Shown here: positions 1 through 47,600 of the stretch, piece by piece
Position numbering within the stretch: the first letter of the stretch is position 1
How the letters are laid out: each line of letters starts with the position of its first letter
Assembly (NCBI GenBank): GCA_937862575.1
Contig: CALMFM010000106.1
Location: 1-47,600 of the forward strand
From: an uncultured Bacillota bacterium
GTDB lineage: Bacteria > Bacillota_I > Bacilli_A > Izemoplasmatales > Hujiaoplasmataceae
Direction: 5' to 3'
Length of the DNA: 47,600 nucleotides
Position numbers and translations under genes: made by a program
The notes under the pieces: model-generated
What the model was told of the DNA's origin: nothing
Databases searched by the model: none
Seen by the model: only the letters and a program-made list of their open reading frames with translations

Positions 1-240
1 TTGGTCTTAAATGTCGGTTATTCCAATCCGGTCGAAATGGCGATTCCGGAGGGTGTAACAGTCGAGATACCTCAAAACAAGAACACAGAAGTTCAAGTCA
101 AAGGTGCCGACAAACAAATAGTAGGCGAATTTGCGGCTAACATCCGTAAGGTACGTCTACCAGAACCGTACCTTGGAAAAGGTATCAGATACAGAGACGA
201 ACACGTTCGTCGTAAAGAAGGGAAAACAGCTAAGAAATAG
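1..240 (+). CDS. rplF: 50S ribosomal protein L6, C-terminal part (5' end outside window)
   Basis: Reading frame is open from the first base to a TAG stop, giving the last 79 residues of L6. The diagnostic C-terminal signature is visible as [11 protein letters not shown] (about residues 55-65 of the visible part), followed by the basic tail [13 protein letters not shown]6 binds 23S rRNA near the sarcin-ricin loop and the factor-binding site of the large subunit. It is followed 18 bases later by rplR, the standard spc-operon order. The start codon and N-terminal half lie upstream of the window. Confidence 0.97.
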
Positions 241-258
241 TTAGCTAGGTGATGAATT

Positions 259-615
259 ATGTTTAAACCAGTCGATAAGAATAAACAAAGAATCAAAAGA
301 CATCGTCGGATCAGATTCAGCATCAAAGGTACGCCTGAAAGGCCACGCCTGAATGTTTTCCGTTCAAACAAGCATATCTATGCTCAATTGATCGACGATA
401 TCAACGGAGTTACCTTGGTACAAGCTAATTCCAGTGAGTTCGCTGAAATAAACGGATCCAACGCAGCCGGCGCACAAGTAGTCGGTGGCGCTATTGCTAA
501 AAGAGCAATCGAAAAGGGATTCAAAACAGTTGTATTCGACCGTGGCGGATATCTCTATCACGGAAGAGTAAAAGCATTGGCTGAAGCCGCAAGAGCCGAA
601 GGGCTAGAATTCTAG
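259..615 (+). CDS. rplR: 50S ribosomal protein L18
   Basis: 118 residues, the usual length for bacterial L18. The N-terminus is strongly basic ([13 protein letters not shown]), followed by the family motif [20 protein letters not shown] and a C-terminal [23 protein letters not shown]18 binds 5S rRNA and anchors it in the central protuberance with L5 and L25. The ATG follows an AGGTGATGA ribosome-binding stretch just after the rplF stop. It sits between rplF and rpsE in spc-operon order. Confidence 0.98.
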
Positions 616-632
616 AAGGAGGTTAACGGAAA

Positions 633-1244
633 ATGGAAGACAAAAGAATCGCTGTCGACGAAGAAAATGTCACTGAAGAGACCCAAGGTAATCCAAGGGA
701 CAGAAGAAACAACAGAGGCAGAAGAGACAGAGACAACAGAAGAAAAGACACCAGAAAAAAAGAAGTTAAACTCTATGAAGAGAAAGTTGTAAGCATCGGC
801 CGTGTTACCAAGGTTGTAAAAGGTGGTAGAAGATTCAGCTTCACAGCTTTGGTTGTTGTCGGAGATAGAAAAGGTAAAGTCGGATTCGGAACCGGTAAAG
901 CCGGAGAAGTTCCAGATGCTATCAAGAAAGCTATCGAAGATGCAAAGAAAAACATCATCGAAGTACCTGTAACAGGAACTACAATTCCTCATACAGTTAC
1001 CGGTAAATACGGTGCAGGAAAAGTATTCTTGCGTCCGGCAGCGGAAGGTACCGGAGTTATCGCCGGGGGACCTGTTCGTGCCGTACTTGAATTAGCCGGC
1101 ATCGAAGACGTCTTGAGTAAATCTCTTGGGTCAAGCACACCAATCAACATCGTTCGTGCGACTGTTGCTGGTTTGCAAGAACTGAGAAATGCTGAGGCTG
1201 TCGCCAAGATGAGAGGACTTACCGTTGAGGAGGTACTCAAATAA
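633..1244 (+). CDS. rpsE: 30S ribosomal protein S5, with long charged N-terminal extension
   Basis: 203 residues; typical bacterial S5 is about 165. The S5 core begins near residue 49 ([19 protein letters not shown]) with the RNA-binding domain, and the C-terminal domain carries [20 protein letters not shown]. The extra 35-40 residues at the N-terminus are almost wholly charged or polar: an acidic first 20 residues, then an Arg/Asp/Asn-rich run (about 21-43). S5 sits near the mRNA entry tunnel and affects decoding accuracy. A strong AGAAGGAGGTT site at about 613-623 precedes the ATG, so the long form looks genuine. The stop TAA overlaps the rpmD ATG by one base (TAATG), suggesting coupled translation. 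Confidence 0.97.
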
Positions 1245-1426
1245 TGGCAAACTTAAAAATAACATTGGTTAAAGGTCTGGTAGGACACAAACCAAATCAA
1301 ATCAAAACCGTAAAGGCTTTGGGACTCACCAAGAGAAACTCTTCTGTTGTCAAAGAAGACAACGAAATGATCAGAGGCATGATTAACACCGTTATTCATC
1401 TGGTCACAGTTGAAGAAGTGAAGTAG
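1244..1426 (+). CDS. rpmD: 50S ribosomal protein L30
   Basis: 60 residues, normal for bacterial L30. Recognisable features are [24 protein letters not shown], the conserved L30 stretch with its GLxK core, and the C-terminal [17 protein letters not shown]. It is a small large-subunit protein bound to 23S rRNA. The ATG overlaps the rpsE stop by one base, and the RBS GAGGAGG lies inside the rpsE 3' end. It is followed 10 bases later by rplO. Confidence 0.97.
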
Positions 1427-1436
1427 GAGGTAGATT

Positions 1437-1877
1437 ATGACTTTACATGAATTGAAACCTAACCAAGGCGCTACCCATTACAAGAAAAGACTCGGACGCG
1501 GAACAAGCTCTGGAACTGGAAAAACTTCTGGACGCGGACAAAAGGGACAAAACTCCCGCACCGGCGGCGGAGTCAGACTTGGTTTCGAAGGTGGACAAAC
1601 TCCACTTTACAAACGTTTGCGTAAGAAAGGATTCACAAATCCATTCAGAAAAGAATTCGCAATCGTCAACATTGAAGACTTAAACAGATACGCTGAAGGC
1701 ACTATCGTTAATCCTGAACTGTTGTTAAAAGACAGAGTCATTAACAAAGTGTTGGACGGAATTAAAATTTTAGGAAGAGGGAAATTAGAGGTAAAGCTTA
1801 CTGTTCAGGCTCACAAATTTACGGCGTCAGCTGAAAAGGCAATACAAGATGCTGGTGGCGTGGCAGAGGTGATATGA
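1437..1877 (+). CDS. rplO: 50S ribosomal protein L15
   Basis: 146 residues, standard for L15. It opens with the family signature [20 protein letters not shown], then the Gly/Lys/Arg-rich extended arm ([20 protein letters not shown]) that threads into 23S rRNA, and [15 protein letters not shown]. It assembles late in the large subunit. A TAGGAGGT site precedes the ATG. The TGA stop overlaps the start of secY, the usual L15-SecY junction. Use of TGA as stop here supports the standard genetic code. Confidence 0.98.
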
Positions 1878-3220
1878 TGGAAACTTTGAAAAAGATTTTT
1901 AAAAACAAGGATCTGCTCAAAAAACTTGGTTTCACATTATTAGCTTTCGTAGTTTTCAAATTCCTAACTTATGTGACAATGCCTTTAGTCAATACGGCAT
2001 CGTTGACAGACATGTTCGACAACACCGGATTCTTAGGTATCGTCAACTCTATTTCCGGTAACGCATTGCGTAACTATTCAATCATCGCATTAGGTATCAG
2101 CCCGTACATCACCGCATCCATCGTGGTGCAGATGTTACAAATGGATATCATTCCTGCTTTGAAAGAGTGGAGCCTTGAGGGCGAAGCTGGAAGAAAGAAA
2201 ATATCAAGACTTAACAGATATGTCGCTTTAGGTTTGGCATTCGTTCAAGCTTTGGCAATGACATTCGCATTCCATTCCAATCAAACCCAATTGTTCCAGA
2301 CATTCGTCAGCGACTGGGCAACTGCGGGTGGAAGAAACTTGTGGTTCTTGGTATACTTCTATATCGCAGTAGTTTTGACTGCAGGAACAGCATTCATGAT
2401 CTGGTTAGCTGACCAAATTACTTTGAGAGGTATCGGAAATGGTTCATCGATGTTAATCGTCGGTGGTATCATTATGGCATTGCCTGGTACAATAACTTCA
2501 TTGTATCAATATTACATCTCAGGAACTCTAGCATCACCATATGCTAGTGCCGGAACTTGGTCTGGATATGTACTTTTCTCAGTTTGTATCCTATTGTTCG
2601 TTCTAGTGTTGGTCGGGGTTACCTACATTCAAGTGTCGGTAAGAAAAATTCCAATCCAATACGCAAACAGACCTGCAAGCCAAAAATTCCAAGGCAAGTC
2701 AGAATCTAATGTACCGCTGAAAGTCAATACCGCAGGTGTTATCCCGGTTATCTTCGCATCGATTATCTTATCGTTGCCAAGTACTGTTTTCGGATACATC
2801 AGCATATCTTCGACCGCCAGCAACTGGTTGAATCAATTGTTCAGCTACACGCAACCAATCGGATTCGCTATCTACATCATCCTGATTTTCGTCTTCACGT
2901 TCTTCTATACGTTCATTGTTGTAAGACCTGAACAAATGGCGGACAACTTGTCGAAACAGAATGCATACATACCTGGCGTTAGACCTGGTTATGACACTGA
3001 AACATATATTACAAAAACATTATTTAGAATCACAGTCATCGGAGCTCTTTACCTTATTGTTATCGCAGCACTTCCGATTATTGCTTCAATGGTATTAGGC
3101 CATTCTTATATTCAAATCGGTGGAACATCTCTACTGATTATCGTTGGTGTTTCTTTGGAAACTGCAAAACAAATCGAAACAGACACCCAGGAAAAGACTT
3201 ATACAGGATTCATGAGATAA
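1874..3220 (+). CDS. secY: Preprotein translocase subunit SecY
   Basis: 448 residues with the ten membrane segments expected of SecY, the central pore subunit of the Sec translocon. Visible signatures include [15 protein letters not shown] (TM2 and plug region), [15 protein letters not shown] (first cytoplasmic loop), and a long cytoplasmic loop with [14 protein letters not shown] that contacts SecA or ribosomes. The C-terminal loop carries [22 protein letters not shown]. Start could be ATG 1874 or ATG 1877 (Met-Met); both overlap the rplO stop. Its partner SecE lies in this window at 28562. SecG is not seen here. Confidence 0.98.
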
Positions 3221-3230
3221 GGATCATCCT

Positions 3231-3878
3231 ATGATAAATCTGTTGATAATGGGAAAACCAGGAGCCGGAAAAGGTACTCAGGCAAAACGTCTATTGGATT
3301 ATTATCAGTTGAAACATATCTCAACCGGTAACATCTATCGTGATGAAATAAAAAAACATTCCAAAATTGGAATCGAAGCCGAAAAGTATCTATCTGAAGG
3401 CAACCTCGTCCCTGATAAAATGACCAACGATATCGTGAAGGATGTTTTATGCAAAAAGGATTATCCAAAAGGTTTCATGCTGGACGGATATCCGCGTACT
3501 GACGCCCAAGCCTGCGCCCTCGACTCGATGTTGGAGGGACTAGGCATTAAATTGACGGCAGTCATCAATGTGGAAGTTGAAGACGAAGTATTGATGCACC
3601 GCATGGCCGGACGAAGAGTCTGTTCAAATTGCGGTGAAACATACCACGTTGAATATCATCCACCAAGAGTGGAAGGCATCTGTGATTACTGTGGACACAA
3701 ATTGATTCAACGAGAGGACGATCTCGAAGAATCGGTAATGAATCGTCTGAATATTTATAACGAGAAGACAAGACCATTGCTAGAGCATTACCAGAAAAAG
3801 GGAATACTCATGGTGGTGGACGGTTCTAAACCAACCGAAGAAGTCTTCAAGGAAATAGTGGACAGATTAGGAGAATGA
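3231..3878 (+). CDS. adk: Adenylate kinase, zinc-LID type
   Basis: 215 residues. It catalyses ATP + AMP to 2 ADP and keeps adenylate pools balanced in the cytosol. The P-loop GKPGAGKGT is at residues 8-16, the AMP-binding region includes STGN (31-34), and DGYPRT (85-90) is the NMP motif. The LID has four cysteines, C131, C134, C151 and C154, arranged as CxxC...CxxC, which is the structural zinc site of Gram-positive Adk. Standard position between secY and map. It ends in TGA. Confidence 0.98.
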   Translation: MINLLIMGKPGAGKGTQAKRLLDYYQLKHISTGNIYRDEIKKHSKIGIEAEKYLSEGNLVPDKMTNDIVKDVLCKKDYPKGFMLDGYPRTDAQACALDSMLEGLGIKLTAVINVEVEDEVLMHRMAGRRVCSNCGETYHVEYHPPRVEGICDYCGHKLIQREDDLEESVMNRLNIYNEKTRPLLEHYQKKGILMVVDGSKPTEEVFKEIVDRLGE

Positions 3879-3881
3879 CAC

Positions 3882-4631
3882 ATGGTTACAAGAAAGTCGA
3901 ATCGTGAAATCGAATTGATGAGAGTTGCTGGCAGGATTGTTGCTTTGGCTCACAAAGCCGTTAGTGAAGCAATCCGTCCGGGAATCACCACAAAAGAACT
4001 GAATGATTTGGTCGAAAAAGTAATCCGTGATAATGATGCAATCCCGTCATTCTTAAATTATAGTGGTTATCCTGCTTCCGCATGCATATCAATAAACGAG
4101 GAAGTCGTACATGGAATACCGAGCCCGAGTCGCGTCTTGAAAGAGGGAGATATCGTCTCCGTCGATATTGGCGCGCTCTATCACGGTTATCATGGTGACT
4201 CAGCGTGGACTTATGCATGCGGGGAGATATCACAAGCCGCACGTGGCCTTATGGAAGGCACTAAGGCGAGTTTGTTCGCTGGCTTGGCAAAAGCCAAGGC
4301 GGGAAATCGTCTATCCGACATATCACATGAAATCCAAAAAACCGCTGAAGGTTTAGGATATTCGGTGGTAAGAGAATTCGTCGGCCACGGAGTTGGAAAA
4401 TGGCTTCATGAAGATCCACAAATCCCGAATTACGGATTACCAGGTCGGGGATTGTTGCTGAAATCAGGCATGACCTTGGCGATTGAACCGATGATCAACA
4501 TGGGAGCGAAAGAAGTAAAAGTATTATCTGATGGTTGGACCACCGTCACAAGGGATGGATCGATGTCTGCTCATTACGAGCACACGATATTGATCACCGA
4601 AGACGGATATGAGATCTTGACCACAATCTAA
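3882..4631 (+). CDS. map: Methionine aminopeptidase type I
   Basis: 249 residues. It removes the initiator methionine from new proteins. All five metal ligands of the family are present: D95 and D106 ([18 protein letters not shown]), H169 ([14 protein letters not shown]), E202 (LAIEPMIN) and E233 ([11 protein letters not shown]); H77 (VVHGIP) is the conserved substrate-site histidine. Each is two residues before the E. coli number, so the gene is full length. It begins 3 bases after the adk stop with an RBS inside the adk 3' end. Located between adk and infA as in Bacillus. Confidence 0.98.
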
Positions 4632-4645
4632 AGGGAGTGATTTAT

Positions 4646-4867
4646 TTGGCAAAAAAAGACGACGTCATCGAAATGAACGGCTCTGTTGTAGAAGTTTTGC
4701 CCAATGCGCAATTTATAGTTGAGCTAGAAATCGGACACCGGATAACTTGTCACGTTTCTGGTAAAATCCGCATGAATTACATACGCATTTTACCAGGCGA
4801 TAAAGTCAAAGTAGAACTATCGACATACGACCTAACACGTGGCAGAATTACTTATAGAATGAAATAA
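4646..4867 (+). CDS. infA: Translation initiation factor IF-1
   Basis: 73 residues when started at TTG 4646. An in-frame GTG at 4637 exists, but it lies inside the ribosome-binding site GGGAGTGA (4633-4640), so the TTG nine codon-bases later is the better start and gives the canonical N-terminus [15 protein letters not shown]. The single S1/OB-fold shows the family motif [21 protein letters not shown], and the end [12 protein letters not shown] is typical. IF-1 binds the ribosomal A site during initiation. Followed by rpmJ, the usual map-infA-rpmJ order. Confidence 0.96.
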
Positions 4868-4902
4868 TTACAAGAAAGAAAGATTTTAAGGAGGATAATG
4901 GT

Positions 4903-5019
4903 ATGAAAGTAAGACCATCTGTAAAGAAAATCTGTGATAAATGTAAAATCATAAAACGAAACGGAACAGTGCTTGTTATTTGTGAGAATCCAAAACATAA
5001 GCAAAGACAAGGAAAGTAG
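4903..5019 (+). CDS. rpmJ: 50S ribosomal protein L36 (zinc type)
   Basis: 38-residue small gene starting [14 protein letters not shown] and ending PKHKQRQGK. It keeps the zinc-binding CxxC...C...H pattern of the zinc-containing L36 paralogue: C11, C14, C27 and H32. The full AAGGAGG site at 4889-4895 precedes the ATG. Conserved place between infA and rpsM supports the call. Confidence 0.96.
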
Positions 5020-5029
5020 GAGGTAATTT

Positions 5030-5395
5030 ATGGCACGTATCGCAGGAGTAGATATTCCAAGAGAAAAAAGAGTAGTAATATCGTTAACATATGTATTCGG
5101 AATCGGTAAGACAAGATCACAAAAGATTTTGGCTGCTTGTGGTATTTCCGAAGACAAAAGAACAAAAGACCTGACTGACGAAGAAATCGTAAAAATCCGT
5201 CAGGAAGTTCAAAAATACACAGTTGAAGGTGACCTTAGAAGAGAGAGAGCCATGAACATCAAACGTTTGATGGAAATCGGTTCATATCGTGGAATGCGTC
5301 ATCGTAAAGGACTACCAGTTCGTGGACAAAACACAAGAAACAATGCGAGAACTCGCAAGGGTCCAAGAAAAACAGTAGCCAATAAGAAGAAATAG
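5030..5395 (+). CDS. rpsM: 30S ribosomal protein S13
   Basis: 121 residues, normal length. It starts [20 protein letters not shown], contains the helix-two-turn-helix [11 protein letters not shown], and ends in the basic tail typical of S13 ([22 protein letters not shown]). It sits in the head of the small subunit, contacts the P-site tRNA and forms bridges to the large subunit. RBS AGGAGGT is 8 bases before the ATG. Followed by rpsK. Confidence 0.98.
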
Positions 5396-5413
5396 GAAAG
5401 GAGATTGAATTAA

Positions 5414-5800
5414 ATGGCAAAAGTAGTAAGAACAAAACGTCGTGTGAAGAAGAATATTCCGACCGGAGTTGCACATATTCACTCGACTTTCAACAACACG
5501 ATCATCACGATCACAGATACCAAAGGCAATGCCATATCTTGGAGCTCATCTGGAGCTATCGGATACAAAGGCAGCCGTAAATCGACTCCTTTCGCAGCCG
5601 GATTGGCTTCGGAAGCAGCCGCCAAAGCAGCTATGGATAACGGCGTACAAAAAGTTGAAGTTGAAGTTAAAGGTCCAGGACCTGGACGCGAAGCCGCTAT
5701 TAGAAGCTTGCAAGTTGCAGGATTAGAGATTACTTCCATCAAAGATGTCACACCAGTTCCTCATAACGGATGTCGTCCAAGAAAACGACCACGTGGTTAG
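5414..5800 (+). CDS. rpsK: 30S ribosomal protein S11
   Basis: 128 residues. Signatures are [38 protein letters not shown], and the highly conserved C-terminus [19 protein letters not shown]11 lies on the platform of the small subunit near the E-site codon. Preceded by an AGGAAAGGAGATT site. Order rpsM-rpsK-rpoA-rplQ is the alpha operon; the rpsD gene that some bacteria carry here is absent, as in Bacillus. Confidence 0.98.
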
Positions 5801-5810
5801 GAGGTAGCCT

Positions 5811-6761
5811 ATGAAGGACTTGAAATTCGAAAAACCTAAGACTATTACCGAAGAGATCAATGACAGATACGGGCGATTTGTAATAACTCCTCTTGACAGA
5901 GGATTCGGAATCACCATCGGAAATTCATTAAGGCGAGTTTTATTGTCTTCTTTGCCTGGAGCTGCTATAGTTAATGTCAACATCGACGACGTGGTACACG
6001 AGTTTACACCGATTGACGACGTAGTAGAGGATGTTACTGCAATCGTATTAAATCTAAAAGGAATCATCCTGTTCATCGACAATGATGACCCAAAAGTTGA
6101 AAAGCGTCTGGACATCACTGTAAACGGGCCTAAAGACGTTTATGCCAGCGATATCTTGGCTGATGAGCAGGTGACTATTGTCAATCCTGACCACTATATC
6201 TGCCATGTCAACGCCGGCAAGGAACTAAGAATGGTCATGAAAGCCAGAAAAGGCAATGGCTATGTCAGTTCCAAGGAGAATGCTGTATACCGTGACGATG
6301 TAAACGACATCGCCATCGACAGTATCTACACTCCAGTCGTCAAGGCTAATTATACGGTTGACAAAACCAGAGTCGAAGACTCAGGAGATTACGACAAGAT
6401 GACTATTGAAGTTTGGACAAACGGGTCAATCAATCCTAAGGATGCCATTGGAATGGCTTCAAAAATGTTGATAGATCATTTCCAAACAGTAGTTGAACTT
6501 TCCACAAGCGATCTCGTAGAAGATTTCATGGTGGAAAGAAAGAGTGAGGAAAAGAATCGCAATCTGGAAAAACCGATTGAAGATCTTGACCTTTCAGTAA
6601 GATCATACAACTGCCTAAAGAGAGCTGGAATCCATACTCTTGGAGAACTCATCGAGAAATCCGAAGAAGATATGATGAAAGTTAGAAACTTAGGTAAGAA
6701 ATCATTGAAAGAAGTTAAGCAAAAGCTTGAAGAGATGAATTTAAGCTTGGCTAAACACTAA
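5811..6761 (+). CDS. rpoA: RNA polymerase subunit alpha
   Basis: 316 residues. The N-terminal domain (about 1-230) has the dimerisation and beta-binding motifs ITPLDRGFGITIGNSLRRVLLSS (residues about 26-48) and NPKDAIGMASKMLIDHF. After an acidic linker, the C-terminal domain (about 250-312) has the UP-element and activator-binding helices (LSVRSYNCLKRAGI, HTLGELIEKSEED, VRNLGKKSLKEVKQKL). An intact C-terminal domain implies UP-element use, consistent with the AT-rich sequence upstream of the rRNA promoter here. Partners RpoB and RpoC are also in this window. Confidence 0.98.
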   Translation: MKDLKFEKPKTITEEINDRYGRFVITPLDRGFGITIGNSLRRVLLSSLPGAAIVNVNIDDVVHEFTPIDDVVEDVTAIVLNLKGIILFIDNDDPKVEKRLDITVNGPKDVYASDILADEQVTIVNPDHYICHVNAGKELRMVMKARKGNGYVSSKENAVYRDDVNDIAIDSIYTPVVKANYTVDKTRVEDSGDYDKMTIEVWTNGSINPKDAIGMASKMLIDHFQTVVELSTSDLVEDFMVERKSEEKNRNLEKPIEDLDLSVRSYNCLKRAGIHTLGELIEKSEEDMMKVRNLGKKSLKEVKQKLEEMNLSLAKH

Positions 6762-6777
6762 TCATAGGAGGATAATC

Positions 6778-7137
6778 ATGGCTAGAGGATATACCAAACT
6801 TAATCGTAATAGCGCCAATCGCAAGGCACTGATTCGTGATTTAGCCACGCAACTTATTTTGCATGAGAAAATCGAAACATCAGTAATTAAGGCCAAAGAA
6901 GTCAGAAGAACTTTTGAAAAACTTGTGACTTTAGCTAAAAAAGGCGATTTGAATTCTGCCAGAGTAGCAGAAAAGACAGTTAGAGAACTGAAAATCGAAG
7001 ATACATACGCTTTGACAAAACTGTTCACGGTAATCGGACCTAAGTACCAAGATCGTAATGGCGGATACACTCGCATTTACAAGATTGGTCCTAGAAGAGG
7101 CGATTCCTGCCCGATGGCAATCATCGAACTTGTCTAA
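6778..7137 (+). CDS. rplQ: 50S ribosomal protein L17
   Basis: 119 residues. It starts ARGYTKLNRNSANRKALIRD and ends with the invariant-type GPRRGDSCPMAIIELV. L17 sits by the polypeptide exit tunnel. Preceded by CATAGGAGG. It is the last gene of the alpha operon, and a strong intrinsic terminator follows 13 bases after the stop. Confidence 0.98.
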   Translation: MARGYTKLNRNSANRKALIRDLATQLILHEKIETSVIKAKEVRRTFEKLVTLAKKGDLNSARVAEKTVRELKIEDTYALTKLFTVIGPKYQDRNGGYTRIYKIGPRRGDSCPMAIIELV

Positions 7138-7150
7138 TAACAATAAAGAT

Positions 7151-7182
7151 AAGACTGCACAAAAATGCAGTCTTTTTTCTTT
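7151..7182 (+). terminator. Rho-independent terminator of the spc/alpha operon
   Basis: A perfect 9-base stem (7151-7159 with 7166-7174), AAGACTGCA pairing with TGCAGTCTT around a CAAAAA loop, is followed by a T-rich tail. It separates rplQ from the next transcription unit. Confidence 0.9.
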
Positions 7183-7192
7183 TATTATATAT

Positions 7193-7221
7193 TTGTAAAA
7201 CATTGGAAAAAATGATATATT
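7193..7221 (+). promoter_or_regulatory. Candidate sigma-A promoter for the 7244/7946 gene pair
   Basis: TTGTAA at 7193-7198 and TATATT at 7216-7221 are separated by exactly 17 bases. Together with the terminator just upstream, it makes the next two genes a separate transcription unit. Confidence 0.55.
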
Positions 7222-7243
7222 TTTAATGGGAGGATTTGAACAT

Positions 7244-7936
7244 ATGAAATTTCTTAGAAACCTTTTGATATTGATATTTTTATTGATTGTAGGCATATTT
7301 ATTTTCGTATTCTCATTTTTGGACAGAATAGCTTATGACGTGACATTAGCCGACTTGCCACAAGACGTTTATGAATACTCAGGAGACCTGCTGGCACTGG
7401 CAATGCAAGACATTCAAGAGATATTCTTGGCCGATGAAGAGGACAGATATACCATTACCGAAGAGGTAGTGAATCTGATAATTCTAGATACAGTTCGCGA
7501 GAACATCAATGCCGATTACGACCCGCTGGCTGATGATTGCAGTGACACCAGTTGTGCCATGATAATTGAAGAAGAATATTTCTATATAGATTATGTATAC
7601 GCAGAACTCAACGAGGATAATCAACTTGTTATAACTATCAGTTTTGGCGCAAATAAATACATAGATAATCGCACTGCGCTTATTCTAGTCTTCGATATCG
7701 AGTTCGATATCGACTTCGACTGGACGATTCTTGATGGATTCAGCGCTCTTGATGATATGCAAATAGTCTTCACTTTGAATTCCTATAGTTTGGGCGAAAG
7801 AAACATGTCCATGAATCTGCTCGATTACATCTTCAATCAGATGAATAAGGATTCAATTGAAGAAAACATGACATTTGGGACTTTGAATCTGGATGATTAT
7901 ACTTATTCCATCTCAATAAGAGACGCCTTTTTGTAA
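7244..7936 (+). CDS. Unknown membrane-anchored protein, single N-terminal membrane segment
   Basis: 230 residues from ATG 7244, chosen because GGGAGG at 7228-7233 is correctly spaced; the in-frame ATG at 7226 overlaps that site. I do not recognise a family. Residues about 5-28 (LRNLLILIFLLIVGIFIFVF) form one hydrophobic segment with basic residues before it, predicting an N-in anchor and an outside domain of about 200 residues. That domain is very acidic, Asp/Glu/Ile/Tyr-rich, with a CSDTSC pair that could form a disulfide. There is no lipobox cysteine. The next gene, a HEPN-like/CBS protein, begins 9 bases after the stop with its RBS AAGG at the junction, so the two are probably co-transcribed and may work together. 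Function not assigned. Confidence 0.75.
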   Translation: MKFLRNLLILIFLLIVGIFIFVFSFLDRIAYDVTLADLPQDVYEYSGDLLALAMQDIQEIFLADEEDRYTITEEVVNLIILDTVRENINADYDPLADDCSDTSCAMIIEEEYFYIDYVYAELNEDNQLVITISFGANKYIDNRTALILVFDIEFDIDFDWTILDGFSALDDMQIVFTLNSYSLGERNMSMNLLDYIFNQMNKDSIEENMTFGTLNLDDYTYSISIRDAFL

Positions 7937-7945
7937 GGTATATAG

Positions 7946-8665
7946 ATGACAAGAGAGAAAGAGTTCTTGGAGTTGTTCAACAGTCTTGAACAATTCTTGA
8001 GAGTTGAGTACAACCAAGAGCAATACGGTTATTCAGGATTCATGGCAACTATATATCGTATTAGAAAAGGAAATAAAAATCCTTTGATTTCCAATCGTTA
8101 TAATTTCGATATAATCCAGCAGGCATCTCAAATCAGGAACATCATCGCTCACAATAATGACGTCGTTTTGCCAACGGATGCATTCATGGAGAAGTTCACG
8201 CACTTGGTTGAGAAAATAACCAATCCACTAAGAGTGGAAAACATAATGATTCCGATATCCAAACTCAAGACTGTCGGATTGTCAAACACAGTTGAAGAAG
8301 CGGTCGGATTACTGAAAGAATTCGGATTCAATACGATTCCTATAATCGAGCGCGGTAATCTGATGGGGATATTTACAGAGAAATCTCCATTTGACTTTTT
8401 ATCCATACACAAGAATCAAACATTGGAAAAAACCATGAAAATCAACGATATTCTTGAAGCCGTGGATCTCAATTCCGACCCACGGCATTACTATGGATTC
8501 GTCGAGCGCAAATTAAAAATTGAAGACGCTTATGATCTCTTCAACAAAGATTTGAAGTCAAGGCGGGAGATGTTGTTGCTGCTGGTGACCGAAAATGGTG
8601 AGCCAAAAGAAAAACTTTTGGGAATTGTGGCTTTACGTGATATAGAAAATGCATTATTAGCATAG
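7946..8665 (+). CDS. HEPN-like domain fused to a CBS pair; possible ligand-gated RNase or sensor
   Basis: 239 residues. The N-terminal ~90 residues are helical and contain RNIIAH (residues 64-69), matching the RNxxxH form of the HEPN active-site motif known from RNase toxins and defence proteins. Residues about 97-150 form a clear CBS repeat (RVENIMIPISKL through NTIPIIERGNLMGIFTEKS). Residues about 165-239 form a weaker second CBS repeat ending LLGIVALRDIENALL. CBS pairs bind adenosyl nucleotides or related ligands. It follows the unknown membrane protein at 7244 in a likely operon and precedes ecfA1, which has its own promoter. RNase activity is inferred from one motif only; the N-terminal part could be a non-catalytic helical bundle. 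Confidence 0.7.
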   Translation: MTREKEFLELFNSLEQFLRVEYNQEQYGYSGFMATIYRIRKGNKNPLISNRYNFDIIQQASQIRNIIAHNNDVVLPTDAFMEKFTHLVEKITNPLRVENIMIPISKLKTVGLSNTVEEAVGLLKEFGFNTIPIIERGNLMGIFTEKSPFDFLSIHKNQTLEKTMKINDILEAVDLNSDPRHYYGFVERKLKIEDAYDLFNKDLKSRREMLLLLVTENGEPKEKLLGIVALRDIENALLA

Positions 8666-8682
8666 GAAAATCGCGGTTTTTT

Positions 8683-8691
8683 TGGTATAAT
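8683..8691 (+). promoter_or_regulatory. Extended -10 promoter for ecfA1 operon
   Basis: TGGTATAAT at 8683-8691 is an extended -10 (TGn plus perfect TATAAT). No good -35 hexamer is seen 17 bases upstream. It lies between the HEPN-CBS stop and the ecfA1 ATG. Confidence 0.6.
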
Positions 8692-8712
8692 ATCTACTTG
8701 GACGGTGCTTTT

Positions 8713-9504
8713 ATGAGTATTATATCAGTACAAGATGTCTCCTTTGCATACAATGATGACCATGAGAGTCTTAAAAACATCAGTTTCTCAATAGAAAAAG
8801 GTGAATGGATAGCGATTCTTGGACACAATGGTTCTGGAAAATCGACGCTCGCCAAAGCCATGGTCGGATTGATTGAACCGCAAGTAGGTGAAATTTTCAT
8901 CGACTCGGTTAAACTAAATGAAGAGACATCATACGACTTGCGTAAGAAAGTCGGTATTGTTTTTCAAAATCCTGATAACCAATTCGTCGGTGTTACCGTT
9001 AGGGATGACATCGCTTTTGGCATGGAGAACCTTTCGATTCCAAGAGAAGAAATGCTAGAAAGAATTCAATTTTATGCCGACAAAGTAGAAATGGGAGCTT
9101 ACTTGGACAAACAAGCCTCTAATCTTTCTGGTGGTCAAAAACAAAGAGTCGCAATTGCCGGAATTTTGGCAATGAGATCAGATATCTTAATTTTTGACGA
9201 AGCTACTTCAATGCTCGATCCATATACAAGAAATGACATTCTTGAATATATGAAATCACTTAATAAAGAAGGTTTCACAGTCATTATGATTACTCATGAC
9301 GTCAACGAAGCGATTCAGGCTGACAGAATCATGATTATGAATCAAGGTAGAATAATCGCTTTTGATAAAACTGAAGAAATCTTGAAAAATCAGAAATTAT
9401 TCATCGAGAACCATCTTGAATTGCCGATAGCTCTCGAAATTGCTCTTAAGATTGATAAATCCGAGTACAGGGACAAAATATGGGAATACGCTTTAAAGAA
9501 GTAA
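8713..9504 (+). CDS. ecfA1: Energy-coupling factor transporter ATPase EcfA1
   Basis: 263 residues from ATG 8713; the in-frame TTG at 8698 lies close to the predicted transcription start and adds five unlikely residues. Walker A is GHNGSGKST, the Q-loop region VFQNPDNQFVG is typical of EcfA1, the signature is LSGGQKQR, and Walker B ILIFDEATSMLD has the DEATSMLD form characteristic of this subunit. With EcfA2 and EcfT it powers vitamin or metal uptake by exchangeable S subunits. No S subunit gene is here, so this is a shared group II module. The gene overlaps ecfA2 by 25 bases. Confidence 0.95.
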   Translation: MSIISVQDVSFAYNDDHESLKNISFSIEKGEWIAILGHNGSGKSTLAKAMVGLIEPQVGEIFIDSVKLNEETSYDLRKKVGIVFQNPDNQFVGVTVRDDIAFGMENLSIPREEMLERIQFYADKVEMGAYLDKQASNLSGGQKQRVAIAGILAMRSDILIFDEATSMLDPYTRNDILEYMKSLNKEGFTVIMITHDVNEAIQADRIMIMNQGRIIAFDKTEEILKNQKLFIENHLELPIALEIALKIDKSEYRDKIWEYALKK

Positions 9505-10343
9505 GCCACGAGTATCCTTCATATTCCAAGACGATGTACAAGGCAATTCAAAACATCAGTCTTGATATAGAAGCTAAAGACGAATTCATCGCCCTTGTCG
9601 GACACACCGGTTCCGGTAAATCTACATTGGCGAAACATATGAACGCATTAATTTTCCCGACTTCCGGAACAGTCGAGATTTTTGGCAATGAGATAACCAA
9701 AAAAAGAAACAAGAAAATAAAATATAACAATATTCGCCAGAAAGTTGGATTGGTATTCCAATTTCCTGAATATCAATTGTTCGAAGAGACAGTCGAAAAA
9801 GACATTATGTTCGGACCATTGAATTTCAAGGTGTCTCATGAAGAAGCTAAGAAGATGGCGCTATCAGCTCTCAATATGGTTGGTTTAGATAAGAGCTACC
9901 TTGAACGCAATCCTTTCAATCTCTCGGGCGGAGAGAAGAAAAGGGTCAGTGTAGCCGGGATTTTGGCAATCGATCCGGAGATACTGGTGTTGGATGAACC
10001 TACTAGCGGATTGGATCCGGCCGGAAAACATATCATGATGGATTTATTTAGAGAAATCCATGAAAAAACAGGCAAAACAGTTATTATCATTACTCACGAC
10101 ATGGATTTAGTTTATCAATATTTCAATAGAGTGATTGTTCTCAAAGACGGGGAACTGACTTTTGACGGTTCGCCTGACGCTTTGTTTAGAAGTGATATAT
10201 TGGAAAGTAACCATTTGGATCTCCCAAATACTATTAAAACACTTAAATTCTTGAAGGACGAATATAAACTTGATATAGATATTTACAAGAAGACCGTTGA
10301 AGAAGCGGCTATGGAAATAAACGAGGTGATGTCAGATGAATAG
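9480..10343 (+). CDS. ecfA2: Energy-coupling factor transporter ATPase EcfA2
   Basis: 287 residues. Walker A GHTGSGKST, Q-loop GLVFQFPEYQLFEETV (the QFPEYQLF form is characteristic of EcfA2), signature LSGGEKKR, Walker B ILVLDEPTSGLDP and the switch histidine ITHDMD are all intact. It pairs with EcfA1 as an asymmetric ATPase dimer. Its ATG lies inside the ecfA1 3' end (25-base overlap), and its own end overlaps ecfT by 8 bases, so translation is likely coupled along the operon. Confidence 0.95.
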   Translation: MGIRFKEVSHEYPSYSKTMYKAIQNISLDIEAKDEFIALVGHTGSGKSTLAKHMNALIFPTSGTVEIFGNEITKKRNKKIKYNNIRQKVGLVFQFPEYQLFEETVEKDIMFGPLNFKVSHEEAKKMALSALNMVGLDKSYLERNPFNLSGGEKKRVSVAGILAIDPEILVLDEPTSGLDPAGKHIMMDLFREIHEKTGKTVIIITHDMDLVYQYFNRVIVLKDGELTFDGSPDALFRSDILESNHLDLPNTIKTLKFLKDEYKLDIDIYKKTVEEAAMEINEVMSDE

Positions 10344-11301
10344 CATCATCATCGGTCAGTACATCCCAGGAAAAGGATTCTTGTATCGCCTAGATCCAAG
10401 GACTAAAATGATTTCCATCATTTTCTTGATGGTATCGGTATTTCTACTTCAGAACGTTTATCAGCTTTTTATTGCTTTTGGAATCGGTATTTTGGTTCTT
10501 TTGTTTGGAAGAATCTCGCTGTTAAAGGTTATAAAAGGTTTGAAACCGATATTTTTACTTTTAATATTCACATTTATATTTCAAATTGCCTTAAATAAAA
10601 GCGGTGATGTAGTTTCCGATACGACCATGCATATAAATTTATACAGTATCGGAGCGGTAGTTTTAGCCTTTGTAATCTGGCGTATTTTAGTTAGATTCAA
10701 CAAACTGAAAATGTTGTTGTTCTTGGTATTCGTCGTGGGAATATACTTTATATTCAGATATATTACTTATTCTCCTGACTTTTATTCTTTCCAGTTCACA
10801 ATTTATGAAAAAGGCCTGGAAATGTCAGCGTTTGTTGTGGTAAGGTTATTGATAATCATCACTTTGACAACGATTTTGACTTTGACTACTAAACCGACAG
10901 ATTTGACTCAAGGAATGGAAAGCCTATTGCATCCATTGAAAAAAATTGGTTTCAATTCGGAAGAATTCGCCTTAATAATTTCTATTAGTTTAAGATATAT
11001 TCCGACAATTTTCGACGAAGCCCAGAAGATAATGCTTGCACAAGCCAGTCGTGGTGCCGATTTCTCTGAAGGAAAATTAAAAGACAAGCTAAAACAAATA
11101 GTTTCTCTTTTGGTGCCTATGTTCATAATCGCCTTTATTCGAAGTGAAGAATTGGCCGATGCTATGGAATCCAGAAACTTTGTTCCTGGTCAAAAACGCA
11201 CTAGAATCAATATCTTGACTTTCTCAATCGTCGATGTCTATACATTTGTATTCACACTTCTATGTTTTGCTGGAGCGATTGTCGCCAAGGTGGTATTGTA
11301 A
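10336..11301 (+). CDS. ecfT: Energy-coupling factor transporter transmembrane protein EcfT, enlarged
   Basis: 321 residues; typical EcfT is about 265. Family features are GKGFLYRLDPRTKM at the N-terminus, TLTTKPTDLTQGMESLL, LRYIPTIFDEAQKIMLAQ, and the two coupling-helix motifs ASRGADF and MESRNF, which bind the ATPase pair. Between about residues 97 and 155 there is extra sequence with two hydrophobic stretches (GAVVLAFVIWRILV and LLFLVFVVGIYFIF) joined by a basic loop, where usual EcfT has a short loop. This predicts extra membrane helices. It overlaps ecfA2 by 8 bases, and its TAA overlaps the truA ATG by one base. Confidence 0.93.
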   Translation: MNSIIIGQYIPGKGFLYRLDPRTKMISIIFLMVSVFLLQNVYQLFIAFGIGILVLLFGRISLLKVIKGLKPIFLLLIFTFIFQIALNKSGDVVSDTTMHINLYSIGAVVLAFVIWRILVRFNKLKMLLFLVFVVGIYFIFRYITYSPDFYSFQFTIYEKGLEMSAFVVVRLLIIITLTTILTLTTKPTDLTQGMESLLHPLKKIGFNSEEFALIISISLRYIPTIFDEAQKIMLAQASRGADFSEGKLKDKLKQIVSLLVPMFIIAFIRSEELADAMESRNFVPGQKRTRINILTFSIVDVYTFVFTLLCFAGAIVAKVVL

Positions 11302-12269
11302 TGGATATCGATCTAAGTTTGCTAACAGAAAATGTTGGCTTAAAGTTTAATGGAACAGTAATATTAGGAAGAGAAAAAGTCTCAAAATTCATTGAGGAAA
11401 ATCAAAACGAATTTCAGGATTTGGATTTATCCAGATTAGATGATTCCCATATGCTTTATGGTTATAATTCATCTAATAATCCTATAAAAATTGGATTTGA
11501 TAAAGAAGGCATTTCTAGAATAGTCATCCTATCAGATTTCAAAAACCAATTCAAAAGATTCAAATGTGCAATCGCTTATGACGGACATATGTACAATGGT
11601 TTCCAAATACAGGACAACCAACCAACCATTCAGGGAATACTGACGGATATTGTTTCAGAGGTCAACGGCTATGAAACATTGATTCAAGGATGTTCAAGAA
11701 CCGACGCAGGCGTTCATGCAAATGATTTTATCATCCATTTTGATTCTATTTATGATATTGACGCTGATCGTTGGAAACAACTTTTAAATTATCGAATACC
11801 AAAAGACATCCAGATCAAATGGGTTGAAGAGACGCATCCTTTATTTCACTCAAGATATGACGCCTATAAAAAAAGATACATCTACAAAATAAAATTAGGC
11901 GAATCAGATCCATTCAAAGTCAATTACGAATGGGCTGTAGAAAATATTGACGTTGAATCAATCAAGAAAAACCTTAAACAACTTGTAGGGACACACGACT
12001 TCTCAAGCTTTTGTAAAGGACAGCCAGGAGACAAGGTGAGAACCTTGATGAAAGCAGATCTCAAACAAAACAAAGACGAACTCACTTTGATATTCGAAGG
12101 TGACGGATTTCTAAGACACATGGTCAGATTGATTGTTTATTCCGTTATTGAAATAGCCAGAGGAAAACTCGGTTTAGGCATTGAAGAATTGCTCGCAGAA
12201 AAAAGCAGGATTCACACCAAACATATGGCTCCAGCAAGCGGGTTGTACCTCGATGAAATTACATATTAA
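11301..12269 (+). CDS. truA: tRNA pseudouridine38-40 synthase TruA with N-terminal extra domain
   Basis: 322 residues from ATG 11301, which overlaps the ecfT stop (TAATG) and has AAGGTGG 8-14 bases upstream. TruA isomerises uridines 38-40 in the tRNA anticodon arm. The catalytic aspartate is D135 in GCSRTDAGVHA. The core begins at about residue 87 (FKCAIAYDGHMYNGFQIQ) and runs to the end, with HSRYDAYKKRYIYKI and GDGFLRHMVR. The first ~85 residues are extra and unrecognised. No in-frame ATG, GTG or TTG with an RBS lies near the core start, so the extension appears real. The ecfA1-ecfA2-ecfT-truA order is as in Bacillus. Confidence 0.95.
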   Translation: MDIDLSLLTENVGLKFNGTVILGREKVSKFIEENQNEFQDLDLSRLDDSHMLYGYNSSNNPIKIGFDKEGISRIVILSDFKNQFKRFKCAIAYDGHMYNGFQIQDNQPTIQGILTDIVSEVNGYETLIQGCSRTDAGVHANDFIIHFDSIYDIDADRWKQLLNYRIPKDIQIKWVEETHPLFHSRYDAYKKRYIYKIKLGESDPFKVNYEWAVENIDVESIKKNLKQLVGTHDFSSFCKGQPGDKVRTLMKADLKQNKDELTLIFEGDGFLRHMVRLIVYSVIEIARGKLGLGIEELLAEKSRIHTKHMAPASGLYLDEITY

Positions 12270-12270
12270 A

Positions 12271-12302
12271 AAGATGAGATCTCAATTATGATATCTCATC
12301 TT
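12271..12302. terminator. Bidirectional terminator between convergent truA and the metal ABC permease gene
   Basis: A 10-base perfect stem, AAGATGAGAT (12271-12280) with ATCTCATCTT (12293-12302), is flanked by A-rich sequence on the left and T-rich on the right. It lies between truA (plus) and the convergent permease gene (minus) that ends at 12304. Confidence 0.75.
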
Positions 12303-12303
12303 A

Positions 12304-13176
12304 TTATTTTAGTTTATCCATTTTTACCATTTGTCTTCGTATCACGATTCTTTTAACTATTGCTACAGTAAGTAGAATCAATACATTGACGGCCACGATA
12401 GCCGCGCCACTAGGAAGTTCAAAAGCGTGTGATGCCCATAGACCGAAAAATATAGATAATTCCGAAAAAACCACTGATATAATCCATGTCGAGCGGAAAC
12501 TCCATCCGATGCGCATTCCGGCAGCTACCGGTATAATCATCATTGAAGATATCAACAACACTCCGGCCACATCTAATAAAACAGATACTACAACTGAGAG
12601 TATTATCATAAAGATTATTTGGAATAGACCAACATTGATACCTAGAAACTTAGAAGTTGTCTCATCAAAACTAACTGATAATATCTGTTTGCCAAATATC
12701 AAGAACATTAGAAGAACTAAAATCGCCGTAAGAGCAATCAAGAGTAAATGGAAATTGGTTATTGTTAGAATCGAACCAAATAGATACTGATATAAAGACC
12801 CGGTTTTCTTCGCCAAAGAGAAGAAAATAGCACTGAGAGTGGAACCGATACTGATGACAATAACCATCGAAATCTCTTTATAATTCTTATAAGCCCTTCG
12901 GAACAATTCTATCAATAATCCACCTATAACAGAGAAAGTCAAACCCAAATAAAGAGGAGTTTCAAAGAAAATAGATATTCCCAAGGTCGACAAGTAAAGA
13001 CTTACTGCAATACCTACTAAAGAAAAGTGTCCAAGAGTATCGGCAATGAAAGATAATCTTCTGATGACAACAATTGAACCGATGGTCGGAGCCATGACAC
13101 CAATGATGATACCAGCTATCAAAGCCCTTAACATGAAGTCCTGTTGAAACAGGTCTTGAAGAAAAGAAAGCATCAT
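12304..13176 (-). CDS. Zinc/manganese-type ABC transporter permease (ABC-3 family)
   Basis: 290 residues, highly hydrophobic with about eight or nine membrane segments. Family signatures are MAPTIGSIVVIRRLSFIADTLGHFSLVGIA near the start (conserved R-x-S..D-x-LGH region) and DVAGVLLISSMMIIPVAAGM. These belong to the ZnuB/MntB/TroC-D permease family for divalent metals. Its ATG overlaps the stop of the upstream ATPase gene by four bases (ATGA), so the two are one operon. Metal specificity cannot be told from sequence. No metal-binding lipoprotein gene is next to it, which is unusual for this transporter class. Confidence 0.9.
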   Translation of the reverse strand: MMLSFLQDLFQQDFMLRALIAGIIIGVMAPTIGSIVVIRRLSFIADTLGHFSLVGIAVSLYLSTLGISIFFETPLYLGLTFSVIGGLLIELFRRAYKNYKEISMVIVISIGSTLSAIFFSLAKKTGSLYQYLFGSILTITNFHLLLIALTAILVLLMFLIFGKQILSVSFDETTSKFLGINVGLFQIIFMIILSVVVSVLLDVAGVLLISSMMIIPVAAGMRIGWSFRSTWIISVVFSELSIFFGLWASHAFELPSGAAIVAVNVLILLTVAIVKRIVIRRQMVKMDKLK

Positions 13177-13841
13177 GATGATTCACTTCCTTCCTCAACT
13201 TGCCTGGTCTCAATTGATGTCGTCAAGTCAAGTGCCATATTAAGTACGTGAGTATAATTCATGTGTTCGAAGGCGTCTGTATGAGTGATAAGAATTACGG
13301 TTATACCTTTTTTATTGAGTTCATTGATGGTATTGTAAAAGAATTCGGTATTCTGCCTATCGATAGATGCTGTCGGCTCATCCAGTATCAGAACTTCCGG
13401 ATTATCAAGCATTGCTCTAACGATGAATACTCTTTGTAACTGGCCTCCAGAAAGTGAATTTATATTTTGATTGATGATTTCCAATATACCCATATTATCA
13501 AGCAATCTTAGATAACTTTGTTCAGATTTTTTAGTTACTGAAGAAAACTTTAGAAGTTCTTCTACAGTAAGCGGATACTCATAATTGAATCCATCCAAAT
13601 CTTGACTGATGTATCCAAATTTTGTCCATTGGCGATAATAGTTGATATCTACACCATTGAAAAAAATCATCCCGTTTTTAACAGAATTAATCCCTAAAAG
13701 ACATTTGATTAAGGTTGATTTACCAGTTCCGTTCTTACCTTTCACGACCAGAAAATCACCGGGATTTATCGTGTGTGATAAACCAGAGATAACTGTGCGA
13801 TGGCCATATGCGAACGACAAATTTCTGATATCTATTAGCAT
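13173..13841 (-). CDS. Zinc/manganese-type ABC transporter ATP-binding protein
   Basis: 222 residues. Walker A GKNGTGKST, Q-loop FGYISQDLDGFNYEYP, signature LSGGQLQR, Walker B VLILDEPTAS and switch histidine ILITHTD are intact. The Q-loop neighbourhood and partner permease place it in the ZnuC/MntA/TroB group. First gene of a two-gene minus-strand operon, preceded by GGAAGGATG. Divergent from tmk; the 111-base gap contains a small inverted repeat that could be an operator. Confidence 0.9.
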   Translation of the reverse strand: MLIDIRNLSFAYGHRTVISGLSHTINPGDFLVVKGKNGTGKSTLIKCLLGINSVKNGMIFFNGVDINYYRQWTKFGYISQDLDGFNYEYPLTVEELLKFSSVTKKSEQSYLRLLDNMGILEIINQNINSLSGGQLQRVFIVRAMLDNPEVLILDEPTASIDRQNTEFFYNTINELNKKGITVILITHTDAFEHMNYTHVLNMALDLTTSIETRQVEEGSESS

Positions 13842-13889
13842 ATTCGTTCATCCTTCCCGTATATTGTAACATACTAATATATTCAATTG

Positions 13890-13903
13890 AAACAAATATG
13901 TTT
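13890..13903. promoter_or_regulatory. Inverted repeat in the divergent metal ABC/tmk intergenic region
   Basis: AAACA-AATA-TGTTT is a perfect 5-base inverted repeat lying between two divergent genes. For tmk, GATAAT (13924-13929) with TTTAAA (13901-13906) 17 bases upstream is a weak candidate promoter that would overlap it. For the metal transporter, TACAAT (minus, about 13863-13868) is a candidate -10. It could bind a metal repressor, but it does not match the Zur, Fur or MntR boxes I know. Confidence 0.3.
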
Positions 13904-13952
13904 AAAAATCGGTTCAATTATGAGATAATAGAAAGGTAAAGCAGGTGGATTT

Positions 13953-14576
13953 ATGATTGGAAAATTTATCAGTTTCGAAGGTACGGAAGGCTCCGGAAAA
14001 ACCTCGGTTATAAAAGAAGTTAAACAATATCTCGAAGACAAAGGTTATGTTGTGATGATTACCAGAGAACCCGGAGGAATTCGAATTTCAGAGAAAATCA
14101 GACAGATAATCCTTGATGTGGATCACACAGAAATGGATGCCCGAACGGAGGCTTTATTATTTGCGGCTTCAAGGCGACAACATTTAATTGAGAAGGTTCG
14201 ACCTGCCTTGGAAGAAGGTAAGATTATCCTTTGCGATCGTTTTGTCGATAGTTCTTTAGTATATCAAGGTATCGCGAGAGATCTTGGGTTTGATGAAGTA
14301 TATCAAATCAATAAATTCGCAATCGAGGACACGTTGCCAGATCTTACATTGTTTGTCGACGTTAGACCGGAAGTAGGACTGAAAAGAGTTTTCGAGACTC
14401 CGAACAGAGAAATCAATAGATTGGATCTTGAAAAGATAAATTTTCACAAAAAAATCTATGAAGGATATTTATTCCTTCTCGATCGTTTCCCAAAAAGAAT
14501 AAAACGTATCAATGGCGAAGCACAAATTGAAGAAGTAGCTCGCGAAGCAATATCGGCAATCGAACAAATCCTTTAG
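13953..14576 (+). CDS. tmk: Thymidylate kinase
   Basis: 207 residues, normal length. It phosphorylates dTMP to dTDP for DNA synthesis. Walker A GTEGSGKTS (residues 10-18), TREPGG (the DR/RE motif that contacts substrate), CDRFVDSSLVYQGIARDLG and LTLFVDVRPEVGLKR are all typical. AGGTGG precedes the ATG. It is followed 12 bases later by holB. In Bacillus darA and yaaR lie between these two genes; here they are absent. Confidence 0.97.
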   Translation: MIGKFISFEGTEGSGKTSVIKEVKQYLEDKGYVVMITREPGGIRISEKIRQIILDVDHTEMDARTEALLFAASRRQHLIEKVRPALEEGKIILCDRFVDSSLVYQGIARDLGFDEVYQINKFAIEDTLPDLTLFVDVRPEVGLKRVFETPNREINRLDLEKINFHKKIYEGYLFLLDRFPKRIKRINGEAQIEEVAREAISAIEQIL

Positions 14577-14588
14577 GAAGGAGAAACC

Positions 14589-15620
14589 ATGCCGCTTAAG
14601 AGTTGGGACGAAATACAGGTTTATCAAAATGAAATAGCTAGAATTATGACGAATAGCCACAGAATGGATCGAATATCGCATTCATACATCTTTGAGGGAC
14701 CTAATGGAACTAAGAAGACAAGTACTGCATTCCTGTTCGCCAAATCTTTGCTTTGCACAAACCCGGACGGGTTTAATCCCTGCAATAGTTGTCATAATTG
14801 CAGAAGAGTTGATAACAGAAGCCATCCAAATCTTTTTTACGTCAAGCCTCAAGGCAAGGTTATCAAAAAGGAACAAATTCAAGAATTATTGGATGAGTTT
14901 TCAAAAGCTTCTGTAGAAAAAGGACCGAGAATCTATATCATAGAAGAAGCGGACAAACTAAACACAACTTCAGCCAATACTTTGTTAAAGACAATGGAGG
15001 AACCCGGAGCCGATATCTATCAAGTGTTGGTCACTGAGAACTACAATGCATTGCTTAAGACGATAATTTCTCGAGCTGAAACAATTCATTTCAAGCCTAT
15101 TGATCGAGACATCATCCGCAAGCAATTGCTAGAAAACAAAATTGAAGCCAATATCGCCAGCGCAATCAGCGAATACACGGTTGATATGGGTGCAGCAATT
15201 AAGATTGCCAGAGATGATAGCATGGTTTCGCTTATCAATTTGGTCATAGAACTTCACAAACGTTTTTTGGACAGAAAATCTTCTGCTTTGTTGCTGTTCA
15301 AAGAAAAAGCTTTCACAATTCTTGACAATTTGGAATTCATTGAATTCTTCCTAACCTTAATGATATTCTATGAAAAGGATGTCCTAAATTACCAATTACG
15401 CCATCTAGAAGATATTTGTTTCTCCGATGAACTTGAAGTAATCGCTCATCTATCTGAAAAGATGTCTCAAAAGTACATTGAACAAAACATTGAGAAAATG
15501 CTTGGATTAAAATCCAGATTAAAGTATAATATCAACAACAAACTCGCATTTGACAAAATGCTTACCTGCTTGGAAAGAGGATATAAATATGGAACACACT
15601 GTAGTGGCGATACAATTTAA
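14589..15620 (+). CDS. holB: DNA polymerase III subunit delta prime
   Basis: 343 residues. Clamp-loader AAA+ fold: GPNGTKKTSTAFLFAKSLLC in the P-loop position, a zinc module with cysteines in CTNPDGFNPCNSCHNCRR, and the SRC-like region ISRAETIHFKPI. IYIIEEADKLNTTSANTLLKTMEEP is the Walker B/sensor region. The P-loop has KKT rather than GKT, consistent with delta prime being a non-hydrolysing stator. A strong AGGAAGGAGA site precedes the ATG. Its 3' end overlaps ricT by 32 bases. Confidence 0.93.
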   Translation: MPLKSWDEIQVYQNEIARIMTNSHRMDRISHSYIFEGPNGTKKTSTAFLFAKSLLCTNPDGFNPCNSCHNCRRVDNRSHPNLFYVKPQGKVIKKEQIQELLDEFSKASVEKGPRIYIIEEADKLNTTSANTLLKTMEEPGADIYQVLVTENYNALLKTIISRAETIHFKPIDRDIIRKQLLENKIEANIASAISEYTVDMGAAIKIARDDSMVSLINLVIELHKRFLDRKSSALLLFKEKAFTILDNLEFIEFFLTLMIFYEKDVLNYQLRHLEDICFSDELEVIAHLSEKMSQKYIEQNIEKMLGLKSRLKYNINNKLAFDKMLTCLERGYKYGTHCSGDTI

Positions 15621-16446
15621 TCGCCTTGGAAAGAAATATTATTTCGATACAGCTCATATAAACGTCAAAAACGGCGATAAAGTGGTCGTCGAAACAGCCA
15701 GAGGAATAGAACTGGGTTTTGTAGTCTCTGATAGAATGACAATTAAGAACGATGAGTTGGTATCACCATTAAAACCGATTGTCCGAATCGCTAACGAAGA
15801 AGACATCAAAAATTATGAAGACAATACTGAGAAAGAAGCTATAGTTCTTAAAAAGACCGATGAATTGGTCAAAAAGAATAATTTGGATATGAAATTGCTT
15901 AATTGCGAATATACATTGGATAAAGCAAAACTCATTATCTATTTCAACGCGGATGGCCGGGTTGACTTTCGCGAATTGGTAAAAGATTTGGCTAATGAAT
16001 TTCATGTTCGAATCGAACTTCGCCAAGTGGGAACCAGAGATGGAGCCAAAGTTCTCGGAGGAATCGGACCTTGCGGAAGACAAACATGTTGCACAAGATT
16101 TCTTACAGAATTTCAACCGGTATCGATAAAGATGGCCAAGAACCAAAACCTTTCTCTAAATCCTAATAACATTTCCGGTATTTGCGGAAAGTTGCTCTGC
16201 TGTATCAAATACGAAGATGATACATATAAAGATCTGCGTCGTAAAATGCCAAAAATGGATTCTATCGTAGATACACCTGAAGGCAGAGGAAGAGTTGTTC
16301 AATTGAATTACATCCTGCAACAAGTCACAGTTGACGTTGAGGGAACTTATCGCTCTCACGACATCAACGATATCCGTTTTACTCAAAGTGGCGCACAAGA
16401 CGATTTGGATGTCGATGACAAGGACTTGTTGAAACTAGAGGAATAG
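15589..16446 (+). CDS. ricT: PSP1-family protein RicT (YaaT), Fe-S cluster regulatory iron-sulfur protein
   Basis: 285 residues from ATG 15589, with GGAAAGAGG just upstream; the longer in-frame start at 15550 is less likely. It has a PSP1 C-terminal domain. Six conserved cysteines occur in two clusters, C162/C167/C168 (GPCGRQTCC) and C199/C204/C205 (GICGKLLCC). In Bacillus RicT forms a [4Fe-4S]-bearing complex with RicA and RicF that steers RNase Y processing, sporulation and competence. RicA and RicF are not in this window. Between holB and trmN6 as in Bacillus, but the replication inhibitor gene yabA is missing. Confidence 0.92.
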   Translation: MEHTVVAIQFNRLGKKYYFDTAHINVKNGDKVVVETARGIELGFVVSDRMTIKNDELVSPLKPIVRIANEEDIKNYEDNTEKEAIVLKKTDELVKKNNLDMKLLNCEYTLDKAKLIIYFNADGRVDFRELVKDLANEFHVRIELRQVGTRDGAKVLGGIGPCGRQTCCTRFLTEFQPVSIKMAKNQNLSLNPNNISGICGKLLCCIKYEDDTYKDLRRKMPKMDSIVDTPEGRGRVVQLNYILQQVTVDVEGTYRSHDINDIRFTQSGAQDDLDVDDKDLLKLEE

Positions 16447-16447
16447 C

Positions 16448-17218
16448 ATGTCCAAAGAAGAAATCCATGATCTGTTAGCGTATGATGGTATAAAGATCAT
16501 TCAAAGAAAAGACCTTTTCAGGTTTTCTTTGGATTCTTTATTATTAGGTGATTTTGTCAAAATAAATCCTAGAGCAAACATGATTGTCGATTTCGGAACC
16601 GGGTTAGGTCCTGTACCACTATTTCTATCGCTAAAAACCAAAAAGAGAATAGTTGGGATTGAAATTCAAGATGAGGCCATAGATTTGGCGAAAAGAAGCG
16701 TTCAGATAAATGGACTTGCTAATCAGATTGAAATAAGAAAAGCAAACATTTTGGAAATAACAGAATATTTCCAACCATCCAGTATCGACATTATCACTGT
16801 TAACCCGCCTTTTTTCAAATACCATAATGACTCATTATTGAATGATCTTGACAGCATGACAATTTCAAGGCATGAGGTGTTAATCAATCTACAAGGAGTC
16901 ATTGAATCCGCCAGAAAAATCATATCCAACGGAGGTATGCTTTATCTAATTCACCGTTCTGCCCGTATAGAAGAGATAATACTTTTACTTAATAAATATA
17001 ATTTCGCAATCAAACGATTGAGGTTTGTTTACACAAAAGCTGGAAAAGAAGCAATGATGGTGCTGGTTGAAGCTCGTTTCAACGGAAAGACCGGAGATAT
17101 TAAAGTAGATACTCCTTTGGTTGTATATGATGAATCTGGCCAGTATACCGATGAAGTATTGAAGATATTTCATCTTGGAGATGAGTTATATGATCAAAAA
17201 ACAAAATTATCAGAATAA
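16448..17218 (+). CDS. trmN6: tRNA1(Val) (adenine37-N6)-methyltransferase-like protein (YabB/TrmN6)
   Basis: 256 residues. Class I SAM methyltransferase: motif I VDFGTGLGPVPLFLS (glycine-rich loop), an acidic residue binding SAM in IVGIEIQDEAI, and the catalytic NPPF of N6-adenine methyltransferases in TVNPPFFKYH. The N-terminus KIIQRKDLFRFSLDSLLLGDF matches YabB proteins. It starts one base after the ricT stop (TAGCATG). Its 3' end overlaps rsmI by 29 bases. Substrate A37 of tRNA-Val is inferred from family and synteny. Confidence 0.87.
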   Translation: MSKEEIHDLLAYDGIKIIQRKDLFRFSLDSLLLGDFVKINPRANMIVDFGTGLGPVPLFLSLKTKKRIVGIEIQDEAIDLAKRSVQINGLANQIEIRKANILEITEYFQPSSIDIITVNPPFFKYHNDSLLNDLDSMTISRHEVLINLQGVIESARKIISNGGMLYLIHRSARIEEIILLLNKYNFAIKRLRFVYTKAGKEAMMVLVEARFNGKTGDIKVDTPLVVYDESGQYTDEVLKIFHLGDELYDQKTKLSE

Positions 17219-18044
17219 TAATCCTACTCTTTATCTAATTCCTACACCTATAGGTAATCTTGAAGACATTACCTTAAGAACGTTGAATATATTAAGAACA
17301 GTTGATAAAATCTATGCAGAAGATACAAGAGTAACAATAAAGCTACTATCTCATTATGATATTCGTAAGCCTTTGGACAGTTTGCACGAACATAACGAAT
17401 CCGTTAAGATAACCAACGTCCTTAATGATTTGAAAAACGGACTAAATGTTGGACTTGTGTCCGATGCCGGTATGCCTTTGATAAGCGACCCTGGGTTCGA
17501 TTTGGTCGGCAGAATCATGTCTGAAGGATATAATGTAGTCTCTTTACCCGGAGCAAATGCCTTATTGCCGGCTTTGGCAATGTCGGGAATTAAAACCCAT
17601 CCGTTTCTATTCTTTGGGTTTCTTGATTCTAAAAGCAATAAAAGAATCGCCGAATTAAAGGAATTGAAACATCTACAAGTCACATTGGTCTTCTATGAAG
17701 CCATTCATCGTATTACCGATACATTAAAAGACATGTTTGAGATATTTGGTCCTAGAGAATTCAGCATAGTCAGAGAAATATCCAAAGCCTTTGAAGAAGT
17801 AATTAAGGGGACTTTGGACGAATACCTAGATGTTGGAGAATTGAAAGGCGAACTGGTAATCGTTGTATCAGGAAACATTGAAACTTCTGAAAAAATGGAA
17901 TTAAGCTTGGTTGAACAAGTTGATTATTTCATTGGTGCCGGATACAAAAAAACCGAAGCCATGAAAATGGTCTCAGAAATGACCGGCACACCAAAAAATA
18001 AAATTTATGAAGAGTATTTAAACGAGAAAATTAAGAAGGGGTGA
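17190..18044 (+). CDS. rsmI: 16S rRNA 2'-O-ribose C1402 methyltransferase RsmI
   Basis: 284 residues from ATG 17190, chosen over TTG 17175 and ATG 17181 because GGAG at 17177-17180 is spaced for 17190. It belongs to the tetrapyrrole methylase fold; the start LYLIPTPIGNLEDITLRTL is the RsmI signature, followed by AEDTR, GLVSDAGMPLISDPG (glycine-rich SAM loop) and SLPGANALLPALAMSGI. It methylates the ribose of C1402 in the 16S decoding centre. Overlaps trmN6; ends in TGA. Confidence 0.95.
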   Translation: MIKKQNYQNNNPTLYLIPTPIGNLEDITLRTLNILRTVDKIYAEDTRVTIKLLSHYDIRKPLDSLHEHNESVKITNVLNDLKNGLNVGLVSDAGMPLISDPGFDLVGRIMSEGYNVVSLPGANALLPALAMSGIKTHPFLFFGFLDSKSNKRIAELKELKHLQVTLVFYEAIHRITDTLKDMFEIFGPREFSIVREISKAFEEVIKGTLDEYLDVGELKGELVIVVSGNIETSEKMELSLVEQVDYFIGAGYKKTEAMKMVSEMTGTPKNKIYEEYLNEKIKKG

Positions 18045-18048
18045 TCTT

Positions 18049-18588
18049 ATGAAATTCGCATGTCTGTTATCAGACGGATTTGAGGATACTGAGGCTTTGG
18101 CTACAGTAAATCTCCTAAGAAGAACCGGAATAGAGATAGATCTTATCTCTGTTTTCAACAAGAAAACAGTGACAGGATCAAACGGGACAACTGTTGTTCC
18201 AACTAAATTGATGAAAAAAATCGATGAAGCAGAATACGACGGCTTGATCATACCTGGAGGAAAACATTCTTTTATTCTGAGAGAAACAGAATCAGTCAAG
18301 AATCTGGTTATGCAATTCTATGAACAAAAGAAATGGTTGATGGCCATCTGCGCCGCACCAACAGTTTTCGGAATGATGGGAATCATGGATGGAAAGAATT
18401 ATGTATCCTTCCCTGGAACCGAAAAGGATATGGGGAAAGCCATTCGAGTTAACAAAAAAGCAGTTACAGACGGGAAATTCATTACTGCTAGATCGGTAGG
18501 GACTGTCTATGATTTTGTTTTTGAAATCATAAAAACCATTTTAGGCGATGAGGCTCTTAACAAGTTTAAAGAAAAAATAGTATATTGA
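18049..18588 (+). CDS. DJ-1/PfpI family protein
   Basis: 179 residues, single domain. The nucleophile-elbow cysteine is C101 in MAICAAPTVFG, and the partner glutamate is E15 in DGFEDTEA, both as in DJ-1/YajL/YhbO relatives. IIPGG (67-71) is also conserved. Members are reported as glyoxalase III, deglycases or redox chaperones; the exact activity is unsettled for the family and cannot be told here. GGGGTGAT precedes the ATG. It lies between rsmI and metG, likely in the same operon. Confidence 0.85.
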   Translation: MKFACLLSDGFEDTEALATVNLLRRTGIEIDLISVFNKKTVTGSNGTTVVPTKLMKKIDEAEYDGLIIPGGKHSFILRETESVKNLVMQFYEQKKWLMAICAAPTVFGMMGIMDGKNYVSFPGTEKDMGKAIRVNKKAVTDGKFITARSVGTVYDFVFEIIKTILGDEALNKFKEKIVY

Positions 18589-18601
18589 TGGAGTGATTAT
18601 C

Positions 18602-20548
18602 ATGAATAAAACATTTTATATAACTACGCCGATTTATTATCCGAGTGGAAAATTCCACATCGGTTCGGCATATACAACCTGTCTATGTGACAGCGTTACA
18701 AGATATAAGCAATTACAAGGCTATGACACCAGGTTTCTGACCGGAACAGACGAACACGGTCAAAAGATTGAAGAAGCAGCCAAAGCCAATAACAAGTCTC
18801 CTCAAGACCATGTCGACTACATCGCTGGGCTTGCCAAAGATCTGTGGAATCAATTGGCTATCCGCAATGATGATTTTATACGCACCACGGAGAAAAGACA
18901 CGAAGCGGTCGTTGAGGATATCTTCGAGAAATTGTTGGCTAATGACGACATATACTTAGGGGAATATACTGGGAATTATTGTGTAAGTTGTGAGTCATAC
19001 TTCACACCTACTCAACTGGTTGATGGAGACAAATGCCCGGATTGCGGTTTGACCACTAAATTGTTAAAAGAAGAAACATACTTCTTGAGATTGTCGAAGT
19101 ATGCCGATAAGTTACTGGATTTCATTGATAAAAATCCTGATTTCATCGTACCTGAAACCAGAAAGAACGAAGTCGTTTCTTTTGTCAAATCTGGATTACA
19201 AGATTTATCAGTTTCCCGCACAGCATTTTCTTGGGGTGTAAAAGTAAGGTCTAATCCAAAACATGTTGTATATGTTTGGATAGATGCTTTGAGCAATTAT
19301 ATCACTGCGCTTGGCTATGATTCAGCGGACGATTCCCTATATCAAAAATATTGGGTTAATGGCGACGAGGTAATCCATGTGGTTGGCAAAGACATCCTGA
19401 GGTTCCACGCCATCTATTGGCCAATCATGTTAATGGCATTAGGCGTCCCAATCAAATTTAGATTGTTCGCCCATGGCTGGTACTTGATGAAAGATGGAAA
19501 AATGTCAAAATCAAAAGGCAACGTAATCTATCCTGAGCAACTCGTGAGTAGATATGGTCTTGATGCTTTTCGTTATTATATAGTTAGAGATATTCCATAC
19601 GGAAACGATGGCGTCTTTACTCCTGAGGATTATATCAAACGCATCAATACTGATTTAGTAAACGATTATGGAAATCTCGTATCTAGGACAATCTCAATGG
19701 TTCACAAGTATTTCGGTGGACACGTGGAAAACAAGAAACACGAACATCCATATATTGAGTTTGAAACTGATTTGGTAAATGTAGCCAATGAAACGATAAA
19801 TAACTATAAATCATTGATGGATGAATTCAAACTTAGCGAAGCCTTAAGAGAATTAAGTGTTTTGGTCAAGAGAACCAATAAACTGATTGACGATACTTTC
19901 CCTTGGGATTTGGCAAAAGATCCAGCGTTGAAAGACGTGCTTGAATCCGTTATGTTCCATTTGTTGGAAGCCATTCGTTTGATTACAATATTATATCTAC
20001 CGTTCTTATTGAATACTTGCGCTAAAGCATTTGACTACCAAGGCGTTGAGGAGAACTTCCGCGATTTCTATGCTTTGGAATTCGGTTTGAAGAAAACTTA
20101 TGATGTTCTTAAAAATCCACCGCATCTTTTCCCAAGGCTTGATGAAGAGAAAGAAGTGGAAGAAATAAGGAAATTGATGTTGATGAAAAAAGAAGACAAG
20201 CCGGAAATCAAACCGATATTACCAGAAATCACGATCGATGATTTTGGAAAAGTCGATATTCGAGCCGGAAAGATAATTGAAGCGAGAAATCACAAAGACG
20301 CAACAAAATTGTTGGTTCTTAAGATTGACACCGGAGATAAAGTTCGCAATATAGTTTCTGGAATCGCCGAGTATTATCAGCCAGAAAATCTTGTAGGAAA
20401 GACGGTGGCGGTTATCGCGAATCTCAAGCCGGTAAAACTCAGAGGAGAACTGTCTGAAGGCATGATTTTAGCTGGAGAAAACCACAAGAAAGAACTGGTT
20501 GTGGTCTTCTTGGATAACAGTCTAAACCCAGGGTCAAAAATCAGTTAA
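18602..20548 (+). CDS. metG: Methionyl-tRNA synthetase with C-terminal tRNA-binding domain
   Basis: 648 residues from ATG 18602 (GGAG 9 bases upstream; the in-frame GTG 18593 overlaps the RBS). It charges tRNA-Met. HIGS (19-22) is the HIGH motif, and KMSKS is at 300-304. A four-cysteine zinc module has C127, C130, C145 and C148. The C-terminal ~105 residues (from IDDFGKVDIRAGKIIEA) are the Trbp111-like OB-fold that binds tRNA and dimerises. No T-box leader is seen, and the short spacing to the upstream gene suggests operon expression. Confidence 0.97.
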   Translation: MNKTFYITTPIYYPSGKFHIGSAYTTCLCDSVTRYKQLQGYDTRFLTGTDEHGQKIEEAAKANNKSPQDHVDYIAGLAKDLWNQLAIRNDDFIRTTEKRHEAVVEDIFEKLLANDDIYLGEYTGNYCVSCESYFTPTQLVDGDKCPDCGLTTKLLKEETYFLRLSKYADKLLDFIDKNPDFIVPETRKNEVVSFVKSGLQDLSVSRTAFSWGVKVRSNPKHVVYVWIDALSNYITALGYDSADDSLYQKYWVNGDEVIHVVGKDILRFHAIYWPIMLMALGVPIKFRLFAHGWYLMKDGKMSKSKGNVIYPEQLVSRYGLDAFRYYIVRDIPYGNDGVFTPEDYIKRINTDLVNDYGNLVSRTISMVHKYFGGHVENKKHEHPYIEFETDLVNVANETINNYKSLMDEFKLSEALRELSVLVKRTNKLIDDTFPWDLAKDPALKDVLESVMFHLLEAIRLITILYLPFLLNTCAKAFDYQGVEENFRDFYALEFGLKKTYDVLKNPPHLFPRLDEEKEVEEIRKLMLMKKEDKPEIKPILPEITIDDFGKVDIRAGKIIEARNHKDATKLLVLKIDTGDKVRNIVSGIAEYYQPENLVGKTVAVIANLKPVKLRGELSEGMILAGENHKKELVVVFLDNSLNPGSKIS

Positions 20549-20575
20549 AAAAGTGGATGTGTCAAAATAAATTTG

Positions 20576-20604
20576 TTGACATATATATATGAAAATGATA
20601 TGAT
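20576..20604 (+). promoter_or_regulatory. Sigma-A promoter for rplM-rpsI
   Basis: TTGACA (20576-20581), a 17-base spacer, then TATGAT (20599-20604): nearly consensus. The roughly 55-base leader that follows contains AAAAGCCCACTAGCC and an A/T-rich stretch, in the position where Firmicutes carry an L13 leader RNA. I cannot confirm that structure by eye. Confidence 0.85.
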
Positions 20605-20665
20605 AATTAAGGTACATTTTTATTTAAAAGCCCACTAGCCTTTTTACTTATAAGGAGGTAATGGA

Positions 20666-21100
20666 ATGAAAACATTTATGGCAAATAAAGACACAATCAA
20701 ACGCGAATGGTTTGTTGTGGATGCTGCTGGTCAAAGACTTGGCCGTCTGTCTACGGAAGTAGCTACAGTATTGAGAGGAAAACATAAACCTACATATACA
20801 CCTCATGTGGACTGTGGAGATTATGTTATTATAATCAACGCTGACAAAATCGAACTTACAGGAAACAAATGGGAAGACAAAAAATACTATACCCATTCAG
20901 ACTATCCTGGCGGTTTGAAAGTTAAAACAGCCAAAGTCATGATGCAAGAGAAACCTACAAGAATGGTTGAACTCGCAGTCAAGGGTATGTTACCAAAAGG
21001 AAAATTAGGAAATCAGATGTACAAAAAATTATTCGTTTATGCAGGTGCAGAACACATTCATCAAGCTCAAAAGCCTGTAGTAATGGAATTGAAAGGGTAG
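20666..21100 (+). CDS. rplM: 50S ribosomal protein L13
   Basis: 144 residues, standard. N-terminus [20 protein letters not shown] with [20 protein letters not shown]; then [18 protein letters not shown] and [13 protein letters not shown]13 is an early assembly protein of the large subunit. A full TAAGGAGGT site precedes the ATG. It pairs with rpsI, as in nearly all bacteria. Confidence 0.98.
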
Positions 21101-21109
21101 GACGACACA

Positions 21110-21505
21110 ATGGCTAAATTAGTTATGTATCGCGGAACCGGAAGAAGAAAATCTTCTGTAGCGAGAGTAATTCTTAGACCAGGTAATGGTGTAATCACTT
21201 GTAACGGACGCAAGTTCGAAGAATACATTCCATCATCACTTGCAAGACTTGATGTCTCTCAACCTTTGGTTCTTACCGCAAACGAAAACACATTTGACAT
21301 TTCCGTAAACGTACAAGGCGGCGGACTTATCGGTCAAGCCGGTGCTATCCGTTTGGGTATCACAAGAGCTTTATTGGAAGTCAACCCTGAGTACAGAAAA
21401 ATCCTTAAACCAGCAGGCCTCATCACCAGAGATCCACGTGTCAAAGAGCGTAAGAAATACGGTCTTAAAAAAGCACGTAGAGCTCCACAATTCAGCAAAC
21501 GTTAA
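21110..21505 (+). CDS. rpsI: 30S ribosomal protein S9
   Basis: 131 residues. Signatures are [39 protein letters not shown] and the C-terminal tail [17 protein letters not shown], whose final Lys-Arg reaches the P-site tRNA anticodon. It begins 9 bases after rplM. A strong terminator follows. Confidence 0.98.
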
Positions 21506-21517
21506 TCTGCCAAAATT

Positions 21518-21549
21518 AAAAACACAGGACTCCACACCCTGTGTTTTTT
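21518..21549. terminator. Terminator after rpsI (also usable by the convergent glyoxalase gene)
   Basis: An 11-base perfect stem, AAAAACACAGG (21518-21528) with CCTGTGTTTTT (21538-21548), closes a 9-base loop and runs into Ts. The A-run on the left gives a matching U-tract on the minus strand, so it can serve both convergent genes. Confidence 0.88.
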
Positions 21550-21555
21550 ATTTTA

Positions 21556-21957
21556 TTATTTCAGTTGAAGAGAATCTTTTCCATATTCCATCAACTCAAT
21601 CGGATTGCCGTCCGGGTCATGGATCCAACTTTGATAATTGTTGTCAAGACCCATTGTGATTGGTTGATCTATCACTAAGCCTTTTGCCTGTAAGTCGGAA
21701 ACCAAACTGTGAATATCATCAACTTCCAAACATAAATGCCTATATGGAGCAGCGTCATGATTCCATTTTATATCTTTGTATGCCGGAAATAGTTCGATGA
21801 ATTGGTTTTCATTGATTTGGATATAATAAATCCAAGGTTTGTCGGGATTGTCACCCAATGTGAACTTTTTCTTGAAACCAAGTTTGTTTACATAGAAATC
21901 CAAAGATTTATCGATATCGGTTACTACCAATGCAAGATGTGCTAATCCTTTAATCAT
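21556..21957 (-). CDS. Glyoxalase/VOC superfamily protein, lactoylglutathione lyase-like
   Basis: 133 residues: two beta-alpha-beta-beta-beta modules in a glyoxalase I size. All four metal ligands of the glyoxalase I pattern are present: H7 (LAHLALVVTD), E55 (QFIELFP), H74 (YRHLCLEVDD) and E121 (NPIELMEYG). This favours a metal-dependent lyase/isomerase such as methylglyoxal detoxification, though substrate in VOC proteins is hard to predict and a low-GC bacterium may use bacillithiol or none. GAGGTGA precedes the ATG, and a near-consensus promoter lies upstream on the same strand. Confidence 0.82.
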   Translation of the reverse strand: MIKGLAHLALVVTDIDKSLDFYVNKLGFKKKFTLGDNPDKPWIYYIQINENQFIELFPAYKDIKWNHDAAPYRHLCLEVDDIHSLVSDLQAKGLVIDQPITMGLDNNYQSWIHDPDGNPIELMEYGKDSLQLK

Positions 21958-21975
21958 AAAATCACCTCTATCTAG

Positions 21976-22004
21976 ATTATAGAATATAAACCATTAAATA
22001 TCAA
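21976..22004 (-). promoter_or_regulatory. Sigma-A promoter for the glyoxalase-like gene
   Basis: Read on the minus strand: TTGATA (22004-21999), 17-base spacer, TATAAT (21981-21976). The -10 is perfect and the -35 matches 5 of 6. Confidence 0.75.
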
Positions 22005-22042
22005 TCTAGTTAGTGTTTTGACTGCGATACTGCGAATATCAA

Positions 22043-22071
22043 TTAACAAACTAGGTTAATTATGGTAAAAT
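22043..22071 (+). promoter_or_regulatory. Sigma-A promoter for cardiolipin synthase gene
   Basis: TTAACA (22043-22048), 17-base spacer, TAAAAT (22066-22071), with TGG directly before the -10 as a TGn extension. Divergent from the glyoxalase promoter about 40 bases away. Confidence 0.65.
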
Positions 22072-22089
22072 TATTTTACGGAGGTCCAG

Positions 22090-23610
22090 ATGAAAAGAGG
22101 ATATTGGATATTAGCCTTAGTTATACTAGCCGAGTTCATATACTCGTTTTTTCTAATTATCGGCTTACATATATCTTCATTGTCCATTGTCATTAAAAAT
22201 AATCTGGTAATCTATATCATTTTGGTAATAATTTGGCTGATTTCTTTAGGCCTTATCATTAGGATATTACTTAAGCCGGACTATGCTTATAACAAGAGTC
22301 ATTGGATATTGATATTGCTGCTGAATCCATTCGTGGGTATCATACTTTATTATATTTTTGCGAGAGATTATCAAATCAAAAGATTATCCAAATTTCGCCC
22401 TTTGATTGCTTCTAAATCATTTTTAGGACTTGAGGAAGTCACAGATCCGGATTATAGCAGAAGCAAATATGGCGATGTATTTGAATTCATTCACCAGTCG
22501 ACTGGACGATCGGTTTATCAAGATGATACCTATATGGAGATTCTTAATAACGGAGACGAGTTTTTCCCAAGATTGACAAAGGAACTCATGAAAGCGAAAG
22601 ATTACATCTTCATGGAGTTCTATATTGTAAAATCAGATAAAATCGGAAAACAAGTCCTTGATATAATGAGAGAAAAGTCAAGGAATGGAGTCAACGTATA
22701 TTTGATATATGATCATATGGGCTCTAATAAAAATATTGACAAGTCATATTTACACAAAATGAAAGAAGATGGAATCAAAATTGGTGTTTTTGATCCGCAA
22801 TCAATATCAATCTTTAATTCCAAAATTAATTTCCGTAATCATCGAAAAGCTATTGTGATTGATGGAAAAGTAGGCTTTGTTGGAGGTATGAATCTCGCGG
22901 ACGAATATAATCATGATGATCCTAAATTTGGGTTTTGGCGCGACACACATGCAATTTTAAGAGGCAACGGAGTAACGAGCATCCAAAACGTATTTATTAA
23001 AGATTGGTATTACATAACAAACAATGTGATTGATAAGCCGATGGATAAGACTATTGAGAATTTCATAGGACAAATAGCAGTCATCGAATCAGGTCCCGAT
23101 TTTGAAAACGGGCTGATTAGGGATGTATATTATAAAATGTTAAGCAAAGCGAAGAAAAGCATCAAGATTGTCACGCCTTATTTGATTATTGAATCAGAGT
23201 TGATGTTAGCTCTGAAAATAGCTTCGAAATCAGGCGTGGAAATAGAGTTGCTTGTCCCTGGCAAGCATGACTATATAGCGGTTGGATACGCAACAGAATC
23301 ATATTATGAGCAGTTATTGAGATTAGGTGTAAAAATATATGAGTATGACAATCACTTTGTTCATTCTAAAATTTTAGTTATTGATGATGAATTAGCTTCA
23401 GTTGGTTCGGTTAATTTTGATCCGAGATCTTTTCATCTTAATTTTGAAGTTACTACTATTTTTGAAAACAAGGCAGTTGATAAAATTGTTTCAAGTTTTA
23501 AAGAGGATTTAAAAAAATCAAATCAGGTTAGTTTGGAAAAATGGAAGAAGCGAGGCTTTGCTTCTCGCATAATTCAAGGACTATTCAACCTGTTTAGCCC
23601 GATATTCTAA
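22090..23610 (+). CDS. cls: Cardiolipin synthase (phospholipase D family)
   Basis: 506 residues. Makes cardiolipin from two phosphatidylglycerols at the membrane. Three hydrophobic stretches fill about residues 4-95 (two to three membrane segments, with LNPFVGIILYYIFARDYQ typical of bacterial Cls). Two intact HKD catalytic motifs follow: H251/K253/D258 in NHRKAIVIDG and H425/K427/D432 in VHSKILVIDD, each followed by a glycine-rich loop. Length is typical of ClsA type. GGAGGT precedes the ATG. rmuC follows 10 bases later, likely in the same transcript. Confidence 0.95.
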   Translation: MKRGYWILALVILAEFIYSFFLIIGLHISSLSIVIKNNLVIYIILVIIWLISLGLIIRILLKPDYAYNKSHWILILLLNPFVGIILYYIFARDYQIKRLSKFRPLIASKSFLGLEEVTDPDYSRSKYGDVFEFIHQSTGRSVYQDDTYMEILNNGDEFFPRLTKELMKAKDYIFMEFYIVKSDKIGKQVLDIMREKSRNGVNVYLIYDHMGSNKNIDKSYLHKMKEDGIKIGVFDPQSISIFNSKINFRNHRKAIVIDGKVGFVGGMNLADEYNHDDPKFGFWRDTHAILRGNGVTSIQNVFIKDWYYITNNVIDKPMDKTIENFIGQIAVIESGPDFENGLIRDVYYKMLSKAKKSIKIVTPYLIIESELMLALKIASKSGVEIELLVPGKHDYIAVGYATESYYEQLLRLGVKIYEYDNHFVHSKILVIDDELASVGSVNFDPRSFHLNFEVTTIFENKAVDKIVSSFKEDLKKSNQVSLEKWKKRGFASRIIQGLFNLFSPIF

Positions 23611-23620
23611 GGAGGATAAT

Positions 23621-24877
23621 ATGACATTTGCGGAAATATTAGGTTTAGTGGGAATTATAATCTCAACCATAATCCTAGTTATAGTTGTATTCCTATACTT
23701 CAAGAAAACGAATACTTCAAGCAATGAGAACATTGAAGATTCGTTACTTAACAGAGTACATGAAATGGAAAATTCATTGAAAAACAACATTTTTGATTCC
23801 ATGTTGAAATTTTCCAATAATATTAACGACCAGTTACGTTCTCAAACGAGCACTTCCAATGAAAGCATTACTGAGTTTAGAATCAATGTAAACAAGGAAT
23901 TGGTATCTTTCCAAGAAAAGATTAAGGAGAGTCTAAACAAGGATTTTACTTCGCTTAATGAGAGCGTTGAAAAGAAGATGGCGGACATTAATGGTAAAGT
24001 AGAAGAAAGACTGTCTCAAGGCTTCAAAGACACTAACGACACTTTCACAAAAATCGCTGAAAGAGTTCAAGTAATTGACGAAGCCCAAAAGAAGATACAA
24101 AGTCTTTCAGAAGAAATGATGGGTTTGCAAAACATTTTAACAAACAATCAAGCAAGAGGTGCTTTCGGGGAATATCAATTAAATCAAATTCTATACAGTG
24201 TTTTTGGTGAAAATAAGAAATTATACGAAACGCAATATACATTCAAAGAAACCAATGAAGGGCCGGTAAGGGCTGATGCAGTGATTTTCTTGCCGGAACC
24301 GAAGAGAATGATCGCGGTTGACTCCAAATTTCCATATAGTTCCTATAAGCAATTATTTGACAATGACGGTATAGCGAAAGATGAAGAAGAAAAACTAATC
24401 AGTGAATTCGGTAAAGAGGTTAAAAAACATATTACCGACATCTCCAAAAAATATATAATACCCGGCGTAACGACAGATTATGCGATGATGTTTGTTCCAA
24501 GTGATGGCATATTAGCTTTATTACATTCAAGAGTGGCATCGGCAGTTGAATATGCTAGAGACAAAAATATCACTATAGTTTCTCCTAGCACAATCATTCC
24601 GATGTTGTCGTCATTCTTCGCTGTCATGATTGATTATGAATATACAAAACACACGAGAGAAATCGTGGACCAGTTAAAAAAACTCAAGAATGATTTTAGA
24701 ATCTTCTCTGAAGAGTGGGGTAAACTGAATCGCACGATCGATACATTGGGTAAAGATAGAGATAAATTGAATAAGCGTGTTGATAACATTTCTACTAAAT
24801 TCAATAGTATAAACAAAGTAGGATTCATCGAAGAAACCGCTGAAATTGAGCCCGAAAACGACGAAAATGCCCTTTGA
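23621..24877 (+). CDS. rmuC: DNA recombination protein RmuC family
   Basis: 418 residues. A single N-terminal membrane segment (about 7-27: LVGIIISTIILVIVVFLYF), then a long coiled coil (about 35-180) and the RmuC nuclease-like domain from NNQARGAFGEYQLNQIL through AVDSKFPYSSY and TTDYAMMFVPSDGI, to SPSTIIPMLSSFFAVMIDYEY. The Asp and Lys of VDSKFP resemble a PD-(D/E)xK core. In E. coli RmuC limits inversions at short repeats. AAGGAGG precedes the ATG. Known function is weak for this family in Gram-positives. Confidence 0.92.
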   Translation: MTFAEILGLVGIIISTIILVIVVFLYFKKTNTSSNENIEDSLLNRVHEMENSLKNNIFDSMLKFSNNINDQLRSQTSTSNESITEFRINVNKELVSFQEKIKESLNKDFTSLNESVEKKMADINGKVEERLSQGFKDTNDTFTKIAERVQVIDEAQKKIQSLSEEMMGLQNILTNNQARGAFGEYQLNQILYSVFGENKKLYETQYTFKETNEGPVRADAVIFLPEPKRMIAVDSKFPYSSYKQLFDNDGIAKDEEEKLISEFGKEVKKHITDISKKYIIPGVTTDYAMMFVPSDGILALLHSRVASAVEYARDKNITIVSPSTIIPMLSSFFAVMIDYEYTKHTREIVDQLKKLKNDFRIFSEEWGKLNRTIDTLGKDRDKLNKRVDNISTKFNSINKVGFIEETAEIEPENDENAL

Positions 24878-24901
24878 AACGGTTAAATAACGGGAATTTA
24901 G

Positions 24902-24930
24902 TTGCATTTATAATTCATTTAATGTATAAT
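24902..24930 (+). promoter_or_regulatory. Sigma-A promoter for cold-shock gene
   Basis: TTGCAT (24902-24907), 17-base spacer, perfect TATAAT (24925-24930). Only about 34 bases separate it from the ATG, so the long cold-shock 5' leader known in E. coli cspA is absent. Confidence 0.75.
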
Positions 24931-24964
24931 GCACGTAAGAATTTTTTAATCAAAGGAGAATTGC

Positions 24965-25162
24965 ATGAACGGCACAGTAAAATGGTTTAACGCAGAAAAA
25001 GGTTATGGATTCATCACTGATGAGCAAGGTAACGATATTTTTGCACATTACTCAGCAATCGAGGGAGACGGCTATAAGACCCTAGAAAACGGCGATAAAG
25101 TAAGTTTTAACGTCGTAGATGGCGATAGAGGACCTCAAGCTGCAAACATAGTAAAGCTGTAA
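24965..25162 (+). CDS. Cold-shock domain protein
   Basis: 65 residues, a complete [19 protein letters not shown] holds RNP1 (KGYGFI), and DIFAHYSAI holds RNP2 (usual form VFVHFSAI, so one unusual Ala). [11 protein letters not shown] is the standard end. It binds single-stranded nucleic acid as an RNA chaperone. AAAGGAG precedes the ATG. Monocistronic, with its own promoter and terminator. Confidence 0.95.
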
Positions 25163-25182
25163 ATAGTACTGTTAGTTAAACT

Positions 25183-25207
25183 AAAAGGGATGCACAGCAT
25201 CCTTTTT
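25183..25207 (+). terminator. Terminator after the cold-shock gene
   Basis: GGATGC (25188-25193) pairs with GCATCC (25197-25202) around ACA; the stem extends through AAAAG with TTTTT. It ends in a short T run. Confidence 0.8.
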
Positions 25208-25230
25208 ATTTACGGAGTGAACGCAAACTC

Positions 25231-25259
25231 TTGAAAATAAGCTCTCATTACAATATAAT
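25231..25259 (+). promoter_or_regulatory. Sigma-A promoter for cysS operon
   Basis: TTGAAA (25231-25236), 17-base spacer, perfect TATAAT (25254-25259). Leader is only about 25 bases to ATG 25291, which leaves no room for a T-box. Confidence 0.75.
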
Positions 25260-25290
25260 TAAGTATGTTCATCTGAAAGGATATGATGCC

Positions 25291-26625
25291 ATGAAAATTT
25301 ACAATTCTTATACGGATTCTTTGGAAGAATTCAAGACCTTCCATCCCAAGCAGGTCAACATGTATGTCTGCGGTCCCACCGTATATAATTTTATCCATAT
25401 AGGAAACGCCAGGCCAGTCGTCTTTTTTGACACGGTAAGGCGCTATCTTGAAAGCAAAGATTACAAAGTGAAATTTGTTTCCAATTTCACTGATGTGGAC
25501 GATAAGATCATCCAAAAATCTTTAGAAGAAAATATCCCGGAACTACAACTAAGTGGTTATTACATTGAAGCCTTCTTAAATGATTTGGAAGCTTTGAATT
25601 GCAAGACCGATTATATAAAACCAAAAGTAACTGAGTACATGCAACATATAATTGATTACATTAAGAATCTTGTGGATATGGGATATGCTTATGAAATAAA
25701 TGGTGACGTGTATTTTCGTGTTTCCAAAATAAGGGATTATGGAGCTTTAAGCAATCGCGAAATTGATGACCTTATTTCCGGAAGTCGAGTAGAAGTAAAC
25801 GAACTTAAAGAGAATCCTTTGGATTTCACTCTCTGGAAAAAAACAGAGACAGGATTGAATTTCGATTCGCCATTTTCAGTTGGAAGACCGGGTTGGCACA
25901 CAGAGTGCGTGGCGATGATTGACGATATTTTTGGAGAAGAAATAGATATTCATGGTGGAGGAACTGATCTTAAATTCCCACACCATGAAAATGAAATTGC
26001 ACAAGCGAAAGCAACTCATAATCATCGAGTAGCTAATTACTGGATGCATAATGGCAGACTTGATATGAAAGATATTAAGATGTCCAAGAGCCTTGGGAAT
26101 GTGATTTTCGTTAAGGATTTTGAATACAAAATGCCACTTAGATACTTCCTTCTCAGCACTCATTACCGAGCTCCGCTCAATTACAGCGAAGAATCTTTTG
26201 CGATGTATATCAAAGAATGGGAAAAGCTGGAAAATACCTATAAATCGCTATTTTACAAACTTGATATAATTGATGAATTAGTGAAGGGAACTAAGGTTTC
26301 CAACCAAGATATTCTTGATGAAATAAAAAATTTCAATGATGCCATGGATAATGATTTCAATACAGCCAACGCCATTACGGCCTTGCAAGGCATATTGAAG
26401 ATAACTAATCTGAACTTGAGAAAAAACAATAATCAGAAAATTCTTAATGAATTATTTGTTGCCTTGAATTACATGGTAAGCATCCTTGGATTCAAAATAG
26501 ATGCAAACCCAGTGACTGACAAAGATAGAGATACCTACAAGAAGTGGCAAGATGCTAGGAAAAACAAAGAATTCGACAAAGCCGACGAATATAGAAAAGC
26601 TCTTATAGAAAAAGGAATACTATGA
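25291..26625 (+). CDS. cysS: Cysteinyl-tRNA synthetase
   Basis: 444 residues from ATG 25291; an in-frame upstream start at 25231 is excluded because it falls in the promoter. It charges tRNA-Cys. C27 in VCGPTVYNFIHIGNARP binds the catalytic zinc, with the HIGN motif at 36-39. Other zinc ligands appear in WHTECVAM and in FPHHENE. KMSKS is at 263-267 (IKMSKSLGN). The gene overlaps mrnC by 4 bases (ATGA). Order cysS-mrnC-rlmB is as in Bacillus. Confidence 0.97.
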   Translation: MKIYNSYTDSLEEFKTFHPKQVNMYVCGPTVYNFIHIGNARPVVFFDTVRRYLESKDYKVKFVSNFTDVDDKIIQKSLEENIPELQLSGYYIEAFLNDLEALNCKTDYIKPKVTEYMQHIIDYIKNLVDMGYAYEINGDVYFRVSKIRDYGALSNREIDDLISGSRVEVNELKENPLDFTLWKKTETGLNFDSPFSVGRPGWHTECVAMIDDIFGEEIDIHGGGTDLKFPHHENEIAQAKATHNHRVANYWMHNGRLDMKDIKMSKSLGNVIFVKDFEYKMPLRYFLLSTHYRAPLNYSEESFAMYIKEWEKLENTYKSLFYKLDIIDELVKGTKVSNQDILDEIKNFNDAMDNDFNTANAITALQGILKITNLNLRKNNNQKILNELFVALNYMVSILGFKIDANPVTDKDRDTYKKWQDARKNKEFDKADEYRKALIEKGIL

Positions 26626-26999
26626 TTCAATATAACGGATTGACCTTGGCTTATATCGGAGATGCGATTTATGAACTTGAGGTAAGAAAACATTTGCTTG
26701 AAAAGAACATAACCAAAGTAAATGATCTTCACAATAATGCCATCAGGTACACAAATGCGAATGCTCAAGCTTTGGTAGTTAAACAGTTGTCAGATGGCTT
26801 TTGGAATGAAGAAGAATTATCGGTCTTTCGAAGAGGAAGAAATCAAAACTCCAGTCACAAACCAAAGAACGCAGATATACAAACATACAATATGGCTACT
26901 GGCGTTGAGGCGGTTATCGGGTTTTTGTATCTGGAAAACAGATACGAAAGGTTGGCAGAATTGCTGGAAAGAATATTCAGAATCATTGAGGAACAATAA
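26622..26999 (+). CDS. mrnC: Mini-ribonuclease III
   Basis: 125 residues: an RNase III catalytic domain without a double-stranded RNA-binding domain. The signature is LAYIGDAIYELEVRKHLL, with catalytic D14 and E18, and VEAVIGFLYLENR supplies the second acidic pair. RRGRNQNSSHKPKNADIQTYN is the Mini-III loop. In Bacillus it matures 23S rRNA ends. ATGA overlap with cysS implies coupled translation. Confidence 0.95.
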   Translation: MIQYNGLTLAYIGDAIYELEVRKHLLEKNITKVNDLHNNAIRYTNANAQALVVKQLSDGFWNEEELSVFRRGRNQNSSHKPKNADIQTYNMATGVEAVIGFLYLENRYERLAELLERIFRIIEEQ

Positions 27000-27063
27000 C
27001 CTCGGTTATAGTTCCTTTTGGTTTATATATCACATATTTTTCAAAAACCAAAAACAAGAATTA

Positions 27064-27072
27064 TGATAAAAT
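27064..27072 (+). promoter_or_regulatory. Possible extended -10 promoter ahead of rlmB
   Basis: TGATAAAAT at 27064-27072 fits TGn plus TAAAAT; no -35 is visible. The 90-base gap also holds TTTTGGTTT and AAACCAAAA, which could pair as a long-loop hairpin without a T tail. Confidence 0.4.
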
Positions 27073-27089
27073 AGAATTGGTGGTAGCCT

Positions 27090-27806
27090 ATGAGCGTAAA
27101 GATTTATGGAATCAACCCAGTTTTGGAAATACTGGAATCAGAAAGAAAGATCTTCAAGGCATATATTATCAAAGATACTAACAAAGACTTGGTAGACAAA
27201 TTACAGAGGAAATCGGTGAAAATCGATTTTTTAGATAAGCACGATTTTAAGAAACAATTTCTTGGAAATCATCAAGGAATAGTAATCGAAGTCGAGGATT
27301 ATAAACTCTTGTCTTTGGATGTGTTTCTAAAAGATTTAGATATCAAATCGAATCCTTTGATTGTCATGCTTGACGGAATAACTGATCCACATAACCTTGG
27401 GGCGATTATTAGAAGCGCCGAAGCAGGCGGAGTATCCGGAATCATTATTCCTAAGAACCGCTCCGCCGGAATCAATCCTACAGTAGTCAAAGTGTCTTCA
27501 GGAGCCATTGAGCATATTTCGATAATCGAGGTAACCAATCTGAGAAACACTTTGGAATCATTGAAGAAAAAAGGGTTTTGGACAGTAGGCACTGATTTAG
27601 GTGCGAACAAAAGTTATCAGGATATCGATGTCACCGTTCCGCTTGTTCTTGTAATAGGAAGTGAAGGAAAAGGTGTATCAAAACTAATCAAAGAAACTGT
27701 AGATTATAACGTGATGATACCTATGGCTGGGCAAATCAATAGCCTCAATGCCTCAGTCAGCGCAGCCATTTTGATTTTTGACATATTGAGGAAGAAATCG
27801 AGGTAA
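27090..27806 (+). CDS. rlmB: 23S rRNA (guanosine-2'-O-)-methyltransferase RlmB family (SpoU/TrmH)
   Basis: 238 residues. An N-terminal substrate-binding domain (about 1-70) is followed by the knotted SPOUT domain. Motif 1 is DGITDPHNLGAIIRSAEAGG (Asn and Arg catalytic), motif 2 VIGSEGKGVSKL, motif 3 IPMAGQINSLNASVSAAIL. The family methylates the ribose of G2251 in 23S rRNA or a tRNA guanosine; exact substrate is inferred by synteny. In Bacillus the next gene is rae1 (yacP); here it is absent. Confidence 0.93.
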   Translation: MSVKIYGINPVLEILESERKIFKAYIIKDTNKDLVDKLQRKSVKIDFLDKHDFKKQFLGNHQGIVIEVEDYKLLSLDVFLKDLDIKSNPLIVMLDGITDPHNLGAIIRSAEAGGVSGIIIPKNRSAGINPTVVKVSSGAIEHISIIEVTNLRNTLESLKKKGFWTVGTDLGANKSYQDIDVTVPLVLVIGSEGKGVSKLIKETVDYNVMIPMAGQINSLNASVSAAILIFDILRKKSR

Positions 27807-27807
27807 A

Positions 27808-28347
27808 ATGATATTTCGCAATTACAATGATTTTGAAATTGTCAACTTAGTGAAACAGGGAAGCGATGAAGCCTTCCGGTTCCTAGTAGACAAGTATCAA
27901 TATCTTATTGCGAAAATCATTTCAAGATTCAACCTTCAAGAGCAGTTTGACGATACATTTCAGGAAGCCTTGATGATTTTGCATAAGTCCGCAATAGTAT
28001 TTGATGGCACTTATAACAAGACTTTTATGAGATTCTTTGAACGAAATCTTCAAAATAAGTTTATAAGCCTTAAAACGAAGAACTGCAGATATAATGATTT
28101 TTTAGCGGAGAAAACTCCAATCTTGTATTCTGATATGGTTATGGAGAGTCCGGCATATTACATCTCCGAAAGCGAGATTAAAGCCGCTCTTGAAACACTA
28201 TCAGAATTTGAGAAACATGTTTTTCAAGCAAAGGTCATTGAGAATCGCACAGTCAAAGAAACGGCTGAATTCCTCAATTTTCCGGAGAAGAAAATTTATA
28301 ATGCTCTAGACAGAATCAAAAACAAGTTAAAATTACATTTAATGTAA
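27808..28347 (+). CDS. Sigma-70 family RNA polymerase sigma factor, SigH-like by position
   Basis: 179 residues. Region 2 lies at about residues 8-85 (EIVNLVKQGSDEAFRFLVDKYQYLI and FDDTFQEALMILHKSA), and region 4 at about 120-175, with a helix-turn-helix in TVKETAEFLNFPEKKIYNALDRIKNKL. It occupies the rlmB-rpmG slot held by sigH in Bacillus. Sequence divergence from Bacillus SigH looks large, and Bacillus-type target genes are not visible here. Starts 1 base after rlmB, so likely co-transcribed. Calling it SigH-like rests mainly on position. Confidence 0.85.
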   Translation: MIFRNYNDFEIVNLVKQGSDEAFRFLVDKYQYLIAKIISRFNLQEQFDDTFQEALMILHKSAIVFDGTYNKTFMRFFERNLQNKFISLKTKNCRYNDFLAEKTPILYSDMVMESPAYYISESEIKAALETLSEFEKHVFQAKVIENRTVKETAEFLNFPEKKIYNALDRIKNKLKLHLM

Positions 28348-28354
28348 TATTTTC

Positions 28355-28383
28355 TTGACTTTTAACTGATTTTTTGATACATT
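28355..28383 (+). promoter_or_regulatory. Candidate sigma-A promoter for rpmG-secE-nusG
   Basis: TTGACT (28355-28360), 17-base spacer, TACATT (28378-28383). The -10 is poor. It falls directly after the sigma-factor gene. Confidence 0.45.
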
Positions 28384-28408
28384 TAATAAAGCAAGTGAGT
28401 TGATATAT

Positions 28409-28552
28409 ATGAAAAAGAAAACAGTATTGATTTGTCAGGAATGTCTCTCTAGAAATTATGAGATTCCTAAAACTGATGGATCAACTCGATTCGAAGTGAA
28501 AAAATATTGTAAAAAATGCAATAAGCATACCATTCATAAAGAAGGTAAGTAG
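28409..28552 (+). CDS. rpmG: 50S ribosomal protein L33 (zinc type)
   Basis: 47 residues starting [20 protein letters not shown], ending KEGK. Both CxxC pairs are present (C9/C12 and C34/C37), the zinc-binding form. The position just upstream of secE-nusG is the standard site of rpmG. The ATG follows GCAAGTGAG, a weak site. It ends in TAG overlapping the start of the secE RBS. Confidence 0.95.
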
Positions 28553-28561
28553 GAGGATATC

Positions 28562-29050
28562 ATGGCAAAAGAAGCTGAAAAGAAAGCAAAAAAGCCTACA
28601 AAAGTAAAAACAATTCAACCTAAAGATGAATCAAGAGTAATGGCGATCCTGAAAAAGGAATACGCTTTTGAAAACTGGTTATTGGCAATCCTGTCACCAG
28701 TCTTGATTCTTTACGGTGTATATATTGTCATCGGGAAATTCGGTACCGTTAATCTGGCATCGATTCTTGGTGGTTCCGGAATCGCATTCATCGATTTCTT
28801 CTTCAAAACAGCTTTGAGAAGAATATTGACAGGATCATTCCTAATCGTCATTGGCGCATTGGTTTTGGTCTATTTGATGATTCCATATTTCAGACCAAGC
28901 ATCGTTGAACTCAAGAAAGTAACTTTCCCGACATCAAAAGTATTAGCCATTAATTCAGTAAGAGTATTCATATTCCTGGTTTTCTTGGCTTTGTTCTTTG
29001 TTTTATTGGGATTCGCTTTCAATCCTTTGTTCAGACAGATTTACATTTAG
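28562..29050 (+). CDS. secE: Preprotein translocase subunit SecE, long three-segment form
   Basis: 162 residues; Firmicute SecE is usually about 60 with one membrane segment. The conserved SecE part is at the C-terminus: VELKKVTFPTSKV (115-127), the amphipathic helix, then the essential membrane segment (133-155). Upstream are a Lys-rich cytoplasmic N-terminus and two extra hydrophobic segments (about 37-58 and 90-110) joined by a 30-residue loop, as in the three-segment plan of E. coli SecE. It works with SecY. The position before nusG confirms identity. Confidence 0.93.
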   Translation: MAKEAEKKAKKPTKVKTIQPKDESRVMAILKKEYAFENWLLAILSPVLILYGVYIVIGKFGTVNLASILGGSGIAFIDFFFKTALRRILTGSFLIVIGALVLVYLMIPYFRPSIVELKKVTFPTSKVLAINSVRVFIFLVFLALFFVLLGFAFNPLFRQIYI

Positions 29051-29069
29051 GAATAAGTAGAGAGAAACA

Positions 29070-29612
29070 ATGGATACCTCAAAGAGATTATGGTACATCG
29101 TCCAGACCTATTCAGGGTTTGAGAATTCCGTAAAACTCAATCTTGAAAGAAGAATCGAGAGTATGAATATGGAAAACTTGATTTTCCAAGTCATGATTCC
29201 CGAAGAAATGAAGACTGAGAAAAAGGCGGATGGATCCCTGAAAGAGAAAATGGTTAAGATTTTCCCTGGATATGTATTCATCGAAATGATTGTTACCGAC
29301 GATTCATGGTTCGTCGTCAGAAACACACCTGGCGTAACCGGATTCCTTGGATCTAGCGGTGGTGGTACAAAACCGATTCCTCTGAAACCAGATGAAATCA
29401 ACCCAATTCTTAAAAAGTGCGGTATGTTAGCTGTTCAGAGACTCAATGTCAAACCTGGTCAGAAAGTCAAAGTCGCCGCCGGAACATTGGCCGGACAAAT
29501 CGTCACTGTCGAAAGCTTGGACGAAGAGAAAGGCAAAGTACATGTTCTTATCGAAATGTTTGGTAGACAAACAGCGATGGAATTGGATTTTACCGAAGTA
29601 GAAGTAATTTAA
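29070..29612 (+). CDS. nusG: Transcription elongation/antitermination factor NusG
   Basis: 180 residues. NGN domain: WYIVQTYSGFENSVKLNLERRI and the conserved PGYVFIEM, followed by VRNTPGVTGFLG. KOW domain at about 125-180: LNVKPGQKVKVAAGTLAGQIVTVE. It modulates RNA polymerase pausing and couples transcription to translation. Normally followed by rplK; here a terminator and a 4.7 kb ABC transporter pair intervene. Confidence 0.97.
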   Translation: MDTSKRLWYIVQTYSGFENSVKLNLERRIESMNMENLIFQVMIPEEMKTEKKADGSLKEKMVKIFPGYVFIEMIVTDDSWFVVRNTPGVTGFLGSSGGGTKPIPLKPDEINPILKKCGMLAVQRLNVKPGQKVKVAAGTLAGQIVTVESLDEEKGKVHVLIEMFGRQTAMELDFTEVEVI

Positions 29613-29639
29613 GTCAGATTTGATATCTGACTTTTTTTA
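29611..29639 (+). terminator. Terminator after nusG
   Basis: AAGTCAGAT (29611-29619) pairs with ATCTGACTT (29625-29633) around TTGAT, followed by a T run. It overlaps the nusG stop codon. Confidence 0.85.
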
Positions 29640-29649
29640 TAGCTTTGTT

Positions 29650-29677
29650 TTGTTGCAAAAAATATCTATGATATAAT
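29650..29677 (+). promoter_or_regulatory. Candidate promoter for the ABC transporter pair
   Basis: Perfect TATAAT at 29672-29677; a weak TTGTTG at 29650-29655 is 16 bases upstream. The leader to ATG 29723 is about 40 bases. Confidence 0.5.
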
Positions 29678-29722
29678 AAATTGATAAATGTCGATATTTT
29701 GTAACTGAAAGGACTTCTTGAT

Positions 29723-31951
29723 ATGATCAAACTGGTAAATGTATCGAAATTCTATAGTTCAAACAATGTTATTGCTCTAGGTTTAAGGAAAGTAAATCTT
29801 GAATTGCATCGAAATGAGTTCGTAGCCATAGTCGGAGAATCAGGCTCTGGTAAAACGACGCTTTTGAATGTGATTTCAGGGATTGACTCCTATGAAGATG
29901 GAGAAATGTACATAAACGGAAAAGAGACATCATACTTTTCTGTATCCGATATGGAGAATTATCGTAAAAAGTATGTGGCATTCGTCTTTCAAAATTATAA
30001 TCTGATTGATTCTTATACCGTACTTCAAAACGTAGAAGCACCTTTGATTTTATCAGGGTATCCGAAACAAAAAATTAGAACAAGAGCCAAAGAAATTATT
30101 CGAAGAGTCGGGCTTGAAGATCATATGAATCACAAAGCCACAAAACTGTCTGGCGGTCAAAAGCAAAGAGTTGTCATTGCCAGAGCGTTGGCTAAAGACT
30201 GTCCAATCATCGCTGCAGATGAACCAACTGGAAATCTTGATTCCGAATCCGCAAAACAAATCGTTGAATTGCTATACGAGATTTCAAAAGAAAAACTTGT
30301 CGTTATGGTTACCCATGATTTCAATCAGGTAAAAGATTACGCCACCAGAAAGATTAGAATCTTCGATGGCGAAATAGTAGAGGATTTAAATCTTAAAAAA
30401 GTTAATAAGCTAGATTTGCCTGACATTCCTGATTCCGAGCATAGAATCAAATATCGAGATTACTTAGGAATATCACTAAGAAACCTTTTGTCTGTTCCTA
30501 AAAAGACCATCTTAATGATATTAATCTTCGCTTTCTTCAGTTTCTTTGTGGCTTTGGCTTATGGGGCTTATCAAATAGTGACTGACACGACAACATACAA
30601 TTACAATTATTATTTTAATAACACAAATCCGAATCGTGTAGTTTTGAGAAACATGGATAATTCGGCTTTTACCGAAGACCAACTAGCAGAACTTGAAAAT
30701 GACTATGACAACGTTAGATCGGTTGTCGCTTTCGATTATCTACTTGATGTTAGAGTAGGTTTTCAGACTGCCGGGCTAGATTTTGATTATGATCGTGATT
30801 ATTTCAGCGGATCATATTTGCCTTTGGATTTGATTGATGAGACGATGCTGAAATTTGGAGTGATGCCAACAGCTGATAACGAGGTAGTTGTATCTGTCCA
30901 CACAGCATTGATTGATTATTATGAAGATGCCTTACCGTTGACTGTATATTCCAATACGGGAGCTGATCAAACCAGCTACAAGATTGTTGGAATGGTCGAT
31001 ACTGCTGAATTGGCAGTCAGCCAAGAAGCGCTTGGTGAAAATTATTTCTTTGTAACAGATAATACTTTAGAAGAGTTACAGAAATTGTGGTATTTTACAT
31101 ATATTCTTAATTTAGAGATAATAGGAGATGATGAAACATTATTCTTCAATGGTTCAGCGGCAAGGATTTATATTGACGAAGACCTTGAAGATAACCAGAT
31201 TCTCACAACAGCAGCAACTGTAGCAAAACTCTGTGATGATGATGCATGTTTCTATGATGTATCTGTAAGCGTTGAGGATTACTACACTTCAAGAGTATTC
31301 AACGATATAGAATTAATAGTGACATCGGACTATATATGGGGTACTGCTTTTTATATGAACAGCAATACATTGAATGCCATGACATATGATGAGGTGTATC
31401 AAGTTTCTCTGTTGACAGACAAAGAAATCGGCGTTACCTCGCTTATTGGTACAATATCGAGAATACCTGGAACAGTATTCACAAGGCAATATAAAGTCGT
31501 ATATCCTTTCGATTCCGAACCGATCGATCAATTCCAAGGATTGATCCTATTGTTGATGAATATCGGAATGATTGCATTGAACTTTGCGGTTATGATTGGT
31601 TCGACTCTTATAACATATGTAATATTTAGAGCGATTATCAACACCAAACTACATGACTATGCAATATATCGTACAATTGGCGCCAATCAGGGAGCTATCA
31701 AACTATTCATCTACATCGAAAATATCTTTGTGGTGATAGTCGCATATATAATATTTTTAGCAATTAATCTGAGCCTTCCAGATACCATATCGCAATATGG
31801 AATCTTCTATGCCCTTAAGGTTTTCGGATTCAGTAATTATATTGTATTCTTCTTCATGCTCATCGTGATGTCGTTGATCATATCGAGAAAATATTCAAAT
31901 AGGATTTTCAGAAACACGGTGCAAACCACTCTGAAAACCAGTATGGAGTAG
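29723..31951 (+). CDS. ABC transporter, ATPase-permease fusion of MacB/FtsX type (1)
   Basis: 742 residues. The N-terminal ATPase has Walker A GESGSGKTT (38-46), signature LSGGQKQR (142-149), Walker B PIIAADE (161-167) and switch His in VMVTHDF. After a linker, TM1 is at about 263-285, a ~300-residue outside domain follows, and three C-terminal membrane segments lie at about 605-730. This is the MacB topology (type VII ABC) used for mechanical work on lipids, peptides or envelope substrates rather than import. The outside domain is rich in Tyr, Asp and Phe and not recognised. It is followed 6 bases later by a paralogue, so the two probably form a heterodimer. Substrate unknown. Confidence 0.88.
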   Translation: MIKLVNVSKFYSSNNVIALGLRKVNLELHRNEFVAIVGESGSGKTTLLNVISGIDSYEDGEMYINGKETSYFSVSDMENYRKKYVAFVFQNYNLIDSYTVLQNVEAPLILSGYPKQKIRTRAKEIIRRVGLEDHMNHKATKLSGGQKQRVVIARALAKDCPIIAADEPTGNLDSESAKQIVELLYEISKEKLVVMVTHDFNQVKDYATRKIRIFDGEIVEDLNLKKVNKLDLPDIPDSEHRIKYRDYLGISLRNLLSVPKKTILMILIFAFFSFFVALAYGAYQIVTDTTTYNYNYYFNNTNPNRVVLRNMDNSAFTEDQLAELENDYDNVRSVVAFDYLLDVRVGFQTAGLDFDYDRDYFSGSYLPLDLIDETMLKFGVMPTADNEVVVSVHTALIDYYEDALPLTVYSNTGADQTSYKIVGMVDTAELAVSQEALGENYFFVTDNTLEELQKLWYFTYILNLEIIGDDETLFFNGSAARIYIDEDLEDNQILTTAATVAKLCDDDACFYDVSVSVEDYYTSRVFNDIELIVTSDYIWGTAFYMNSNTLNAMTYDEVYQVSLLTDKEIGVTSLIGTISRIPGTVFTRQYKVVYPFDSEPIDQFQGLILLLMNIGMIALNFAVMIGSTLITYVIFRAIINTKLHDYAIYRTIGANQGAIKLFIYIENIFVVIVAYIIFLAINLSLPDTISQYGIFYALKVFGFSNYIVFFFMLIVMSLIISRKYSNRIFRNTVQTTLKTSME

Positions 31952-31957
31952 AATATC

Positions 31958-34450
31958 ATGATTAAACTATTAAACCTAAATAAGTATTTCAATAAGGGCA
32001 AAGCAAATCAAATACATGTTATAAACAATACAACATTAGAATTCCCTGAAAAGGGTCTAGTTGCGTTGACGGGTCCATCAGGCTGTGGTAAAACAACGCT
32101 TTTGAACGTAATTGGCGGACTAGATAAATTTGCATCTGGCGAGATTGCTTTCGATGAACACGTAATGTCCAAATACAGACCACTTGAATGGGATATTATT
32201 CGCAACAAGTATGTGGGATATATTTTCCAAAATTACAATCTCGTTGAAGACAAAACAGTATATGAAAACATCGAACTGGCTTTGAATATGGCCGGTCTTT
32301 ACGACAAGGATGAAATTGAAAAAAGAATCAATTATGTTCTGGAAAGCGTTGGAATGTACAATTATCGCAGACGTAATGTTCAAGCACTTTCCGGTGGTCA
32401 ACAACAACGCGTTGCCATCGCAAGAGCGATTGCCAAGAACCCGAAGGTTGTTTTAGCCGACGAACCAACAGGTAATCTCGATGCCAATAATACTTTTGAA
32501 GTCATGAGCATTATTAAAAAAATATCACAAGAATGTTTGGTGATTTTGGTTTCTCACGAAAGAAGCCTTGTTGATTTTTATGCTGACCGAGTAATTACGC
32601 TTTTAGACGGAGTAATCACTAGCGATATAGACAACTTGGGAAATAAATCTTTTGAACACAAAGATGAAAGAATCATTTATCTAAAGGACCTTCATAAAGA
32701 TGAGTCTCTATCCGGAAGCGGAATAGAGAGATACTATGAAGCTTCAAAAGACGATAGTCTGAGTTTTCAAATAGTTGAGGTCAAGGACTCGGTTTATATA
32801 AGAGCTAAGAGTCAAAAGAAGATTAAGTATCTGACCGACGACACGGAAATCAGATTGGTTAACGAACACTACAAGGCTAAACAATCCGAAGATGCATTGG
32901 AATATAGTTTTGACTTACACCAATTCGGAACCATCCAACAAACATCTACCAAGAGATCCTATATCAAGTTAGGCAGATCAATTCGCAATGGATTCATCAA
33001 GATGCTTAGCCCGAGGAAAGTTATTGGCAAGTTATTCCTTTTTGCCTACTTTGTAATATCTGCACTTATTGCTTATCAGATAGCGACCTTTGGTAATTTG
33101 ACTCGGAATAGTGAAGAGAATTATCTAAAAGTGTCACAGAATTTGGTTAGCGTACAAACAGATGACTTTTTCACTTCAACTGACATTGATTATATCTTGG
33201 ACAATGTTGATAATATTGAATGGTCACCGTATTATAATGCAGTCACGATAAACTATGATTTCGCAGATTTCTATCAAGGGGACATAAACGCGGGAGCTTA
33301 TGCATATCCAATAAAAGTGTCTCAAATCAGTGATGATGATTTAATGCTTGGTCGACTTCCGGAAAACACTTTGGAAATCGTTATCGACCGTTGGATTTTG
33401 GATCTATTGTTGGAAGGAAAGAAATTTACTGATTTAAATATCACTGACATAACTGGATTCATCGGACATACCGTGTATGCATCAAATGCATATTATTATG
33501 ATTATGGATATGGAGATTATTACAATGAACAACAAAACATTGGATTTGAAATAGTTGGTATCATCGATACCGGCGCTCCGACAATCGCGGTTAAGGATAG
33601 TGCTATTTTAGCATTTACGGAATTTGGTGGAGAATATCTTCCTTATGGAGCCCTTGAAGAAAGAATTGTTATTGAAGATGGCCGCGATGTGGAAAACGAC
33701 GATGAAATACTAATAGGTTCACAAATGGTCGGATTCGAATTAGACGATACATTTTCCTATGAAGGGAAAGATTATACGATAGTTGGCATATTCTCTGCAG
33801 ACGAGGATTACTTATCTACTAATGTTGAATACTATTTCACATTACCTGATGCAGACGTTGAACAGATAATCAAATATCAAGTGCAATATTACGTTTCGGC
33901 CTATAACTACTGGAGCGACAGTTCGGGATTATATTTTTATTCCGATGACTTGGATCAAGCGATAGAGGATATAATCGCTTTGGATCATGGCTATACAGCA
34001 TCAAATGCATACGAAAGTCAAAAAGAGACTTATTTAACCGCTTTATATCAAGAAAATGCAGCGCAACTTAGAACTGTCATTATTGTTCTGGCTGGTATTA
34101 TCGTATATATCTATTTCATGATGCGGTCGAGTATGTTAAGTAGAATTAGAGAAATTGGAATTTACCGCTCGATTGGCGCTACAAAGAGAGATATCTACAA
34201 GATCTTCGTTGGAGAAATAATAGCCACAACAACAATAGGAGCTCTAACCGGTTATCTGGCAATGTCGTTCTTGATTTATAGAGTCCAAGTGATGACTGAA
34301 GGGACGTTGTCTTTCTTCTACCTGCCATTTACATATTTTATCGGAGGTATCATTTTCATCTATGTTCTAAACCTGATGTTTGGAATGCTCCCAGTGTTCA
34401 ATTTGTTGCGTAAAACGCCATCAGAAATCAACGTTAAATACGACATATAA
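31958..34450 (+). CDS. ABC transporter, ATPase-permease fusion of MacB/FtsX type (2)
   Basis: 830 residues with the same plan as its neighbour: Walker A GPSGCGKTT (39-47), signature LSGGQQQR (144-151), Walker B VVLADE (164-169), switch His in LVSHERS. A region of about 120 residues (about 215-345) separates the ATPase from TM1 (about 361-380), longer than in partner 1. The outside domain (about 385-700) has Tyr/Asp-rich stretches (NAYYYDYGYGDYYNEQ). Three C-terminal segments follow, with REIGIYRSIGATKRDIYKIF, the FtsX/MacB permease signature. Both ATPases look active. It probably acts with the 29723 gene; antibiotic-peptide resistance or lipoprotein handling are only guesses. Confidence 0.88.
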   Translation: MIKLLNLNKYFNKGKANQIHVINNTTLEFPEKGLVALTGPSGCGKTTLLNVIGGLDKFASGEIAFDEHVMSKYRPLEWDIIRNKYVGYIFQNYNLVEDKTVYENIELALNMAGLYDKDEIEKRINYVLESVGMYNYRRRNVQALSGGQQQRVAIARAIAKNPKVVLADEPTGNLDANNTFEVMSIIKKISQECLVILVSHERSLVDFYADRVITLLDGVITSDIDNLGNKSFEHKDERIIYLKDLHKDESLSGSGIERYYEASKDDSLSFQIVEVKDSVYIRAKSQKKIKYLTDDTEIRLVNEHYKAKQSEDALEYSFDLHQFGTIQQTSTKRSYIKLGRSIRNGFIKMLSPRKVIGKLFLFAYFVISALIAYQIATFGNLTRNSEENYLKVSQNLVSVQTDDFFTSTDIDYILDNVDNIEWSPYYNAVTINYDFADFYQGDINAGAYAYPIKVSQISDDDLMLGRLPENTLEIVIDRWILDLLLEGKKFTDLNITDITGFIGHTVYASNAYYYDYGYGDYYNEQQNIGFEIVGIIDTGAPTIAVKDSAILAFTEFGGEYLPYGALEERIVIEDGRDVENDDEILIGSQMVGFELDDTFSYEGKDYTIVGIFSADEDYLSTNVEYYFTLPDADVEQIIKYQVQYYVSAYNYWSDSSGLYFYSDDLDQAIEDIIALDHGYTASNAYESQKETYLTALYQENAAQLRTVIIVLAGIIVYIYFMMRSSMLSRIREIGIYRSIGATKRDIYKIFVGEIIATTTIGALTGYLAMSFLIYRVQVMTEGTLSFFYLPFTYFIGGIIFIYVLNLMFGMLPVFNLLRKTPSEINVKYDI

Positions 34451-34478
34451 AATAATGCGAGGTTTCAATAAAAAAATC

Positions 34479-34507
34479 TTGACAACGTTAGGTATATATT
34501 ATATAAT
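34479..34507 (+). promoter_or_regulatory. Consensus sigma-A promoter for rplK-rplA
   Basis: Perfect TTGACA (34479-34484), 17-base spacer, perfect TATAAT (34502-34507). One of the two strongest promoters by sequence in the window, as expected for ribosomal genes. Confidence 0.92.
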
Positions 34508-34531
34508 AATTCAGCGTGTAAAATGTACATT

Positions 34532-34563
34532 GTGTGGGAGGGTAAAAACCCAATGAACCACAT
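34532..34563 (+). promoter_or_regulatory. Predicted L1-binding leader element upstream of rplK
   Basis: The leader folds as outer helix TGTGG (34533-34537) with CCACA (34558-34562), an asymmetric internal loop GA opposite AATGAA, and inner helix GGG (34540-34542) with CCC (34549-34551) closing a TAAAAA loop. The GGGA opposite an ATGAA-type bulge matches the known L1 recognition motif of 23S rRNA and of L11-L1 mRNA leaders. CACATCACG and the RBS follow. Expected role: L1 represses its own operon. Confidence 0.75.
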
Positions 34564-34587
34564 CACGAAAATAAGGAGGTGTCTTTC

Positions 34588-35013
34588 GTGGCTAAAGAAA
34601 TTAAGACGGTTGTTAAACTCCAAGTGCCTGGTGGAAAAGCAACACCTGCACCACCGATTGGTCCGATTCTCGGACAAGCCGGAGTTAACATTCAACAATT
34701 TTGTGTACAATTCAACGATATGACGAGAGATCAAGTTGGCAGCGTTATCCCTGTAGTGCTGACTGTGTATGATGACAGATCATTCACATTCATCACCAAA
34801 ACTCCGCCAGCAAGCGATCTTTTAAAGAAAGCATGCAAGATTCAAAAAGGCTCGGGTAAAGCCGGCAAGGAACCTGTTGCGACAATCACAAGAGAACAAT
34901 TGCGTGAAATCGCTACAATCAAAATGCCTGACCTGAACGCTAATGACGTCGAAGCAGCTTCACGTATCATCGAAGGTACAGCAAGAAACATGGGAATTGT
35001 CGTAAAAGACTAA
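34588..35013 (+). CDS. rplK: 50S ribosomal protein L11
   Basis: 141 residues from GTG 34588; AAGGAGGTG at 34573-34581 sets this start, and the in-frame GTG at 34579 overlaps the [22 protein letters not shown] and [14 protein letters not shown] form the N-terminal domain hinge, and the C-terminal rRNA-binding domain has [14 protein letters not shown] and [13 protein letters not shown]11 forms the GTPase-associated stalk base that thiopeptides target. Leader carries the L1 motif. Confidence 0.97.
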
Positions 35014-35018
35014 GTGTA

Positions 35019-35047
35019 TTGGTTGTTAATATATACAACTATATAAT
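35019..35047 (+). promoter_or_regulatory. Possible internal promoter between rplK and rplA
   Basis: TTGGTT (35019-35024), 17-base spacer, TATAAT (35042-35047). The spacer contains a GTTGT...ACAAC inverted repeat. Could give extra rplA transcription, but an rplK-rplA gap promoter is not a standard feature. Confidence 0.35.
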
Positions 35048-35089
35048 GGGAGGACATTCCGCTAAAACCAAATATAGGAGGAAAACAAA

Positions 35090-35770
35090 ATGGCAAAAAA
35101 AGGAAAAAAGTATACTGAAGCCTTATCAAAATTCGATAAGCAAAAGAAATATCCTTTGGCAGAAGCAGTTGAGTTGGTAAAATCATTATCATTCGAAAAA
35201 TTCGACGCATCTGTAGAATTGGCCTTCAACCTGAACTTAGATCCTCGTAAGGCAGAACAAAATCTTAGAGGAGCATTGGTGTTACCTCACGGAACCGGAA
35301 AAACCAAAAGAGTATTGGTTTTTGCGAGAGGTGAGAAAGCCAAGGAAGCTCAAGATGCCGGAGCGGACTATGTAGGTGACGACGACCTGATTGAACAAAT
35401 CAAGGGCGGTTGGTTCGAATTCGACGTTGTAATCGCTACGCCGGACATGATGGCTACATTAGGTAAGATTGGCCGTCTGTTGGGACCTAAAGGCTTGATG
35501 CCTAACCCTAAGACCGGAACTGTTACAATGGATATCGAAAAAACAGTTACAGAATCAAAAGGCGGTAAAATCACTTACCGTGTCGACAAATTTGGAAATA
35601 TCCAGGTTGTCGTTGGAAAAGTTTCTTTTGAAACTCAGAATTTAGTAGACAATATAACGTCCGTTTCTGATTTGGTAAAAAGAATCAAACCGTCGACAGT
35701 CAAGGGTGTTTATATTAAAAACGTTGCCATCTCATCATCGATGGGACCTGGCGTAAAAGTCGAACTCTAA
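35090..35770 (+). CDS. rplA: 50S ribosomal protein L1
   Basis: 226 residues. Family features: [70 protein letters not shown] (the highly conserved L1 signature) and a C-terminal [10 protein letters not shown]1 binds the mobile stalk of 23S rRNA and, as a repressor, the L11-L1 mRNA. AGGAGG precedes the ATG. The L10 leader follows directly. Confidence 0.98.
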
Positions 35771-35771
35771 A

Positions 35772-35861
35772 AAAATAAATAACTTTATCTAAGACAGTAG
35801 GGGCGCTGCTTAATCATCCTACCGAGACAAAGAGTAAACCAATAAATAAAGTTTATTTATT
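35772..35861 (+). promoter_or_regulatory. L10 leader RNA (autoregulation of rplJ-rplL)
   Basis: The stretch AAGACAGTAGGGGCGCTGC (35791-35809), then TTAATCATCCTACCGAGAC, is the conserved core of the L10 leader, which L10(L12)4 binds: GTAGG pairs with CCTAC, with the conserved AATCATCC side. A closing helix can form between AATAAATAACTTTA near 35774-35787 and TAAAGTTTATTTATT near 35846-35861. A hairpin with T tail follows, so control is by attenuation. Confidence 0.85.
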
Positions 35862-35890
35862 CCTCTTTTCTCCAGCAGAAGAGAGGTTTT
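35862..35890 (+). terminator. Attenuator hairpin upstream of rplJ
   Basis: CCTCTTTTCT (35862-35871) pairs with AGAAGAGAGG (35877-35886; one G-T pair) around CCAGC, followed by TTTT. Placed between the L10 leader and rplJ, it is the expected conditional terminator. Confidence 0.8.
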
Positions 35891-35919
35891 CTATTTAAAA
35901 GACATAAGGAGGTCTTTCA

Positions 35920-36435
35920 ATGGCTAATCAGAACATTATCGAATTAAAAGCGAAAGAAGTAGAAAAGATCACCGAGAAGATGTCAGGTGCAAAATCCGTA
36001 GTACTCGCTGAGTATCGCGGATTGACAGTTGAAAAAACCGAAGAACTGCGTCGTCAATTGCGCGCAGAAGGTTGCGAACTGATGGTTATCAAAAACAACA
36101 TTACAAAAAGAGCAGCTGAGAATGTTGGATTCGGTGCCATATCAGAAGACTTGAACGGACCTAACGGAGTCATCTTTGCATTTAACGACTCGGTGGCAGC
36201 AGCTAGAGTGCTTCATCTATTCGCCAAGAAAAATCCTAAACTCATCGTCAAATCGGGAGTTGTGGACGGCGCTTACTATCTAGCCGCACAAATCAAAGAA
36301 ATAGCAGCATTACCTGGAAAAGAAGTATTGCTTGCGATGTTGGCTACCCAGCTATACGCTCCACTAAGAGACTTAGCTATCGGCTTGGACTTGCTGACAA
36401 AAGAAGAATCAGAGCAATCTGAACAAACCAATTAA
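35920..36435 (+). CDS. rplJ: 50S ribosomal protein L10
   Basis: 171 residues. N-terminal rRNA-binding domain: SGAKSVVLAEYRGLTVEKTE, then LMVIKNNITKRAAE, and LPGKEVLLAMLATQL. The C-terminal helix (about 135-171) binds L7/L12 dimers. TAAGGAGGT precedes the ATG. Expression is set by the L10 leader and attenuator. Confidence 0.97.
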   Translation: MANQNIIELKAKEVEKITEKMSGAKSVVLAEYRGLTVEKTEELRRQLRAEGCELMVIKNNITKRAAENVGFGAISEDLNGPNGVIFAFNDSVAAARVLHLFAKKNPKLIVKSGVVDGAYYLAAQIKEIAALPGKEVLLAMLATQLYAPLRDLAIGLDLLTKEESEQSEQTN

Positions 36436-36451
36436 TTAGGAGGAAAATCAA

Positions 36452-36826
36452 ATGGCAAAAATCAACGCTAAAGACTTTATCGAAGCTTTAAAAGAAATGA
36501 CAATTTTGGAAATCAAAGAATTAATCGATGCAATGAAGGAAGAATTCGGAATCGATCCATCAGCAGTATCCGCAGCTCCAGCAGCCGCAGCAGCTGAAGT
36601 GGTTGACGAAGGTCCAAAGGAATTCGACGTAATTCTTGCTAACGTTGGCGCATCTAAAGTTGGAGTTATCAAGGTCGTCAGAGAATTAACTGGCTTAGGA
36701 TTAATCGAAGCTAAGAAATTGGTTGACTCAGCACCGGTAGCAATCAAAGAAAAAGTCAAAGAAGATGCAGCTAAAGAAATCGCTGCTAAATTGACTGAAG
36801 CTGGCGCAACTGTAGAACTTAAATAA
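36452..36826 (+). CDS. rplL: 50S ribosomal protein L7/L12
   Basis: 124 residues. N-terminal dimerisation domain (1-32), an Ala/Pro/Glu-rich hinge (about 36-52) and the conserved C-terminal factor-binding domain with [16 protein letters not shown]-type sequence (here [23 protein letters not shown], split by no change in length). AGGAGGAAAA precedes the ATG. Terminator follows. Confidence 0.98.
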
Positions 36827-36843
36827 TTATCTTGCAAACACAT

Positions 36844-36871
36844 AAAACCTGAGAGCTTGTCTCAGGTTTTT
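36844..36871 (+). terminator. Terminator after rplL
   Basis: AAAACCTGAGA (36844-36854) pairs with TCTCAGGTTTT (36860-36870) around GCTTG, then Ts. It may be leaky, because the methyltransferase gene just beyond has no clear promoter of its own. Confidence 0.88.
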
Positions 36872-36894
36872 AGCGTTTTAAGGGGACAATAGAT

Positions 36895-37482
36895 TTGAAT
36901 CATTATTTTAATAAAAATATCAATCTCGAAACAGACGAGAAAGACATCTATTTCAAGATATCCGAGAAACCATTCCATTTTCTAACCGATAATGGAGTTT
37001 TTTCCAAAGCCGGACTTGATTTTGGATCAAGATTATTGCTTGAAACCGTAAAGGATATTTCCGGGAAAAAGGTGCTGGATTTAGGTTGTGGATATGGACC
37101 TATCGGCATTGTTTACAAAACATACAATCCACAAATAGAACTTACTATGTCGGATGTTAATGAAAGAGCACTAGGACTGGCAAAGAAAAATGCCAAAGCA
37201 AATGGTGTTGAAGCAACAATAATCGCAAGTGAAGGATATGAGAACATCAATGAGTCATTTGACTTGATAATTTCTAATCCTCCTGTTAGAGCCGGTAAGC
37301 AATTGTTACAAGATTTGCTGACTGAATCCGCTACTCATTTAACAGATGATGGAAGACTAATTTTTGTCATTCATAAACAGCTTGGAGGAGAGTCCGCAAA
37401 GAAATTTTGCCAAGGTATTTATAGCAAAGTAGATACAATAAATAAAAAGGCTGGATATATGATTATACAATGTATAAAATAA
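36895..37482 (+). CDS. RsmC/YbxB-type 16S rRNA methyltransferase-like protein
   Basis: 195 residues from TTG 36895, with AGGGG 9 bases upstream. Class I SAM methyltransferase: motif I VLDLGCGYGPIGIV, acidic residue in LTMSDVNERAL, catalytic motif IISNPPVRAGKQ of N2-guanine methyltransferases. The N-terminal KPFHFLTDNGVFSKAGLDFGSRLL is typical of the short YbxB form, half the length of E. coli RsmC. Between rplL and rpoB, as ybxB in Bacillus. Target base not certain. Confidence 0.9.
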   Translation: MNHYFNKNINLETDEKDIYFKISEKPFHFLTDNGVFSKAGLDFGSRLLLETVKDISGKKVLDLGCGYGPIGIVYKTYNPQIELTMSDVNERALGLAKKNAKANGVEATIIASEGYENINESFDLIISNPPVRAGKQLLQDLLTESATHLTDDGRLIFVIHKQLGGESAKKFCQGIYSKVDTINKKAGYMIIQCIK

Positions 37483-37511
37483 TTGACTAAGTTGCAGTAT
37501 TGTGTTAAAAT
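37483..37511 (+). promoter_or_regulatory. Sigma-A promoter for rpoB-rpoC
   Basis: TTGACT (37483-37488), 17-base spacer, TAAAAT (37506-37511). It starts directly after the methyltransferase stop. Predicted start point is near 37518, inside the left arm of the hairpin that follows. Confidence 0.75.
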
Positions 37512-37514
37512 ATT

Positions 37515-37540
37515 AAAATGCGATAGAATGCGCATTTTTT
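37515..37540 (+). terminator. Terminator hairpin overlapping the rpoB transcription start
   Basis: AAAATGCG (37515-37522) pairs with CGCATTTT (37531-37538) around an 8-base loop, followed by Ts to 37540. It would stop readthrough from rplL/methyltransferase, while transcripts starting near 37518 would lack part of the left arm. Confidence 0.65.
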
Positions 37541-37582
37541 GCATGCATGTGTTTTAAAATAAAAATTTTATGGGGTGATTTT

Positions 37583-40500
37583 GTGAATTATAATACCGTA
37601 AAATACGGAAAAGCAAGAGAGAGAAGAAATTACTCGAGAGTAAAGTCTAACGTCGAATTACCTAATTTGATCGAAGTTCAGACATCATCATTCGATTGGT
37701 TCAAGGATCAAGGTTTGAAAGAATTGCTTGAGGACATTTCTCCAATTACTAATTTTAACGGAAACGTCGAACTATATTTCAATGATTTCGAGTTGGAACC
37801 CGCGAAATATTCGGTTCAAGAATGTAAGATAAAAGATGTAACATACGCTTGCCCTCTTAAAGTAAGCGTCAGGTTGAAACATCGCGATGTTGTTGATCCT
37901 GAAACAGGAGAGATCTTGCAGGCAGACAGCATCAAGGAACAAAAAATATTCATGGGAGACATCCCGATGATGACCCCAGTCGGAACCTTCATAATTAACG
38001 GTTCTGAAAGAGTTATAGTTTCACAAATCGTCCGCTCTTCTGGAGTGTTTTTCTCCGAAGAAGTAGACAAGAAAACCCTCCAAAGAAAATATCTCGGTCA
38101 AGTAATCCCTACAAGAGGAGCTTGGCTTGAATTTGAAATGGGTTCCAAAGACCTATTGTATGCAAAAGTCGACCGTTCGAAAAAAATCTATTTGACAACC
38201 CTAATCAAATCTTTAGGCTTATCTACAAGAAAACAAATAGTTGAATTGTTTGGAGAACATGAATTTCTAGACAATACTTTTGATAAAGACTTGACCCAAA
38301 ACTCCGAAGAAGCGATGAAAGAAGTCTACGCCAAGATTCGTCAAGGCGAAACAGCTACAATCGAAGGAGCAAGATCATTCTTTGTTTCTCGTTTATTTGA
38401 TGAGAAAAGATATGATTTGGCATCAGTTGGTAGATTCAAGGTTAACCAAAAATTGGATGTCCTTTCAAGAGTCAGACAACTTATAAACAGAGACGTGGAA
38501 GTAATTGCCAATAGTGACATAATTGATCCTGAAACCGGCGAAATATTGATAGCGAAAACTACAAGATTTGATGAAAAGAAAATCAAACTTTTGGAAAAGA
38601 ACAGAGCCGCAATCACTCAGAAGGTCAAATTCGATAACGATTTGGAAAAAGAATTGCAACATCTTAATGACAAAGAAAAGAAACACGAAGTTACTTCCGA
38701 TGATGAAAATATTGATTTCGTAAAGAACATCATTAAAAACGTATATGTTGAAGTTCTTGACGTAAAAGTACGCGATCGCAATTTCTCAAATGACTTGAGA
38801 CTTGTAGGTAACAATTCAAAAGAAAACCAACTTCATATAACAACATCTGACATTCTTGCCAGCGTTTCATATTATCTTAACCTGTTCAATGGTGTTGGAT
38901 CACTAGATGACATCGACCACCTCGGGAACAGAAGATTGAGACTAATCGGTGAATTGCTTAAAAACCAATTCCGTATTGGTTTGGCTAAAATGGAAAAGAA
39001 CGTCAAAGATAGAATGTCAACCAAGGATCCTCGTGAAATTACTCCTCAAAATCTGATCAATATCAGACCTTTAACATCATCAATCAAAGAATTCTTTGGA
39101 AGTTCCCAGTTATCCCAATTTATGCAACAAACAAATCCATTGGATGAAATCACTCATAAGAGAAGAATTTCAGCACTTGGACCTGGTGGTCTTACCAGAG
39201 ACAGAGCCGGGTTTGAAGTTCGTGACGTGCATCAATCACACTATGGTAGAATATGCCCGATTGAAACGCCAGAAGGTCAAAACATCGGTCTGATCAACTC
39301 ATTGGCCTGCTATGTAAAAGTTAACAAATATGGGTTTATGGAAACTCCATATTTGAGAATAGACAGGGAAAGCGGAAAAGTAACCGATGAAATGGTTTAT
39401 TTGTCCGCTGACCAAGAAAGAAACGTCATTATCGCTCAAGCAAACGTTGAATTGAACGATGATATGACTATCAAAGAAGAACGCGTTGTTGCTAGATACA
39501 ATGGCGAAACAAAAATCTTCCCAAGAACAAGATGTGACTATATCGACGTGTCTCCAAAACAGATCGTTTCCGTTTCAACGGCTTCGATTCCTTTCCTTGA
39601 GCACGATGACGCCAACCGCGCCTTGATGGGTGCCAACATGCAACGTCAGGCAATTCCTTTGTTGAAACCTGAAGCTCCGTTTGTCGGTACCGGTATCGAA
39701 TATAAAATTGCACATGACTCCGGTACGGCTTTGATAGCCGAAAATGCCGGCGTTGTCGAATCTGTCGATGGCAAACTGGTCAAAATTAGAAATAATGAAG
39801 GTCATCTTGATCGATATGAATTGTTAAAATTCATGAGATCTAACCAAGGAACTTGCATCAATCAAACTCCTATCGTTAAAATAGGCGAAGAAGTAAAAGT
39901 CGGTGATATTATCGCTGATGGACCTTCGATGGATCAAGGCGAACTAGCAATCGGTAGAAATGTAACTGTGGCATTCATGACATGGAATGGTTACAATTAT
40001 GAGGACGCCGTTATCATGAACGAGAGACTTGTTAAAGAAGACGTTTATACATCAATACACATTGAAAAATATGAAATAGAAGCCAGAGACACTAAACTTG
40101 GCAAGGAAGAATTCACAAGAGAAATTCCTAACGTTGGTGATGAAGGCCGTAAATTCCTTGACGAAATGGGCATAGTGGTCCCAGGAACTGAAGTCAAGGA
40201 AGGAGATATTCTTGTCGGTAAAGTAACGCCTAAGGGGCAAACCGATCCTTCTCCTGAAGAAAAATTGTTATTGGCAATCTTCGGTGAAAAATCACGTGAA
40301 GTTCGTGACTCATCACTTAGAGTACCTCACGGCGGTGGCGGAATTGTTCACTCTGTAAAAGTATTCAGAAGAGGAGAAGATGAGCTTAATCCTGGTGTTA
40401 ATATGTCAGTCAGAGTATACATCGTTCAAAAACGTAAGATTTCTGAAGGTGACAAGATGGCTGGACGACATGGTAACAAAGGTGTTATCTCCAAGATTCT

Positions 40501-41206
40501 TCCACAAGAAGATATGCCATACTTGGCAGATGGCACTCCAATCGACATCATGCTGAATCCTCTAGGTGTTCCATCACGTATGAACATTGGACAAGTACTA
40601 GAAATACATCTTGGAATGGCTGCCAAACAATTAGGAATTCATGTGGCTACACCGGTATTTGATGGGGTCAACGAAGATGATCTAGCGAATATTATGCACG
40701 AAGCAGGCATGACTCCTGATGGAAAATACACATTATATGACGGCAGAACCGGTGAAAAATTTGAAAACAATGTTTCTGTAGGCGTTATGTATATGATTAA
40801 ACTTGACCATATGGTCGACGATAAACTTCATGCAAGAAGTGTCGGTCCTTACACATTGGTTACTCAACAACCTATGGGCGGTAAAGCTCAAAACGGTGGT
40901 CAACGTTTCGGAGAAATGGAAGTTTGGGCTCTTGAAGCTTATGGAGCAGCTTACACCTTGCAAGAAATGTTAACGGTCAAGTCCGATGATATCATTGGAA
41001 GAAACAAAGTATTTAAAGCAATAGTCGACGGAGATCCGATTCCAGCACCTAGCTTGCCTGAATCATTCCGAGTTTTGACAAGAGAATTACGTTCTTTAGG
41101 AATCTATGTTGAACTTATCAACAGAGACACCGGAGTAAACGAAGTTAATAAGAGTCTGGTAGAACCTGATCGTGAAGATTACATCACGAAATATGGTTTT
41201 CAATGA
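37583..41206 (+). CDS. rpoB: RNA polymerase subunit beta
   Basis: 1207 residues from GTG 37583 (GGGGTGA 5-11 bases upstream; an earlier in-frame ATG at 37547 falls in the leader and lacks an RBS). It starts [20 protein letters not shown]. The rifampicin region reads [20 protein letters not shown]: residue 515, equivalent to E. coli D516, is Gln. Downstream, [13 protein letters not shown] has Gln where Pro is usual. Catalytic-centre and flap regions such as [18 protein letters not shown] and [10 protein letters not shown] are normal, as is [26 protein letters not shown] near the C-terminus. No split or fusion. Ends in TGA, 16 bases before rpoC. Confidence 0.98.
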
Positions 41207-41222
41207 GAAGGAGATGAGATAA

Positions 41223-44200
41223 ATGAGTCAAAAATTTTCACATTTGAAGATCAGATTAGCATCTCCTGAAGAAATTCGTTCTTGGTCATTCGGCGAAGTA
41301 GAAAAACACGAGACCATCAACTATAGAACACTGAAACCGGAAAAAGGCGGATTGTTCTGCGAAGTCATTTTCGGACCTACCAAAGACTATCAATGCGCCT
41401 GCTCCAACAAATCAAAAAGAAGTTCGCATCCTGGAAAAAAATGTCCAGTTTGCGGCGTTGAATATACTGAAAGCAAAGTAAGAAGAGAGAGAATGGGTCA
41501 TATCGAATTGGCAGCTCCGGTTGTTCATGCCTGGTACCTTAGAAACTCGCCTTCACGCCTTGCCATCCTGCTTGATTTGAAAGCTCGTGATCTCGAAGAA
41601 GTAGTCTATCTTGCATCATATATAGTAGTTGAGGCCGGAGACACCGACCTTGAATTCAAACAAATACTTTCTGAGCATGAGTATACCGACAAGTATTTTG
41701 AATACGGTTCAAGATTCAAAGCCTTGACCGGCGCGGAAGCGATTAAATACTTATTGCAGAAACTGAACCTTGAAGAAGAAACTCTAAGACTTAGAGTCGA
41801 ACTCAAGACAGCTTCCAAACAAAGAAGAGAAAAAATAGTAAAAAGACTTAATGTTGTCGAAGCTTTCAAAAACAGTGATAACAAACCTGAATGGATGGTT
41901 CTTGAAGTCTTGCCGGTTATTCCACCTGACTTGCGACCAATGGTTCAACTTGATGGCGGTAGATTCGCAACGACCGATTTAAACGATTTATACAGAAGAA
42001 TCCTTAACAGAAATAATCGTCTGAAAAGACAATTTGCACAGAAAGCACCGCATCTAATCACCAAAAATGAAAAACGTATGCTTCAAGAAGCAGTCGATGC
42101 TTTGATCGACAACTCCAAGCGCGGAAGAAAAATGGTGGTTGAAAGAAATAGAGCCTTAAAATCCTTATCTGATATGTTGAGAGGTAAACAAGGTCGTTTC
42201 CGTCAAAATCTACTTGGCAAACGCGTCGACTACTCTGGTAGATCGGTTATCGTTGTCGGTCCGGATTTGGAAATGTATCAATGTGGTCTGCCAAAAGAAA
42301 TGGCTATCACCTTGTTCAAACCTTTTGTTATCAGAGAATTGATTGCAAGAGGTATTTCCAACAATATTAGAAGCGCCAAGAATCTTATCGAGAAACTTGA
42401 TGGAAGAATCTGGGCTGTATTGGAAGACGTAATTCAAGAACATCCTGTTCTTCTTAATCGTGCTCCGACATTGCATAGACTAGGTATCCAAGCTTTCGAA
42501 CCGAAACTTGTAGAAGGAAAAGCCATTCGTTTGCATCCACTTGTTACCCCAGCATTCAATGCCGACTTCGATGGTGACCAGATGGCTGTTCACGTTCCTC
42601 TTTCTGAAGAAGCTCAAGCAGAAGCTAGAGTTTTGATGCTCGCATCAAACAACATATTGGCTCCTAAAGATGGTAAACCTATCGTTACTCCATCACAAGA
42701 TATGGTTTTGGGTAACTATTACCTGACCCTTGAAGATCCAAACGCACCTGGTGAAGGAACTGTATACCGCAACTATGATGAAGTCATGCTTGCTTATGAA
42801 AACAAGATTATCAGTTTGCATTCAAGAATAGCAATAAAGATGACTGATGATAATGATTTCAAGTATAATTTCCATCAAACTGAGGGAGGTATTGGATTCG
42901 ATTCGGAAATTCATGAAAATGAAAATTCCAAAAACGAGAAGAAGAAAATTGAAGAAGACAAAGAATTCAGTTTTTCAAACAAGATTCCAGAGCAATTCAC
43001 CAACCATTATTTGGTGACCACAGCTGGGAAATTGATATTCAACCGAATTCTTCCAAAGAGCTTCCCTTACATCAATGAACCTACTCCGATTAATCTGCAG
43101 GAAAAAACACCTGACATTTACTTCATAGCTCCTGGAAAAAACATTCCGGAAGAAATCAAGAAAATGGAAGTGGTATCTCCTTTCAAGAAGAAATTCCTGA
43201 GTCTTATAATCGCGGAAATCTTCGCAATCTATAAAATAAATGAAACTTCAAAAATGCTTGACAAGATGAAAAACATCGGATTCAAGTATTCGACCATTTC
43301 CGGTATTACTGTATCGGCATCGGATGTTGAAGTCTATTCAAAGAAACAAGACATTCTTACAAAACACGATGAGAAAGTTGATGAAATTACCGAGTTATAT
43401 AACCTTGGTATGCTTACAGACGGCGAGAGAAAGAATTTAGTTATCGAAGAATGGAAAACTGCCAAAGACGAGATCCAAGACGGACTTATCAAGGAACTGA
43501 ACATTGAAAACCCAATCTTTATGATGAGTGATTCCGGAGCCAGAGGTAACGCCTCCAACTTCACCCAATTAGCCGGTATGCGTGGACTTATGGCCAACCC
43601 AACCGGTGAAACCATCGAGTTACCAATCAAAGCTTCCTTCCGTGAAGGGCTTACCATGTCCGAGTTCTTCATCTCCACCCATGGTGCGAGAAAAGGATCT
43701 ACCGACACCGCATTGAAAACTGCGGAATCAGGTTATCTGACAAGACGGTTGGTTGATGTCAGCCAAGATGTAGTAATCTCAATTGAAGATTGCGGCACTG
43801 ATAAAGGCAGTCGGGTTGAAGCAATCGTTGATCGCGACGGTAAAATCATCGAGTCACTGGAAGAAAGAATCACAGGAAGATATGCTTCCGCAGATGTAAT
43901 TCATCCTGAAACTGGTGAAGTAGTTATTGAAAGAAATCAATACATCAGCGAAACCCTCGCTAAATCAATAATCGCAATGGGCATTACATCAGTGCCAATC
44001 AGAACTGCTTTGACTTGTACTGCGGAAGTAGGAATTTGTCGTAAATGTTACGGTCAAAACCTCGCAACCGGAGAAAAAGCTGAAGTGGGTGAATCGGTAG
44101 GTACTATAGCTGCCCAATCAATTGGCGAGCCAGGAACACAGCTGACCATGAGAACCTTCCATACCGGAGGTGTTGCCGGTGAGGATATCACCCAAGGTCT

Positions 44201-44942
44201 TCCTAGAGTTCAAGAACTTTTCGAAGCCAGAAGATCAAAATCCAGAGCGATAATTTCCGAGATTTCAGGAAAAGTAATTGAAATCGAACCAGTTGAGGAA
44301 AGATTCATAATTACTATCAAGAATGATATTGAAGAAAAGGTTTATGAAACGAACTCCAATGTTCAACCTCGCGTAGAAAAAGATGATACCGTAAAAGCCG
44401 GAGATCAATTGACTGACGGAACAATTGACCCTAAAGAATTGTTGAGAGTGACGAACATGGAAACCGTTCAAAGATATATCCTTTCTGAAGTACAGAGAGT
44501 ATATCGTTCACAAGCGGTTGACATTTCCGACAAACACATCGAGATAATCGTTAGACAAATGTCGAAACGACTAACTGTTATTCTTGAAGGAGACACTGAA
44601 TTACTGCCAGGTAGTCAGGTGTCAATCAGCCAGTTCATTGAAGCCAATAAAAAAGTATTCGCAGCTGGGTTGAAACCAGCAATTGCGAGACCAATCCTGC
44701 TTGGTATCACCAAAGCAAGTTTGAGATCTGAATCATTCCTGTCGGCAGCTTCATTCCAAGAGACCACTAGAGTTTTGACAGATGCGGCTATCAACAGTAA
44801 AAAAGATCCATTGCTCGGATTGAAGGAAAACGTCATCATCGGTGGTCTGATTCCAGCCGGAACCGGAATACTTAGAGACCTTGAATTCAGTTATGAACAA
44901 CCGGAAGAGGAAGAAGACATCTTCGCCAATTTCGAAGAATAA
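41223..44942 (+). CDS. rpoC: RNA polymerase subunit beta'
   Basis: 1239 residues. The N-terminal zinc ribbon has C58, C60, C74 and C77. The catalytic Mg loop NADFDGDQM has D448, D450 and D452. A second zinc site includes CGTDKG and [11 protein letters not shown]. Trigger-loop region [18 protein letters not shown] is intact. A Lys/Glu/Asn-rich insertion of about 35 residues (around 555-595, with [17 protein letters not shown]) sits in a loop before [24 protein letters not shown] precedes the ATG. No str operon follows; a terminator does. Confidence 0.98.
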
Positions 44943-44950
44943 ATAATTAT

Positions 44951-44977
44951 GGCTTGTCTTTATGACAAGCCTTTTTT
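44951..44977 (+). terminator. Terminator after rpoC
   Basis: GGCTTGTC (44951-44958) pairs perfectly with GACAAGCC (44964-44971) around TTTAT, followed by TTTTTT. It ends the rpoBC transcript. Confidence 0.92.
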
Positions 44978-45030
44978 ATTATCCTGCATATGTATTTGAT
45001 TTGAATATTATGTTAATATTAGATGCAAGG

Positions 45031-45059
45031 TTGAAGTTTCTTAAGAGTTAGTGTATAAT
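45031..45059 (+). promoter_or_regulatory. Sigma-A promoter for the GGDEF gene
   Basis: TTGAAG (45031-45036), 17-base spacer, perfect TATAAT (45054-45059). Predicted start near 45066 excludes GTG 45064 as a start codon. Confidence 0.75.
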
Positions 45060-45093
45060 TGCAGTGGGTAAGGTAGAAAGAGAATTAAATGTA

Positions 45094-46764
45094 ATGCATA
45101 AAAAAGAAAGTCTATTCAAAAGGTTTTACGATCATATTCGTAACATCAAATTTGGGGCCGATGACTACGAGTATGCAATTATTTTCGGAATATTGAGTTC
45201 CTTTTTTGTATTTTTAAAGGAACTTTTAACTTATTTAGTAGCCGATTCTTCAGTCTTTGTTAATAGAGAAGACTATATTTGGTATGTAATTGCGTCTTTC
45301 TTAGTAATGATTATTATGTTATTCATTAATATTAAGATTATACCTCAAAAAAGCAAAACAGCATTGGCCTTCATTAAAGCATATCCTTATTTATTGGTAA
45401 CAATTTGCATTACATCGCTTCATGTGTTTTCTGCCTTTATTTTTCAAGCAGTATCCTTTATGGTTATCATGATGATTCTGTCATGGGTTAAGGTTTATAG
45501 TCGTTTAGAGAGATTTGTCATATTTATTTACTCTGCGATATTCTTTAATGTTTTGAGCGTATTATTATATGGAGTAGATAATATAAATTTCATAACACAT
45601 TTAGAAGTGTCGCTAATGGCTGTGGTTATCGGTTATATAACTTCGTGGATTCACCATGTAATATATGCAAGGCAAAAGAAAAGCATAGAAGAACTTGATG
45701 AAACGAACAAAGATATATCAACAGCAATAACCGCTTTAGAGAATACCAACAAAGCTTTAAAGCAAAGTCATTCAATTACAGCTGCTATGTTAAAACTTAC
45801 ACAGGAAGTGCTAAGAAACGAAGAACTAGGCGATGTTTTACAATTGGTATTAGACGAATCTTTAGAGTTGATTGCTCATGCACAAGCCGGAAGCATATTG
45901 ATTCTTCGAGAAAATGACAACATGGAATACATGGCCGCTAAAGGGTATCGCTTGGAGAACCTAAAGCGAGTCAACCTAAAGTACAAAGACCTTTTCCAAG
46001 CACATTTTGACGATCCATATGAACCTACAGTAATCAAAAACCTACAGGTGTTTGATGAAATTCATATCGGTGAAGCAAAGACCAATGAAATTTTCGTTGA
46101 AGCGGTAAATGTGGCTAAGTCATGTCTGACTTGTTCTTTTAAATTTGAAGATGGATTCTTTGGGTCAATCAATCTGGATAATTTTGATTCAGAAAATATT
46201 TTCACTGAGCAAGATAAATATCTAATTAAACAATTAGCCACTGAGCTAGAAATAATTATAACAATTCATCACCTTTATGAAGCGGCTTTAAGACCGACAA
46301 GATATGATGGACTAACACAAGCATTCACCCGAACTTATTGTATGAATCTTTTGAAAAATATGATTGAAGTGAATCACAAAAAATTTATTGGTATCGGAAC
46401 GATTGACATCAATCAATTGAAAGCCATCAATGACCAATTCGGCCATGATGTGGGAGATCAATATCTGGCATATTTTGCCGACTCAATTCGTAATGCTAAA
46501 ATTAAGAAGAATATATTCGGCCGTATAGGCGGAGATGAATTCTTGTTAGTTTTCTCTGACACTAATTACGATGAATGTTTGGATGAAGTTGAAACTATAC
46601 GCAAGTATCTTAAAGAAAACCCATTCAAAGCAGGTAGTTTTGAAGGAGAGATTACTTTCTCATGTGGCTTCGCGATGTATCCTTCAGACAACAAGAACAT
46701 AAGTGAATTGATTAAACTTTCAGACAGAAAGATGTACGAAGATAAAAGAAATCAAAACAAGTAA
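45094..46764 (+). CDS. Membrane GAF-GGDEF diguanylate cyclase
   Basis: 556 residues from ATG 45094; GTG 45064 is upstream of the likely transcription start. About five or six membrane segments (26-50, 62-82, 95-133, 139-160, 168-190) resemble a MASE-type sensor. A coiled coil (about 192-226) leads to a GAF domain (about 240-395) and a GGDEF domain (about 404-550) with RIGGDEF at 477-483 and a complete DIN..KAINDQFGHDVGD active-site region (438-455). The RxxD inhibitory site five residues before the motif is absent (IKKN there). It should make c-di-GMP from two GTP. Weak RBS. Unusual for a mollicute-like genome. Confidence 0.9.
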   Translation: MHKKESLFKRFYDHIRNIKFGADDYEYAIIFGILSSFFVFLKELLTYLVADSSVFVNREDYIWYVIASFLVMIIMLFINIKIIPQKSKTALAFIKAYPYLLVTICITSLHVFSAFIFQAVSFMVIMMILSWVKVYSRLERFVIFIYSAIFFNVLSVLLYGVDNINFITHLEVSLMAVVIGYITSWIHHVIYARQKKSIEELDETNKDISTAITALENTNKALKQSHSITAAMLKLTQEVLRNEELGDVLQLVLDESLELIAHAQAGSILILRENDNMEYMAAKGYRLENLKRVNLKYKDLFQAHFDDPYEPTVIKNLQVFDEIHIGEAKTNEIFVEAVNVAKSCLTCSFKFEDGFFGSINLDNFDSENIFTEQDKYLIKQLATELEIIITIHHLYEAALRPTRYDGLTQAFTRTYCMNLLKNMIEVNHKKFIGIGTIDINQLKAINDQFGHDVGDQYLAYFADSIRNAKIKKNIFGRIGGDEFLLVFSDTNYDECLDEVETIRKYLKENPFKAGSFEGEITFSCGFAMYPSDNKNISELIKLSDRKMYEDKRNQNK

Positions 46765-46780
46765 TTATTAAAATAAAAAC

Positions 46781-46806
46781 AGCCTTGAAAATCAAGGCTT
46801 TTTTTG
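46781..46806 (+). terminator. Terminator after the GGDEF gene
   Basis: AGCCTTGA (46781-46788) pairs with TCAAGGCT (46792-46799) around AAA, followed by a T run. It insulates the rRNA operon. Confidence 0.88.
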
Positions 46807-46888
46807 TGCAAAAAATCGCTAAAATTAGATAATTTTGTGATATTACCATATATATAGAAAAAAACTGCTGATTTACGAGAAAAAACAG

Positions 46889-46917
46889 TTGACATGCCTT
46901 TATGCATATGATAAAAT
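46889..46917 (+). promoter_or_regulatory. rRNA operon promoter
   Basis: Perfect TTGACA (46889-46894), 17-base spacer, TAAAAT (46912-46917). A run of As lies just before the -35 (GAGAAAAAACAG) and the 40 bases upstream are AT-rich, resembling an UP element. No second promoter was seen. Confidence 0.85.
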
Positions 46918-47054
46918 TATTAAGCGTGCGTAAGAAGCAGGCACAAAAATACGGTCTTTGAAAACTAAACATATGCAAATAACAACAACCAAAAAGAATA
47001 TTCCAAGAGAATAGAAAAAATAATATGAGTTAGAAAAATAATTTATATAGAGAT
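46918..47054 (+). promoter_or_regulatory. 16S rRNA leader with boxA-like antitermination element
   Basis: About 135 bases, A-rich. GGTCTTTGAAAACTAAAC at 46953-46970 matches the boxA-like element of Firmicute rRNA leaders. No tRNA gene or other feature in it. Confidence 0.75.

Positions 47055-47600
<546 letters not shown>

Follow-up and report, generated by a model that had tools for sequence, protein, structure and literature searches.

According to the accessible part of a review (PMC5985334), the MacB family of ABC transporters includes MacB as a fused homodimer, LolCDE as a heterodimer whose NBD is a separate subunit, and BceB and YbbP as fused double permeases; its NBDs occur fused or separate. 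A combination of two unequal halves, each fused to an NBD, does not appear among the examples in that part of the review. A further type VII machine, YbbAP-TesA, has a proposed role in pulling hydrophobic molecules out of the membrane (PMC12646458, excerpt). In the ribosomal protein genes rplK-rplA, repression by uL1 operates via L1 sites, which in some cases, e.g. in Firmicutes, lie before both rplK and rplA (PMC10931766, excerpt). Here we describe a pair of NBD-fused ABC-FtsX genes, A and B, that separates nusG from rplK. Among the publications listed on the gene order of secE, nusG and rplK, none dealt with this junction as far as titles tell.

The locus was found in a window of 47,600 nucleotides, i.e. 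the whole stretch of DNA analysed, from a genome of 1.89 Mb in 236 contigs with 87.6% completeness. The order in the window is secE, nusG, a hairpin with T's, an extended -10, A, six bases, B, a sigma-70 promoter, a leader and rplK-rplA (Table 1). The first-pass annotation had reported a terminator after nusG, a promoter and two fused ABC genes of 742 and 830 residues, all of which were confirmed by the Pfam matches, the hairpin and the conserved TGnTATAAT; the consensus promoter it had assigned to rplK itself was likewise present. There were no long ORFs besides A and B in the junction, and the ORF list of the window contained no partner ORF between the pair and its neighbours nusG and rplK. 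A search for repeats near 29640 and 34470 yielded none of note at the junction edges among the 20 of 26 direct-repeat families listed. Within these 20, the only one joining both edges was the 17-nt family D6, which corresponds to the TATAATAA stretch in each of the two promoters.

Table 1. Coordinates of the features at the nusG-rplK junction; residue numbers refer to the encoded proteins.
Feature	Position	Strand	Evidence or remark
nusG	29070..29612	+	upstream edge of the junction; Pfam NusG 2.9e-28, KOW 4.2e-05
Terminator-like hairpin immediately 3' of nusG	29611..29633	+	terminator-like in 21/28 f1 nusG-A spacers
Extended -10 promoter TGATATAAT of the A-B pair	29669..29677	+	sequence; TGnTATAAT in 27/28 f1 spacers
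Gene A, 742 aa, ABC-FtsX	29723..31951	+	ABC_tran 6.8e-33, FtsX 1.3e-05
Parts of A	NBD residues 1-225, TM1 263-281, outside domain ~285-605, TM2-4 606-730	+	hydropathy
Gene B, 830 aa, ABC-FtsX	31958..34450	+	ABC_tran 2.9e-33, FtsX 4.3e-15
Parts of B	NBD residues 1-225, B-only cytoplasmic segment 228-347, TM1 355-373, outside domain ~380-700, TM2-4 701-815	+	hydropathy
B-only segment, NBD to TM1, absent from A	32639..32998	+	cytoplasmic by topology
rplK promoter TTGACA-17-TATAAT, 12/12 sigma-70	34479..34507	+	at least 10/12 in 30/30 f1, 6/6 f2 and 45/45 f3 leaders
rplK leader box GTGGGAG...CC...ACCACATCACG, L1-site-like	34534..34567	+	sequence and conservation
rplK	34579..35013	+	downstream edge of the junction; Ribosomal_L11 5e-29

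The distribution of the pair was examined in a first survey of 61 genomes for NusG, RplK, A and B, and then in an RplK search of 90 genomes of the order, i.e. 34 of the window's own family (f1), 7 of family f2 and 49 of family f3, whose junctions were read. In f1 nusG-A-B-rplK was present on a single contig in 22 of the 34 genomes, including G003, whose rplK is represented by its start only, and G028, where a further gene precedes A. The same arrangement was seen in G032 with both ABC genes frameshifted; if the frameshifts are real decay, the pair is dispensable in this genome. Ten more (G001, G008, G009, G010, G014, G016, G018, G019, G023 and G029) agreed up to the contig end, with other genes upstream of A in G010 and G023, where nusG and A were not seen adjoining. 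The assembly of G033 had neither nusG and rplK nor the pair. Thus the pair occupied the nusG-rplK junction in every f1 genome with a readable place, which amounts to 33/34 genomes as far as the contigs reach and to all 11 genera.

In f3 all 45 readable junctions were unoccupied, with 118 to 183 bp from nusG to rplK. They stem from 46 loci in 49 genomes: G071 and G084 gave no rplK match, G073 was partial and the locus of G088 begins after nusG. The junctions of f2, readable in six of seven genomes (G044 gave no match), were without A-B in 6/6 and had gaps of 0.9 to 2.5 kb with other genes. A HAD-like gene preceded rplK in each of the six (in G036 by Pfam, HAD_2 4.6e-30, in the rest by eye), and three had an additional gene, which was FakA-like in G034 and ion-channel-like in G042, and in G046 encoded a protein with a G042-like start. 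Because the f3 junctions are unoccupied, the occupied junction is supported as the derived state within the order. Adjacency of nusG and rplK, which the first-pass annotation took as the rule in most bacteria, held in f3 and failed to extend across the class: in 27 sampled loci from its other families, a sample that leaves out five more rplK-bearing genomes with no readable locus, nusG was within about 330 bp of rplK in 11, farther away in 5 and not found within 1.5 kb in 11.

A scan of the window gave 31 promoter-like sites compared to 32.5 in shuffled sequences, i.e. no excess, while terminator-like sites were commoner (14 versus 5.9). Since such a scan alone cannot separate chance sites, promoters were accepted on the grounds of conservation across genomes, counted over leaders with an aligned rplK start; others, e.g. 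that of G049, were left out. All 45 f3 leaders, from junctions free of an insert, have the rplK promoter, which is therefore older than the insertion. Like the promoter, the L1-type leader predates the arrival of the pair. The box GTGGGAG...ACCACATCACG in this leader is shaped like an L1 site and is a putative one by its sequence. Its place and shape before rplK would suit a uL1-regulated leader. Rfam returned nothing at gathering score for the leader, the best weak match having an E-value of 2.9.

The element that changed is the terminator. A hairpin with T's opened the rplK leader in 37/45 f3 junctions, in contrast to 0/30 in f1 and 0/6 in f2. Five leaders of f1 and one of f3 lacked the box pattern; they have no T-run value and are covered by the hairpin test. 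In f1 a terminator-like hairpin followed nusG in 21/28 spacers by a script rule; in f3 one was located before the promoter in 9/45. In each of the six f2 spacers a terminator-like hairpin was recognisable by eye, its T-run being short in G036 and G038. Given the sister relation of f1 and f2, the shift of the terminator from the rplK leader to the end of nusG is best counted as one event on their common stem and not as 36. The terminator after nusG together with the promoter before A predicts that A-B is a transcription unit of its own. The idea that unoccupied junctions generally carry a terminator in the leader did not hold outside the order, where 33 loci were inspected: a terminator-like leader was present in 3/11 nusG-adjacent loci, all three from f10 with none in f14, f8, f13, f15 and f20, and in 3/22 of the remaining loci (L120, L134, L148).

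A-B tandems were also read away from nusG and rplK in eight other families, f2, f3, f7, f10, f12, f13, f16 and f18. A was immediately 5' of B in 58/58 loci checked (59 pairs); these loci were chosen by a match to A or B, and the count is not informative on lone copies elsewhere. They comprise 38 loci in the order, two paralogous ones included, and 20 from f7, f10, f12, f13, f16, f18 and three f1 paralogues. In f3 the genes beside the pair often encoded an HD-domain protein (at least 11 of 24 loci), an HtpG-like protein (at least 5) and an OLD-like ATPase (at least 10), with identities taken from a Pfam scan in G035 alone and by eye for HtpG. In the f2 loci read the pair adjoined an M24 peptidase with a SEC-C motif. 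Matches to this peptidase in 11 f1 and f3 genomes all omitted at least the first 39 residues, the SEC-C part among them, and the f2 neighbour thus does not point to a donor site. Among the contigs of named relatives the scan gave four matches, all to the NBD, and nothing on plasmids matched the part of B that starts at residue 228.

In quick trees with SH-aLRT support only, the f1 proteins were monophyletic (16 A with support 99, 16 B with support 100). A tree of rplK+rplA joined f1 and f2 (99/95) with f3 outside; f3 as a single group had 64/44 only. The B tree likewise placed f2 as sister of f1 (98), a relation that was without resolution in the A tree. Yet in both pair trees the f1 and f2 pairs clustered with those of f7, f13 and f18 (97), apart from f3, and this grouping differs from that of the rplK+rplA tree. 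It suggests an old duplication or a transfer deeper down. As the tandem is older than its place beside nusG and was read elsewhere in eight other families, the pair was relocated from resident stock. Thus it is well supported that a resident A-B pair moved in between nusG and the rplK promoter on the f1 stem, most likely once, and was kept by descent.

Other origins of the arrangement have to be weighed against this relocation. The first-pass annotation had seen a recent insertion tolerated by added promoter and terminator signals, which would mean that a mobile two-gene cassette entered the nusG-rplK junction in this strain or its genus. That the junction is occupied in the window and unoccupied in f3, and that the pair has its own promoter with a terminator upstream, fits such a cassette. 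It conflicts with the occurrence in all genera of f1, with edges devoid of repeats of note among the families listed and with a junction that has no long ORF besides A and B. The usual marks of a recent mobile insertion, a patchy distribution in close relatives and repeats at the edges or a transposase, were thus not seen. Both ABC trees spoke against a recent arrival as well, as the f1 pairs are one clade in which identity falls to 42% for A and 43% for B. A recent insertion was rejected on the basis of the family-wide occurrence, the very finding that the annotation had named as speaking for ancestral gene order, and we consider it extremely improbable. What stood of the proposed insertion is the derived junction with a unit of its own; neither its recency nor an added rplK promoter did. 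A lateral transfer from another order into f1, or into f1 and f2, with landing in the junction and replacement of an f3-like resident pair would account for the grouping of the f1 and f2 pairs with f7, f13 and f18, unlike the rplK+rplA tree. But the branches are deep and an ancient duplication with differing losses gives the same trees; f1 and f3 genomes carry a third, paralogous pair; and the f2 pair, the sister of f1 in the B tree, sits at another place. We therefore regard such a transfer as unlikely, and the arrangement is a stable f1 trait that dates to the ancestor of the family.

The proteins themselves were analysed by profiles and hydropathy. The FtsX-type C-terminal module PF02687 was detected in 25/25 A and 25/25 B at E 1, and A and B of the window scored 25.7 and 56.2 bits against a cut-off of 25.5 bits. 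Mean hydropathy over 14 f1 members each gave the same topology for both, four TM with one large outside domain of about 320 residues between TM1 and TM2. By this module and topology A-B fits the type VII superfamily. All four NBD motifs were present in 16/16 f1 A and 16/16 f1 B; the patterns were used for f1 only and are too strict beyond it, where 32/60 A and 21/59 B missed at least one. Profiles built from 25 A and 25 B matched the NBDs of MJ0796, MacB, BceA and LolD.

The outside domains had been called unlike each other and unassigned. In a profile-profile comparison the membrane halves, outside domains included, aligned over 410 columns with a probability of 99.7 and an E-value of 5.9e-27, and by sequence they are distant homologues at 17% identity; the two domains are therefore not simply unlike. 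Both halves also matched type VII permeases. A without its NBD matched YtrF (5.6e-13), LolF (2.1e-06) and LolE (0.0013), and B without its NBD matched YtrF (5.2e-10), a pneumococcal MacB-like permease (1.1e-09) and LolF (2.2e-04). The membrane half of B also matched MacB chains (2.2e-06, 5.9e-06 and 3.4e-04). Matches of A and B to solved type VII permeases fell mostly in the FtsX part. MacB_PCD, the outside domain of MacB and looked for as a sign of a Porter-type domain, was detected in 5/25 members of B with a limit of E 0.1 and a best value of 1.4e-06; the B of the window had an E-value of 0.093 and 13.4 bits, under the Pfam cut-off of 27, and for A the domain was not among the 25 families listed. 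AlphaFold, run on single sequences, modelled A and B with a mean pLDDT of 34.2 and 34.7, too low for reading a fold. Mean identity over 14 f1 members was 75 to 80% in the NBDs and 27 to 29% in the outside domains, so that at the sequence level the engine appears fixed and the outside part quick to vary. In three of six comparisons, the others being saturated, dN/dS for A/B was 0.12/0.12, 0.12/0.09 and 0.06/0.05 (the last at a dS of about 2), which indicates purifying selection on both genes.

A feature of B alone is the stretch between NBD and TM1 with 121 to 132 residues (25/25), versus 28 to 31 in A (25/25). The additional segment of about 120 residues, present in 25/25 B, is predicted to be cytoplasmic by the hydropathy topology. 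It is conserved, with an L that is invariant and with I, Y, D and two further Y that are nearly so. Compared with PDB sequences it hit no chain at E 10, and no Pfam family was found in more than one of 25 members.

Taken together, A and B probably form one heteromeric type VII machine of the MacB/Lol/YbbAP-like kind. Homodimers of A and of B as independent exporters under a shared promoter would be in line with the complete NBD and complete four-TM half of each protein, as in MacB, and with nearest neighbours that were identical for A and B in 34/58 only and differed in 24/58. Tandem order and parallel trees are equally compatible with two co-expressed homodimers. On the other hand, A directly precedes B at all 58 loci, the paralogous pairs split alike in both trees, and the distances of A and B correlate with 0.88 over 58 pairs, though shared descent alone gives the like; a pair of homodimers thus appears to us the less credible arrangement, to which we accord a low probability. 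A Bce-type or Mac-type exporter for drug or peptide resistance is suggested by NBDs near those of MacB, BceA and LolD, a likeness shared by many exporters. Yet the adaptor HlyD_D23 (PF16576) was absent from the genome of the window with its 87.6% completeness and was detected in only one of 12 genomes searched (G027), no two-component pair was recognised by eye among the neighbouring ORFs of the window, and the pair is retained across the family. Moreover, peptidoglycan targets are probably absent. Mur_ligase_M gave a single match in each of 12 genomes, in frames of 419 to 523 aa, and this lone match with its FolC-like fit indicates that a wall is probably missing; for 'Candidatus Izemoplasma', an excerpt of PMC8397711 states that members lack a wall. 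A role in resistance is accordingly doubtful. The reading that combines relocation on the f1 stem with A-B as one asymmetric heteromeric type VII machine is, in our judgement, likely to be correct.

Compared with the described systems, A-B shares with MacB (5LIL, 5GKO, 5NIK) the order of NBD, TM1, large outside domain and TM2-4. MacB, however, is a homodimer with the adaptor MacA, whereas A-B consists of two unequal fused halves in a genome in which the PF16576 model found no MacA/HlyD-type adaptor, and the 120-residue segment that B has ahead of TM1, after the NBD, sets it further apart. YtrF, LolF and LolE (9O9X, 9W2W, 7ARH) were the top sequence matches of the membrane half of A, and the heterodimer of LolC and LolE (PMC5985334, accessible part) resembles the A-B heteromer proposed here. 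Their NBDs are separate proteins, such as LolD in LolCDE, while those of A and B are fused; in addition, an outer membrane as in Lol systems would not be expected in this host. YbbP, which resembles a fusion of two permease units (same part of PMC5985334), also has a separate NBD. BceAB differs by a 10-TM permease, a separate NBD and a linked two-component system from the four TM and fused NBD of A and B, and FtsEX by separate FtsE and FtsX that act on wall hydrolases, as opposed to fused NBDs and outside domains of about 320 residues.

In the proposed machine ATP binding would pull the two NBDs together, and the four-helix halves would relay this motion by mechanotransmission to both outside domains. 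These may push or pull on a substrate, hydrophobic or lipid-linked, where the single membrane faces outward, and the B-only segment may couple or regulate one NBD. We infer that moving such substrates on this side of the membrane is the likeliest function. The location beside rplK looks incidental, with no sign of a role in transcription or ribosomes. For the boundary itself, transcription from nusG would have come to stop right after nusG and no longer inside the rplK leader, and the pair would have gained or brought its extended -10 promoter. In a wider and tentative view, which we hold to be possible rather than likely, A-B would be a so far undescribed, class-wide asymmetric type VII heterodimer of wall-less bacteria, with a new cytoplasmic domain in B sensing the state of the cell and gating transport, and the nusG-rplK boundary a tolerant slot that opened when the terminator left the rplK leader and was filled differently by each family, by the transporter pair in f1, by a HAD phosphatase in f2 and by further genes in single f1 members.

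Thus the pair is an ordinary transporter type in an unusual yet stable place. It is widespread and conserved in lineages that are probably wall-less, and in the literature available to us, seen in part, it is apparently without a published description. What had appeared as an insertion is a family trait that can be placed on the tree, and an order of events emerges in which the rplK promoter came first, the terminator then moved, and the slot was filled differently in sister families. The remaining interest of the locus lies in the B-only segment and in the rebuilt transcription boundary.

In two members of the same genus of f1, the window's family, an additional gene abuts A, the first of the two fused ABC genes (A and B) found between nusG and rplK. 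It encodes TPR repeats and a GGDEF (diguanylate cyclase) domain. In G010, where nusG and A lie on different contigs, two genes precede A: one for a transposase of the IS91 type (Y2_Tnp, 1.6e-29), the other for a 260-residue protein that had no match in Pfam. In G032 frameshifts break both ABC genes, while the reading frames of nusG and rplK are open; this reflects either gene decay or an assembly error limited to A and B.

Besides its own pair at the junction the window's genome carries a second, paralogous A-B pair, which in the trees of both A and B falls into a separate clade that also includes pairs of f3, a family of the same order whose readable nusG-rplK junctions are all unoccupied. 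The tandem pairs of G194 are flanked by an frr-like and an uppS-like gene (both by eye), a further case of A-B-type pairs among core genes.

Features at and around the junction and further A-B pairs
Feature	Genome	Position	Remark
TPR + GGDEF gene	G028	L026:3010-4674	directly upstream of A, between nusG and A
TPR + GGDEF gene	G023	L027:837-2495	directly upstream of A
transposase gene + 260-residue protein	G010	L188:6511-7839	upstream of A
frameshifted A + B	G032	L025:2509-7164
paralogous A-B pair	G000	L065:8603-13350	contig 66
two A-B pairs	G194	L178:2393-11725	tandem
secE	G000	window 28562-29050	162 aa
L1-like box	G000	window 35047-35070	TGGGAGG...ACCA
L10 leader RF00557	G000	window 35770-35901	77.9 bits

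The Pfam SecE domain spans only residues 109-156 of the window's SecE, in which three hydrophobic stretches were seen by eye. The L10 leader precedes rplJ, the next ribosomal protein gene, as judged by position and eye. A second L1-like box was noticed by eye upstream of rplA. Its placement is the same as that described for Firmicutes, where, according to a review (PMC10931766), L1 sites occur in some cases upstream of rplA as well as rplK.

In f3 rplK leaders such as that of L035, the terminator-like hairpin has GCGTG as its 5' strand, and CACG stands after the conserved L1-type box. The two segments could form a putative alternative pairing; some f3 leaders read GCATG, with which pairing to CACG would be imperfect. 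If the GCGTG-CACG pairing holds true, the f3 rplK leader would be a switch.
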